The translations under genes and the position numbers were made by a program. Shown here piece after piece: positions 1 through 64,000 of a stretch of 64,000 bases of DNA (the first letter of the stretch is position 1; every line of letters starts with the position of its first letter). The stretch is from Anadara kagoshimensis (taxonomy: Eukaryota > Mollusca > Bivalvia > Arcoida > Arcidae): positions 3,704,607 to 3,768,606 of the forward strand of contig CM037866.1 in the NCBI GenBank assembly GCA_021292105.1, in the 5' to 3' direction. Below the pieces are notes generated by a model. The model saw only the letters and a list, made by a program, of their open reading frames with translations, searched no databases and had not been told where the DNA came from.

Positions 1-105
1 AATTTCTGACGGACAAAAAGTCTTAGGAAGGATTGACAGAAGAACTGAAACTGGAACTTAATATCCCCCTCTTACTTTGAAAGGCGGCAAAACTCTGTTT
101 ATATC
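1..105 (+). repeat. 3' end of dispersed repeat (GGCGG-tail family)
   Basis: The segment from the 'gacggac' motif to 'tttgaaaggcgg' resembles 31370-31455, where a similar purine-rich run is followed by a pyrimidine run and 'tcgaaaggcggggg'. This looks like the 3' end of a short dispersed repeat cut by the window edge. No coding content. Confidence 0.45.
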
Positions 106-1080
106 CGATGAGGAAACTGAAATGATTGATATCATTCAAATTCCTGAAATTGTTAATACTGTAACCATATTTATTTTCGTGGTGTACTTGTTTTCGCTTA
201 TTTTGCGATCGTTTGTTTTACGCGAAAATTAATACAAGGTGAAAATTATATTATACTTATGCTATAGAGCATTATTTCAACAACGTGAAAGTTTAACTAT
301 GCGCTGCATAGTGATTTTTCACGTCGGTCAAAATAATTTTTTGTCAGACATGTCCGGCAAATATGACCGTTTCCAGACCTCTGCTATGCGGATATGACTA
401 AATATCCTATACCGCAAACATAAATACGCACGAAATTAAAAATTAAATACATATACAATAAATAAGGTTCAGCGTATATTCTGAGGATTCCAAATTTGTA
501 AACTAAATTGATCACCTAAATCTAGAAATTCAGAGCTTAGATAAATATTATTTTATGTCCTGTCAAACTGAAGATATTTCTTCGTGTAAGGATCATTAAC
601 GTTCGTCATTATAAAAAATGAGGACATTCTTATGACTCGTCTGTTTGTATGGCCTAGCTGTCAAGATTTGAGATTTTTTCTCCGTCAACGACATCAATTT
701 TCATTACAAAAAAATCGTTGACGTCCTTAGCTCGTCTCTCTCATCTGACCAGCTGTCAAATTTGAGATACTTTTTTCCCACCAGCTTCAAAGAGTTTCAT
801 TATGAAAACTTGCGAACATCATTAGTACACCTCCCCGATATAAATCCTCCGGGCAAGATGTTATCGCCAATTAGATTTGCGGAAACGCATCGATTCTACT
901 TTAAATAATTATGAATTGATTATTTAGTAATTCTCTCAATCTCTGTCCAAATTATACGTAAAATGTCAGGGATTTTGAAGAAATTAGTATCAATACTAAT
1001 ATCAATTCCTGTCTTTAAACGTAAATATTCTCATTAAATAAAGGAATTATATAGCTACTGTATCCCAAATTTTCTTCACA
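106..1080. other. AT-rich sequence without recognisable gene
   Basis: No long ORF, RNA gene or clear tandem repeat. Around 178-230 there is a stretch with 'ttcgc/gcgaa' motifs like those inside the TACTGTA-ended MITEs at 17.1 and 44.3 kb, possibly a decayed copy. Two related sub-segments near 630-690 and 730-800 share a 'cagctgtcaa(g)atttgagat' motif. Confidence 0.5.
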
Positions 1081-1087
1081 CAACTGT

Positions 1088-1345
1088 CGCGACTCTCTAA
1101 CCAAAACCATTCCGTGACTATGTTACAGTAAGTTTCACAATATGAACTTTAGCTGGGTACCGGATACTTTTATTGGTAGAACTTTCAAGACTCTCTAACC
1201 AAAACCGTTTCGCAACTTTTACGGTAACAACTTTCATGATATGAGCTGGGTACCAAATACTTTCATTGGTAGAACTTTCACGACTCTCTAACCAAAACCA
1301 TTTCACGACTATCAACTTTTATGATATGAACTTTAGCTGGATACC
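1088..1345. repeat. Short tandem array, about 95-bp unit, 3 copies
   Basis: The phrase 'gactctctaaccaaaacc' recurs near 1090, 1190 and 1281, each followed by 'tttcgcaac/tttcacgac' and a 'gatatgaactttagctggg' segment. Units are diverged. The 65-codon minus-strand ORF here is only the translation of this repeat. Confidence 0.75.
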
Positions 1346-1671
1346 GGTATTTGGTATATAAACAATGCTATTTTCAGAACCAAGTTCGTGACAATTAACT
1401 TTTGCGATTATTTTGTCCTCGCAAAATATGAAAATAAATATTGTGGGAATGAAAATTGGTTTAGAGTATATAAGGATTGACAAACAAGTGAGCTACACAA
1501 TGTTTGATTGCAAGCGAGGATGAACCACGATCCTAAACTAACCATTCTGTAATACATTGTATAACTCAGATGTATACCTTCAGTAAAACCTAGTTATCAC
1601 GCCCCCTCGATACATTTTGCCACAATACAGTAAATTAATAAAAAATAAATGAAGAATCCAATAAATACATA

Positions 1672-1847
1672 CAAAACTGCCTTAAAGGCCACCTCTATAT
1701 ACGGGCAACCTGTTTATAATGGCTAGTAGAATTGTATCCCAATTGTTCTTTATCCATATTATTCAAACCTGAATTAAAAGGTCACCTGCCCATAAAGGCA
1801 AATTTATTGGTTCCCTTAGGTGGCCTTTATAGACAGGTTTGACTGTA
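1672..1847. mobile_element. Tc1/mariner-type MITE (CAGTCAAACCTG family)
   Basis: A roughly 170-bp non-autonomous element. The right end reads 'caggtttgactgta'; the left end is a worn 'ctgccttaaaggccacct'. Internal landmarks shared by all copies are 'ataaaggccacct', 'gtatcccaattgttctttat' and 'ggttcccttaggtggcc'. Full copies elsewhere are flanked by TA, as expected for Tc1/mariner. It carries no ORF. Related copies lie at 1979, 17999, 25978, 36811, 41524, 48780, 50258, 58630 and 60204. Confidence 0.75.
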
Positions 1848-1884
1848 AATAAATAAATAAATAAATAAATCAATAAATAAATTA
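1848..1884. repeat. (AAAT)n microsatellite
   Basis: About nine tetranucleotide repeats of 'aaat' directly abut the MITE end. A partial second MITE end ('agtcaaacctgtctataaagg') follows at 1885-1908. Confidence 0.9.
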
Positions 1885-1978
1885 GTCAAACCTGTCTATA
1901 AAGGCCTCTATAATGTGTGTACTGATAATATGTGTCCACAATATTTCCCATCAGAAATGATATACCCTATAACCAGAA

Positions 1979-2160
1979 ATAGTCGAACCTGTCTATAAAG
2001 GTCACCTAAGGAAACCAGTAAAAGTTGCCTTTATGGACATGTAGCATTTATATACAGGTTTAAATAATATGAACAAAGAACAATTGGGATACAATTCTAC
2101 TGGCCTTTATAAGCAGGTGACCCTTATATAGAGGTGACATTTAAGGCAGGTTTGACTGTA
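1979..2160. mobile_element. Tc1/mariner-type MITE, near full length
   Basis: Starts 'tagtcgaacctgtctataaa' and ends 'aaggcaggtttgactgta', so the termini are inverted and TA-flanked. It is in the opposite orientation to the copy at 1672. Internal 'aataatatgaacaaagaaca' and 'attctactggcctttataa' match the family. No coding capacity. Confidence 0.85.
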
Positions 2161-2261
2161 CACTGAGAGTTTGGTGAGAGAATATTTCAGCACACAACCT
2201 GTTCATCTCATCGTAAATATTTTGCAGATAGTCTGTGGTATCACAGATGCTATATGTGGCA

Positions 2262-2492
2262 TAGTGTAAAATGTGGATTGGATTGGACTCTTTGATTGGA
2301 TTGGACTTTTGGACTGGATTGGACTCTTGGACTGGACTCATGGATTGGACTCTTGAATCCAATTCAAGATTCCAATCCAGTCCACATTTTACACCAAAGT
2401 CCAATCCAATCCAAGAGTCCAATCCAGTCCACATTTTACACCAAAGTCCAATCCAATCCAAGGGTCCAATCCAGTCCACATTTTACACTTTG
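2262..2492. repeat. Inverted-repeat cluster of GGATTGGACT units
   Basis: The left part repeats 'ggattggactcttggac' and starts with 'gtaaaatgtggattgg'. The right part repeats the complement ('gtccaatccaatccaagag') and ends 'ccagtccacattttacac' twice. The arms would pair into a long hairpin or cruciform. ORFs of 75-112 codons on both strands are by-products of the simple repeat. Confidence 0.85.
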
Positions 2493-3230
2493 CAGCTATA
2501 TGTATTATTATTACTTCAAATAATATACCAGTTATACTATATATAGGATTAATTTTCAAATATTGTAATAGGATATAACCAACTACTCATAAATCATAAT
2601 TTGTAACGAGAAGCGAAACGAACAGGCTTAATCTGAGTAATTCCGATAATAAAGAACAATTTACAAGAATTGTATATAATTACATCGTCTCGCAAGCAAT
2701 GATGAATGGAAAACCGAAACTCGGAATTGTATACGGAAAAAAACCGACAATTTCTGACTTATTATCTCTATTCTTGTAAGCACTAACTACATACTATGAT
2801 AAAACATCTTTTTATCTGTTTTTTTGTAACCTAAGTGGGGAAAATTACTGGTTAAATACCTAATTCCTGGATACAGATTTTGACATATGACTCAAAAATA
2901 CCGAAAACTCAACACCAACACCCCCCCCCCCTCTTTTTTAACAATAAATTATTGTCATTGCCTTTCTGTTTATTTGTAACATAAATCTTGTTTTAATTCC
3001 CAATTTTCAAATTCCTGGACACAGATTTTGACGTATGGCTAGCAAACACAGAAGTTCACCCCCTACCCCAACCATTTTTCTTAAATTGACTACATCATTT
3101 TTGTAGCATAAATTGGAAAATTACTGGTTAAATTTCTTGTTTATGGACAAGGATTTTCACCAAAAGTAGTGAACAAAAAACCTATTTAATCAATAACAAA
3201 CATACTTATCCATGTATGAATTCTGAATTG
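2493..3230. other. AT-rich sequence with weak ~140-bp duplications
   Basis: No gene seen. Between about 2865 and 3160 the phrase 'ctggatacagattttgaca' recurs in altered form about three times with a C-rich stretch (C10 near 2920), suggesting an old tandem duplication. Confidence 0.5.
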
Positions 3231-3234
3231 AAAA

Positions 3235-3420
3235 GTTAGCTTAAACACATTAACTTCCGCCAGGAAAGTGAGGCCAGGTGCTTTGGAAGGGTAAGCACCT
3301 TCTGTTTAGCTAGCTACACCCACCACATGTGTAATCAAAATTGTGTGAAAGAAACATGGAACTATGAAACGTCAAATATATCCAGGGCAATCCTGGACAC
3401 ATAGACATCAAACTTATCAA
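3235..3420 (+). repeat. Dispersed repeat, inverted partner at 50.1 kb
   Basis: The segment with 'aagtgaggccagg', 'tagctagctacaccca', 'catgtgtaatcaaaatt' and 'catggaactatga' matches the reverse complement of 50080-50240. An unclassified repeat of about 170 bp with one copy in each orientation in this window. Confidence 0.65.
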
Positions 3421-3524
3421 TAATACTTTAATGAAGTCCATAAAACTTTTTGAGGGCTTTAAATGATAAAAAAAATTACAAAACCTGTGTCTACTTTTTT
3501 CTATATTAAACACTAGCAATGACG

Positions 3525-3665
3525 AAAAATACTATAGTCTATAAGAATAAATTTAGAAAAATAAAATATTAAAAAAAAAAGACGAAAAACAACCTAGTCT
3601 ATACGAATAAATTCAAAATAAGAAGAAGAAAAAGACTCTAGTCTATTCGATTAAATTTAAAAAAA
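3525..3665. repeat. AT-rich tandem repeat, ~58 bp x ~2.5
   Basis: 'gacgaaaaatactatagtct' followed by 'ataagaataaatttagaaaa' recurs at about 3521, 3580 and 3630 with A-run length changes. Confidence 0.65.
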
Positions 3666-4247
3666 AAAGAAATTTCAGCAGACAGAGAACTGAGTAACTG
3701 AGACACCATTAACCTATACTCCTATAAGAGGAGGGCGTCAGGCAAGTATCTATTAACTGTAAAAATTTAAATTACGAAACATATATGCCAAGACAAATTG
3801 TTCACATATCCGTGGATTCTGGGAAATCTAATGATATTACCACAGTAATGTTACAAACAAAACCAATATCGCCGCAATCAAATCAGATACAAGATTTCCA
3901 TCTCCCACAAAATAATTACCATCCAAGGTTTGTTTTAAAGTAAAATTGTTGTTGTAACGACGACAATATCATTTCATTTGCCTTACGAAACTAATCTATT
4001 TCCGAAGCGGAATGTTAAGGATTTGCGATTGGATCGGTAATTTTTCCGCTTCAACGAACAGCGGGGATCTTCTTTCCTTTTTATATTAAAAAAAATCAAT
4101 CCTTAGTATAACAAGGACATTTAAGATACCGAAAACCACAAAAAATCAGAGATTTAGTCGTATTTTGTCATTTATTTTTAAAACTGTGCAATTAAAATCA
4201 GTTTTAAGAGTAAATGTTTTTAACTTTTAATTGACTGAAGTCTCATT
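3666..4247. other. AT-rich sequence, nothing recognised
   Basis: No ORF above background, no tandem structure and no recognisable TE terminus. Confidence 0.5.
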
Positions 4248-4945
4248 TTGTCGGAATATGGAAATGTACCTAGAACACCATTACGCCACTCCACCATCCT
4301 AGAACTGGCCACCTTGATATCAGTGAAAAATCTTGACCGGGCATTAAACACCATTACTCCACTCCAACATCCTAGAACTGACCACCTTGATATCAGTAAT
4401 TTTGATATCAGGTGCAAGAATCTTGACCAGGCATAAAACACCATTACTCCACTCCACCATCCTAGAACTGGCCACCTTGATATCAGTGAAAAATCTTGAC
4501 TGGGACATAAAACACAGGTACTCCACTCCATCATCCTAGAACTGACCACCTTGATAGCAGTAATTTTGATATCAGGTGCAAGAATCTTGACCGGGCGTAA
4601 AACACCATTACTCCACTCCACCATCCTAGAACTGACCACCTTGATAGCAGTAATTTTGATATCAGGTGCAAGAATCTTGACCAGGCATAAAACACCATTA
4701 CTCCACTCCACCATCCAAGAACTGACAACCTTGATATCAGTAAAAGAATCTTGACCAGGCATAAAACACCATTACTCCACTCCACCATCCTAGAACTGAC
4801 CACCTTGATATCAGTAAAAGAATCTTGACCAGGCATAAAACGCCATTACTCCACTCCACCATCCAAGAACTGACAACCTTGATATCAGTAAAAGAATCTT
4901 GACCAGGCATAAAACGCCATTACTCCACTCCACCATCCTAGAGCT
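4248..4945. repeat. Minisatellite of 74-89-bp units resembling SINE tail
   Basis: About nine units contain 'aatcttgaccaggcataaaa', 'caccattactccactccacc' and 'tagaactgaccaccttgata'. Units occur with or without a 'ttttgatatcaggtgcaag' insert, giving about 89 or 75 bp. The phrase 'tcttgac..gg....aaacaccattactc.actc' is the same as the 3' tail of the SINE family here (compare 34535-34570 and 25845-25870), so the array probably grew from a SINE tail. ORFs of 60-180 codons are array shadows. Confidence 0.85.
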
Positions 4946-4995
4946 GAGTCACCTAACATGCTGTAAACGTATTTAATTCCACGTGTATTACTGTA

Positions 4996-5565
4996 CAGTA
5001 AAACCTCGATCCATCGCCATCATTTGTTCAGTCAAATTTTGGCATTATAAAGGGGTTTGGCGATAATTTGGGGGAGGTGGATAAAGAAAAACATAAACAA
5101 AATGGATTTATGGACTTTAAAATAGTGTGGCGATAAGCGAGGTGGCAAAGTTATTGAGAGACATTATAATGAGATTTTACTGTGGCGATAAGCGAGGTGG
5201 CAAAGTTATTGAGGGGCATTATAACGAGGTTTTACTGTGGCGATAAGCGAGGTGGCAAAGTTATTGAGGGGCATTATAACGGGTTTTACTGTGGTGATAA
5301 GCGAGGTGGCAAAGTTATTGAGGGGCATTATAACGAGGTTTTACTGTGGTGATAAGCGAGGTGGCAAAGTTATTGAGGGGCATTATAACGGGTTTTACTG
5401 TGGTGATAAGCGAGGTGGCAAAGTTATTGAGGGGCATTATAACGAGGTTTTACTGTGGGGATAAGCGAGGTGGCAAAGTTATTGAGGGGCATTATAACGA
5501 GGTTTTACTGTGGGGATAAGCGAGGTGGCAAAGTTATTGAGGGGCATTATAACGAGGTTTTACTG
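4996..5565. mobile_element. TA-flanked MITE with internal 55-bp array
   Basis: The ends are a perfect 13-bp inverted repeat: 'cagtaaaacctcg' at 4996 and 'cgaggttttactg' ending 5565, flanked by TA at 4994-4995 and 5566-5567. From about 5127 its right end is repeated about eight times in 54-55-bp steps ('gtggcgataagcgaggtggc' ... 'cattataacgaggttttact'). The array unit therefore includes the terminal inverted repeat itself. No transposase ORF; the 64-75-codon ORFs are repeat shadows. Confidence 0.88.
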
Positions 5566-5569
5566 TACT

Positions 5570-6939
5570 TATTTTCGAAGTATATGAAATATATATATAT
5601 ACACCAAAAAAAATTAGGACCACATCAAAAACATTATTTAATTTTGTAGAAACATAAATTATATTATCTCATAATCACACTTCTCATAATTTCATTAAGG
5701 AAATTTAATTTCATGCACAAAAAATTTACTTCAATACATCATTTGAAAAAAGAAAAGAACAAGTACATAGCACAGATGGATTTTATATTTTTCAGTTTTT
5801 TTGAGGATTTTTATTTCAAATTTTACATAGTTTCTAACTTTTTTTGTTGAGTTTTTATGATATATCTTTTGCACTTTTTTGAAAATTTCACCATGTACAA
5901 ATTGCGCTGAAAACTTGATGCTGTGTTTTAAATTTGGACCTTACCTGGGATTACCTGAGAATGTAATATTGAATTAAAATCAGTATTCACTCGGGAATTA
6001 AATGACGAGCAGAGGGTTTTATTAGTTTTTAAATCTAACATTTTAGATTGTATTTTAGTAGTGATTGGCGATATTTTAGTAGTTTTAGCAGATATCTTGA
6101 TAGTTTTAGCAGTGTTATTACACATGTACGGTAGTGGACATTTTATAACATTACTATTCATTTATTTCATTGGTTCGATTTTAGTGCTTTTATTAGTTTT
6201 CATGGTAGTTTCAGCAGATATTTTAGAAGTGTTATTGCAATAAAATAGTTATGACATTGTAAATTTTTGACACTTTTATTTTTTGATCATTTGAAAAAAT
6301 CGGCGGAAAAAAGTAAAAAAAAAATAGTTATGACATTATAAATTTTTGACATTTTAATTTTTGATCATTTTAAAAAACTCAGCAGATAAGAGTAAAAAAA
6401 ATCAGCAGAAAAGATATGCCAAAATGCACACACTAAAACACCAGAAATCTAGACAATATTCACCTAGTTAAATGTTCACATTTTTTAAATATGCACTATA
6501 ATACATTACACATAATATAATTTTCGCTCTGTATAGGTGAAAACTAGTACAGCGGGAAAATAAATATGTTTACGGTAACCAGATTCAACTGGTTGTGCAA
6601 TAATTGTGTCGAGGCTGACAGTGTATATAACGAAGCAAGAGAAATTAGTTTTTCTCCAAATAAATTTAATGTTACTTAATCTATTCAGGAAATTCATAAA
6701 TTTCTGCTATAATTAGACTAATGTTTTCGGATTCGTTTTTCAGAGCTTCAAGAGAAGCGGAAGTAGTACAAAAACCACAGCTCGTTAGTATAAATGTAAC
6801 AATTCCGAGTAAAGCCTTCGAGTCTCATAAGTCACATACATACTTACTTAACGATAAGTATTTCTTTAACGATCAATTTGGTCTAAATCAATTCAAACAG
6901 AAATAAGAAATTTGGTATTTTTCCTTTATTGTATAAATT
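5570..6939. other. AT-rich sequence with small local duplications
   Basis: No gene recognised. 6050-6240 is T-rich with loose repeats of 'ttttagcagatatttta'. 'atagttatgacattgtaaat' followed by 'ttttgatcatt' occurs at 6245 and again at 6327. ORFs of 60-77 codons in this stretch look random. Confidence 0.5.
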
Positions 6940-7185
6940 ACATATTATACCAGTGTTATTGTTTCACAGCAATTAAAAGGGCCATTTTACAACACAATTT
7001 CTCATCTGTAGTGCTTCTATCAAATTTTGAAACCAAAATTTTCAAGAGGTTGAACAAATACCAAAAAGGACCAAAATATATTAAACATGATTTAGTTAAA
7101 AATACTTTGCATGATGGAGTTTACCTGGTTTTTGAGGATTTTTTTCAAATTTTAAATAGCAGCAAATTTAGAAAATAGTATATTC
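6940..7185 (-). mobile_element. Decayed copy of hammerhead-bearing repeat family
   Basis: Contains 'attacatattataccag', 'ctcatctgtagtgctt', 'gaaaccaaaatttt', 'aaaaggaccaaaatatatt' and 'actttgcatgatggag', the order found in the copies at 33448 and 49690. On the minus strand the hammerhead-type core is altered (CAGATGA instead of CTGATGA, and no GAAA), so no active ribozyme is expected. Possibly a Penelope-like element end; family assignment is inference. Confidence 0.6.
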
Positions 7186-7419
7186 TGACAGTACAAAAGT
7201 ATGACCTAATGAGTTCATGATATTGTCAGGGAGGCTTAATCAACCAGCAGAGAGACAGGGTCAGTGGTTTAAATTACATATTACACCAATGCTATTTCTA
7301 TATATATGTAATTATGCTACTGAGATACACATGTGTAATATCACTAATGTATCCATGGTTACTGATGACATCATACAATTGTTGTATTAATTTCTGTGGC
7401 AGTAATTTTTACCTTTGCA

Positions 7420-7662
7420 GCACACTCCGGGTAATGGCAGGAACGATTCTTTAACATGCAACAGCTACCATGATACAAGGCATCAGCTGTTAAGGTCTCT
7501 TTGAAAGGACCCATAACTTTAATTTTCAAAATGCTAATTGCTAGATGAAAGAACAGTCACTATTCATTTTCAAGAATCGGTCAGACCCCAGCCAGAGTTT
7601 AAACCCAGGACCTTCTTTATATGGAGCAAGCACTCTATCAACTGAGCTATCGTAGTAGCTCA
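7420..7662 (-). mobile_element. tRNA-derived SINE, 3'-truncated
   Basis: The minus strand begins with a tRNA-like head: 'tagctcagttgataga' (box A) and a worn box B near 7600. It continues with the family's 'agtgactgttctttcatcta' and 'agacc..aacagctg' body. The tail with 'aatattcttgac' is missing. Box A/B define a Pol III internal promoter in SINEs, but box B here is degraded. Confidence 0.75.
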
Positions 7663-7961
7663 AAAATAACTGAGAACCGCCAGCATAATATAACCATCAT
7701 TTTGTTGTCATGACAACCTTGAACCAGTGATTTTGTTACAGTTTTTGAAAACTACCTTCTACCTTCAAGATTAGGAAAATTGAAGTTCTGAGATCTATAG
7801 CAAACTATTATTATATGTTGGCAATAGCTAGCATTAGTACTTTCTGATGTATTTTGGATCAACTAGATTTAATTTTCAGTGTATTACTGTTGTTTTGGGG
7901 AATTTTAGTGGTCAAATTGGGAAATTTTAGTCATTTTACCTAGAGGGAAACTACCTTTATC

Positions 7962-8300
7962 TGATAGTAATTTTGAGCAAACAAAATCGCCGTGAACAGC
8001 AATAGTGCATCAGCACTTCCTTACGCCTGACCGGGGATATTATCTTTATCTGATAGTAATTTTGAGCAAACAAAATCGTTGTGAACAGCAATAGTGCATC
8101 AGCACTTCCTTACGCCTGACCGGGGATATTATCTTTATCTGATAGTAATTTTGAGCCAACAAAATCGTTGTGAACAGCAATAGTGCATCAGCACTTCCTT
8201 ACGCCTGACCGGGGATATTATCTTTATCTGATAGTAATTTTGAGCAAACAAAATCGTTGTGAACAGCAATAGTGCATCAGCACTTCCTTACGCCTGACCG
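7962..8300. repeat. 89-bp tandem array, ~3.8 copies
   Basis: Units starting 'tgatagtaattttgagcaaa' at 7962, 8051, 8140 and 8229 are nearly identical; the body includes 'gtgcatcagcacttccttac' and 'gcctgaccggggatattat'. The low divergence points to recent amplification. The preceding 7875-7961 is the inverted counterpart of segments at 8870-8960 and 9075-9165 ('aaggtagttttccc' ... 'ccccaaaacagcaatgatat'). Confidence 0.9.
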
Positions 8301-8464
8301 TCTCGCCTACGCGACTTAATTTTCTTTCTGTGCGAGACAAACCATATGATATAAATGATTATTGTTGTAAGATTGGGTGAATATTTAATCAAACCTCTTA
8401 ATCTGATGCTGTCATCTACAGAAAATCACACTGATACACACGTAGCCCTAATTATGGTAAAATC

Positions 8465-9175
8465 TACAGTTGTAGGCAAACAACATTGACCTGTCCACAT
8501 GACCTTTCATTAGGAATATTTACCTTATCAGGGATTTATCAGGGTCTTTTGGGAAAAGGCCCTAAACTAAAAATTGGGGAAAACTATCAACTTTTTGCTC
8601 ATTTTGGGAAAACGTTGATGCCATTAATGATTAAATTTAATGCTTTTAGTGTATTGAGTTGATTGAAGATTGAGAAAAGCAGCCACATTTATGGCCAGAC
8701 TTCAGCTATGTATCTGGTACAATTTTCTAATTGGGAATTTTTTCAGCCTATTTTGGGAAAAAATCAATGTTTTTCCATTGGGAATGGGGCTGAATTTCGG
8801 CCCTAAATAGGCCCTTGATAAATCCCTGCTTATACATGGGCAGTGATGTTATTTGCCTAAAATTATTTCTGAATAAAGGTAGTTTTCCCTTTTGTAAGAT
8901 GATTAAAATTTCCAAATAATTTGACCACTAAAATCCCCAAAACAGCAATGATATACCTACTAGCAAATTAAATATCTTTGACCTGTCCGCTTGACCTTTC
9001 ATGAGGAATATTCATACAGGAAGATTCATCTTATACATGGACAGTGATGTTATTTGCCTAAAATTATTTCTGAATAAAGGTAGTTTCCGCTTTGAGTAAA
9101 ATGATTAATATTTCCCAATAATTTGAAAACTAAAATTCCCAAAACAACAGTGATATACTAGCAAATTAAACATTT
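8465..9175. repeat. Tandem duplication, one copy interrupted by a TE
   Basis: Two copies of a unit containing 'gacctgtcc', 'gacctttcat.aggaatatt', 'cttatacatgg.cagtgatgt' and 'tgcctaaaattatttctgaa'. The first copy is split by the element at 8529-8828; the second (8976-9175) is uninterrupted and serves as the empty site. It also shares its 'caacattgacctgtc' motif with the MITE at 35166. Confidence 0.85.
8529..8828. mobile_element. hAT-like MITE, 300 bp, 5-bp TSD
   Basis: Starts 'cagggatttatcagggtc' and ends 'ggcccttgataaatccctg', an inverted repeat of about 13 bp plus weaker extension. It is flanked on both sides by 'cttat'. The uninterrupted paralogue at about 9029-9040 has a single 'cttat' before 'acatgg', which supports a true 5-bp target duplication. 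CAGGG ends are hAT-like, although classical hAT duplications are 8 bp. No ORF. Confidence 0.85.
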
Positions 9176-9472
9176 TTGTCCTTACTCACAAAATGTCAGA
9201 TATTGTTACAATTTAACATCTTTGCATTGATTGAGGATTTTTAGCTTTTGCAAGCATCTTATAATGCAGTTTGATGTATTTCAGAGCCTCAAATTTTTCC
9301 AATTTAGAAGGCAGAAAGTGTTTTTTTCTTTTAAAAAAGTAACACAAAATCACTGATGGATTGTATAAGGATTTGCAGTTAATGCAGGTACGATATATGT
9401 GTTTATTGTTCACACGGAATAAACACACGCGTTCCTTATACATAAGTGTACTTGTCCATAATAAATATCTAA

Positions 9473-9668
9473 ATTAAAGGTCACACTGACAGGTCAATGT
9501 TGTTTACCAATACACATAGATATTCATAGCTCTAATAAATTAAAGATCAAACTGACAGGTCAATGTTGTTTACCAATACACATAGATATTCATAGCTCTA
9601 ATAAATTAAAGATCAAACTGACAGGTCAATGTTGTTTGCCAATACACATAGATATCCGTAGCTATAAA
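9473..9668. repeat. 66-bp tandem repeat, 3 copies
   Basis: 'actgacaggtcaatgttgtt' recurs at 66-bp spacing (anchor at 9491, 9557, 9623), each with 'accaatacacatagatatt'. The core resembles the terminal repeat of the MITE at 35166-35392, so this is another array with a TE-end-like unit. Confidence 0.85.
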
Positions 9669-11340
9669 GGGGGGGGGGGGGGTGTTGATCGATGCATAGT
9701 TAGACGGATGGTGTTTTTTAAAAAGAAAACAATGTACCAAACCATGTATTGCTCAGTAAAAACAGCAGAACATAATAATTTCATAAATATATGAAAAAGA
9801 CAATCAGTAATTAAAATTTAATAAAGTTTTATAAATTGTACCTGATCGATTGTTGTTTGTCATTTTGGGTAAAGAGAAAACAGACCGACCGCTGCTATGA
9901 GGGGGTTTACTCTAACCGGATCATTTGCTGTTAAGTCTGTTTTTTAATAATCTACTGATTATCATTCACAATATTCCCTTTTCATATTAATTTTACTTCC
10001 AAATCGGTAAAGTATTTAAAATCCACATGCTCAGTTTGCACACGGCACTGTACGATTTATCTCCCTTTTACGGAAGTGAAATGTAATGGATATAAAATCA
10101 GTTTTAAAATATGACAGCATACCGCAAATACCAAAAATACTTTATTATACCCTTGCAAATAAATTAAAATTATCGTAGATTTTACAAAGAATTAGTTAAA
10201 TCCACCTGTCATTGTTGTTTATTTCATAAAAAAGTTATGATTTTACATCGTAGTTGATGTTGTTGACATCGTAGGATGCAAACTTCCCGCACTACTTTTT
10301 ATTGTATTTACGAGATCAGTTCGCCAGATTGCACAAATTATTGGATGCATCCCGCTGCAATATTTTACTAGATTCCGAAATATATTTCGAAAATTTATTC
10401 TATATGTACATATGTAACCATATGCATTACCGTCTCAGAATAAATTATTTCACGATAAAACAGATACATTTCTTTCACGTTCATTTACCAGGCCACTATT
10501 TCCATGCGTACTTATTTCATAGAAAAGAAGCCTGATCTTCTTAGCAGAAAGCGATAGCAAAGTACCGCTTTCACTGTTGTGAACGCCGTACAAAAATGTT
10601 TTCAGTGCAAATGTATTCTGAAATTATGGCATTCAGAAATATTTAAAACCTAATTTGCCCATAAACTTCAAATGTACAGGGCTTCAAATATTAACTTAAA
10701 AATATTCTCCTTTGAATCTCTTATCCAAATTTTATAAGATCTCCAAGTACAGTGAATCTTTATTGGATCTTTGGTAAATACAAGTACAGAAGAATAAATT
10801 TCCATTTTCTTTTTTTTTTTCAAATTAAAGTTTTTAAAATGAAACAAAAAAAAATTCAAATGAACAACGCTGAATTTGTACCGAATTAAACTCCACGGCT
10901 GAATTAAAACCTACGAGGCAATCGATCTCTCGTAAAACTTATCTCAGCAGGTAGATCATTAATAAACAAAGCACGAAGAACAGCGTTAACAAGCGCATCT
11001 TAAAATCAAATTATCACTATGCAGAAACATTTTAAAAATTGATACAGGTCGTTGTACGATATTACAAAGTTTTTACTTTGTGTTGGTGTTGATTGATGGT
11101 AAGAGACCGAGTACGTTACGATATGGGCTGTCATTGGTAGACTGATAATATCCAAATATCATCCATACAGAATTAGTGATCAATAATCGATACCTTTTTT
11201 GAGTATCAATTCAAACCACAAGAGGTGGCGAATTATATTTGAAACTAGAATGGGCCACACATAACTGTTAACCCTTTACAAACTTCCCTACATGAACTGT
11301 CTTTAACAGACTATTGATACCCCCCACCCACACACACGTG
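9669..11340. other. Mostly unique AT-rich sequence
   Basis: A G-run of about 14 lies at 9669-9682. No coding exon, RNA gene or TE terminus is recognised. ORFs of 63-77 codons at 10302 and 10668 lack codon bias or motifs. Short poly-T and poly-A tracts occur near 10808-10855. Confidence 0.5.
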
Positions 11341-11349
11341 CATGTATGA

Positions 11350-11720
11350 GATGTTTGTGCTTTAGAAAGTGAAAGCTGTAAGAGGAGTTGAATGGATGAA
11401 ATGGAAACCCTTTCAATAGAATATTGTTGAAAAATGACCATGTTCAACTATCAGTAAAATCTAAAAATAATGTATAATACAGCCAAAACAGGAGGTGTAA
11501 AATCTTCAATACATATAAAACGGCCTGCAAAGATTAAGACTTGTTGGCTAAAAGCTCTAAGAGGTGTTGATACCACAAAATGGGTACCACATGAGAGGAA
11601 TATTGTTGAAAAATAACTAGCTTCAACTGTCCGTAAAATCTGAAAAAATTATATAATGGTAGGTACACATGTCCAATGTACATTAAAACAACCTGTAAAG
11701 CTAAAAGCTAGTTGAATACA
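11350..11720. repeat. Tandem duplication, ~190-bp unit x2
   Basis: 'gaatattgttgaaaaat' plus 'ttcaact.tc.gtaaaatct' and later 'gcctgcaaagatt/acctgtaaagct' occur in two successive diverged copies. Confidence 0.65.
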
Positions 11721-11992
11721 CAAAATGGGTACCCTTCATGCTAATGGGTGGACAGACCAAACAATGAACAGATCTATATACTCCCCCAAAAGCTTGGTGG
11801 GGTTTGATGGAGGATAGGTTAAAAATGGTTACAATTGTTGCTAGAGCACTGTATAAAAATTCCTGACCCAGACTAAAATTAAGATTTTGATACAAGTTTT
11901 TATACCTTCAGATTTAAAATCTTGGTCAGAAATTTGGACTAGCTGGAGAAGTTTAAAACTAACAATTAAACTTTGTAAAATGTATGTTAAGT

Positions 11993-12061
11993 AGGTCAAA
12001 GGTCAATGTTTAAACTTCACTGAAAAACTTGTACGATTTATGCAAAGTAGGTCAAAGGTCA
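11993..12061 (+). promoter_or_regulatory. Two perfect DR1 nuclear-receptor-type motifs
   Basis: 'aggtcaaaggtca' is present exactly at 11993-12005 and again at 12049-12061, inside a 56-bp duplication. AGGTCA-N1-AGGTCA is the DR1 element bound by RXR heterodimers, HNF4 and COUP-TF. It lies about 630 bp downstream of the Ig exon donor on the gene's strand, so it would be intronic. Function is inference; small duplications can carry such motifs by chance. Confidence 0.4.
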
Positions 12062-12179
12062 ATGTCTAAACCTCAGGTAGTCACTAGAAAGAGGGAAAGA
12101 TTTTGGTTTTACACCCCAGGTACCCAGCTACAGCTAAAACTAGCAAATTTAAATTGGAAACCTGTTCATTATGATTACA

Positions 12180-12266
12180 ATTAAACCTGTCTATAAAGGC
12201 CACCTACAAATGGAAGCAGTAAAAGTGTGTTTTGTGGGCAGGTGACCCTTTACACAGGTTCTCACA
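12180..12266. mobile_element. Tc1/mariner-type MITE fragment
   Basis: 'aaacctgtctataaaggcca' followed by 'agcagtaaaagtgtg' and 'gggcaggtgaccctt' is one half of the CAGTCAAACCTG family; the other half is absent. Confidence 0.7.
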
Positions 12267-12267
12267 A

Positions 12268-12692
12268 ATGACCTAGGTTAAATAGTTACCCCACCCCGGA
12301 GTACAAACTGATCAATCAGGCACCAGTTTACAGATATTTAAATAATAAAAGAGATGTACTCACTGTTAACCGTCAGGTAGACCCAGGTTTAACAGTTACC
12401 CCACCCCAGAAAACAAACTGATCAATCTGGCACCAACTTAAAGATGTTTTTATGATAAAAGAGAGTGTATTCACTGTTAACCGGTAGTTAGACCCAGGTT
12501 CAACAGTTACCCCACCCCAGAAAACAAACTGATCAATCTGGCACCAACTCAAAGATATTTTTTATGATAAAAGAGGGCGTATTCACTGTTAACCGTTAGG
12601 TAGACCCAGGTTCAACAGTTACCCCAGAAAACAAACTGATCAATCAGGCACCAGTTTAAAGATATTTTAATAATAAAAGAGGATGTACTCAC
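12268..12692. repeat. 107-111-bp minisatellite copying the exon end
   Basis: About four units carry 'aacagttaccccacccc', 'acaaactgatcaatc' and 'actgttaaccgtcaggtaga'. The last motif begins at 12362, 12473, 12584 and, in the genuine exon, 12691 (spacing 111, 111, 107). On the minus strand it is the last 27 exon bases, the splice donor and the start of the intron. The unit boundary inside the exon is near 12719. Confidence 0.9.
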
Positions 12693-13030
12693 TGTTAACC
12701 GTCAGGTAGACCCAGGTTCCATTGGTCAGTTTCTCTGTGTTATTAACTATCCCATCTAAGTACACAACTTTACACTCGTACCATCCCTCGTCCGAAGCTC
12801 GGACATGATTAATAACCAATGAAATCCCTTCTAATTCCACCGTCCTTGATAGTGGGGATGAATTATGGGGTCATAATTGTCGTAACGTAAATAAACAGAT
12901 GCGTCATGAATTGAAGCTTTCTTCCACTCCAAGATGTACTTGACTGGCTTGTTATTCGGAAAATGAAGGTCACAATCTAGAACTTGTCGGGATCCCAAAT
13001 TTGACGTTTTCTTGATCTGGGCATATACAT
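12693..13030 (-). CDS. Ig V-set exon, turtle/IGSF9-like (frameshifted)
   Basis: The only convincing coding exon in the window. The minus strand opens after an acceptor 'tctattgtag' and ends before a consensus donor 'gtgagtac'. The first half reads through an Ig strand-B Cys (VLDCDLHF), strand-C Trp (YILEWKK) and 'YDNYDPIIHPHYQGR'. The second half, in another frame, reads 'SLVINHVRASDEGWYECKV', the strand E-F signature with the second Cys, then 'NGTWVYLTVN'. GWYECKV plus NG(T/S)WVxLT is characteristic of the first Ig domain of turtle/IGSF9 adhesion receptors, neuronal cell-surface proteins. The exon is 338 bp; starting with two codon bases and ending with one requires 339. One base is therefore missing near 12838-12842, and an in-frame TAG follows at 12831-12833. 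This may be an assembly error, an allele or a decayed copy. No neighbouring exon was found, so introns must be long. Confidence 0.8.
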
Positions 13031-13095
13031 CTACAATAGATAATAATGATATTAAAATAATAATAACAATAGTCATAATAATAATAATAAGATAC

Positions 13096-13357
13096 AAGCC
13101 CCGGTTTCACAATCATTCCTTAGCTAATATTTCCTTAACTTAAATTTAGCTAATTTTGTTAATCTCTTTTTGGAAATACTGGTGATTATTTTTATCAAAT
13201 CTAAACGCAAATGTTTTAATCTAGAAGTGATCTTAAAATGACACCTTAAATTCCTGAATATCTTGAAAATTAACAAAATGATGAGGATTTGAAATTTTGC
13301 AAGATTTAACTTCAGAAAAATCTTAGCTAAGGAATGATTGTGAAACTGAAGCCAGGT
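13096..13357. mobile_element. MITE with long inverted repeats (TTTCACAATCATTCC)
   Basis: The left end 'ccccggtttcacaatcattc' continues 'cttagctaatatttcc'; the right end is 'ttagctaaggaatgattgtg' then 'aaactgaagcc'. The termini are inverted over about 40 bp with mismatches. It lies in the intron just upstream of the Ig exon acceptor. Related pieces are at 29336-29590, 30340-30762 and 62380-62450. Confidence 0.8.
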
Positions 13358-13484
13358 ATTATAAATATCATGTTATATAAACAAATTACAAATGCTAACA
13401 CTTAATATGACCGACAGTGTGACCGTTAAGAAAGCGCAGCAGACAAAGTTCTATGACAAAAAGTTTTATTCTTCCATATCTGCT

Positions 13485-14012
13485 CATGTAAGATAGGGTT
13501 TTTTCCTATGTGAGATACCCGTATCTCACATGACCATGTGACCTTTAGTGACGTCACAATCAAAAGACAATTACATGACGTCATCATATGGAGAACATGA
13601 CGTCTTCTTGCGGGAAAATGACATCCAATTCTTCACAATTTAGAAATTTTGAGTGCGTTTCAAATGCTAAATATTGGATTTTTTAATGAACCACTTTGTT
13701 TTGTAGTTTATACATTTTGTATAAACCAAAATCCGGTACGATCTATCCATATTTATTTTAAAGTAAAATGTCGAATTACAAAGTTAGATTTTACAAACAT
13801 GGCATCGATGTCTATGTTTATCGTACCTGAAGCCAAATATTGGCACTAAAATGGAAGAAAAATAATTCCATTATGAGTTGATCCATGTAAGATAGGGAAA
13901 TCTCACCCTCGGGGTTGAACATTTCTGGTCAGAGACTCGGCAAGCCTCGTCTCTGACTGAAATGTTCAACCCCTCGGGTGAGATTTCCCTATCCTACATG
14001 GATACTCATAAT
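13485..14012. mobile_element. Palindrome-ended element
   Basis: The left end carries 'catgtaagatagggttttt' and 'gtgagatacccgtatctcac'. The right end is a large palindrome (13872-14012): one arm reads 'tccatgtaagatagggaaat' to 'tctggtcagagac', the other 'gtctctgactgaaatgttca' to 'atcctacatggat'. Arms are about 65 bp at roughly 90% match with a loop of about 12 bp. The 66-codon ORF at 13649-13849 shows no family features. Confidence 0.65.
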
Positions 14013-14499
14013 GGATTCTTATATTCTAATTTCAGCATAGGGCAAATGCAGATTATTAGTCAAACCTTTCAAAACTCTTATTTTCTTTTCTATATTTCTT
14101 AGGAAAATCCCTGAAACAATACAAAAATTTTAGTTACAGACAGCATAGTCTGTTTTTACACTGTTAACAGTGGTGCGCCAGACAGTGACGGGATCTCTGA
14201 AAGGAAAGAATGATCTCACGAGATCCCCTTTCATTCGTGTTTTAATATGACGATGTATTGCGGGAAAATTCATGTGAATTTAACACAAATTTTTCAACTC
14301 ACCAGATATATCATATATGTGTTGGATTAATGGATTTTTTGGGATTTGATTTATTTAAGAATTATATGCACACATTGTCTGTAGTGAAAGCTTTGCTTTC
14401 TTGGCCTGTGGTTGTGAAAGAGCTGCACTTTCTATTAATGTATTGGTGGATCATCATTATGGATAATCCTAATTATAGGTCCAACTGACAGGTCAATGT
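14013..14499. other. AT-rich sequence, nothing recognised
   Basis: A small inverted motif 'gggatctctgaaagg / cgagatcccctttc' occurs at 14190-14235. A 76-codon ORF at 14258 shows no domain features. Confidence 0.45.
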
Positions 14500-14855
14500 G
14501 TTTGACTTTCAATTCAAATGCTGAGTGCTTGGAAAAAGAACAGTCACTACCTATTATCAAGTCTTGGTCAGACCCAGTGATTTCCCTAAAATTTGTAGCA
14601 GGAGGTAGATTGACTAATCCAACAGGCCAGGGGTCAAGGGGGGGGGGGGGGCTCCTAGGCCTCAAGGAGGCAATTTTATTGAATTCTAACAGGCAAAACT
14701 TTGATTTTTAGGCCAACAAATCTTCCTGTTGCTGCCTCTTATAGAAAACACTGCAGACCTGGCTTGGGGGGGGCGGGGAGGGGGGGGGGGGTCTCGAACC
14801 GATGACCTCCCATATACGAAGCGAAAACTCTACCAACTGAGCTACCATAGTGGTA
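14500..14855 (-). mobile_element. tRNA-derived SINE split by a nested MITE
   Basis: The minus strand starts with 'ggtagctcagttggtagag' (box A), then 'ggttcga' (box B), runs through G/C-run-containing sequence, is interrupted at 14575-14753, and resumes with 'ccaagacttgataataggta' and 'gtgactgttctttttcc'. The distal tail is missing. Confidence 0.8.
14575..14753. mobile_element. 179-bp hAT-like MITE nested in SINE
   Basis: Starts 'cagtgatttccctaaaa' and ends 'cttatagaaaacactg'. The terminal repeats share CAGTG and a loose T/C-rich extension. It is flanked by 'cagacc' on both sides (14569-14574, 14754-14759), a part of the SINE present once in intact copies. It contains a G13 run near 14640. 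Confidence 0.7.
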
Positions 14856-15483
14856 ATTTAACACATACTGGTAATCTAATCAAGTTAATTGACTTTATAC
14901 AAAATGTCGAAGAAGAATTCCCCATTGTAAACAATTTAATACGAGAAAGAGATAATTTACTGTGTACTAATGAGAAGTGCCGATACAGCAGTCTAAAAGG
15001 TTAACGCTGTCTTTTATTGTAGCGTCATCTCGGAATAAAAACTGCCGAGAAAATACTATAACAATGATATGAAAATGCTATAAATGCCAGCATGAATGCC
15101 ATAAATCTCAATCAAGCATTTGTCGGTTGTGACAGAGCTTAAAATGTGGTATATAGTGGATGAACTTGACAATGAAAACATAAGTCAATGCTAAACACGG
15201 GTAATATTAAACCTTAACGGGTACAATTATAAACCCCGCAGGTATCAGTGATCATTACGGATAACTTGTAGATTGAATAAATCTTGTTACAGTCCTAGTT
15301 AAAATATTAAAATACCAGACATGGCGCCATCTTTGTGTATTGCCGACATTTAATTTTCACCGTACCCATGGTTCCTGTCTGCAAAAAGTGCAATGGCAGT
15401 TTTTTTTTTTTAGCTTTTACTGGTTGGCTTATTGCCAGTATAATGGACAAATACGGTGCCATCTATGTGTATTGTTGGCACCC
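14856..15483. other. Unique AT-rich sequence with one local duplication
   Basis: No gene recognised. 'ggcgccatctttgtgtattg' near 15321 and 'ggtgccatctatgtgtattg' near 15456 mark a duplication of about 135 bp. Confidence 0.5.
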
Positions 15484-15760
15484 AACTGGGTCTGACCCAA
15501 GACTTGAAGTTTTAAGTGAGTAGTGACTGTTTGTTTCACCAAGCACTCGGCATTACAAAATGAAAGTTGCTTTTCTTTTGGATGGAAACTTAAACTGTGT
15601 CACGGAAGGTGTAACAGGATTAAGAACCCTGCTGTATAATGTCATCAGCACAATGCACAGGCAAAATTTCTGCACTTTCGCCTATAGCTGGCGATGTCTC
15701 GATATAAGTGAAATATTCTTGACTAAGACATTAAACCTCATTACTCATTATAACAGGTGA
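15484..15760 (+). mobile_element. tRNA-derived SINE, head missing
   Basis: Begins at 'ctgggtctgacccaagactt' (body just after the tRNA head), continues through 'cctgctgtataatg.catcag', 'tagctggcgatgtctcgata' and ends 'attcttgactaagacattaa' with a worn tail. Confidence 0.85.
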
Positions 15761-15887
15761 GCTGCCAACATATTTTCCTTTACCAAGGGTCCTACCAGTT
15801 TTTGGGATCCAAAAATATAGGAAAATAGGAATATGGGGTCGAAATTATAGGAGTTTTCACTAAAATTGTAGGCCTTTACTGATTCAC

Positions 15888-16135
15888 CTGGTATAAGTAT
15901 AATGGACCGGGGGAGTGGTACGCTTGTCTGCGGCGTACTGACTCTGTGAGCTAGCACGTTAAAGTCGCCCTGAGTGCGCGCTAGTACAAGGTAGACCATA
16001 CAACACACTCACACTTCACATGCATACACAAAATAGTTCATAGATTAATCCAAAGAGATTAATAAAATAGTTCTCGTTGCGAATAGCTGAAAAATTGCTG
16101 ATGCGACATTAAGCAACATTCAACCAACCAACCAA
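15888..16135 (+). mobile_element. Second dispersed repeat family (SINE2-like)
   Basis: Contains 'gggggagtggtacgcttgtc', 'gcggcgtactgactctgtga', 'gctagcacgtt' and 'agctgaaaaattgctgatgc' followed by (CAAC)n at 16124-16140. The inverted counterpart is at 19144-19560, with further pieces at 29885-29960. No box A/B clear enough to name a tRNA source. Confidence 0.6.
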
Positions 16136-16534
16136 CCAACTAAAATTGTAGGAGTTTTCACTAAAATTAAAGGAGTTTTCACTAAAATTGTAGGAGTTTT
16201 CACTAAAATTGTAGGAATATATTTTAAAAAAAATAGTTTACCGGTACACATAAAATATACATCTATGGTCTACTTTCCTACTTCAGCCATTCCCTTTCCT
16301 CCTTTTACTAACAAACAAAACATTGGCGACGGCAATCTACACTTGCTGCTTTAGAAATATATAAATGTTAATCTTGCTTCAGATATGTACTAAATGTGGG
16401 AAAAATGTCCCCATTTTGAATTCCTGAAGCTACCATTAACAGAAATATATAGGATAATATAGGAAATATTAGGAGGTTTTTCAAATTATATAGGAAAATA
16501 TAGGAAAGAGTCCAAATTATAGACACTAGAAAAA

Positions 16535-16786
16535 CTGTGAGCCATAAGCTCACAAAAAATACCCACCGCTCCCCCACATAAAAAAAATCCATGGGATCAA
16601 ATTTTTAAATAGGATGTGCACATCTACACTATATAACAAAGATTGTGTGAAAGTTTCATGAAAATTCATTGAAGGAATAGTTGCAAATAAGAGATAGGTA
16701 CCCTAAGGTGTAACGGAAGGACGGACAGACACATGGACGGACACCCCTATCATTATATACCCCCCACTTTTTAAGCGGGGGTATAA
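16535..16786 (+). mobile_element. CGGGGG-tail dispersed repeat, copy 1
   Basis: Runs from 'tgtgagccataagctcac' through 'aaagattgtgtgaaagtttc' and 'gataggtaccctaaggtgta' to 'ccccccactttttaagcggg'. The final segment is a CCCCC/GGGGG mini-hairpin. A homologous copy lies in the same orientation at 34008-34257. Confidence 0.8.
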
Positions 16787-17141
16787 ATATAGGAAAATAT
16801 AGGAATGGTAGGACCCCCCACCTATTACTAATTACAACAGTCAGCTGTCAACATATTATCCTCCACAGAACAATTTTAAACCCCAGACAGACTCCTCATT
16901 AGCAATCAATTTAAAACCGATGTTCAATCAAGCGTGACAGTTATTTTTTATCCAATCAACTTAATTGTAAGAAAGGCTGGCGTTAATTAAGTGTCGCCTA
17001 CTTTGTCACCATGTATAGATCGTTAATTGACGATAAAATTCCAAAATGTCACTTTGATGGAATTCTTAATGTTAAGCTTCCAAAATAGATAATACCCGGT
17101 ACTACTGAATATCCACAAATTGAGTGCACATGGTTTTTATT

Positions 17142-17361
17142 ACTGTAGATCACTTTTATTTCGCGAGAGATCTATTTTTGCGTGAATTCACTACTTATCC
17201 TATTCGCGAATTCAAATATCACGCGGATATTTCCAGCACACAGATATTTCTATGTTTGAATTCAATAAGATTCCAAAAGTGAATTCAAATATTCGCAAAT
17301 AAGATCACTATTGTCTTGATGCGAAATTTCCAACTCGCGAAAAATACGTGATCTACAGTAT
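17142..17361. mobile_element. MITE with TACTGTA ends
   Basis: The left end 'tactgtagatcacttttatt' continues 'tcgcgag'; the right end 'ctcgcgaaaaatacgtgatc' continues 'tacagta'. The inverted repeat is about 27 bp with few mismatches, and the interior is 'ttcgcgaattcaaat'-rich. Similar elements lie at 44314-44524 and 49385-49597. No ORF. Confidence 0.8.
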
Positions 17362-17520
17362 TCATTTCTTTCAAATGAGATTGTTTCCATTAAACTATCA
17401 ATAAAATGAATTTAAAATGCATTGACTTAACAAAATTATATTTTTAAATGAAAACAATTCTGAAAACTGTTCTGTGGTTTGGCTTAAACATACATAGGGC
17501 ATCTACCTATATAACTTATC

Positions 17521-17960
17521 CAGGGTTCGTACAGACATTTGGACTCCAAATTTAAGGACTTTTTAGGGTCTTTTCAGGGTCTTATTTGCAAATTTAAGGC
17601 CTAATGAGAAGGACAATTTTAGCAAAAACATATTGGTGCAAAGGCAATCAATAAAACAATTACTTACGTGTCCATAGTAAAGACACTTGAAGTGAAGTTT
17701 GACGTTCTTCGTTCGGTTGGGCCAGGTACCTTTAAATTGCCCATTTCAATGTTACTTATTAATTAATGTATTTGTTTATGTATATCAGTTTAGTAGCAAC
17801 CACTTAATATCAAAATACAGACACCAAACTGGCCAAATTCAAGGACTTTTTAGGACCTTCAGGATAAATTCAAGGGCTTTTTAGGGCCAGACTTGTTTTT
17901 AGGGTCTTTGTAGGGCAAACCTAAACATTTAAGGACTTTTCCAGGCCTGTACGAACCCTG
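17521..17960. mobile_element. CAGGGTTCGTACAG MITE, copy 1
   Basis: A 440-bp non-autonomous element with a perfect 14-bp terminal inverted repeat ('cagggttcgtacag' / 'ctgtacgaaccctg'). It is flanked by 'ttatc' on both sides (5-bp target duplication). The interior is built of 'aaggactttttagggtc' and 'ttcaagggctttttagggcc' direct repeats near both ends. The body has no transposase. hAT-like by its CAGGG ends, but a 5-bp duplication is atypical. Confidence 0.88.
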
Positions 17961-17998
17961 TTATCTTACTTTGCTCTCAGTCTGTTTTAATTGCTTTT

Positions 17999-18169
17999 AC
18001 AGTCAAACCTGTCCATGACAACCAGTAAAAATGGTCTTAATGGGCAGGTGGCCTTTATGTACAGGTTCATATAATATGAATAAAGAACAATTGGGATACA
18101 ATTCTACTGGCCTTTATAAGCAGGTGACCCTTATATAGAGGTGGCCTTTAAGACAGGTTGGACTGTACA
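17999..18169. mobile_element. Tc1/mariner-type MITE, full length
   Basis: 'tacagtcaaacctgtcc' to 'aagacaggttggactgta', TA-flanked, about 170 bp, with the family interior 'aataatatgaataaagaac'-like and 'attctactggcctttataag'. One of the best-preserved copies in the window. Confidence 0.88.
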
Positions 18170-18239
18170 TGTAAGCAGCTTGGTTAGGGGGCCACACTGG
18201 GTGGTTAACTCTTTTTCGAACTCTACAGAAGTGTCTTTA

Positions 18240-18430
18240 GTGTGCACTGAGACACAGGACCTTGGTTTTGAGTCTCATTCGAAAGAGTAATCAACCTAAT
18301 GAGATTTTTACAGATCTAGTATGGGCAGGAGATGAATATCATGAATACCAAGTCCCACGTAAGGTTTGTACCCCTAACTCTTGACTTTGAAAATCAGTGA
18401 CAGTACCACTCAGCCAAGTTAGCTCATAAG
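18240..18430 (-). mobile_element. Possible second tRNA-derived SINE
   Basis: The minus strand at 18425-18360 reads 'gagctaacttggctgagtgg' then 'gggtacaaacc', which resembles box A and a worn box B of a tRNA. The body differs from the main SINE. A single copy, so the call is weak. Confidence 0.35.
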
Positions 18431-18479
18431 GTTTAAAATAAAAGTGTAAAATTCTGTTCAATTCAGGATTCCTCCTTTA

Positions 18480-18735
18480 TTTTAAGTAAATAAACATATA
18501 TTCTCTGGTAAGGGTAAATTTTTATTTCTAAAAGTCTAAAGAAGAGATAATTTTTTAAGATAATTTTTTTTAATTTCTAAAAGTCTAAAGAAGAGATAAA
18601 TATTTGAACTTCTAAAAGTCTACAGAAGTATATTTTTTAAATTCTAAAATTCTAAAGAAAAAGAAAAGATATATTCTTTAATTTCTAAAATTCTAAAGAA
18701 GATAAATATATTTCTTTAATTTCTGCAATTCTTAA
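18480..18735. repeat. AT-rich tandem repeat, ~45 bp x ~5
   Basis: 'atttctaaaagtctaaagaa' followed by 'gagataaat' and T-runs recurs near 18527, 18573, 18616, 18640 and 18690 with drift. Confidence 0.8.
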
Positions 18736-19140
18736 GAGGAGACAAATTATTTAGATGAAACTCTCGGCAAAACAGATAAACTTTTAAGACCAATCTATTC
18801 AGGCTAACCTGATCAAATTGTAAAGTGATTTTGGCTAGAATTTGTATCCTGCGAAAAGACATAAAACTTGGTTGCTGCAGCGCAATGAAATCTTGTAACA
18901 TTTTATAACATTATTGAAGACAACACCACAGAAAATAATCCACTTATTTCTGTGTTTTACTCGCTTACTTGTCAAATTACACAAAGGGCACATCAAGTGG
19001 GAGTGCAGTTTCCTAAATAAGAAACGGTTACCATAGCAACAACAACAACAACTCATATTTCTGTATTTGTTTTAATTCTTGGATTCACAGTTTTGCCAAA
19101 TAAGTAAATAAGTATTAATTTTATTTTTCTTTTGTTTTTA
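18736..19140. other. AT-rich sequence, nothing recognised
   Basis: (CAA)n-like run at 19036-19052. Overlapping minus-strand ORFs of 61 and 73 codons show no domain features. Confidence 0.45.
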
Positions 19141-19143
19141 ATG

Positions 19144-19975
19144 CTGTCTAATGTCGCATCAGCAATTTTTCAGCTATTTACAACAAGAGCAAGTTTATAA
19201 ATCTCTAATGATAAAACTTAAGAACAGGTTTGTGTAGAGTCGCGAGACATGAAAGAATGCTTTATGATTTGCCTTGGACTAAAGTACATTTGGGGTTCCT
19301 TTATGGTGCAAACTCAATTGTACGCAACGGACAAGCAAAAAAACACACACCCAGTCGGATTTACTGGCGTGTGGTGAACCAGTCTATACCCTGACCTCTA
19401 ATACTGACCGCCAGGCATTGACCCGGCCAGGAATCAAACATACAGCCTTTTAAAAGAGTGCATCCAGGGCAACCATAAGTTTCTAGCTCACAGAGTCAGT
19501 ATGCCGCATGAATTCCACTTCCCAAGTCACATTATACTGACACGGGGTAAACCAGTACATTCTTTGTCCTCTACTACTGAGGGACAGGCAATGCAAAACA
19601 TACTGCCTTTTAAGAGTGCATTCTGGGCAACCTTAAGTTTCTAACTCACAGAATCAGTCCACCACAGACAGGTATACCACTCCTCAAGTCTTATTATTCT
19701 GACATTGAGTGTACTAGTCAATATTCTGTCTTCTTAACACAGAGCACCAGGTGAGGAAGCAGTATCTAAAACTTTAAGGTCTTATGTATGACCCAGCCAG
19801 GGTTTAAACATACGGTCTTTTAAAAGAGAGCATGCAGGGCAAGCTTAAGGTTCTAGCTCACAGAATCAGTACACTGCAAACAAGCACACCACTCCCTCAG
19901 TCACATTACACCGACACCAGGTGAACCGGTCAATACCGTATCTTCCTGATACAGAGCACCAAGGGAGGAAGCAGC
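19144..19975 (-). repeat. SINE2-like repeat followed by ~170-bp tandem copies
   Basis: 19144-19460 is the inverted counterpart of 15888-16135 ('gcatcagcaatttttcagct'), extended by a unique body. From 19455 to 19975 the segment 'agctcacagagtcagta' ... 'tcacattatactgacac' ... 'agagtgca' recurs about three times, a tandem growth of one end of the element. Confidence 0.7.
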
Positions 19976-20014
19976 TAAAATTTCAAAATTTTATACCATG
20001 TGGTCTTTATATTA

Positions 20015-23000
20015 TAAAGAGGCGGTAGGTAGTGTTTATATATAGAGGTGGTTACTATAGCAGGTTTTACTGTATAGACAGGTGGTCAATATAGAGGTGG
20101 TTACTATAGCAGGTTTTACTGTATAGACAGCTGGTCAATATAGAGGTGGTTACTATAGCAGGTTTTACTGTATAGACAGCTGGTCAATATAGAGGTGGTT
20201 ACTACAGCAGGTTTTACTGTATAGACAGCTGGTCAATATAGAGGTGGTTACTATAGCAGGTTTTACTGTATAGACAGCTGGTCAATATAGAGGTGGTTAC
20301 TATAGCAGGTTTTACTGTAGAGACAGGTTCTGTTTATATAGAGGTGGTTACTACAGCAGGTTTTACTGTATAGACAGCTGGTCAATATAGAGGTGGTTAC
20401 TATAGCAGGTTTTACTGTATAGACAGCTGGTCAATATAGAGGTGGTTACTATAGCAGGTTTTACTGTATAGACAGCTGGTCAATATAGAGGTGGTTACTA
20501 TAGCAGGTTTTACTGTACAGACAGCTGGTCAATATAGAGGTGGTTACTATAGCAGGTTTTACTGTATAGACAGGTTATGTTTATATAGAGGTGGTTACTA
20601 TAGCAGGTTTTACTGTATAGACAGGCTCTGTTTATATAGAGGTGGTTACTATAGCAGGTTTTACTGTATAGACAGGTTCTGTTTATATAGAGGTGGTTAC
20701 TATAGCAGGTTTTACTGTATAGACAGGTGGTCAATATAAAGGTGGTTACTATAGCAGGTTTTACTGTATAGACAGTTTGTCAATATAGAGATGGTTACTA
20801 TAGCAGGTTTTACTGTATAGACAGCTGGTCAATATAGAGGTGGTTATTATAGCAGGTTTTACTGTATAGACAGGTGGTCAATATAAAGGTGGTTACTATA
20901 GCAGGTTTTACTGTATAGACAGTTTGTCAATATAGAGGTGGTTATTATAGCAGGTTTTACTGTATAGACAGGTTCTGTTTATATAGAGGTGGTTACTATA
21001 GCAGGTTTTACTGTATAGACAGGTTCTGTTTATATAGAGGTGGTTACTATAGCAGGTTTTACTGTATAGACAGGTGGTCAATATAAAGGTGGTTACTATA
21101 GCAGGTTTTACTGTATAGACAGCTGGTCAATATAGAGGTGGTTACTATAGCAGGTTTTACTGTATAGACAGGTTCTGTTTATATAGAGGTGGTTACTATA
21201 GCAGGTTTTACTGTATAGACAGGTGGTCAATATAGAGGTGGTTACTATAGCAGGTTTTACTGTATAGACAGCTGGTCAATATAGAGGTGGTTACTATAGC
21301 AGGTTTTACTGTATAGACAGGTTCTGTTTATATAAAGGTGGTTACTATAGCAGGTTTTACTGTATAGACAGCTGGTCAATATAGAGGTGGTTACTATAGC
21401 AGGTTTTACTGTATAGACAGGTTCTGTTTATATAGAGGTGGTCGCTATAGCATGTTTTACTGTATAGACAGGTTCTGTTTATATAAAGGTGGTTACTATA
21501 GCAGGTTTTACTGTATAGACAGGTGGTCAATATAGAGGTGGTTACTATAGCAGGTTTTACTGTATAGACAGGTTCTGTTTATATAAAGGTGGTTACTATA
21601 GCAGGTTTTACTGTATAGACAGCTGGTCAATATAGAGGTGGTTACTATAGCAGGTTTTACTGTATAGACAGGTTCTGTTTATATAGAGGTGGTCGCTATA
21701 GCATGTTTTACTGTATAGACAGGTTCTGTTTATATAAAGGTGGTTACTATAGCAGGTTTTACTGTATAGACAGGTGGTCAATATAGAGGTGGTTACTATA
21801 GCAGGTTTTACTGTATAGACAGGTTCTGTTTATATAAAGGTGGTTACTATAGCAGGTTTTACTGTATAGACAGGTGGTCAATATAGAGGTGGTTACTATA
21901 GCAGGTTTTACTGTATAGACAGGTGGTCAATATAGAGGTGGTTACTATAGCAGGTTTTACTGTATAGACAGCTGGTCAATATAGAGGTGGTTACTATAGC
22001 AGGTTTTACTGTATAGACAGCTGGTCAATATAGAGGTGGTTACTATAGCAGGTTTTACTGTATAGACAGCTGGTCAATATAGAGGTGGTTACTATAGCAG
22101 GTTTTACTGTATAGACAGCTGGTCAATATAGAGGTGGTTACTATAGCAGGTTTTACTGTATAGACAGCTGGTCAATATAGAGGTGGTTACTATAGCAGAT
22201 TTTACTGTATAGACAGGGGGTCAATATAGAGGTGGTTACTATAGCAGGTTTTACTGTATAGACAGGTTCTGTTTATATAGAGGTGGTTACAATAGCAGGT
22301 TTTACTGTATAGACAGGTTCTGTTTATATAGAGGTGGTTACTATAGCAGGTTTTACTGTATAGACAGGTTCTGTTTATATAGAGGTGGTTACTATAGCAG
22401 GTTTTACTGTATAGACAGCTGGTCAATATAGAGGTGGTTACTATAGCAGGTTTTACTGTATAGACAGCTGGTCAATATAGAGGTGGTTACTATAGCAGGT
22501 TTTACTGTATAGACAGCTGGTCAATATAGAGGTGGTTACTATAGCAGGTTTTACTGTATAGACAGCTGGTCAATATAGAGGTGGTTACTATAGCAGATTT
22601 TACTGTATAGACAGGGGGTCAATATAGAGGTGGTTACTATAGCAGGTTTTACTGTATAGACAGGTTCTGTTTATATAGAGGTAGTTACAATAGCAGGTTT
22701 TACTGTATAGACAGCTGGTCAATATTGAGGTGGTTACTATAGCAGGTTTTACTGTATAGACAGGTTCTGTTTATATAGAGGTGGTTACTATAGCAGGTTT
22801 TACTGTATAGACAGCTGGTCAATATAGAGGTGGTTACTATAGCAGGTTTTACTGTACAGACAGCTGGTCAATATAGAGGTGGTTACTATAGCAGGTTTTA
22901 CTGTATAGACAGGTTCTGTTTATATAGAGGTGGTTACTATAGCAGGTTTTACTGTATAGACAGGTGGTCAATATAGAGGTGGTTACTATAGCAGGTTTTA

Positions 23001-23758
23001 CTGTATAGACAGCTGGTCAATATAGAGGTGGTTACTATAGCAGGTTTTACTGTATAGACAGCTGGTCAATATAGAGGTGGTTACTATAGCAGATTTTACT
23101 GTATAGACAGGGGGTCAATATAGAGGTGGTTACTATAGCAGGTTTTACTGTATAGACAGGTTCTGTTTATATAGAGGTAGTTACAATAGCAGGTTTTACT
23201 GTATAGACAGCTGGTCAATATTGAGGTGGTTACTATAGCAGGTTTTACTGTATAGACAGGTTCTGTTTATATAGAGGTGGTTACTATAGCAGGTTTTATT
23301 GTATAGACAGCTGGTCAATATAGAGGTGGTTACTATAGCAGGTTTTACTGTATAGACAGCTGGTCAATATAGAGGTGGTTACTATAACAGGTTTTACTGT
23401 ATAGACAGGTTCTGTTTATATAGAGGTGGTTACTATAGCAGGTTTTACTGTTTAGACAGTTTGTCAATATAGAGGTGGTTACTATAGCAGGTTTTACTGT
23501 TTAGACAGCTGGTCAATATAGAGGTGGTTACTATAGCAGGTTTTACTGTATAGACAGGTAATGTTTATATATAGAGGTGGTCACTACCAAAGGTTTTACT
23601 GTATAGACAGGTAATGTTTATATATAGAGGTGGTCACTACCAAAGGTTTTACTGTATAGACAGGTAATGTTTATATATAGAGGTGGTCCCTATAGCATAT
23701 TTTACTGTATAGACAGGTGGTCAATATAGAGGTGGTCACTATAGCAGGGTTTACTGTA
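20015..23758. repeat. 3.7-kb satellite of 49/51-bp monomers
   Basis: About 75 copies of 'tatagaggtggttactatag' + 'caggttttactgtatagaca'. Two monomer types alternate: 49 bp with 'gctggtcaa' and 51 bp with 'ggttctgttta'. The monomer end 'caggttttactgta' looks like the TA-flanked terminus of a MITE (compare 'cgaggttttactgta' at 5553). Marker variants reveal higher-order repeats: 'ggtcgctatagcatg' recurs at 251 bp, and 'gcagatttt' (22593, 23089) and 'gtagttacaatagc' (22681, 23177) both recur at 496 bp. ORFs on either strand are repeat shadows. Confidence 0.95.
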
Positions 23759-25060
23759 GATGTTGAATTGTGAATTAGGCCCATAATATCGGTCCAAAAT
23801 ACAACCCAGCAAGAGCTCTGCACAATGTAATTCTATAAATTGCTCATGACAGATATATCTTTGTCTCAACCTTTATCAGAAAAGCTAGCTCAGCTTCAGT
23901 AACTTAAACTGAAAAATCATTCTATTCTGTTGAGCAAGAGAGCAAAATGTTTTTAGACTTAATATACTTTAACAGACCATTTAAACCTAATGTGTTTGAT
24001 TTATCCTTGTCAAGGTCAAGGTCATTTGTCAGACATGAAAGACGTAGACTTTTTCTTGCATAATGAAAGCAACCAATGCAACATGAAGCTTATTTTACAT
24101 TTCATTAGCTCAGAAATAACGTTACAACGTTAAGCTTTTTTTGGTTCATTAATTTCGATGCAAAACAATTTATGGTGGGATAAAATTACAGAAATTTATC
24201 GTAATCAAAACCATCGCTCAATTGACTTTAAAAAGATTCAATCTTTAGATGATATTAATTTTCTTCCTTAATCGGTCGTCCATATTTGATATTTTCGGTG
24301 TTGGTTTTTTTATATTGAATTATGTAATACTCTTAATTAGTTTATCAAATCAAATGTCCACAAATGAAAAAAAAAAAAAAGTGAATTAAAAAATAACGAG
24401 AACAATATGAATCATGAAATAATTAATGGCCATCTCCACAGGTTTTTGAAAGTTTATCCTCCGGTTTCATGCAATATTGCCATTATATACCGATCAGAAT
24501 TATACATGATAGAAAAAAAATTGTAATGATGAAAAATAACTTTGTCAACATTATTGATTAAAGATTTTAATGTAATTGAATTACTGGGATGTCGTATATG
24601 TGGGGTGTCTCGATTTGTGAAATAATTCTATTAAGGAGTTATTGCATGAGGGTCATTGATGTGTGCATCCTTTCAATACATGTTTTATGCAAAATAATTA
24701 ATTTGTTTCTTTTTTCTCTCTTGCTGGTTTTTAGTAATTACATACACGTGTTTGCCGTTAATTACGTTTGGCAACAACATCATGAAAATGTTTTAATATA
24801 ATTTAACGTAATTTTGTTTAATTATATTAATCATTAAAGTCATTACATCATACAAAACCTGATTCTAGAAATCTGGAAAAAAGATTAATAATTACGATCA
24901 AATGTAATTAATTTGATTAAAATGTACAAATTATGTCCTACTTTTACTAATTTTTTATCCAGGTGTAGAAAAATTAATTTTATCAAACAAGAGCATCCAA
25001 AGTGTATGTGGTCCTTGCTGCTGACCTTTTGTCAATTGCTTAAGTTGCCTTATCATTCCA
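23759..25060. other. AT-rich unique sequence
   Basis: No exon, RNA gene or TE end recognised. 'caaggtcaaggtca' at about 24013-24026 is a nuclear-receptor-type half-site pair. A poly-A tract occurs at 24367-24380. Confidence 0.5.
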
Positions 25061-25064
25061 GTTG

Positions 25065-25500
25065 CTTGCATGTGTCCCTTGCTGTCAAATGCTTAGCATT
25101 CCAGTTGCTTGCATGTGTCCCTTGCTGTCAAATGCTTAGTATTGCAGTCAGTTGCATGTGTCCCTTGCTGTCAAATGCTTAGTATTGCAGTCAGTTGCAT
25201 GTGTCCCTTGCTGTCAAATGCTTAGTATTGCAGTCAGTTGCATGTGTCCCTTGCTGCTGGGCTTTGTCAAATGCTTGAAGCATTCAAATAGGCTGCATGC
25301 GTGACCTTGCTGTTGGCCTTTGTCAAACGCTTTAAGCATTAAAACAGGCTGCATGCATGACCTTGCTGTTGGTATTTGTCAAATACTTAGCGTAAAATGT
25401 GCTGTATTTGGCGGTTGCTTCAAGCCTTTGTCAAATGCTTTGCATTCCACTCAGTTGTGCCATGTGTCCCTTGCTGTTGGGCTTTGTCAAATGCTTTAAG
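25065..25500. repeat. Minisatellite of ~52-bp units, ~8 copies
   Basis: 'gcatgtgtcccttgctgtca' + 'aatgcttagtattgcagtca' repeats cleanly at 25070-25260, then continues in longer, diverged units with 'tgaccttgctgttggcct'. ORFs of 65-89 codons are repeat shadows. Confidence 0.85.
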
Positions 25501-25552
25501 CATTCAAAGGGGTTCCATAAAATTCCATTACTTCACTCTTCTCTGCAAGAAA

Positions 25553-25876
25553 CCAAGGTGGTAGCTCAGTTGGTAGAGTGCTCGCTCTGTAAGTGAAAGG
25601 TTGTGTGTTTGATCTCTGGCCAGGTCTGAACCAAGACTTGAAAGTGGGCAGTGACTGTTCTTTCACCTAGCACTCAGCACTGTGAAAAAAAGTCAGTTCT
25701 TTCTGATGGGAAAGTCCCGTGTCATGATAGGTGTGGCATACTAAAGATCCCTGCTGTATAGTGCCATTAGCACAATGCACAGGCAAAAATTCTGCACCTT
25801 CACCTGTAGCTGGCAATGTCTCAATATAAGTGAAATATTCTTGACTGGGATGTTAAATATCATTACTCAACTCCAC
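25553..25876 (+). mobile_element. tRNA-derived SINE, essentially full length
   Basis: Starts with a tRNA-like head: 'ggtggtagctcagttggtag' (box A) and 'gtttgatctctggcc' (box B position). The body runs 'gaccaagacttgaaagtggg'-like, 'cagtgactgttctttcacct' and 'cctgctgtatagtgccatta' to the tail 'attcttgactgggatgttaa' and 'cattactcaactccact'. Flanks 'cttctctgcaag' and 'ttttctctggaag' look like an imperfect target duplication. Box A/B would drive Pol III. Confidence 0.9.
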
Positions 25877-25977
25877 TTTTCTCTGGAAGCTTCTTTACAT
25901 ATTGATTTGAAATAAAATTTAAAAGAATATGACGCAGTATTGTTTTTCAAATGTCATAGAATATAATGGTAATAACA

Positions 25978-26392
25978 GTCCAACCTGCCTGAAAAGCCAC
26001 CTCTATATAAGGACCACCTGCTTATAAAGGCCACTTCTATATAAGGACCACCTGCTTATAAAGACCACTTCTATAAAAGGGACACCTGCTTATAATGACC
26101 ATTTTTATATTAGGACCACCTGCTCATAAAGCCACCTCTATATAAGGACCACCTGCTCATAAAGTCCACTTCTATATATGGACCACCTGGTCATAAAGGT
26201 CACTTCTATATAAGGGCCACCTGCTTATAAAGGCAACTTCTATATAAGGACCACCTGCTTATAAAGGCCAGTAAAATTGTATTCCAATTGTTCTTTATTC
26301 ATATAATTTGATATGGTGTATAAAGGCCACCTGCTCATACAGGCCACTTTTACAGGTTCCCTTTGGTGGCCTTTGTAGACAGGTTTGACTGT
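25978..26392. mobile_element. Tc1/mariner-type MITE with internal ~35-bp array
   Basis: Ends 'cagtccaacctgcc' and 'acaggtttgactgt' are inverted. Inside, 'ccacttctatataaggacca' + 'cctgcttataaagg' repeats about seven times, where other copies have one. The element is therefore 415 bp instead of about 170 bp. Confidence 0.88.
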
Positions 26393-26587
26393 ATATACAC
26401 ATGCAGACAAAAAATGATATTTGTGAAGTGAAAAAGTCACTGGGATCCTTTGCAAATTTTCAAATGTATTTTTGACCATACATTTTAGATTTAAAAGAAT
26501 TTTCCAGTTAATTACCATAGTGATTTTAGATTCAAACACAAAGCAAAGAGTTAAGGTTTCTATGAAGCTGGTGTGTTTGGGGTTCAC

Positions 26588-26650
26588 CCTGTAGCTAGTG
26601 ATGTCTTGATATAAGTGGAATAATCTTTAGTAAGAATGTTAATCCAATTC
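26588..26650 (+). mobile_element. SINE tail fragment
   Basis: 'tgtagctagtgatgtcttga' followed by 'tataagtggaataatcttta' matches only the 3' part of the SINE family. Confidence 0.65.
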
Positions 26651-26748
26651 AATCTATCATAAATGAAGCTGGGGCATATGTGTCATATTGATAATTTACT
26701 CTTGTTCAAAGTTAAACAAATTTTTGAAATCAAATTAAATTTTTGGAC

Positions 26749-26749
<1 letters not shown>

Positions 26750-26781
<32 letters not shown>

Positions 26782-26788
26782 ACACACT
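26750..26788. repeat. (CA)n microsatellite
   Basis: About 18 CA dinucleotides with one T interruption. Confidence 0.95.
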
Positions 26789-26799
26789 TAAATATGTGA

Positions 26800-27065
26800 A
26801 ATTCCAAATATGTAGATAAGGCAATCTTTTGTGTGGGGTAATTTTCATATAAATTTTTTTATTCTTTGTAAAACGTGTTTCACCATTGTGTACAGTTCTT
26901 CTTGATACATTCATTAATATGTAACAAGAAGAAACGTGCACAACGGTGAAACATGTTTTACAAAAAAAAATTCAGTTATGTTTTAGAAAACATTTTAACT
27001 TATTTTTAAGTTTTTTATATATAAAATTACCTCACACAAAGGATAAACTTTATCGACATATTTGG

Positions 27066-27069
<4 letters not shown>
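26800..27069. repeat. Large inverted repeat (hairpin)
   Basis: The left arm starts 'aattccaaatatgtagataa', and the right arm ends 'cgacatatttggaatt'. Other paired segments are 'ttttgtgtggggtaatttt' / 'aaaattacctcacacaaa' and 'gtgtttcacc.ttgtg.ac' / 'gtgcacaacggtgaaacatg'. The turn is at 26904-26925. The right arm carries an extra ~40 bp. It abuts a (TA)n tract. Confidence 0.85.

Positions 27070-27099
<30 letters not shown>
27070..27099. repeat. (TA)n microsatellite between two hairpins
   Basis: About 15 TA dinucleotides separating the inverted repeats at 26800 and 27126. Confidence 0.95.
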
Positions 27100-27101
<2 letters not shown>

Positions 27102-27125
27102 CAAAAATGATTTCAAGCACAGAAA

Positions 27126-27316
27126 ATATAAAGTTCTTGTTTAAAAAAGAAAACGACAGAAAAAACTTTCATTTTGCTCTAGCGCTTTCATGTTTTCAGC
27201 ACTCTTCAGGAGAATAATGTTCCTTTATGCTCCTGAAGAGTGCTGAAAGCATGAAAACGCTAGAGCAAAATGAAAGTTTTTTCTGTCGTTTTCTTTTTTA
27301 AACAAGAACTTTATAT
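27126..27316. repeat. Near-perfect 87-bp-arm palindrome
   Basis: Arms 27126-27212 and 27230-27316 match with about two mismatches around a 17-bp loop. The left arm reads 'aaagttcttgtttaaaaaag' ... 'gctctagcgctttcatg'; the right arm is its complement. It is TA-flanked on both sides. High arm identity implies a recent origin or ongoing gene conversion. Each arm holds a hammerhead-like core. Confidence 0.92.
27228..27267 (+). ncRNA. Hammerhead-ribozyme-like motif
   Basis: In order: stem I strand TGCTC (27228-27232); core CTGAAGA (27233-27239; position 7 may be any base); stem II GTGC/GCAT with loop TGAAA; GAAA (27253-27256); ACG linker; CTA at 27260-27262, fitting the NUH cleavage rule; and GAGCA, complementary to TGCTC. 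All invariant hammerhead bases are present. Stem III is minimal and has an A.C mismatch; the opposite arm of the palindrome has G.C there but a weaker stem I and stem II. Minimal stem III is known in hammerheads of Penelope-like elements. Activity is untested. Confidence 0.5.
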
Positions 27317-27319
27317 ATA

Positions 27320-27770
27320 TATATACAAATGTACAAATTTTGCGAAACATAATTCACGCGAAAATTACGCAACTTCATGTGTTTTTAAATAAGATAAATC
27401 TTTATCATAATTACATTACACAAATATAAGTTCAATCTCCTTGTCTTTATTGACTTGTCTATAAATAGAAAACTTTTCCCGAATTGTAACGTCGTGTTTT
27501 CTGTGTATGTTATTTTTCATCATAAAACACAGTCTCCAGAGATTGGATACATTTGTTTAAAGACCATCGTTCTAGCAGTGAGAATGTTTCTATGATGTAA
27601 ATGAAGAAAAATGGTTCTTTGAAGAAAGAAGCCATTTATTTAAATGGCGTATATTGTATTTATCTGTGTATTAACTGTATCATCAATCCCAAAACTCAAA
27701 CAATATAAGTCATGTTATAAAAATCATAATACACACATGTAATATCATTCTTGTTTCTATGGTTAACGAC
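27320..27770. other. AT-rich sequence, nothing recognised
   Basis: 27330-27365 has 'ttgcgaaacataattcacgc', like the interior of TACTGTA MITEs. Otherwise no features. Confidence 0.45.
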
Positions 27771-27774
27771 ATCC

Positions 27775-28830
27775 CTTTACACATCCATTTTACATGTTCA
27801 TTTTACATGACCATTTCACTTGTGCAGTCCACTTTATGTGTGAATTTTAAATGTCTATTCCACTTTATGGGTTCAATTTACATGTCCACTTTATGGGTTC
27901 ATTTTACATGTTCATTTTATGGGTTCCTTTTACATGTCCATTTCATGTATGCATTTTACATGTCCATTTTATGTGTGAATTTTACATGTCCATTTCATGT
28001 GTGAATTTTACATGTCCATTTCATGTGTGAATTTTACATGTCCATTTTATGGGTTCATTTTACATGTGCATTTCACTTATGCATTTCACATGTCCATTTT
28101 ATGGGTTCATTTTACATGTCCATTTCATTTGTGCATTTTACATTGTCCACTTTATGGGTTCATTTTACATGTCTATTTCATGTGTTTATTTTACATGTCC
28201 ACTTTATGGGTTCATTTTACATGTCCATTTCATTTGTGCATTTTACATTGTCCATTTTATGGGTTCATTTTACATGCCCATTTCATGTGTGCATTTTACA
28301 TTGTCCACTTTATGGGTTCATTTTACATGTCCATTTAATTTGTGCATTTTACATGTCCACTTTATGGGTTCATTTTACATGTCCATTTCACTTGTGCATT
28401 TTACATATCAACGTTATGGGTTCATTTTACGTCTATTTTATGTGTGCATTTTACATGTATATTTCATGTGTGCATTTTACATTTCCACTTTATGTGTGCA
28501 TTTTACATTTCCACTTTATGTGTTTATTTTGCATGTCCATTTTATGGGTTTATTTTAAATGTGCATTTCATGTGTGAATTTTACATGTCTATTTCATGTG
28601 AATTTTACAAGTCCATTTCATGTGTGAATTTTACACGTCCATTTCATGTATTTTACAAGTACATTTTATGTGTATTTTACATGTCTATTTTATGTTTACA
28701 CGTGTGCATTTTACATGCCTATTTCATGTGTGCATTTTACATGTCCACTTAATGGGTTAATTTTACATGTTCATTTAACAAGTGAATTTTATTTGTCCAT
28801 TTTACATATCTGTTTTACATTTTCATTTTA
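27775..28830. repeat. 26-bp minisatellite, ~40 copies
   Basis: The unit is 'gtgcattttacatgtccatt' + 'tcatgt', with variants 'actttatgggttca'. Because 26 is not a multiple of 3 and the unit lacks plus-strand stops, all three plus frames stay open and give the same F/H/C/M-rich peptide (ORFs up to 184 codons). No start context, no domain: not a gene. Confidence 0.93.
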
Positions 28831-28854
28831 CAATATGGCCATATGTAGACATAT

Positions 28855-29335
28855 AAACTCCCCCCCCCCAACCCCAATTTCTTAACTCAAGATTTTCTTA
28901 TCATAAATCTGTCAAACAGACACATACACACCCCCTAACCCAATTTCTTAACTCTAGATTTTCCTTAACTTAAATCTGTCAAACAGACATACAGACACCC
29001 CCCTACCCAATTTCTTAACTCTAGATTTTCCTTAACTTAAATCTGTCAAACAGACATATAGTCACCCTCCTCCCCAATTTCATAACTCAAGAGTTTCCTT
29101 AACTTAAATCTGTCAAACAGACAATCACATATAGCCCCCCCCTACCCAATTTCTTAACTCTAGATTTCCTTATCATAAATCTGTCAAACAGACATATAGC
29201 CACCCCTCCCCAAATCCGTAACTCAAGATTTTCCTTAACTTAAAGCTGTCAAACAGACTATAGACAACCCCCCCCCCCAACCCCCAAATTCGTAATTCAA
29301 GATTTTCCTTAACTTAAATCTCTCACACAAGACAA
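28855..29335. repeat. ~68-bp tandem array, ~7 copies
   Basis: 'ccaatttcttaactctagat' + 'tttccttaacttaaatctgt' + 'caaacagacata' with C-runs. 'ttccttaacttaaat' also occurs in the terminal repeat of the MITE at 13096, so the array may have grown from such an end. Confidence 0.88.
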
Positions 29336-29590
29336 GACAAACATACTGTATTTAAATTATTCAAATCAAATTTGAAATCTGAATAATTTCGTTAGTTTAC
29401 AAGATATTCATGAATTTAAGGTATCACGTTCATGATTTTTTAAGAAAACTAAAAGTTATCCCATCTTTATTCTAATTCTGCTAAAACTTCATTATTTGAA
29501 ATATGATAAACTATTGTCAAAACTTGCCAGATTTTAAATTAAGGAAAATCTTAGTTAAGGAATGATGGTTAAAACTGAGACTGGTTTCCA
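29336..29590. mobile_element. Remnant of the TTTCACAATCATTCC MITE family
   Basis: Contains 'ttaaggaaaatcttagttaa' and 'ggaatgatggttaaaactga' near 29540-29575, the right end of the family, plus its AT-rich interior. The left end has merged into the array at 28855. Confidence 0.55.
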
Positions 29591-29609
29591 TGTTAAGAGA
29601 TACTTCAAT

Positions 29610-29840
29610 GTAAACATGCTTTATGCAACTGTCCTGCAATCACTGCCGGCGACAATTTACGAGCATTCGCTGTCTGTACGTGAAGATCAACACAATTTCC
29701 TGTGTTAACGTAACACAATCTTGTATCAAGAAATTTGCAACTCCAGTCGTCTTTAATGATCTCATATTCTTCTACGATTAGGACGACAGAAAAGACATCA
29801 AACTTCGCTATTAAAAGAATTCATCTGCGCTGAAAAATTA
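29610..29840. other. Higher-GC unique segment, open on both strands
   Basis: A less AT-rich, non-repetitive stretch. The minus strand is open for about 70 codons without an ATG ('KDDWSCKFLDTRLCYVNTG' is part of it), and the plus strand is open in two frames. It is not recognised, lacks a clear acceptor/donor pair, and may be non-coding. Confidence 0.25.
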
Positions 29841-29884
29841 ATTTCCAGGCAAAATATTATATTCCAGTTGATTGACTTTCAAAA

Positions 29885-29960
29885 GTCTAGCTCACAGAGT
29901 CAATAAGCCGCAGACAAGCGTACAGGTCACATTATACTGATACCAGGTGAATCAGTAAAA
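29885..29960 (-). mobile_element. SINE2-like fragment
   Basis: 'agctcacagagtcaataagc', 'gcagacaagcgtac' and 'cacattatactgataccagg' match 19480-19560 and, inverted, 15888-15960. Confidence 0.6.
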
Positions 29961-30119
29961 GCCAACAACAAGGAAAATTTACTTTCCCACATGTGGTCTG
30001 AGCGGGACTCGTAATGACGGTTACGTATCATTGTAAAAATAAATTTTAATGTGGGTAATTAAAAGTTTAAATACATTAAACTAGAACTGTCTAATGAGAA
30101 CCAAATACCCTCCGTCGGT

Positions 30120-30330
30120 TTAATGTTTTTACCATGACCTTGGCTTGACCTATTGATATGACCTTGGTTCAAGGTTCGGACCATAAAAGATTATTACTGT
30201 GAAGTTTCATCACAGTCGTCAAAAGCGATTATGAGATATAGTGAGGACATGATTTTACAGACAGACCGGACGCGATTTTACAGACAGACCAGACGCGGTT
30301 TTACAAACTGACCAAGGGATAGATGGTCAG
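30120..30330 (+). repeat. Dispersed repeat with 23-bp duplications
   Basis: 'gtgaagtttcatcacagtcg' followed by three copies of 'gattttacagacagacc.ga' resembles the 3' parts of bivalve short repeats that carry 'gaagtttcat' and 'gacagacc' motifs. Family not named. Confidence 0.4.
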
Positions 30331-30339
30331 GTGGACAAG

Positions 30340-30762
30340 TTTTGCCAATTTTTGAGATATTCAGGAATTTATGGTGTCATTTTGAAGATCATTTCAAGCT
30401 TATATCAAATTCTTATTTAGTTTTGTCAAAAATCTTTTCCATATTCTAAAAAAAACATTGTCAAAATTTGCTTAAAATAAACTCAAGTTGAGGAAAATTT
30501 TAGTTCAGAAATAATTGTGAAACCCGGGCCAGGTCTTGATTTCACAATCATTCCTTAGATAAGATTGTCCTTAATTTAAATCTAGAAAAAATGAAATCCA
30601 ATTAGTTTTACTATTTTTCAAGATAATTGATAATTAAAGGTGTCATTTTGAAGATTGCTTCTAGCTTATAACAACTTTTTTTTCTGTCAAAAATTGTTTC
30701 CATAAAAAATTGTCAAAATTTGTCAAACTTAGGTTAAGGAAATGTTTGCGAAACCCAGCCAG
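30340..30762. mobile_element. Two abutting fragments of TTTCACAATCATTCC MITEs
   Basis: A right end ('cagaaataattgtgaaaccc', 30510-30525) is followed at 30540 by a left end ('ttcacaatcattccttagat') and then a second right end ('aacttaggttaaggaaatgt' to 'gcgaaacccagcc'), i.e. tandem or head-to-tail copies. Confidence 0.7.
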
Positions 30763-31130
30763 CATTTATTATCTCTACTCCATTCCAATTTTTCACCAAA
30801 GACGGTAATTTTCCAAAAACAAAATTCCTTCAAATTAATCCCAGAATTGGATTACTATCTGAATAAAGTTGATTTTTTGTTCATTTATCAAAATACGGAA
30901 GCGTTTATAATAAAATTATTCTTTATGATGTGAAATGAGCGAATATAGAAAATGCTGCCGGCGTTTTTCACAGTTAGGGATTTAATATAAGTTAATATTG
31001 ATCCATCTTAAATCTTTACAGAAGTAATAAACGATAATTATAATGGACAGTCATGAAACAATAAATGTTGATTTAATAAAAAACGTGATATCTACACCGT
31101 CATCTAAAAATAAACAAGCAAATTGATTGA
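30763..31130. other. AT-rich sequence, nothing recognised
   Basis: A 63-codon ORF at 30742 has no features. No TE terminus. Confidence 0.45.
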
Positions 31131-31134
31131 ATTG

Positions 31135-31455
31135 GTTCTTTTTTTGTGATTTGCACTTATGTTCAAAGGGCCATAACTCCAAGGAAATAGAGCAAACCAA
31201 CTCAGATTAATGATATGCGCATCTTCGAAATGGCGAGGGATAACAAACAAGCAAATTCAGTGAATAAGGATCCATCTACAGCAGTTTCTTTAATATGCGA
31301 TTTGCACTTGTGTTCAAAGGGCCATAACTCCTAGGAAAATGAGCAAACCAAATCGGCAAATAAGCGCAGACAAGAGTTATGGACAGACGGAAGAACAGAA
31401 GAAAGGAAGGACAGACAGAAACTCAAATTTAATTTCCCCCTTTTTCTTCGAAAGG
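31135..31455 (+). repeat. GGCGG-tail repeat, internal ~165-bp duplication
   Basis: 'gttcaaagggccataactcc' occurs at 31160 and 31312, each followed by 'gagcaaacca'. The end 'ttcccccttttt' + 'cttcgaaaggcgggggata' matches window bases 20-105. Confidence 0.7.
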
Positions 31456-31471
31456 CGGGGGATATTTATTA

Positions 31472-31557
31472 TTTAAACCTGTATATAAGAGCCACCTGCC
31501 CATAAAGGTCACTTTTATTGGTTCCCTTGAGAGGTCTTTACAGACTGGTTACACTGT
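31472..31557. mobile_element. Tc1/mariner-type MITE fragment
   Basis: 'aaacctgtatataagagcca', 'cccataaaggtcactttta' and 'ttggttccctt' are the half ending in 'tggttacactgt'. Confidence 0.7.
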
Positions 31558-31594
31558 TCATGTTATAACTGGTCATACTGATTGAATGAAGGGG

Positions 31595-31880
31595 TATTAT
31601 GTCACAGTCAAGAATATTTCACTTATATCCAGGCATCACCAGCTATAGTTTAACTGGCAGAAATTTTGACATGTGCAGTGTGCTCAGAGCAATTTGCAAG
31701 AAGGGCTCTTTAACAGGCCAGGCCTGCCATGACACAGGACATGGCCTTTAAAGGTTTCTTCTAAAGGACCTGGTGACTTTCATTTCTAAATGTTGAGTGC
31801 TTGGTAAAAGAACAGTCACTCCTTTTTTTCAAGTCTGGTCAGACCTAAGTGGGATGCTAACCCACAACCTCCCACAAACA
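31595..31880 (-). mobile_element. tRNA-derived SINE, head degraded
   Basis: Plus strand reads from the tail 'aagaatatttcacttatatc' to 'ttggtaaaagaacagtcact' and 'taacccacaacctcccac'. The head after box B is missing. Confidence 0.82.
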
Positions 31881-31892
31881 CTAGTCATATTA

Positions 31893-32185
31893 CAGAAAGA
31901 AAATCTTCAAAATTCGTTGAAAACTTTATTCTGCTCAAGCTGAATGTTTTTTCAGTAAAAATGGTGTTTTTATCTCGAAAATTATATTTTTTTCAACAAT
32001 TTTTGCATAAAAGATAGAAATTTGCTTTTCAAGGGAAAAATGAGTTTTTTTGCATACATTTAGATCATTAATTTAGGATTTCACTTACAAGTACTGCAAA
32101 CATTTTAATATTTAAATTTTACGAACGGAATTAAACATGATGATTATAATATAAACCTACGGTAAATATAAATTTGTATACTCAT
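31893..32185. repeat. ~300-bp AT-rich dispersed repeat, copy 1
   Basis: Landmarks 'gaaaatcttcaaaatt', 'gtgtttttatctcgaaaa', 'ttgcatacatttagatca' and 'gatgattataatataaacct' recur in order at 36480-36812 plus 36985-37060, and at 37960-38285. As at 38.3 kb, a SINE follows within 50 bp, so the two loci look like segmental copies. Confidence 0.75.
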
Positions 32186-32196
32186 CTTTGAATGGA

Positions 32197-32378
32197 GTTG
32201 AGTTGAGTAATAGTGTTTAACACCCCAATCAAGAAAATTTCACTTATTTTAAGACGTTGCCAGCTATAGGCAAAGGTGCAGAAATTTTGCCTGTGTATTG
32301 TGCTGATGGCATTATACAGCAGGGTTCTTTAGCATGCCAAGCCCACCCTGACACGGTACATTGTTTATTTTTAATTCC

Positions 32379-32414
<36 letters not shown>

Positions 32415-32567
32415 AACATGACTTTCATTTCTTAATGCCGAGTGCTCAGCGAAAGAACAGTCACTACCAACTTTCAAGTCTTGGGTCAGACCCGGCCGGG
32501 GATCGAACACACGACCTCCCACTTATGGAGCAAGCACTCTTCCTACTGAGCTACTGCAGTGGTTCAT
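32197..32567 (-). mobile_element. tRNA-derived SINE, full length with A-run insertion
   Basis: Tail at left ('gagttgagttgagtaatagt'), tRNA head at right ('gggatcgaacacacgacctc' containing box B reversed; 'actgagctactgcagtgg' containing box A reversed). An A32 tract at 32382-32413 interrupts the body. Confidence 0.9.
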
Positions 32568-33079
32568 TTATAGATGGCAGTGTATTTAAAGGAAAACATA
32601 AAAAGCTGGTTAAAAAATTCAGTATTTCTGCAATAGTTTCTAATTTACTCAATCTGATACCGGTCAAGCAAAATTTATTGATAATATCCATTAAATGACA
32701 CGACCAATTGGAACATCTTATCGAATAGAGATGCCGTTTTCACTCCTCATCAGAGAACTTCAGCTCTCTACAATTGGAGGCTAATTCAGTCATTCAGTGG
32801 CCATCTTCGAGCTTTTCATTCTAGACTTGATACACATTTTCCGATTTGCATTTATCAAATTCGGAAACCTTTTATTAGATTTGTCGTAAAGTATATTGTC
32901 TGCTAAATATACTTTGTTAAAGTTACTATCTTGTATACATATACCATAATCATGTTTGGTCATTTTGGCATTGAATTATGGGTAATTGCATGTGATCAAA
33001 TTAACAATCTATTGCATTGTGGGTAATTGTATACCATGATACCTAATATTAGCTCTGACTAATATCAACCCATGTACAG

Positions 33080-33081
<2 letters not shown>
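32568..33081. other. AT-rich unique sequence
   Basis: A short duplication of 'attgtgggtaattgtatacc / attatgggtaattgcatg' near 32970-33030. No gene recognised. Confidence 0.45.

Positions 33082-33110
<29 letters not shown>
33082..33110. repeat. (TA)n microsatellite
   Basis: About 14 TA dinucleotides. A (TC)n tract follows at 33372-33398. Confidence 0.9.
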
Positions 33111-33111
<1 letters not shown>

Positions 33112-33447
33112 GTGATAAAAGTTCTAATTTTCTATCCATTCAGCCTTACGGGCTTCCTGATTAACTTGCAATTGTTTATTTACCAGCACATGTGCTATGG
33201 GTTTCATTACAGAAAATCCTCCTCATCCAGCACATCAGAGATGCTTGGATTAGAGGGGGGGTTTAATTACATACTGTCATGTGGTGATTTAGATTTTCTA
33301 TTAAAATAATGCATTCAAAATCAGCACATGATACATATTACAAATTAACATTTACCATCAATCAAATTTCAGGTCTCTCTCTCTCTCTTCTCTCTCTTGC
33401 ACTTTTGTGAATGAGTCCTGGACCCTTGTAATGGTGAAAAGAAGCAA

Positions 33448-33660
33448 ATTACATATTATACCAGTTTTAATTTTACAGCACTAGACAGCCATTTCAGAAT
33501 ACAATTCCTCATCAGTACTGCTTGGAACAAAATTATGAAACCAAAATTGTTATCGAGATGTTGAAAAGATACCCAAAGGACCAAAAATTAAGCTAGGGAA
33601 ATTAACTTTGCATGAGGGAGTATAACTTAATTTTTGAGAAATTTCAAATTTTAACTAGCA
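33448..33660 (-). mobile_element. Hammerhead-bearing repeat family, copy 2
   Basis: Same order of landmarks as 49690-49915: 'attacatattataccag', 'cctcatcagtactgctt', 'attatgaaaccaaaattg', 'acccaaaggaccaaaa', 'actttgcatgagggagtat' and 'tttttgagaaatttc'. Probably the end of a Penelope-like or other ribozyme-containing retroelement. No reverse transcriptase ORF nearby. Confidence 0.65.
33475..33523 (-). ncRNA. Hammerhead-ribozyme-like motif
   Basis: On the minus strand: stem I strand AGCAGTA; core CTGATGA (33515 to 33509); stem II GGAAT/ATTCT with loop TGT; GAAA (33495 to 33492); a very short stem III; GTC cleavage triplet (33486 to 33484); then TAGTGCT pairing with AGCAGTA at 6 of 7 positions. 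All conserved core bases are intact and GTC is a favoured cleavage triplet. The paralogue at 49721-49767 has perfect stem I pairing but AAAA in place of GAAA. Confidence 0.55.
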
Positions 33661-34007
33661 CCGAATTTAGACAATAGTATATTTTAATAATGCATTGCCA
33701 AAATTGTGAAAAAAACAAAAAAAAAAACAAAAAAACATTTAAGTGGTTGACAACTCCAAATACTGTTGCTAAAGCTAAAATTTCCAAAATTGTAAAAACT
33801 GGCAGAGTAATTGTGATTATAAAATCATAAGATTCTGAAATGTGAATGGGGTACAAAGATAAATGCCTGAAAAAAGTCCCAGTGAGAGCCCAAATCTTAT
33901 TGTCAGATATACTTTAATTCTGAGCAAATGTTTGGTTTTCACTGTATTAATTTTTAAACTGTAATTTATACCAATATTTGTTTCCTCATGAAAAAATAAG
34001 TATGTAC
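33661..34007. other. AT-rich sequence, nothing recognised
   Basis: Poly-A tracts at 33710-33735. ORFs of 70-84 codons are without features. Confidence 0.45.
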
Positions 34008-34257
34008 CTGTGAGCCACAAGCTCACAAAAAATACCCCCCCTCCTCCCCCCCCCCCCCCCCCCGGTTCCAAAAATCCATCAGATCAAATAGGAGGTGCAT
34101 ATCTATATATATCACAAAGATTGTGTGAAAGTTTCATGAAAATCCATTGAAGGGTTTAGGAGGAGTTGCGGATATGAGATAGGTACCCTAAGGTGTAACA
34201 GAAGGACGGACACCCCTATCACTATATACCCCCCACTTTTTAAGCGGGGGTATTATA
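34008..34257 (+). mobile_element. CGGGGG-tail dispersed repeat, copy 2
   Basis: Parallel to 16535-16786: 'ctgtgagccacaagctcac', a C-run (C19 near 34045), 'aaagattgtgtgaaagtttc', 'taggtaccctaaggtgtaac', and 'ccccccactttttaagcggg'. Confidence 0.85.
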
Positions 34258-34332
34258 AGCAGGATGGTTGAGGGCTATGGTTATAACATTGTGTGGTTGC
34301 TCCAGTGCCTGTCCAAAGTTACTAATTGACCA

Positions 34333-34580
34333 CTGCGGTATCTCAGTTAAGAGTGCTCGCTCCAAAAGTGGGAGGTCGTGGGTTCAGATGGGAACTTAAA
34401 ATAAGTGAGGTCCCGTGTCACAGTAGGCTTGGCATGATAAACAACCCTGCTGTATAATGCAATAAGTGCAACGCATAGGCAAAATTTCAGCACCTTTGCC
34501 TATAGCTGGTGATGTCTCGATATAAGTGAAAAATTCTTGACTAGGACGTTAAACACCATTACTCAACTCGACTCGACTCA
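34333..34580 (+). mobile_element. tRNA-derived SINE with internal deletion
   Basis: Head 'ccactgcggtatctcagtta' and 'gtcgtgggttcag' (box B), then a jump over about 80 bp of body directly to 'atgggaacttaaaataagtg'. The tail is complete: 'attcttgactaggacgttaa', then 'cattactcaactcgactcga'. Confidence 0.88.
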
Positions 34581-35165
34581 AAATCACAAATTTTTAAATC
34601 AGTGTCAGGAAATATGATTTGTTTAGGGTAATAGTTTGCATATCTCTCTCACTCAAAGAAATATTATAAGCCATTGCACATTACAATGCCGTGTTGAAAA
34701 GCTTTAAATAAAAGGACTTTCCTAACAAACTGCACCATATTTCTAAAAATTGTTAATTGAATCGGAATATTTGTTTTATACCGATCATAAATATATAGAA
34801 ACATATAACATAAAATGAACGCAGGAAATCAATACCTCTTAAATCAGATTTTTTATCTCGATTATCTCGACGATCATCTGAGACAGCAATTATCTGAGCC
34901 AGCGATCATCTGAGCCAGCGATCATCTCAGCGTATAAATTTTACAAATTCCAATATCAATAATAATAACAATGAGTTTTGTTTGTCATTTAACAAAGACG
35001 ACATTTGCATATTATTGAAATTTTTCATCAATATTACACGGCTAAACATAATATAGAATCAATTCTAGCTTCTAAATTTATGGATATTACATGTTAAATA
35101 AATTATTTTGAAAAAAAAAATCACAATAAATTGGCTGGGACATGTGTTTAAAGATTGATTTTAAG
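34581..35165. other. AT-rich sequence with a small GATCATCTGAG repeat
   Basis: 'gatcatctgagccagc'-like 18-19-bp units recur about four times at 34868-34935. Otherwise nothing recognised. Confidence 0.5.
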
Positions 35166-35392
35166 TATAGGCAAACAACATTGACCTGTCAGCTTGACCT
35201 TTCATTTAAATATTTATTATTGAGTAAATGTATCACACGTGTCAACTCCGTCTTTATTATGAGAACACTAATCAAGTGCCAGGATTATAAAATATCTGTG
35301 AATCCTAATAATACCCATGTATAGGGTGGGTCCTTGTATATGAATATTTATAACTAAAGGTCAAGCAGACAGGTCAATGTTGTTTACCTATA
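35166..35392. mobile_element. MITE with 38-bp inverted repeats
   Basis: Left end 'tataggcaaacaacattgac' + 'ctgtcagcttgacctttc'; right end 'aaggtcaagcagacaggtca' + 'atgttgtttacctata'. About three mismatches over 38 bp. Half copies lie at 37640-37715 and 44528-44571, and related motifs at 8473, 8976, 9473 and 14480. TA flanking suggests a TA-targeting superfamily. No ORF. Confidence 0.82.
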
Positions 35393-35496
35393 CAGAAGTA
35401 TGAATTATTAAAACAAACTTATTGTGTTAAGGACTGATAGGGTCTTCCATGAAATAAAGAATAATCCATGGTAGAATCCATATTATATGCAATATC

Positions 35497-36022
35497 AGAC
35501 TGAGTTGAGTTGAGTAATATAAGTTACATGGTTTGTAAGTGTCCGGTACGGAATGATACAGGGTCAGTAGGAAAGATACCGGGTGAGGCCGCAGCCGCAG
35601 TATTTTTGCGCGTGTGGCTATGTACGGAATGATACTGGGTTGGTCATGCGATTCGATTTAGCCAATCATTTCCAAAGATTTTAGTCAGAGGTAGGGTAAT
35701 GGTGTCTGATGTCCCAGTCAAGAATATTTCACTTTTATCGAGACATCGTCAGCTATAGGCAAAGATGCAGAAATTTTACCTATGCATTGTGCTGATGGCA
35801 TGATACAACAGGGTTTTTTATCATGCCATGCCTACCATGAAATAGGACCTTGTTTATTTATAGTTCCCATCCGAAAGAACCTTGACTTTCATTTCGAAAT
35901 GCAGAGTGCTTGGCGAAAAAACAATCACTACCCATTTTCTGGGTCACACCTGGCTGGGGATCGAACCCACGACCTCCCACGTACGAAGCGAGCACTCTAC
36001 CAACTGAGCTACCGCAGAGGAT
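35497..36022 (-). mobile_element. tRNA-derived SINE, intact head, ~185-bp insert
   Basis: Right end: 'gatcgaacccacgacctccc' and 'accaactgagctaccgcaga' are an excellent reversed box B and box A. The tail motif 'gagttgagttgagtaat' at 35497 is separated from the rest ('gtaatggtgtctgatgtccc', 35697) by about 185 bp of unrelated sequence, with 'gtaat' at both junctions. Confidence 0.85.
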
Positions 36023-36479
36023 TCTATATCTGACTGAGATCATCCACATTGGTCAAGGTCTGATATGACATATGATATAGCTTCCACCATATTTTATTGT
36101 TTATCATATATTTAATATTTCATCATTTAAAACAAATAATGCATGACAGAAATTTGCCATAAATATGATGAAAATTCAACTTGACACCAATTAGACGACA
36201 AAATACATTCCTCCAAATACCGCCACTCACGACATCGCATAATTCTCATCAGATGAAACCTTTGAAAGGCCTAATGTTGTCCTCAAAGGACTTTCTTAAC
36301 TATATATAGTGATAAGTTCTATCTGTTCCGAGTAGTCGGTTTGATATCGATATCAGACCGGTGATACGGCTATTCCTAACGGGCACGTGCTGTTGGGTGA
36401 TATGGATTATGTCATTTTAGCTATACCAATGCATGCATGAAATATGCATTTACTACAAAAACTATGATAAATGTTTAAT
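36023..36479. other. AT-rich unique sequence
   Basis: No gene, array or TE terminus recognised. Confidence 0.45.
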
Positions 36480-36812
36480 ACTGCTCAAATCATTACAGAC
36501 TGAAATCTTCACAAATTTAAATGAAGTGGTTGAAAAAATTATTCTGCCAATGTTGACTGTTTTTTTTCAGGTAAAAGAGTGTTTTTATCTTGAAAAAATT
36601 AGGTTTCACATATTTTCATATTTTTCCCCCTAAATTTTTCAAGAAACGAGTTTGTTTCAGTTTAGTGTTTTTTTAGCTGAAATTATATTTATATCTTTAA
36701 AATTTTATTTTTCACATATTTATATATTTTGCCTAAATTTTTTTTTCCACAAAAAACAAGTTTCTTGCATACATTTAGATCAGAAAGACAAGATTTCACT
36801 TATAAATCTTCA
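36480..36812. repeat. ~300-bp AT-rich dispersed repeat, copy 2
   Basis: Matches 31893-32185 and 37960-38285 ('tgtttttatcttgaaaa', 'ttgcatacatttagatca'). It is split by the MITE at 36811-36981, with the remainder ('gatttgatgatcgtaatat') at 36998-37060. Confidence 0.7.
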
Positions 36813-36981
36813 ATACAATCCAACCTGCCTTAAAGGCCACCTCTGTATAAGGGCCAGTAGAATTGTATCCAAATTTTTCTTTACTCATATTATTTGAACC
36901 TGTATATAAAGGCCACCTGTCCATAGAGGTCACCTTTACAAGTTCCTTTGGATGGCCTTTTATAGACAGGTTTGACTGTAT
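36811..36981. mobile_element. Tc1/mariner-type MITE, full length
   Basis: 'acaatccaacctgccttaaa' to 'agacaggtttgactgta', about 170 bp, inserted into the AT-rich repeat at 36480-37060. Confidence 0.87.
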
Positions 36982-37069
36982 GTTCAATTCTATAAATCAG
37001 AAATTTGATTTGATGATCGTAATATAAATCTATCGCAATGTACATTTGTAATGTATGTTGTATATATAT

Positions 37070-37509
37070 CAGGGTTCGTACAGACATTTGGACTCCAAAT
37101 TTAAGGACTTTTTAGGGTCTTTTCAGGGTCTTATTTGCAAATTTAAGGCCTAATCAGAGGGACGATTGTAGCAAAAAAATATTGGTGCAAAGGCAATTAA
37201 ATCAATAAAACAATTATTTACGTGTCCATAGTAACGACACTTAAAGTGAAGGTTGAAGTTGAGCATTCAGATGGGCCAGGTACCTTGAAATTGCCCATTT
37301 CAACATAAGTTATCCACTTAGTATTTATTTACATCGGTCTATTTGCAACCACTTAATATCGAAATAAAGACACCCAACTGGCCAAATTCAAGGGCTTTTT
37401 AGGGCCTTCAGGATAAATTCAAGGGCTGTTTAGGGTCAGACTTGTTTTTAGGGTCTTTTTAGGACAAACCTCAAAATTTAAGGACTTTTCCAGGCCTGTA
37501 CGAACCCTG
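37070..37509. mobile_element. CAGGGTTCGTACAG MITE, copy 2
   Basis: 440 bp, 14-bp terminal inverted repeats intact, flanked by 'tatat' on both sides within a TA-rich target. Interior as at 17521. Confidence 0.87.
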
Positions 37510-37639
37510 TATATATACACAGTTAGGCCATGCCAGTTATTTTCTTTGTTAACCGTCCGTTGGCAGGTTCATGTTGAGACTTCTAATGTATCAAGGGGAG
37601 GAATGTGGAACTATGTACTACGGTAACTGTGACTCTTAC

Positions 37640-37959
37640 ACTACCCATGTATTGGGTGGCTAATTGAATATTCTTATGAAAGGTCAAGCAGACAGGTCAA
37701 TGTTGTTTGACTATATGAGCCATTATGACATTATATCAATCTATGAATGTTAATCATTAAAATCGGTCATTATTGATGGTATATAATAATTTGATACAAT
37801 CTCTACTATGTACAATGTACATTTAATTTATAGTACAAATATTAACTCTTGTCATAGTCTGTCAATATTCCATTAATTATGTTTGACAGAAATATCCACT
37901 GCCATCCATAAATACACTGCCATCCATAAATTATCATAAATGTCTAAAACTGGTCCCTA
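37640..37959. other. Half MITE followed by AT-rich sequence
   Basis: 37670-37715 ('aaggtcaagcagacaggtca' + 'atgttgtttgactata') is the right end of the 35166-type MITE. The rest shows no recognisable feature. Confidence 0.6.
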
Positions 37960-38285
37960 TCACAACAGACTCAAAATCTTCACAAAATTAAAATGTTGGA
38001 AATATCATTATGCTAAAGCTAAGTGTTTTTCAATTAAAATAGTAATTTTATCTTGAAAAATATAATTTTCGCTAATTTTTATATATTTTTCCTCAAAATT
38101 TCAGAAAATTCCAAGAAAATGATTTGGTTTTCAGGAAAAAACAACTTTATTACATACAATTAGATCATAAAGTTAAGATATCACTTTCAAATACAGAAAT
38201 TAAAATCTTCAATATTTCAATTGTATGTACAAAATTTGATATGATGATTATAATGTAAACCTATGTTGTTTATAGATGGCAGTTT
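37960..38285. repeat. ~300-bp AT-rich dispersed repeat, copy 3
   Basis: Landmarks as at 31893, ending 'gatgattataatgtaaacct'. A SINE in the same relative position follows at 38325. Confidence 0.72.
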
Positions 38286-38324
38286 ATATCCATACTTGCC
38301 TAACATTTTGTGAGACTAGGAGTT

Positions 38325-38450
38325 CAGTTGAGTTTAATAATGGTGTTTAATGTCCCTGTCAAAAATATTTCACTTATATCCAGATGTTACCAGCTATAGG
38401 TAAAGGTGCAGGCATTTGCCTGTGCATTGTGCATTATATAGCAGGTATAT
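38325..38450 (-). mobile_element. tRNA-derived SINE, 5'-truncated
   Basis: Only the tail half: 'gttgagtttaataatggtgt', 'aatatttcacttatatccag' and 'accagctataggtaaagg', then it stops near 'gcattatatagcagg'. Confidence 0.82.
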
Positions 38451-38639
38451 TTTTCCTGCATATATTTATTTATTTATTTGTAACAATTTTAACCATTTTC
38501 AACAATCTATCTTACAAACATCAAACATCAATATTTTTGCAAAAATGTTACATGGATATGATCCATATGGTCCTATAAAACAAAGTCATTGAATGAAGGC
38601 TCAATGGTCTTATGGCCGCTTAGAGGTAGAACACTAGTA

Positions 38640-39400
38640 CTGTTTAGGCCGAGAAATATATGTTTTCTTGACCTACAAAACGAAATTAACAGTGTTTTTG
38701 GTGGAAACATACAATCTGTTTTCTTGGCCTATTGAATGCAATTAACAGTGTTTTTGGTGGAAACATACAATCTGGTTTTTTTTGGCCTATTAAATGCAAT
38801 TAACAGGGTTTTTGGTGGAAACATACAATCTGTTTTTTTGGCCTATTAAAAGCAATTAACAATATTGTTGTTAGAATCATAAATGTTTTCTTGGTCTATA
38901 CAATGGGATTTATGATATAAACAAAATGAAATTAACAATATTGTTGGTGGAAACATACAACATGTTGTTTTGGCCTATTAAATGCAATTAACAATATTGT
39001 TGAAGGAAACAAACAATAAGTTGTCTTGGCCTATAAATGGAATTGACAATATAAACAAAATGAAATTACTACTACTATTATTATATAATTAATTATACAC
39101 CTTTATTAGACGTTTAAGTTGTTTAAGATATAGGAGACTGGTTAATATTAGAGATATTCTCTAGTTCCAGAATCCTATTAATTATTTATAATGTTATATC
39201 TATTGTATTTAATTCATCCAATAAATACTGTTTAAACTAAAATGAAATTAACAATATTGTTGGTGGAAACATTTAACATGTTTTCTTGGCCTATACAATG
39301 GGATTTATGATATAAACAAAATGAAATTAACAATATTGTTGATAGAAACATAAAACATGTTTTCTTGGCCTATAAAACAAAATTTACAACATCAGGAGGC
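38640..39400. repeat. ~56-62-bp AT-rich tandem array, ~9 copies
   Basis: The unit 'ttggtggaaacatacaatct' + 'gttttcttggcctattaaat' + 'gcaattaacagtg' is repeated with drift. An unrelated segment of about 180 bp (39065-39240) interrupts it. Confidence 0.85.
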
Positions 39401-39679
39401 ACAATAAAATTATTATGAAATTAACAATACAATGTCATTTGTAATCGTGTGTATTATAATCCAATCCGCAGACATTTATTAATAAAACACAAAGCATCTA
39501 TCAATTTCAACTCAATATCTAATTTATATTGATACCAGTGACACTCGAAACCAACATTTGATTTCTGGGGTACTGGAGAGGGAAGTTGATTGAAGGCTTA
39601 TGGAATTTTTTTGGATTTAATTGGATGAGGATTAATGCTAAAGTCCAGAATAATTTGTAGATGACAGATTTTTGTTGTG

Positions 39680-40676
39680 GCGAGTTGATGAGTAAGTGAA
39701 TGAGTCAGAGAGCAAGTGAGTAAGTGAGTGAGTAATTGAGTTAGTGAGTGTGTGAGTATGTGAGCTGGTGTGTGAGTAGGTGAGTGAGTAGGTATGTTGG
39801 TTAGTGAGTAAGTAAGTTGGTTAGTGAGTAGATGTGTTTGTAAGTGAGTGAGGAAATATGTGAGTGTGTGAGTAGGTGAGTTGTTGAGTGAGTAGGTGAA
39901 CTGGTGAGTGAGTGAGTAGGCAAGTAAGTAGGTGAGTGTAAGTAGGTGAGTGAGTGAGTAGGTGAGTGAGTAGGTGAGTGAGTGATTGATTGAGTGAGTG
40001 AGTGAGTGAGTATGTGAGTGAGTGAGTGAGTGAGTGAGTGAGTGAGTGAGTGAGTGAGTGAGTGAGTAGGTAGGTGAGTGAGTATGAAAGTAGGTGAGCG
40101 GGTAAGTGAGTGAGTGAGTAAGTAAATAAGTGAGTGAGTAGGTGAGTGAGTGTGTAAGCAGGTGAGTTGGTGTGTGAGTTGGTGAGAGTAAGTGAGTTGG
40201 TGAGTGAGTAGGTAAGTGAGTAGGTAAGTGAGTTGGTGTGTGAGTTGGTGAGAGTAAGTGAGTTGGTGAGTGAGTAGGTAAGTGAGTGTGTAAGCAGGTG
40301 AGTCAGTATGTGAGTTGGTGAAAGTAAGTGAGTGTGTGAATGATTGAGTGAGTGAGTGAGTGAGTGAATTAGTGAGTGGTTTGGTAAGTGAGTTGGTGAG
40401 TGAATAGGTAAGTGAGTTGGTGAGTGAATAGGTAAGTGAGTTGGTGAGTGAATAGGTAAGTGAGTTGGTGAGTGAATAGGTAAGTGAGTTGGTGAGTGAA
40501 TAGGTAAGTGAGTTGGTGAGTGAATAGGTAAGTGAGTTGGTGAGTGAATAGGTAAGTGAGTTGGTGAGTGAATAGGTAAGTGAGTTGGTGAGTGAATAGG
40601 TAAGTGAGTTGGTGATTGAGAGAGTAAGTAAATGAGTGAGTAAATTAGTGGGCGAGTAAGTAAGTGGATGGGTTAG
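39680..40676. repeat. (GAGT)n-derived array with 24-bp sub-array
   Basis: Tetranucleotide 'gagt' repeats with 'gtaggtgagtgag' variants. At 40388-40610 a 24-bp unit ('gagttggtgagtgaatag' + 'gtaagt') repeats about nine times. As 24 is divisible by 3, the complementary strand is open for 310 codons (LTNSLTYS repeats). This is a translation of simple sequence, not a gene. Confidence 0.93.
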
Positions 40677-40681
40677 TAAAA

Positions 40682-40716
<35 letters not shown>

Positions 40717-40719
40717 ATA
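40677..40719. repeat. (AAAT)n microsatellite
   Basis: About ten 'aaat' repeats adjoining the GAGT array. Confidence 0.93.
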
Positions 40720-41294
40720 TGATACACTATCATGACTTCACTTAATCAAAATTATTTATCCAGAAAAAAATCCTCCTCCTTTTAATGAACAGGGATGATA
40801 GTCTTTAGTCTGTGCCGTCCAATTTCAGAATATGTGCCATGGTATCAAATTTTATATCCACTCGATTACACCCGTTCTTCAATCCCATAAGGCCATGTAA
40901 TTGTATTAAGAAAATCTTTATCGAGCAAATATTCGCTCGCTCTCGCTACTAGATACGTTCATGCTATGCGATATTATTAAATGTTTGCGTTTTTTATTGA
41001 CTAGGGAAACAAAAAACCTAATGTTAAATTGCCTTCTAATACAATTTTACAAGATAATGCATATAAATTAATATTGATACAGAAATTGATAGCCAGCTGT
41101 GAAACAGCAAAAACTAATATGGAAATTTTCAGCACTGCGCAATAAAATAATCTAAAGTGACCAGTTGAATAATATGGCAATACAAACATTCAATCTATGC
41201 ACATTTTCCCGAATAATTCAATCGTCAATTTATTGTCAAATTCAATCTCTTGTGGAGGTGCTTAAGCTATAGGCAGTTCTGGCAAGGTGAAAAA
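40720..41294. other. Unique AT-rich sequence
   Basis: No gene or repeat recognised. Confidence 0.45.
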
Positions 41295-41465
41295 AATTGA
41301 GAGAGAGAGAGAGAGAGAGAAATGTTGGGAAGAGGGGAGATGGAGAGAAAGAAATGGGAGAGAGAGATGTTGAGAAAAATATTTGAGAGTGATAGGGTGA
41401 AAAGTAAAATGTTCAGAGAGGGAAGATTTTGTGAAAAAGAAATCTGAGAGAGAGAGAGAGAGCCT
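41295..41465. repeat. GA-rich microsatellite region
   Basis: (GA)n at 41298-41321 and 41450-41462, with impure purine sequence between them. Confidence 0.85.
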
Positions 41466-41523
41466 TATTCAACAAACATCGCAGACCTAAAACTTGTAAA
41501 CATTCAGAGAGAGAAAAGAGCCA

Positions 41524-41687
41524 TACAGTCAAACCTGTCTTTACAGCCACCTACGGAAACTGTTAAAAGTGGCCTTCATATACAGGTTCAAATTACCTAA
41601 ATAGAGAGAAATTGAGATAAAATTTTACTGGCCTTTATAAACAGGTGACACTTTTATAAAGGTGGCCTTTAAGACAGGTTTGACTGT
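41524..41687. mobile_element. Tc1/mariner-type MITE, full length
   Basis: 'tacagtcaaacctgtcttta' to 'aagacaggtttgactgtg', about 164 bp, with interior 'ataaaattttactggccttt'. Confidence 0.88.
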
Positions 41688-42039
41688 GTTAGTTTTTTAA
41701 CTTAATAGTATATAAAAAATATGTGATCATTACACAATTTGGTCACCATAGCAACCAGACTTTTAGAAACTAATAATCCTTTTTAATAAAACACAATTTA
41801 TTCACCGAATGAACATCTGAGCAAGTGTTAATTAAACAGAAATTTTTCTGATGTTATTATTGCATGTGGTGTAGGTGGGCGTGATTCAAAGATTGGGGAT
41901 TAATTTGCTTGTAATTTTTTTTTTTATTTATTTAATAAACAAATAACAAGTTGCCTTCTCATTCAAAGGTAGCGAACTAATTCTGCTTTATTCAAAATTT
42001 AGAAAATAAAAAAGAAATTCTTTTGATTAATTTTTCTCA
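41688..42039. other. AT-rich sequence, nothing recognised
   Basis: Poly-T near 41918. No other structure. Confidence 0.45.
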
Positions 42040-42865
42040 AAAATAAAATTCAAAAGTTGTGGGTCTGTTCAAAAACAAGTCATCTTCCTCAGTGATCTCA
42101 TGCAAAGCTTGTGAACAATACTGCTTCATTTCCAATCAGTAAATTAAAGAAATTCTTTGATTAAGTTTTCTCAAAAAACAAAAAGTAAATAATAATGAAC
42201 AATTCACCTTCCGCTATAATTTCATGCAAAAACTGAGATTGTGGGTTAATATTTCAAAAAAAAAAAAAAAATAAAATATAAAAAAAAGTCACCCTCTTCA
42301 GTGATCTATTGCAAAGATCACGAACCAATACCGCTTCGTTATAAAAAAAAATAAGAGAAATTCTTTGATTAATAATTTTATTTTTTTTCAAAAACAAAAA
42401 AAATAATATCAAAAACTAATTTAATGAACAAGTCACGAACCAATACCGCTTCGTTATAAATCAGAAAATATAAGAAATTATTTGATTAATTTTTCTCAAA
42501 AACAAAACAAAACAAAATATTTTAAAAACTTATTTTAATGAACAAGTTCTTCAGTGATCTCGTGCAAAGATCACAAACCAATACCGCTCCATTATAAATC
42601 AGAAAATAAAAGAAATTCTTTGTTAAATTTAATTTTCTCAAAAACAAAAAAGAAAAAGAGAAAATTCAAAACTTATTTTAATGAACAATTCACCTTCCTC
42701 TATAGTTTCATGCAAGAACTGAGATTTTCTCAAAAAAAAAAAAAAAAAAAAACAACAAAAAAACCTTATTTAAGGAACAAGTCACCCTCTTCAGTGATCT
42801 CGTGCAAAGATCACGAACCAATACCGCTTCATTATCAATCAGTAAATAAAAGAAATTCTTGATTA
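42040..42865. repeat. ~115-130-bp AT-rich tandem array, ~6 copies
   Basis: 'agtgatctcgtgcaaagatc' + 'acgaaccaataccgcttcat' + 'tctttgattaatttttctca' and a long A-rich spacer recur. A-runs vary in length. The 102-codon ORF at 42554 is an array shadow. Confidence 0.85.
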
Positions 42866-43564
42866 AATGTCAATAATTCTATAAGCGTTTGTTTTAAGCG
42901 TACTTGACAACCTCTTGTGTTAACTTTGGTAATAAAACTAACTCTGTTGCAATCACTTTCAACAAATGTAACCACTTTTTGAAATCTATAACGTTTCATC
43001 AAGCGCTCCACATGTGACCTGAAGATCCGATATTCAAATACAAATAAAACACGAGCGTGCAAACAATTTAACCGAGTATCTTAAGAAATCGCCTACTACA
43101 TTCCTTAATTAAATTTTATTTTTCAATTTTTACATTTTTTATTCCCTTCAAACTGAAATTTTCTAGGTATGCTGTAATTTGGAATAAAATGAAAATTTAA
43201 AATCAACATGCTAAAACGCAATTTTCGACTTCCAATCAATTTAGCAATACAGAAGATAATTAACGTTTCAATATCAACAATCAATTTTCCACCATCTTTT
43301 TCTCAGTTTCTTTGATATATTTCAACCATTATCCAACTGAGAGCTCAATTTTACAACCGCAGGCAACGTCTGATAGTCAAACGTGTCAGAATCGACGAAA
43401 ATCGCTGATGAAAACAATCTTTTAGCAATTAAATCGTAGTATGATTATTTGTAATGAATATTTCATGTATCGTAGTAGCTGATTTAACGAGAGAATAGAG
43501 AAACAACTTCCTTATAATTATGTAAATAAAGGTATAGCACAAGTCAGGAACAATCGGTCGGTTG
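42866..43564. other. AT-rich unique sequence
   Basis: No exon or TE terminus recognised; a 75-codon minus ORF (42835-43062) has no domain features. Confidence 0.45.
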
Positions 43565-44312
43565 ATTGAATGGGGGCTTAAAATCCAAGTCAAGAATATT
43601 TCACTTATATCCAGTCATCACCAGCTATAGGAGAAGTGACAGAAAGGTTTACCTTTGCATTGTGCTCAGTGCATCAGGGTTTGTACAGACATTTGTACTC
43701 CAAATTAAATTTAGGGACTATATAGGGTCTTTTCAGGGTCTTATTTGCAAATTTAAGGCCTAATCAGAGGGACAATTTTAGCAAAAAATATTGGTGCAAA
43801 AGAAATTAAATCAATAAAGCAATTACTTACGTATCCATAGTAACGATACTTGAAGTGGATGTTGAATTTGGGTGTTCGAGAGGGCCAGGTACCTTTAAAT
43901 TAATATTGACCATTTCAACAACTTATTAATTAATTAATTCATTTATATCAATCTATTTGTAACCACTTAATATCGTAATACAGACACCCAACTGGCAAAA
44001 TTCAAGGGCTTTTCAGGGTCGGACTTGTTTTTGGGTCTTTTTAGGGCAAACCTCAAAATCTAAGGACTTTTTCAGGCCTGTACGAACCCTGTGCAATGTT
44101 CAGGGAGGGTTCTTTTACGTGCCACGGCTGCCTTGACACAGGGAATCAATTTTTGAAGTCTCTTCCGAAGGACTCCATGACTTTCATTTCTAAATGCAGA
44201 GTGCTTGGCAAAAGAACAGTCACTACCTGATTTCAAGTCTTGGACAGACCTGGTTGGATTTGAAACCCACAACCTCCTGATACAAAGCAAGCACTCTTCC
44301 ACAGTGGTGATA
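43565..44312 (-). mobile_element. tRNA-derived SINE split by a hAT-like MITE
   Basis: SINE tail variant ('gattgaatgggggcttaaaa') at left, head ('gaaacccacaacctcctgat') at right. It is interrupted at 43675-44091; removing the insert restores 'gtgctcagtgcaatgttcag'. The insertion is therefore younger than the SINE. Confidence 0.87.
43675..44091. mobile_element. CAGGGTTCGTACAG MITE, copy 3
   Basis: 417 bp, left terminus 'cagggtttgtacag' (one change), right terminus 'ctgtacgaaccctg'. Flanks 'tgcat' and 'tgcaa' fit a 5-bp target duplication with one substitution. Confidence 0.87.
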
Positions 44313-44313
44313 T

Positions 44314-44571
44314 ACTGTAAATTGGGAAATTTTTGCGATCGTTTCATTTTGGCGTAAATTCGCGAGTGAAACAAGTTGCGGAAATAAAAGTTTCGCGAAA
44401 AATAAGCAGTAATTAAACTTATAACTACAGAGTTGAAATCACGCGAAAATTAAAAGACATGAATAAATATTGAAGTGTGTTCATGCGAAAATTAGATGAC
44501 GCGAACATTTCCCAATCTACAGTATTACTAATGAAAGATCAAATGGACAGGTCAATGTTGTTTGCCTATAG
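44314..44571. mobile_element. TACTGTA MITE plus adjoining half MITE
   Basis: 44314-44524: 'tactgtaaattgggaaattt' / 'aacatttcccaatctacagta' inverted ends, about 210 bp, 'cgcgaa'-rich interior. 44528-44571 is the right end of the 35166-type MITE ('ggacaggtcaatgttgtttg'). Confidence 0.8.
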
Positions 44572-44574
44572 ATA

Positions 44575-44920
44575 AAGCTATTTATTTGTAGTACATTGGG
44601 GAAAACATTATTATCTTTAAAGTCATCAATCCTGTCTTTGAAACATTAAAAATTTATATTTTATTAATGAGCTTGCGTCCATGGAATTGAATTCATAAGA
44701 GTTCTCAGGTGTTAAAACAGTCTTTATTTAAAGTATAAAACATTCTGATCATATCTGTCCAAGTGAAAAATCATTGATGGATTTTCACATAATTAAATTC
44801 ATCATCAATTCAACTGGGAAATAAAATATTGGTAATTTGTAATCTGATTCAACACATTAACAAACCCAAAAGAGACAAAGGCATAAGAAACCATCTGTCT
44901 CCTTCGTTTTGGGGGTATCA
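44575..44920. other. AT-rich sequence, nothing recognised
   Basis: No repeat or coding feature. Confidence 0.45.
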
Positions 44921-44924
44921 AAGG

Positions 44925-45840
44925 CACCTTTCCATACCTACTCCTTTATTTAGGGATATCAGAGGCACTTTTCCATACCTACTTCTTTATTTGGTGGTAT
45001 CAGATTAACCTAACCATACCTACTCCTTTATTTGGGATATCAGAGCACCTTCCATACCTACTCCTTTATTTGGGATATTAGAGTCACCTTTCTATACCTA
45101 CTCTTTTTGGGGTACCAGAGCACCTTTCATACCTACTCCTTTATTTGGGAGTATCAGTCACCTTACCAATATCTACTCCTTTATTTGGGGTATTAGAGTC
45201 AACTTTCCATACCTACACCTTTATTTAGGGATATCAGAGTCACCTTTCCATACCTACTCCTTTATTTGGGATATCAGAATCACTTTTCCATACATATTCT
45301 TTTATTTAGGGATATCAGAGGCACTTTTCCATACATATTTCTTCATTTGGGGGTATCAGATTAACCTAACCATACCTACTCCTTTATTGGGGTTATTAAA
45401 AGATTACCACACCTACCTCTTATTTGGGAACATCAAAGGTCCCTTTCCATACCTACTCCTTTATTTAGGAATATCAGAGTCACCTTTCCATACCTACTCC
45501 CTTATTTGGGGGTACCAGAGGCACCTTTCCATACCTACTCCTTTATTTGGGAGTATTAGAGTCACCTTACCAATATCTACTCTTTTATTTGGGAGTATTA
45601 GAGTCATCTTTTCATACCTACTCCTTTATTTAGGGGTACCAGAGGCACCTTTCCATACCTACTTCTTTATTTGGGAGTATTAAAGTCCCCTTACCAATAT
45701 CTACTTATTTATTGGAGGAATCAAAAGCACCTTACAATATCTATTCCTTTTTTGGGGATATTAAAGTCACCTTACCATACCTACTCCTTTAGTTGGGTTA
45801 TCAAAAGCGTACTACACCTACTCCTTATTTTGGGGATGTC
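44925..45840. repeat. ~41-45-bp minisatellite, ~20 copies
   Basis: The unit 'cacctttccatacctactcc' + 'tttatttgggatatcaga' is repeated with drift. ORFs of 98 and 132 codons are shadows of the array. Confidence 0.9.
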
Positions 45841-45859
45841 AAAGACGTTATCAAAAAAG

Positions 45860-47790
45860 GGCAACCAACCCATGGGGGGAAACACCAATGTACGGCAACC
45901 AACCCATGAGGTAAAAGTACAAATGTACTGCAATCAACCCATGTATATCCTCGTCATGAAACCTTTACAATCTTTTAAAGATGTTTTATTAGTACACTTG
46001 AGAAACATTGTCTGGAAGTACCAAACACAGTTTAAAATACTATATACATTGGGAGTAAAACGCCAATAAACTGCCATCAACCCATGGATTGGGTCATCAC
46101 TTAAACATTGCAATTCGAAACAAGAGGCCCATGGGCCTTAGCGCTCACCTGTGACCTTGACCTTTGAATCCATCAGATTAATTTATATATCAAAATGATC
46201 ATAAGGCTAATATTCTAATATACGATACAAAAAGTTTAAAGTTTTTGAGAAAAATAATCATTTCAGTACTTGTTTGTATCTGTGACCTTGACCTTTGAAC
46301 CTATGACCTTCATTCATATATCAAAATGACCATTGTACTATTACCTACAATATTCCAATATACATGCCTATACAAAAAGTTCATAGTTTTGCAGATAATT
46401 AACTGGTATACTTGTACATCTGTGACCTTAACCTTTGAACCCATGACCTTGATCTATGTATCAAAGTGATGGTCATGTCAATACCTACAAATAACTGAAA
46501 ATCCTACAACATCATCACCAGAAATGTTAAAAAAAGAGCATTTTTTATCAAAGGTCAAAAACTGGGACATGACCTTAACCTTTGACCTTGACATCAATTG
46601 GAAGAAAATCGCAAGACAAGATCAACAGTGAAAACTCCATACAATTATCTTCAGCCGTTATGAAGTTATAACAATAAATGTCTCATTTTAAAAATAACGT
46701 AATTTTACGCAAAAAACGTGTAACCTATTTTTCGTCCTAATTTTCATGAAAAACACAATTTTAATGTTCCTAGGTATCCTGAATCCAAATATCCAATCAA
46801 AATTTTCCTGCGCCTTTTGGTTTCAGAGAAGAAGATTTTTTGTCTTTTGGCTATTTATAGTAACGGCAGCCATATTGTTGGGCGTGGTCAAACCCCGAAC
46901 ATAATTTTGAAAGCATGTTACCCAGGCATAATAATCACAAAGTTTCATCAATTTTGGCCCAGTAGTTTTGGAGGAGAAGATTAAAATGTAAAGTTTACAC
47001 ACGACGCATGACGGACGGTGATAGATTGCAATAGCTCATCTGAGCCTTTTGGCTCAGGTGAGCTAAAAACTTGTTACATGAGAATACTTCAGAAACAATG
47101 TCTGGATGTGTCGCACACAGCTAAAAATACTATACACATCCAGGGAAAAACACCTAACAAATGGATTCGGCCATCATGAAATCATTGCTATTTGACCAAA
47201 CATTTTATATTAGAATACTTGAGAAACACTGTCTGGGTATGTTGCACACAGTTAAAAATACGATATATAACCCAAGGAAAAAACACTCATGTATGGCAGT
47301 CAACCCATGGGAAAAGAAGACAATGTCTAGCAATCAACCCATGGATTTGGTCATCATTAAATCATTGCAATCTGGTCAAACATATTATCCTATAATAGAA
47401 CACTTGTGAGAAGCTGTCATGATGTGATAGCACACAGCTGAAAATACTATACATATCCTAAGGGAAAAACAGCAACGTATGCTGACAACCCATGGGGAAA
47501 TGCGACAATGTAGGGCAATCAAACCATGGATGGAAAAACCAAAGTCAGGCAACCAACCCATGGGGAAAACCACTAATGTACAGTAGTCAACCCATGGGGA
47601 AAAATGCAAATATATGGCTATCATCCCATGGGGGAATAGCACCAATGTAAGGCAACCAACCCATGGGGAAAAAGCACCAATGTAGGGCAATCAACCTATG
47701 GGTAAAAATGCAAATATATGGCTATAATCCCATGGGGGAAAAAACTGTCAATGCAGGGCAACCAACCCATGGATTCAGTCGTCATTAAAC
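45860..47790. repeat. CCATGGG minisatellite, split by a TE
   Basis: Short units ('caaccaacccatggggaaaa' + 'gcaccaatgtagggcaat', about 38-40 bp) alternate with a longer unit of about 190 bp ('tgaaatcattgcaatctggt', 'acttgagaaacactgtctgg', 'cacacagttaaaaatact'). The array is interrupted by the element at 46117-47070. Confidence 0.85.
46117..47070. mobile_element. GGCCCATGGGCC...GCTCACCTG element, copy 1
   Basis: Begins 'caagaggcccatgggcctta' + 'gcgctcacctg' and ends 'ggctcaggtgagctaaaaac' + 'ttg'. The outer 'caag' and inner 'agctcacctg' are inverted. It contains two to three units of the 144-bp repeat that is strongly amplified in the copy at 54355. No ORF. Confidence 0.82.
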
Positions 47791-48455
47791 CATATCAAAA
47801 ATTTAAATTATATTAAGGAAGTAGGAATGGAATCCAATTATTAGAACTCTTCTTGTTACGGTTGATAAAAGATAACTTTTATTTAATTTAGCTTGTAACC
47901 ACAATTCTCCAAAACACAATCAATAAGGCAACATTCCACGAGAAACAAAAATTAAACTCTGGCATTTCTGTTTAAAATCACGACTCCAGAGAGAAATGTT
48001 ATTCAAATTTTTTTATTCAGTCTACACAAATCTTTCTTTTTTTTTTTTTTTTTTTTTGTAAAATAAGAAAATAACTAAAATAAATCATAAAAACCAAATT
48101 TTAGATTTCAGTTTTACAAAAACTGGGGAGTAATGAATCAATTAAATGACTTTTATAATGCATTTCATTTCCGCAATTTAATATGTCTTTTCCCCTAAAA
48201 AAGATTTCATTTCCGCATGAAGAAAAACAAGAGCAACTTCTAGGCCAGTCAGGATATGCTGATCACTTTTTGTCATGTGAGCAAAAATTTTTGAGAGATA
48301 CAGCTATTGGAAGGATTAAGAACACAAGCAATAGGTTTAAGAACAAACAACTTTAAATGTAAGATATAAAAATCAAAGATGGCTACTTGACAGTCATTTT
48401 GAGGTTTTCAGATCTGAAAAAGACATATATGGTATCCCCCTGAAATGCTCTTTAA
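47791..48455. other. AT-rich sequence, nothing recognised
   Basis: Poly-T tract at 48036-48057. No gene or TE terminus. Confidence 0.45.
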
Positions 48456-48459
48456 GACC

Positions 48460-48770
48460 ACCGCCATAGCTCAAGTGGTAGAGTGTTGAGGTCATGGGTT
48501 TGAACTCTGGCTGAGGTCTGGCCAAAACATCGAAATAGGTAGTGAGTTCTTTTGAAACATGGCATTTAGAAAAGAAATGAAAGTGACGTGGTCCTTCAAA
48601 GGAGGCCTTAAAGACAGATGCCCTGTGTCAAGCCATGCACAGCACATGAAAAGAACCCCCCCCTGATCATTGCAGAGTACTGCTAAAGTCAAAATATCTG
48701 CCACTTCACCTTTAGTTGGTGAAATCTCCATATAAGTGAAATATTCTAGACTGGGATGTAAAACCCTATC
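48460..48770 (+). mobile_element. tRNA-derived SINE, nearly full length
   Basis: 'ccgccatagctcaagtggta' (box A), a shortened anticodon arm, 'gggtttgaactctgg' (box B), body, then the tail 'attctagactgggatgtaaa'. Confidence 0.85.
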
Positions 48771-48779
48771 CAAACAATA

Positions 48780-49222
48780 TACAGTCAAACCTGTCTATAA
48801 AGGCCACTCAAGAGAACCAGTAAAATTGGCGGTTGGCGATCAGATAATTATCTATAAGCAGGGACCTTGTCTAAAGTTTTGAAGTATCATCACTAAGCAA
48901 GAACAAAATTAGAAAGAACACATGACTCATAAACAGAAATTAAACTACAGCCAAACCTGTCTATAAAGGCCACTCAAGAGAACCAATAAAATTGGCCTTT
49001 ATGGACAGGTGGCCTGTATATGCAGGTTCAAATAATATGAATAAAGAACAATTGGGATACAATTCTACTGGCCTTTATAAGCAGGTGGTCCTTATACACA
49101 GGTGGCCTTTATATACAGGTTCAAATTATATGAATAAAGAACAATTGGGATACAATTCTACTGGCCTTTATAAGCAGGTGGCCTTTATATAGAGGTGGCC
49201 TTTAAGGCAGGTTGGACTGTAT
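48780..49222. mobile_element. Two Tc1/mariner-type MITEs, one duplicated inside
   Basis: A partial left end at 48780-48835 ('tacagtcaaacctgtctata'). A second copy spans 48952-49222, ending 'aaggcaggttggactgta'; its interior ('ggttcaaataatatgaataa' to 'ggcctttataagcaggtgg') occurs twice in tandem. Confidence 0.85.
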
Positions 49223-49384
49223 CTAGCAGTGGTTTCAATAAAGCCAGTAAGGTGACAAAGTTGAATTCTACCTTTTGTCTATTTGGATTAAGTTTGTCAG
49301 CTACTTTCATTAAGTTTACATTTTGTGAATATCTTTTGCAATATGTCTACCCCGGAGAGGGTATTGTTAAGGGGATTATTTTCA

Positions 49385-49597
49385 GGGGGTGATAATTTCG
49401 TGATTTCTGAAATCTAGCATTTTGCGTGGGTGTAATTTTCACGCAATTAATATAAGTGGGTGTATATTCTATAAATATGATATATTAACCTGTATGGTAG
49501 ACATTTTCACGTGGGTAAAATTTTCACGGCAATTTCTTTAGCGCGAAATAACTGAAAATTTTACCGATGCAAAAATTTCCTCCTTTACAGTATCTAG
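49385..49597. mobile_element. Degraded TACTGTA-type MITE
   Basis: The right end 'aaatttcctcctttacagta' and interior 'ttttcacgcaatt', 'gtgaaaattttaccgatgca'-like motifs match the class; the left end near 49385 is worn. Confidence 0.55.
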
Positions 49598-49689
49598 ACA
49601 AGAAGCACTGTGCTCAGTATGTGCACAATTTACACATCTGGAACACTGAGAGCCCCAAAAATGAACATTTATTCAAAATGCCAAATTAA

Positions 49690-49915
49690 CAATTACATAT
49701 TATACCATTTTTAATTTTACAGCACTGAGATGGTCGTTTTGGAATACAATTCCTCATCAGTAGTGCTTGGACCAAAATTATGAAACCAAAATTATTTTGA
49801 AGACGTTGAAAAGCGACCCAAAGGACCAAAATATATTTTTTACCAAATTAAGCTAAGGAAATACTTTGCATGAGGGAGTATACCTTAGTTTTTGAGAAAT
49901 TTTACTAAATATTAC
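49690..49915 (-). mobile_element. Hammerhead-bearing repeat family, copy 3
   Basis: Best-preserved outer sequence of the family. The minus strand at 49767-49721 reads AGCACTA, core CTGATGA, stem II GGAAT/ATTCC (perfect), then AAAA instead of GAAA, and AGTGCT pairing perfectly with AGCACT. The G-to-A change in the core should abolish cleavage. Confidence 0.65.
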
Positions 49916-50079
49916 TAAATATTACTTAATATACAATATTACAAAATCATACTACTCCATACTTGCTGCCCTACTTTTGATAAACACGTCATCTACTTTA
50001 AAATTTACTGAAAGGGCTGCTCTAAGCATACGTAATATATGTGGGCAAGTTTCAAAATATTTGCTTAAAATTTAAGGAA

Positions 50080-50240
50080 GAAGTCAGGTCCAGGATTATC
50101 CTGGATATATTTAATGTCCCATAGTTCCATGTTCCTTTCACTCAATTTTGATTACACACGTGACGGGTGTACCTAGCTAAACAGGAGGTACTTGCTTACT
50201 CTTACGTAACATCCGGCCTCACTTCCCTGGTAGAAGTTCA
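50080..50240 (-). repeat. Dispersed repeat, inverted partner of 3235-3420
   Basis: 'ccatagttccatgttccttt', 'gattacacacgtgac' and 'ggcctcacttccctgg' are the complement of the 3.2-kb copy. It directly precedes a Tc1/mariner MITE. Confidence 0.65.
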
Positions 50241-50340
50241 TGCATTTTTAAGTCAGACCTGTCTATAAAAGCCACCCTAGGGAACCAGTAAATGAGGCCC
50301 TTATGAACAGGTTGCATTTATATACAGGTTCAAATAATAT

Positions 50341-50488
50341 GTGATAATATAAAACTGGCTCATAGTTGATATTTATCTAGTGTCTTGATAAAGGCTGTAA
50401 AGCCGAAATATCGACTATGAGCCAATTTTATATTATCGTTTTTTAAAAAGGATAAATTTCCCCTCAGGGAATAACGTTAAGAAAGTTA
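50341..50488 (+). mobile_element. Hammerhead-type inverted-repeat element in MITE
   Basis: Arms 'gataatataaaactggctca' / 'tgagccaattttatattatc' flank the motif. The insertion duplicated about 11 bp of MITE ('caaataatatg' before, 'caaacaatatg' after). At 50382-50415: GTC, TTGATAA (core with C3 and G8 changed by transitions), stem II GGC/GCC, GAAA, ATC, GAC. A decayed hammerhead; likely a Penelope-like terminal piece. Confidence 0.6.
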
Positions 50489-50512
50489 TATATTTCAAAC
50501 AATATGACTAAA

Positions 50513-50673
50513 GAGTTGAGTTGAGTTGAGTAATGGTGTTTAATGTCCCAGTCAAGAATATTTCACTTATATCGAGATGTCGCCGGATATAGGCGAAGAT
50601 GCAGAAATTTTGCCTGTGCGTTGCGCTGATGGCATTATGCAGCAGGGTTCTTTAACGTGCCAAGCCCAACATG
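50513..50673 (-). mobile_element. tRNA-derived SINE, 5'-truncated, nested
   Basis: Tail 'gttgagttgagttgagtaat' through 'cagcagggttctttaacgtg', cut before the tRNA head. Flanks 'gactaaaga' and 'gaataaaga' look like a 9-bp target duplication of MITE sequence. 5' truncation is typical of LINE-driven retroposition. Confidence 0.85.
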
Positions 50674-51074
50674 AATAAAGAATAATTGGGATACAATTCA
50701 ACTGGCATTTATTGGCAGGTGGTCCTTATATAGAGGTGACCTTTAGGGCAGGTTGGACTGTACTTTGTTTCTGGATTGTGATTCTGACATGGAGTAGTAA
50801 GTTTGTTTTTGAATTATAAGCAAACAACTATGGAGAGACAGACAGATGGACAGACAGACAGACAAACTGATAGACAAATAATACACTACAATACATCTTA
50901 TCACCTATGGTGACAGGTGTATAAAATAATTTAATTGCCAATTTTCTGCAACATACAATTTCCTCATTTCCGCAATTTATATCACAAATAATAAACCCAT
51001 AGTTGCTGTACCCCAGTGTTATTTGTTATACCGGTAACCACTAAATTATTTGCAACTGCTTTTTAATATAATCC

Positions 51075-51530
51075 CTGTTTCTTCAACGTCAAGCTTTAGG
51101 CTTATATGAAGGCTCTAAGCCACAAGCAGCAAGATTGGCCCCATATTCACAGCCAATGGGTTAGTCCTAAATCAGAGCCAATGGTATGAGTCCCTCAGTG
51201 ACAAGTTGTTGGTCTGTTCAAAACCACAAGCAGTGAGATTGGCCCCTTATTCACAACCAGTGGGTTATCCCTTTATCAGAGGCAATGGTATGAGCCCCTC
51301 AGTGACAAGTTGTTGGTCTGTTCAAAACCACAAGCAGTGAGATTGGCTACTCAATCATGACTGATGGGTTAACCCTAAATCAGAGGCAATGATATGAGTC
51401 CCTCAGTGACAAGTTGTGGGTCTGTTCTAATCTACAAGCAGTGACATTTGCCCCTTAATCACAACCAATGGGCAGAGGCAAAGATATGAGTTCCTCAGTG
51501 ACAAGTTGTTGGTCTGTTCCAAACCAAAAA
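51075..51530. repeat. ~105-115-bp tandem array, 4 copies
   Basis: 'cacaagcagtgagattggcc' + 'gaggcaatggtatgagtccc' + 'tcagtgacaagttgttggtc' recurs four times with modest drift. Confidence 0.88.
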
Positions 51531-51889
51531 TGTGGAATTGGTCTGGTTTCTTAATCAGAATCAGCAGCTCCATTGTAAAAACCAAAACTTAATAACAATA
51601 GCGGCTTAATCCTGTTAAACACGATATCAATTTTAGGCTTATCAATTATTTAATATTCACTTCTGTTACATAAATAAATATCTCGTAATGTGTCTTAATA
51701 TAGCCTAAGTGACAAAGATCTGAACATTATATACAGACAACGGGCATTACATATCAGCCATATTGATTTTAATGACGACTCCTGGAGGCGATTTTAAGCG
51801 TTATAATGACTGACTAATTCAAAATATCAAAATTTTATGAGAACTATACTGTAACAATAGAAAAATATTTAGCGATGATTGAGGGTTAA
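51531..51889. other. AT-rich sequence, nothing recognised
   Basis: No structure noted. Confidence 0.45.
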
Positions 51890-52110
51890 TTAGGGATATG
51901 ATCTGATTAATTTAGGGCCAAAAAAGTGGGCCCCATTCCCAAAGTTCAAATCCTATATTAACTAGGGCTGTTGATATGCTTGATTTGGGGCCAAAAAGGG
52001 GTCCCATTCATAAGGTTGAAAACCTATATCAACCTGGGCTGTCGATGTGCTTAATTTAGGGCCAAAAAAATTGGGACCCATTCCTAAGGTTCAAATCCCG
52101 TGTTTTTCCC
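51890..52110. repeat. ~68-bp tandem repeat, 3 copies
   Basis: 'tgatttggggccaaaaaggg' + 'cccattc..aaggttcaaa' + 'cctatatcaac' in three diverged copies. Confidence 0.8.
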
Positions 52111-52339
52111 CAAATGTTTTGGGGAATTCTCTCAATGCTAAAGCAATTCTAACTTTTACATTTCTATTCTATATTTTCCCATCATATTTTTCCCCACATT
52201 AAAGGAAAGAACACTTATTTTCCAAATTCCAACGGCTCCCAACTCCGAGAACCGAAAACACGTATGACAGACAGCCCTGTTAACCTTTAAAATGACTGCA
52301 CTACAGATTCTAGACCTGAAAATTTTATGAAGATCGATT

Positions 52340-53135
52340 GAATCATTGATTGATTGATTGATTGATTGAATGGGATTTTACATCCTAGTCAAGAATATTT
52401 CACTTATATTGAGATATCACCAGCTATAGGTGGCAAAAGATATTTATCTTTGCTGTACACTGAGCTCAATGTGCAAGAAGTGTTCTTAAACAGGGTTCGT
52501 ACAGACATTTGGACTCCAAATTTAAGGACTTTTTAAGGTCTTTTCAGGCTCTTATTTGCAAATTTAAGGCCTAATCATAGGGACAATTTAAGCAAAACAA
52601 TATTAGTGCAAAGGCAATTAAATCAATAAAACAATTACTTACATGTCCATAGTAACGACACTTGAAGTGGAGGTTGAAATTAGGCATTCAGGCGGGCCAG
52701 GTACCTTTAAATTGCTCATTTCAATGCAACTTATCAATTTATTTATTTATTCAGCCTAATTTATTTATATATATCAGTCTATTTGCAGCCACCTAATATC
52801 AAAATACAGACACTCAATTGATCAAATTCAAGGGCTTTTTAGGGCCTTCAGGATAAATTCAAGGGCTTTTTAGGGTCAAACTTGTTTTTAGGGTCTTTTT
52901 AAGGCAAACCTCAAAATTTAAGGACTTTTCCAGGCCTGTACGAACCCTGTTAAACATGCCACACCTGCAGTAACACAGGGCATCAGAGTTTCCAGTCTCT
53001 TTTAAAGGACTCTGTGACATTCATTTTTTACATGCCCAGTGCTTGGCAAAAGAATAGACAATACATATTTTCAAGCCATGGTCAGGCCCGACAGGGGTTC
53101 AAAGCCACGACACGACCTTCTGTAGGAACCACTGT
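52340..53135 (-). mobile_element. tRNA-derived SINE split by a hAT-like MITE
   Basis: Tail variant (GATT)n 'gattgattgattgattgaat' at left; 'cttggcaaaagaatagacaa' and a worn head at right. The MITE at 52491-52949 interrupts the body. Confidence 0.85.
52491..52949. mobile_element. CAGGGTTCGTACAG MITE, copy 4
   Basis: 459 bp, both 14-bp ends intact, flanked by 'ttaaa' on both sides (5-bp duplication). Confidence 0.9.
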
Positions 53136-53198
53136 GACTGTGACAGTGAAATTCTCTTTATATCCATAGAAAATCAAATAAATTTGAATAAAGATCGA

Positions 53199-53518
53199 TA
53201 TTTTTCACTTACTTGTACCTAGTCGTAACAGGAAATCTGTACGGGCATCCGTGATTAGCCCAAAATATATCTGCATAGGGAAAAACGTTGGTGCTACAGA
53301 GATTTAACATGTTGAAAAACCATGCAAATGGCGGCTTCTGTTGCGCATATGACGTAAAACGTCACCAAGGTCATCACTTCCGGTGTAAACATCGTCATTT
53401 TCGCATGTGTAAAATCCCCATACCGCCAACATTTTCCTTTTTACAGACATACTTTATGACAATTGCGGATGCACATACAGATTTCCTGTTATGACTAGAT
53501 ACAAGTAAGTGAAAAATT
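53199..53518. mobile_element. MITE with ~50-bp inverted repeats
   Basis: Left end 'tttttcacttacttgtacct' + 'agtcgtaacaggaaatctgt'; right end 'acagatttcctgttatgact' + 'agatacaagtaagtgaaaaa'. About four mismatches in 50. Length about 315 bp. The 68-codon ORF inside (53288-53494) is not a recognisable transposase fragment. Long TIRs recall Mutator-like elements, but no clean 9-bp duplication is seen. Confidence 0.8.
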
Positions 53519-53994
53519 TTATGAGTACAAGCTTCTAATAATATACAAATAGAAAATCAGAAGCAATCTAACTCTGTGAAACAAGAGAGAAATGAAATTC
53601 AAAACGCGTCTTGTAGGTGTAAATTTCATTAATTCTCGTAATTTTCGTATAATAGTTACCGGGAGAGTTGTAACAGGATATGGGATTCCGTAATCACGAT
53701 AATTTGATTTCCTTCAAAACAAATTACATTTCAAAGCTTGTGTGTCATTTCAAAGGAAATAAGCATCTTAATTTGGTACATGTGAATGGAAAAGTTTCGA
53801 CAAAAATTTCGCTGTAAGAATACGCCGCGTGAGAAATGTAATATCTTAACCATTTAAATCAAATCTTGTATTATAGGTAGCGTCTTATATCATGCTATCA
53901 AAAAATTATCTGAAATAAAACACAGAGATTTATTTCAATTTCGACTGAAGCATCTATATTTAAGGTCAGCGGATATACCTGGAACATTTATAAC
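53519..53994. other. AT-rich sequence, nothing recognised
   Basis: No coding, repeat or TE feature. Confidence 0.45.
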
Positions 53995-54354
53995 ATTAAA
54001 ATATATCTAGATATAGAATTTTCAGCTCAAATACAGTCAAACCTGCATTAAGGTCAGCAGATATACTTGAAGCATTTATACAGTTAAAATATATCTAGAT
54101 ATAGAATTTTCAGCTCAAATACAGTCAAACCTGCATTAAGGTCAGCAGATATACTTGAAGCATTTATACAGTTAAAATATATCTAGATATAGAATTTTCA
54201 GCTCAAATACTTTCAAACCTGCATTAAGGTCAGCCAATATACTTGGAGCATTTATACAGTTAAAATATATCTGGATATAGTTTTTTTGGCTCAAATACAG
54301 TCAAACCTGCATTAAGGTCAGCCGATATACTTGGAGCATTTATACAGTTAAAAT
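53995..54354. repeat. 88-bp array, left part
   Basis: The unit 'aatacagtcaaacctgcatt' + 'aaggtcagcagatatacttg' + 'gaattttcagctc' repeats about four times, then stops abruptly at 'cagttaaaata' where the element at 54355 begins. 'cagtcaaacctgc' is the terminus of the Tc1/mariner-type MITEs. Confidence 0.9.
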
Positions 54355-57300
54355 ACAAGAGGCCCATGGGCCTGATACGCTCACCTGATAACTAATGGCT
54401 AGCTGATAGATTTAAAGAAAACATAAATACTAAACCCCAATGACTTTTTTCTTTACATCATGATAAACGTTGTATCATTACCTACAACATTCTAGTATAC
54501 ATGCCTATACAAAAAGTTAATAGTTTTCAAGATAATTAACCATTTCAGTATTGTTTCACATCCGTGACCTTGACCTTTGAACCTATGACCTTTTTCTATA
54601 CATCAAAATGATCATTGTATCGATACCTACAACATTCTAATATACTTGCCTATACAAAATGTTGATAGTTTTCGAGATAATTAACCATTTGGGTATTGTT
54701 TCGCATCTGTGACCTTGACCTTTGAACCCATGACCTTTTTCTATACATCAAAATGACCGTTGTATCAATACCTACAACATTCTAATATACATGCCTATAA
54801 AAAATGTTTATAGTTTTCGAGATAATTAACCATTTGGGTATTGTTTCACATCTGTGACCTTGACCTTTGAACCCATGACCTTTTTCTATACATCAAAATG
54901 ATCGTTGTATCAATACCTACAACATTCTAATATACATGCCTATACTAAATGTTTCTAGTTTTCGAGATAATTAACCATTTCGGTATTGTTTCCCATCTGT
55001 GACCTTGACCTTTGAACACATGACCTTTTTCTATACATCAAAATGATCGTTGTATCAATACCTACAACATTCTAATATACATGCCTATACAAAATGTTGA
55101 TAGTTTTCGAGATAATTAACCATTTGGGTATTGTTTCGCATCTGTGACCTTGACCTTTGAACCCATGACCTTTTTCTATACATCAAAATGATCGTTGTAT
55201 CAATACCTACAACATTCTAATATACATGCCTATACACAATGTTTATAGTTTTCGAGATAATTAACCATTTCTGTATTGTTTTGCATCTGTGACCTTGACC
55301 TTTGAACCCATGACCTTTTTCTATACATCAAAATGATCGTTGTATCAATACCTACAACATTCTAATATACATGCCTACACAAAATGTTTATAGTTTTCGA
55401 GATAATTAACCATTTGGGTATTGTTTCGCATCTGTGACCTTGATCTTTGAACCCATGACCTTTTTCTATACATCAAAATGATCGTTGTATCAATACCTAC
55501 AACATTCTAATATACATGCCTATACAAAAAGTTTATAGTTTTCGAGATAATTAACCATTTGGGTATTGTTTCACATCTGTGACCTTGACATTTGTTCCCA
55601 TGACCTTTTTCTATACAACAAAATGATCGTTGTATCAATACCTACAACATTGTAATATACATACCTATACAAAAAGTTTATAGTTTTCGAGATAATTAAC
55701 CATTTGGGTATTGTTTCGCATCTGTGACCTTGACCTTTCAACCCATGACCTTTTTCTATACATCAAAATGATCGTTGTATCAATACCTACAACATTCTAA
55801 TATACATGCCTATACAAAATGTTTATAGTTTTCGAGATAATTAACCATTTGGGTATTGTTTCGCATCTGTGACCTTGACCTTTCAACCCATGACCTTTTT
55901 CTATACATCAAAATGATCGTTGTATCAATACCTACAACATTCTAATATACATGCCTATACAAAATGTTTATAGTTTTCGAGATAATTAACCATTTGGGTA
56001 TTGTTTCACATCTCTGACCTTGACCTTTGAACACATGACCTTTTTCTATACAACAAAATGATCGTTGTATCAATACCTACAACATTCTAATATACATGCC
56101 TATACAAAATGTTGATAGTTTTCGAGATAATTAACCATTTGGGTATTGTTTCGCATCTGTGACCTTGACCTTTGAACCCATGACCTTTTTCTATACATCA
56201 AAATGATCGTTGTATCAATACCTACAACATTCTAATATACATGCCTATACACAATGTTTATAGTTTTCGAGATAATTAACCATTTCTGTATTGTTTTGCA
56301 TCTGTGACCTTGACCTTTGAACCCATGACCTTTTTCTATACATCAAAATGATCGTTGTATCAATACCTACAACATTCTAATATACATGCCTACACAAAAT
56401 GTTTATAGTTTTCGAGATAATTAACCATTTGGGTATTGTTTCGCATCTGTGACCTTGATCTTTGAACCCATGACCTTTTTCTATACATCAAAATGATCGT
56501 TGTATCAATACCTACAACATTCTAATATACATGCCTATACAAAAAGTTTATAGTTTTCGAGATAATTAACCATTTGGGTATTGTTTCACATCTGTGACCT
56601 TGACCTTTGTTCCCATGACCTTTTTCTATACAACAAAATGATCGTTGTATCAATACCTACAACATTGTAATATACATACCTATACAAAAAGTTTATAGTT
56701 TTCGAGATAATTAACCATTTGGGTATTGTTTCGCATCTGTGACCTTGACCTTTCAACCCATGACCTTTTTCTATACATCAAAATGATCGTTGTATCAATA
56801 CCTACAACATTCTAATATACATGCCTATACAAAATGTTTATAGTTTTCGAGATAATTAACCATTTGGGTATTGTTTCGCATCTGTGACCTTGACCTTTCA
56901 ACCCATGACCTTTTTCTATACATCAAAATGATCGTTGTATCAATACCTACAACATTCTAATATACATGCCTATACAAAATGTTTATAGTTTTCGAGATAA
57001 TTAACCATTTGGGTATTGTTTCACATCTCTGACCTTGACCTTTGAACACATGACCTTTTTCTATACATCAAAATGATCGTTGTATCAATACCTACAACAT
57101 TCTAATATACATGCCTATACAAGATGTTTATAGTTTTCGAGATAATTAACCATTTGGGTATTGTTTCACATCTCTGACCTTGACCTTTGAACACATGACC
57201 TTTTTCTATACATCAAAATGATCGTTGTATCAATACCTACAAGATTCTTATATACATGCCTATACAAAAAATTTATAGTTTTCGAGATAATAATTATAAT

Positions 57301-57838
57301 GAGAGGTAAAAAAAAAATAGGTCACGACCTTCACAATTGACCTTGACCTCATTTTGAAGATACTAACAAGAAGATGTCAAAACTGAAAACCCTATGTCAT
57401 TATCTGGTCAAATAGTCAAGTTATAACAATTTGAAGCTATTTTACGATTTTTTCAAAATTAAACGCAAAAACGCGTAACCTATTTTTTATCAGAATTTCA
57501 AAAAATGAACAAACTATAGGCTTAAGACCCTAGAGAAGCCAAATATCACATCAGATTTTTTCTCCAATCAGTACTTTCGGAGAAGAAGATTTTTTAAGAT
57601 TTTTGCACCCCTAGGTCACCTTGACCTAGTTATGGTAGCCATGGCAACGCCACGAACAAATCTGAATTGCACCGGCCCATATATACTTCTGACAAAGTTT
57701 CATTAAAAACTGTCCAGTAGTTTCAGAGGAGAAGTCGAAAATAGGTGTTAACGACGCACACACGCACACACGCACACACGCACATACACACGCTGCGCTA
57801 TGCCATAAGCTCACATGACCTTCGGTCAGGTGAGCTAA
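54355..57838. mobile_element. GGCCCATGGGCC...GCTCACCTG element with 144-bp array
   Basis: Begins 'caagaggcccatgggcctga' + 'tacgctcacctg' and ends 'ttcggtcaggtgagctaata'. Between about 54480 and 57280 lie about 19 copies of a 144-146-bp unit ('taccttgacctt'-type core, 'ttttctatacatcaaaatga', 'cctacaacattctaatatac', 'gttttcgagataattaacca'). A seven-unit block is duplicated at exactly 1015 bp (55231/56246, 55441/56456, 55591/56606). Each unit carries 'tgaccttgacctttgaac', i.e. 'caaaggtcaaggtca' on the minus strand. No ORF. Confidence 0.88.
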
Positions 57839-58615
57839 TAACTGGATATAGATTTTTTGGCTCAAATACAGTCAAACCTGCATTAAGGTCAGCCGATATA
57901 CTTGGAGCATTTATACAGTTAAAATATATCTGGATATAGATTTTTTGGCTCAAATACAGTCAAACTTGCATTAAGGTTAGCAGATATACTTGGAACATTT
58001 ATATCTATAGAATTTTTGGTTCAAATACAGTCATACTTGCATTAAGGTCAGCAGATATACTTGGAACATTTATATCTAGATATAGAGTTTTTGGCTCAAA
58101 TACAGTCAAACCTGCATTAATTTTAGGTCAGCCAATATACTTGGAGCATTTATACAGTTAAAATATAACTGGATATAGATTTTTTGGCTCAAATACAGTC
58201 AAACCTGCATTAAGGTCAGCCGATATAGTTGGAGCATTTATATAGTTAAAATATATCTGGATATAGTTTTTGTGGCTCAAAAACAGTCAAATCTGCATTA
58301 AGGTCAGCCGATATACTTGGAACATTTATATAGTTAAAATATGTTTAGATGTAGAATTTTCGGCTTAAATACAGTCAAACCTGCATTAAGGTCAGTCGAT
58401 ATACTTGGAGCATTTATACCGTTAAATATATCTGGATATAGATTTTGTGGCTCAAAAACAGTCAAATCTGCATTAAGGTCAGCCGATATACTTGGAACAT
58501 TTATATAGTTAAAATATACCTAGATATAGAATTTTCGGCTCAAATACAGTCAAACCGGCATTAAGGTCAGCGGATATACTTGGAATAATTACAACATTAA
58601 AATATGTCTTGATGT
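57839..58615. repeat. 88-bp array, right part
   Basis: The array of 53995 resumes with 'actggatatagattttttgg' and continues for about eight copies with drift. Confidence 0.9.
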
Positions 58616-58818
58616 AGAACTTTCAGCTCAAATATAGTCAAGCCTGCCTTGAAGGTCACATGTATATAGGACCACCTGCCAATAAAGGCCAGTAAAGTTT
58701 TTATCCCCAACTGCTCTTTTTTCATGTTATTTGAAGCTGTATATGAGGGCAATCTGTCCATTAAAACTGTTTTTACCAGTTTCCTAGGGTGGCTTTTATA
58801 GACAAAATTGACTGTTTA
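58616..58818. mobile_element. Tc1/mariner-type MITE, diverged
   Basis: 'tatagtcaagcctgccttga' to 'acaaaattgactgttta', with the family interior 'ggccagtaaagttttta'. It directly follows the 88-bp array, whose unit contains the same terminus. Confidence 0.78.
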
Positions 58819-58824
58819 TTCATT

Positions 58825-59835
58825 TGGGGAAATTTCACTTGTATCAAGGATTGAAAGAAAAAAGAAAAGTGAAAGTGACAGAAGAAAAAAGATAAGAGAA
58901 ATATGAGACCATATCTTAACAATACAATGAAATTTCATTTTATATGAAGAAAAAAATTAAAATTAATTAATTTAAAAGTTTTAAACCAATTTGGACTGAA
59001 AGAAAAAAGAATAATGAGAGCGACAGAAGAAAAAGGATAACAGAAATATGAGACCATGCCTAAAACAATAAAATGCATTCCATTTTATATGAATAATTGA
59101 GTTTTAAACCAATTTGCAGAAGGATTGAAAGAAAAAGAATAATATTGAGAGTGACAGAAGAAAAAAGAAATATCCCATGAAAAAATGGTCCATATCTAAA
59201 ACAATACAATGTATTTCATTGTGTATGATAAAAAAATGAAGGAGACAAGAGTTTTAAACCAATTTGTAGAAGGATTAAAAGAAAGAATATTGGAGTGACA
59301 GAAGAAAAAAGCTATATCCCATGAAAATATTTTACGAGTCCATATCTAAAATAATACAATGTATGAAAGAAGAAAAAGAAGAGACAGTTTTAAAACGATT
59401 TGCAGAAGAAAAAAAGACTGAGTGACAGAAAAAAAGGATAACAGAAATTTGAGACTATGCATGTCTAAAACAATAAAGAGTATTTTATTTCATATTAAAA
59501 AGGTAAAAAAAAGGATTGAAAGAAAAAAGACTGAGTGACGGAAGAAAAAGGATAACAGAAATATGAGACCATGCATGTCTAAAAACAATAAAGAGTATTC
59601 TATTTCATATAAAAAAGGTGAAAAAGAAAATAAAAGGTAAAAAAAAGGATTGAAAGAAAAACAGATTGAGTGACAGAAGAAAAAGGATAACAGAAATATG
59701 AACAATGCATGTCTAAAACAATAAAGAGTATTCTATTTCATATAAAAAAAGGTAAAAAATAGAAAAAAGAAAAAAAGTAAGAAGGAAAAAAAGAAAAAAG
59801 GTAAAGAAGGAAAAAAGAAAAAAAAAAAAACCACA
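58825..59835. repeat. Purine-rich ~120-bp tandem array, ~8 copies
   Basis: 'aaggattgaaagaaaaaaga' + 'gagtgacagaagaaaaagga' + 'taacagaaatatgagaccat' + 'gtctaaaacaataaagagta' recur with indels, then degrade into A/G runs. Confidence 0.87.
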
Positions 59836-60203
59836 AACAAACAACCCAGAAATCCTTTGTTCTTAACCTCCTGTTGATAATTCTACTATGCCCCAATCAT
59901 TACCCTCACAAAGAACAAAATGTTCATTACACACGCACAAATACAACAGAAACGAACCCAAAGCCCGACTTAAGAAATGACTGATCCCAAACTAATTGCC
60001 TCTCATCATCTGTACTAAGCAGTCCTCGTTTCTTTCATGTCCGAACATCCTTCCAATCTGTCATAACAATTAAAGTAGAAAATCACATTCTTTCGTTTTT
60101 TGAATGCTTGTGGATTATTTACCAATACAATCATCAATACGGTCCTGTCGAAAGTTTAACGCTAAGCTAATGTAATTGCCAGCTAATCTTGACTCCTCGT
60201 TAG
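59836..60203. other. Unique sequence, nothing recognised
   Basis: Slightly higher GC than its surroundings; no ORF or TE terminus. Confidence 0.45.
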
Positions 60204-61180
60204 CTATACAGTCGAACCTGTCTTAAAGGCCACCTCTATATAAGGGCCACCTGCTTTTAAAGGTCAGTAAAATGTTATCCCAAATGTTCTTTTTTCATGT
60301 TATTTTAACCTGTATATAAGGGCCACCTGCTTTTATATATACACCTGGTTTTAAAGGCCAGTAAAATGTTATCCCAAATGCTCTTTTTTCATGTTATTTT
60401 AACCTGTATATAAGGACCACCTGCTTTTAAAGGCCAGTAAAATTTTAACCCAAATGCTCTTTTTCATGTTATTTTAACCTGTATATAAGGGCCACCTGCT
60501 TTTATATATACACCTGGTTTTAAAGGCCAGTAAAATGTTATCCCAAATGCTCTTTTTTCATGTTATTTTAAACTGTATATAAGGACCACCTGCTTTTAAA
60601 GGCCAGTAAAATTTTAACCCAAATGCTCTTTTTTCATGTTATTTTAACCTGTATATAAGGGCCACTGTATTTAAAGGCCAGTAAAATTTTATCCTCATTG
60701 TTCTATATCCATGTTATTTTAACCTGTATATAAGGGCCACTGTTTACAAAGTAAAATTTTATCCCCAAATGCTCTTTTTTCATGTTATTTTAACCTGTAT
60801 ATAAGGGCCACCTGCTTTTAAAGGCCAGTAAAATTTTATCCCAAATGCTCTTTTTTCATGTTATTTTAACCTGTATATAAGGGCCACCTGCTTTTAAAGG
60901 CCAGTAAAATTTTATTCCAAATGCTCTTTTTTCATGTTATTTTAACCTGTATATGAGGGCCACTGTTTATAAAGGCCAGTAAAATTTTATCCCCATAATA
61001 TGAATTGTGCTTTATTTATATTATTTTAACCTGTATATAAGGGCCACCTGCTTTTAAAGGCCAGTAAAATTTTATCATAATCGCTTTAGATCCATGTTAT
61101 TTGAACCTGTATATAAGGACCACTTGCCCATAAAAGTCACATTTACTGGTCCATTGGATGGCTTTAATAGACATCTTGGA
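60204..61180. mobile_element. Tc1/mariner-type MITE expanded by ~76-bp array
   Basis: Left end 'tacagtcgaacctgtcttaa' and a worn right end ('ggctttaatagacatctt'). In between, the family's interior block ('cctgtatataagggccacct' + 'gcttttaaaggccagtaaaa' + 'tcccaaatgctcttttttca') is repeated about 12 times, giving about 980 bp instead of 170. Confidence 0.87.
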
Positions 61181-61224
61181 AGCAATTCAACAGTCTCTAT
61201 CTCTCAGCCACTTTCTAGCCACAA

Positions 61225-61656
61225 CAGGGTTCGTACAGACATTTGGACTCAAAATTTAAGGAATTTTTAGGGTCTTTTCAAGGTCTCATTTGCAAATTTA
61301 AGGCCTAATCAGAGGGACAATTATATAAGAAAAACATTGGTGCAAATTAATACAATTAAATCAATAAAACAATTACTTACATGTCCATAGTAACGACACT
61401 TGAAGTGGGGGTTGATTTTAGGTGTTCGGGAGGGCCAGGTACCTTTAAATCGCTCAAATCAATGTAACTTATTTATTTATTTATTTTGATCAGTCTATTT
61501 ACAACCATTTCATATCAACACCTAATTGGCAAAATTCAAGGGCTTTTAGGGCCTTCAGGATAAATTCAAGGGCTTTTTAGGGTCAGACTTGTTTTTAGGG
61601 TCTTTTTAGGGCAAACCTCAAAATTTAAGGACTTTTCCAGGCCTGTACGAACCCTG
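61225..61656. mobile_element. CAGGGTTCGTACAG MITE, copy 5
   Basis: 432 bp, both 14-bp ends intact, flanks 'cacaa' and 'cacta' (5-bp duplication with one substitution). Confidence 0.87.
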
Positions 61657-62220
61657 CACTAGCTATCACTGTTTCAGCTACTCAGCTTTGACTCAGTTTC
61701 GTTAGTGCTCTATGTTAAACTTTCTACAGGCCTGTATTGTATCAGCGATCTATCTTTCATCAACATAGCATCTTCATGTTGTATATTCTTCAGTAGCTTT
61801 TACTGAATTATTCACATCAATAAATTTTGCAAGAAAAAAGTAATTTTTTGCAGATTATCTTTTCAATCTATATTTTACTTGTATCCAGTACCCTGTCATC
61901 CATAAATTACGATACATGTTTAAAACTGGCCATTATCACATCTTCATCCGCAGTAGCTTTTACTGAATATTCACATCAACAAATTTGGAAAAAAAACTCA
62001 TTTTTTTGCAGATTATCCTTTTACTCCAATCCCCAAAAGCAATTTAAGTGAAACCTTTAAAATTAAACTTGTGAACTTCCACCGAAGAAATGAGGCCACG
62101 TCTTGAGTCCAAGATATTCCTGATGATGGCTTAGTTTTTGTTCTATTTTTATACAGTGCAGGACAATACCCGTAACTAAGCTCTTGCATAACCAAAGACC
62201 TGTTAAAACTTAAACTTTTT
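61657..62220. repeat. Local ~165-bp duplication in AT-rich sequence
   Basis: 'cagtagcttttactgaatta' + 'ttcacatcaa.aaattt' + 'ttttttgcagattatc' occurs near 61792 and 61951. 'catccataaattac' and 'aaactggccattatcac' recall the region at 37905-37970. Confidence 0.65.
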
Positions 62221-62224
62221 ATTG

Positions 62225-62450
62225 GATTTAAAATTTAGTTCAGTCTCAAAAATTTGAAATTTAGACCAGTCTCCAAGATTTGAAATTTAAGTCAGTTTCA
62301 AAAATTTGAAATCAAGGTCAGTTTCAAAGATTTGAAATTAAGGTCAGTCTCAAAGATTAGAAATTTAGGCCAGTCTGATTACCAAAATTTGCTAAATTTA
62401 CGTTAGGGAAAATCTTGGCTAAATAATGATAAGAAACCAAGTCCTGGTAC
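62225..62450. repeat. ~31-bp array in a TTTCACAATCATTCC-family remnant
   Basis: 'cagtctcaaaaatttgaaat' + 'ttagac' repeats about five times at 62240-62378, followed by 'gggaaaatcttggctaaata', the family's right end. Confidence 0.7.
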
Positions 62451-62594
62451 CTTCAACATTAACCAAAAATCATGAATTTATCACCCACACAAAATGATTT
62501 TTTCTTAGAGCTAGCACCACAGAAATTGGACAGTCAGTGACTATAAATATGACATATTACAAACCTACCTTCAAATTTCCACAATTTTGGTCTA

Positions 62595-62650
62595 AGCAGT
62601 CTACTGATGAGGAATGTTGTTGCGACAATGAAACATAGCATTTCTATATC
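62595..62650 (+). ncRNA. Decayed hammerhead-like motif
   Basis: AGTCTA, core CTGATGA (62604-62610), an irregular stem II with TTGT/ACAA, then GAAAC (62630-62634). The 3' stem I strand is not found, so a functional fold is unlikely. 'gtctaagcagtctactgatg' aligns with the copies at 33.5 and 49.7 kb in opposite orientation. Confidence 0.35.
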
Positions 62651-62734
62651 GTTTATTAAATTTATTATATTGATAGGTGTCCTGTTTATACTAAAATGTC
62701 AAAAAATTTACCAGAGATCTCATATTTCAACTAA

Positions 62735-62815
62735 AAAGAACCTCTATATTAAAACCACCTATCTATAAAGTCCGTATTTCTTAGGTCCATTTTATGGTCT
62801 TTATATACAGGTTTA
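62735..62815. mobile_element. Tc1/mariner-type MITE fragment
   Basis: 'acctctatattaaaaccacc' and 'tggtctttatatacaggttt' match family parts; both termini are worn. Confidence 0.55.
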
Positions 62816-62854
62816 ACTATTTTAAAAAAAATCCTCAAATTTTTTATTGAATTG

Positions 62855-63880
62855 ATTCATTGAACAGGGTTTATGTCCAAGTCAATAATATTTCACTTAC
62901 TTCCCCTTTATTGAAATGCTACCAGCTATAAATGGCAATAATTTGGACCACTATAAGTGGCAATAATTTGGACCACTATAAGTGGCAATAATTTGGACCA
63001 CTATAAGTGGCAATAATTTGGACACTATAAGTGGCAATAATTTGGACCACTATAAGTGGCAATAATTTGGACCACTAAAAGTGGCAATAATTTGGACCAC
63101 TATAAGTGGCAATAATTTGGACACTATAAGTGGCAATAATTTGGACCACTATAAGTGGCAATAATTTGGACCACTATAAGTGGCAATAATTTGGACCACT
63201 ATAAGTGGCAATAATTTGGACCACTATAAGTGGCAATAATTTGGACCACTATAAGTGGCAATAATTTGGACCACTATAAGTGGCAACAATTTGGACCACT
63301 ATAAGTGGCAATAATTTGGACCACTATAAGTGACAATAATTTGGACCACTATAAGTGGCAATAATTTGGACCACTATAAGTGGCAATAATTTGGACCACT
63401 ATAAGTGGCAATAATTTGGACCACTATAAGTGACAATAATTTGGACCACTATAAGTGACAATAATTTGGACCACTATAAGTGGCAATAATTTGGACCACT
63501 ATAAGTGGCAATAATTTGGACCACTATAAGTGGCAATAAATTGGACCACTATAAGTGGCAATAATTTGGACCACTATAAGTGGCAAATAATTTGGACCAC
63601 TATAAGTAAATAATGGACAATAATATAAGTGCAATAATTTGGACCAATGGTAATGTGCAGGGAGGGTTATTTTTTATGTGCCACAACTGCGGGACATGGG
63701 ACATCGGTATTTAAGGTCTCATCCAAAGGACTCTGTGACATTATTTCTAAATGCTGAGTGCTTGGCAAACAAACAGTCACTACTTATTTTCAAGTCTTGA
63801 TCAGATCCTGGCTGGGATTCTAACACATAACCTCCCACCTGAGAGCACTCTACTAACTAAGATACTGTAGTAGTTTCTGT
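62855..63880 (-). mobile_element. tRNA-derived SINE expanded by internal 25-bp array
   Basis: Tail at left ('gtccaagtcaataatatttc'), body and worn head at right ('cttggcaaacaaacagtcac', 'ataacctcccacctgagagc'). The body is split by the array at 62935-63610 that starts from the SINE segment 'taccagctataaatggcaat'. Confidence 0.83.
62935..63610. repeat. 25-bp minisatellite, ~27 copies
   Basis: The unit 'ggaccactataagtggcaat' + 'aattt' is nearly uniform with few variants ('gtgacaat', a missing C). Each unit contains a small inverted repeat 'ccactataagtgg'. It lies wholly inside a SINE. Confidence 0.95.
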
Positions 63881-63952
63881 CAAGGAAGCTTCTGTAAGTA
63901 CGGTACTGCATAACACACACAAAATATTTGCAGAGATTAATACTTATGTTCC

Positions 63953-63974
63953 ATTTTTTTTTTTTTTTTTTTTA
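63953..63974. repeat. Poly-T tract
   Basis: About 22 T residues near the window end. Confidence 0.9.
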
Positions 63975-64000
63975 AATAATCTTAAACAGGAAAAGATGTT

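Follow-up and report, generated by a model that had tools for sequence, protein, structure and literature searches.

The DNA analyzed here, a stretch of 64,000 nucleotides from Anadara kagoshimensis that we call the window, contains a palindrome that is very probably a small, defunct Penelope-like element (PLE) insertion: two 5'-truncated 3' ends of the pseudo-LTR (pLTR), each bearing a hammerhead, lie head to head in a TA microsatellite. The initial annotation had proposed an inverted retroelement end that bears a ribozyme, and that proposal is upheld and made more specific, since we read the two ends as the pLTR pair of an endonuclease-containing PLE. This interpretation is carried by family membership, the location of the motif 3' of an RT/GIY-YIG ORF, 5' truncation, inverted pairing, the single tail of each inverted copy, and the covariation of stem I in related families. 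Against it stand Pfam matches that fall below cut-off, the lack of an Rfam hammerhead, dimer folds of L009 and L073 that are not the energy minimum, and 15 of 32 relatives in which the hammerhead motifs were not found.

Structure of the palindrome

Inverted-repeat analysis placed the two arms at 27126-27217 and 27225-27316, each 92 nt long, 97% complementary to one another and separated by a spacer of 7 nt. The place and the near-perfect match of the arms are as first described, with the measured 92 nt replacing an earlier arm length of 87 bp. The features of the insertion are as follows.

27069..27098, no strand: (TA)15 repeat, left edge of the insertion and its probable target (by tandem-repeat finding; TA also borders other inverted copies)
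27099..27125, minus strand: PLE 3' tail, inverted, at the left end only (by tail match in L008, the window locus)
27126..27217, minus strand: left arm, an inverted 5'-truncated pLTR 3' end (98% to the L017 pLTR)
27175..27214, minus strand: probable left-arm hammerhead relic, core 27209-27180, with mismatches in stem I (U.C) and stem II (C.A)
27218..27224, no strand: 7-nt spacer, the head-to-head junction of both truncated copies (by inverted-repeat analysis)
27225..27316, plus strand: right arm, a 5'-truncated pLTR 3' end without tail (99% to the L017 pLTR)
27228..27267, plus strand: probable right-arm hammerhead relic, core 27233-27262, expected cleavage at 27262/27263, with an A.C mismatch in stem III
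27312..27325, no strand: right-edge TA repeat, carrying on from the CTTTATAT of the tail-less end

The insertion is a fragment and not a whole element: it consists of both truncated ends only, and no ORF is present inside the window copy.

Other features of the window were recorded along the way. A second inverted-repeat element, at 26800-27069 with an inner palindrome at 26859-26970, adjoins (TA)15 on the left, and sequence similar to it adjoins the TA edge of the family copies L012 and L019. A tRNA match at 35952-36013 on the minus strand scored 33.8 bits with Rfam and was not confirmed by ARAGORN with the bacterial code. Long tandem arrays occupy 20040-23758 (49-nt units), where the strongest GC skew of the window also falls, and 54440-57291 (145-nt units).

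Hammerhead cores in the two arms

A core in hammerhead order had been reported for each arm, and we recovered both, at 27233-27262 on the plus strand in the right arm and from 27209 down to 27180 on the minus strand in the left. The right arm (27228-27267, plus strand) reads TGCTC-CTGAAGA-GTGC-TGAAA-GCAT-GAAA-ACGC-TA-GAGCA, which bears out the earlier description of a 5-bp stem I, a 4-bp stem II with a 5-nt loop, and a core in which every base is present; to that description we add that stem II opens with a G.U pair. The stem III contrast drawn at the time, A.C in the right arm against G.C in the left, likewise held. In the left arm the core is intact and stem III is G-C, with mismatches in stem II (C.A) and stem I (U.C). 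The invariant core, C3U4G5A6N7G8A9 / G12A13A14 / A15.1-U16.1 / H17, is present in both arms and in the family copies. As to the three helices, the family has stems I and II, and stem III as a dimer only; the right arm is without one stem III pair, and in the left arm stem I and stem II each contain one mismatch.

In random sequence with the dinucleotide make-up of the window, and with at least 3 bp required in stem II and at least 5 bp in stem I, 4 motifs were found in 612 Mb (one strand), which corresponds to 0.0008 per window for both strands, and a chance match was rejected on this ground. At the same thresholds the window itself gives one match, at 27233 on the plus strand; the left arm fails this strict motif scan because of its stem I mismatch. 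The covariance-model search that had been suggested as a check came out negative, in that Rfam returned no hammerhead in the window at gathering score, nor at E<=10 within 27090-27330. We give this negative result little weight, because Rfam at E<=10 was equally negative for hammerheads in six loci that represent five PLE families of the same genome.

A dispersed family with a PLE-type coding region

We scanned the genome (1.1 Gb in 36 contigs) with the core pattern and found 50 places with at most three mismatches, 23 of them forward and 27 reverse, while the same pattern read backwards gave 0 forward and 0 reverse matches at that threshold. These 50 places are represented by 48 loci, as the left arm shares L008 with the right arm and C17:10747190 was left out. 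Six duplicates (L002, L005, L006, L013, L040 and L021) were then removed, L003 and L021 being one insertion by their flanks, for 42 distinct loci. When a 245-nt piece of the L017 pLTR was used as query, at least 48 genomic matches were obtained; the left and right arms of the window match the last 96 and 93 bases of this piece at 98% and 99%, respectively. The 48 loci read have a 3' structure in common, and family copies begin at many different 5' points. The core-matching places belong to a dispersed retroelement. The order of its parts, as seen in single loci, is an ORF ending in RLSNN-stop, the hammerhead, approximately 48 nt ending in CAAGAACTTTATAT, a tail of approximately 30 nt (TTTTCTGTGCTTGAAATCATTTTTTGGACA) and, mostly, a TA repeat. 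In L031, 106 nt separate the stop codon from the hammerhead core.

Upstream of the copy L038, the stretch L050 contains pieces of a reverse transcriptase (GTAMGTK, RFLDDCF) and, after the RT, YIGQTGNSLCERVRIHKQQI, which we assign to a C-terminal GIY-YIG endonuclease. In Pfam the L050 pieces matched RVT_1 with E 1.1e-3 and GIY-YIG with E 7.5e-4, neither of which reaches the curated cut-off; a 75-aa C-terminal fragment gave no Pfam match where the longer piece did. From these motifs we read the L050 RT as being of PLE type, and the window's family as an endonuclease-containing PLE. The coding pieces of L050 sit in different frames, and no intact element of the window's family was seen. The RT piece has at least 150 scored genomic matches, and among the matches listed two lie in open frames of more than 700 aa. 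When the RT piece was compared with PDB sequences, the single match was irrelevant (E 0.7). A scan of viral contigs was negative. Separately, an open RT fragment of 373 aa (GIPMGTNCAPLLADLFLYSYE, YIDDVL) was noted at L026:199-1317, 2.3 kb upstream of a family copy, with an RVT_1 match (E 1.2e-5) that is under the cut-off; stretches related to it occur in L025, and the fragment was set aside.

Inverted copies carry exactly one tail

The window copy is one of a group. An inverted pLTR 3' end bordered by TA is found at the left in 14 of the 42 distinct loci, and in all 14 of these the tail is present on exactly one end (both ends 0, neither 0).

Tail on the left, 7 loci: L001, L007, L008 (the window), L023, L034, L037, L042
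Tail on the right, 7 loci: L003, L009, L010, L012, L018, L027, L046

For this count, fuzzy left-end matches of L011, L014, L016 and L041 were removed by eye as false. Outside the 14, L028 and L035 show short stretches of inverted tail at the left, with no TA border, and none at the right, and so fit the rule, and L019, L036 and L048, in which the inverted pieces stop before the 3' end, have no bearing on it. By inspection, the relatives L058 and L059 have an inverted pLTR without tail before the ORF and a sense pLTR with tail.

Where the tail is missing, the sequence changes from CTTTATAT-like (variants: CTTATA, CTATA and CTTTTATA) to TA repeat or flank at 18 of 20 ends. This holds for 12 of 13 right ends, L042, which leads to TG, being the exception, and for 6 of the 7 left ends, with L027 as the exception. 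Dropped from the right tail-less ends were L022 and L041, which have partial tails, and L001, whose match lies in the flank. No target-site duplication is readable, the insertion being within a TA repeat.

The Penelope elements of Adineta vaga are described in PMC3846280 as having the same layout of inverted pLTR plus tail, with an optional 31-bp tail and palindromes at the head-to-head junctions, and PMC11167929 describes a PLE protein that cuts and extends both strands and favors AT-rich DNA. On the strength of this layout and this activity we prefer, by inference, priming from both cut strands. We advance, as a tentative reading, that PLE insertions in this genome are often primed on both cut target strands at once, at the tail on one and at an internal UUUAUAU, by TA microhomology, on the other. 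The enzyme would cut the TA repeat on each strand, and each cut strand would prime reverse transcription; one strand would prime at the tail end, and the other would pair with the internal UUUAUAU and so give rise to the tail-less end, after which the two short cDNAs would be joined in the middle. If this is true, both-strand priming leaves a signature of exactly one tail, and short cDNAs on both sides leave near-perfect palindromes with a ribozyme on both strands.

The PLE origin could also be combined with a different source of the inversion, either snap-back self-priming along a single template or two independent insertion events, an account that we regard as possible and rather doubtful. 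Self-priming is how the head-to-head PLE inversions and their palindromes are explained in PMC3846280, and in the window the junction falls at almost identical pLTR positions in the two arms, 149 and 153 in the L017 query, as snap-back predicts. However, both outer ends of the window copy abut TA, one of them tail-less and breaking at CTTTATAT, which a simple one-end snap-back copy does not give, and the halves of other inverted copies are very unequal in length. The one-tail count behind the two-strand reading is a genomic footprint that bears on PLE priming, a matter on which PMC3846280 and PMC11167929, as far as their accounts of it go, suggest different things.

Hammerheads of related families

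Hammerheads also follow the ORF in related PLE families of this genome, at 85 nt past the stop in L055, 88 nt in L060 and 136 nt in L061, and, in variant form, at 94 nt in L057. Long open frames are present in the families of L055 and L057. When four family motifs were searched in 32 related loci, 17 had one and 15 did not, a division to be read with the provision that the 15 include remote PLEs and that some of the stretches may end too early. The covariation alignment comprised seven rows, namely five loci and both window arms, from four families in all. In this alignment 89.2% of cells pair, and both partners have changed in 7 of 11 pairs. The covariation score of 0.459 was reached by 0 of 500 shuffles, which averaged 0.158, and sliding gave a maximum of 0.143; the observed number of further pair types was reached by 20 of 500 shuffles. 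Changes on both sides affect 6 of 6 pairs in stem I, 1 of 3 in stem II and none in stem III.

Stem III is self-complementary, as AGCGCU or, in L055, AGUACU. In two-molecule folding, the double hammerhead is the minimum for L060 and L061, and lies close to it for L009 (-24.1 against a minimum of -27.6 kcal/mol) and L073 (-23.9 against -27.5 kcal/mol), so that in the four family copies folded it is at the energy minimum or no more than 3.6 kcal/mol from it. By these models the hammerheads of the related families are predicted to be of the dimer type reported for PLEs, and in intact elements a pair of hammerheads would form one common stem III and cleave in dimeric form.

A hammerhead-like site that reads TTGAAAA instead of CTGAAGA (U3/A8 for C3/G8) is present in L057 (oriented 3777), L053, L058, L059, L071, L075 and L077. 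It has ACGT as stem III and a stem I of only approximately 3 bp, and is identical at all nine matched places (7 of 32 loci). This sequence could reflect decay, or an exchange of both partners of the C3-G8 pair in the core; literature searches returned no paper on natural hammerheads with a change from C3-G8 to U3-A8, and none on Naiad PLEs together with a hammerhead. We also note a CRE-like octamer, TGACGTCA. Of 17 related loci, 15 have it no more than 150 nt upstream of their hammerhead; in the window's family it is so placed in 8 of 48 loci, many of these 48 being truncated.

Activity of the window copy

The initial annotation had raised the possibility of cleavage as a dimer. For the family this suggestion is sustained by modeling, with its self-complementary stem III (AGCGCU) and a double hammerhead near the minimum; for the window copy it is not, with predicted dimer energies of -10.7 kcal/mol for the right arm and -3.5 kcal/mol for the left, compared with -24.1 kcal/mol for the family copy L009, and a strand (27099-27330) that folds as a single hairpin at -139.5 kcal/mol (z -22.6). 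Dimer cleavage by the window copy is thus unlikely on these models. Conservation of the core in other copies, to which the initial annotation had also looked, is likewise divided: between families the core is kept while stem I covaries, whereas within the window's family the core varies like the rest. There, 21 of 516 core positions and 37 of 946 other positions are variable in 43 loci (p 0.89), and 21 of 504 and 36 of 924 in the 42 distinct loci (p 0.78), a test limited by the picking of loci with no more than three mismatches to the core pattern. Because of the lesions in the arms (the loss of one stem III pair in the right arm, and of pairs in stems I and II in the left), the -139.5 kcal/mol hairpin and the lack of core conservation among copies, we believe that the window copy is probably inactive and that its ribozymes are most likely inactive relics.

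These same data make it very unlikely that the palindrome is a ribozyme retained by the host and still active on both strands. The right arm does keep all core bases, but each arm has stem lesions, the strand folds into a hairpin of -139.5 kcal/mol, and the core varies like other sites (21/504 vs 36/924, p 0.78); this candidate was rejected for want of any excess of core conservation among copies.

We consider it extremely improbable that the feature is a DNA transposon of the foldback or MITE kind, or a hairpin resembling a microRNA, with a coincidental hammerhead: a near-perfect hairpin within TA-rich DNA and many sub-threshold Rfam microRNA matches are what such an origin would offer, but 0 of those matches attain gathering score, the chance expectation is 0.0008 per window, most copies are non-palindromic, 5'-truncated single ends (only 14 of 42 distinct loci are inverted), and an RT/GIY-YIG ORF lies upstream of the family end, and on the score, the copies and the ORF the microRNA/MITE hairpin was rejected. 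A non-LTR retrozyme, tandem, circRNA-making and equipped with type I hammerheads, as described in coral, mussel and axolotl (PMC7761336, PMC7229834), would have an identical ribozyme class and is no less improbable, as the motif sits 3' of a PLE ORF and none of the 48 loci has the motif a second time, complete and in sense orientation, within 500 nt; it was rejected because no direct tandem repeats with hammerhead were found at up to 500 nt in these loci.

Comparison with known systems

We return to the reading of the palindrome as a dead pair of PLE ends. The inverted arrangement and the ribozyme class are already in print for PLEs, and what is new is this family; none of the literature titles retrieved on PLEs with hammerheads, inverted pLTRs, bivalves or head-to-head tails concerned this element. 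As part of the window, the palindrome is no more than common transposon debris. For PLEs, it adds one family and several relatives, in one genome, with predicted dimer-type hammerheads that were missed by Rfam models.

In anatomy, the inverted pLTR plus tail resembles that of the A. vaga Penelope as described in PMC3846280, with the window insertion reduced to two inverted ends; hammerheads, which are not mentioned in the description given there, are present in the window's family. PAc, a Poseidon element of Anolis carolinensis (PMC11167929), is alike in being a PLE with a hammerhead. Its protein is reported to cleave and extend both strands and to prefer AT-rich DNA, with internal RT start sites that define the tail. 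The PAc hammerhead, according to the same report, overlaps the ORF start, whereas here the hammerhead lies 85-136 nt past the ORF stop, a position known from the 3' side only.

The closest counterparts are the minimal dimeric PLE hammerheads of Cervera and de la Pena 2014 and Lunse et al. 2017, as summarized in PMC7761336 and PMC6155905. Shared with these, to the extent that they are characterized in those summaries, are a minimal helix III, a hammerhead located in the pLTR and a predicted dimer mode of action. Compared with the same summaries, the window's family appears to differ in having U at position 11.1, so that stem II starts with a G.U pair, and a stem III insert of four bases, GCGC, that is complementary to itself.
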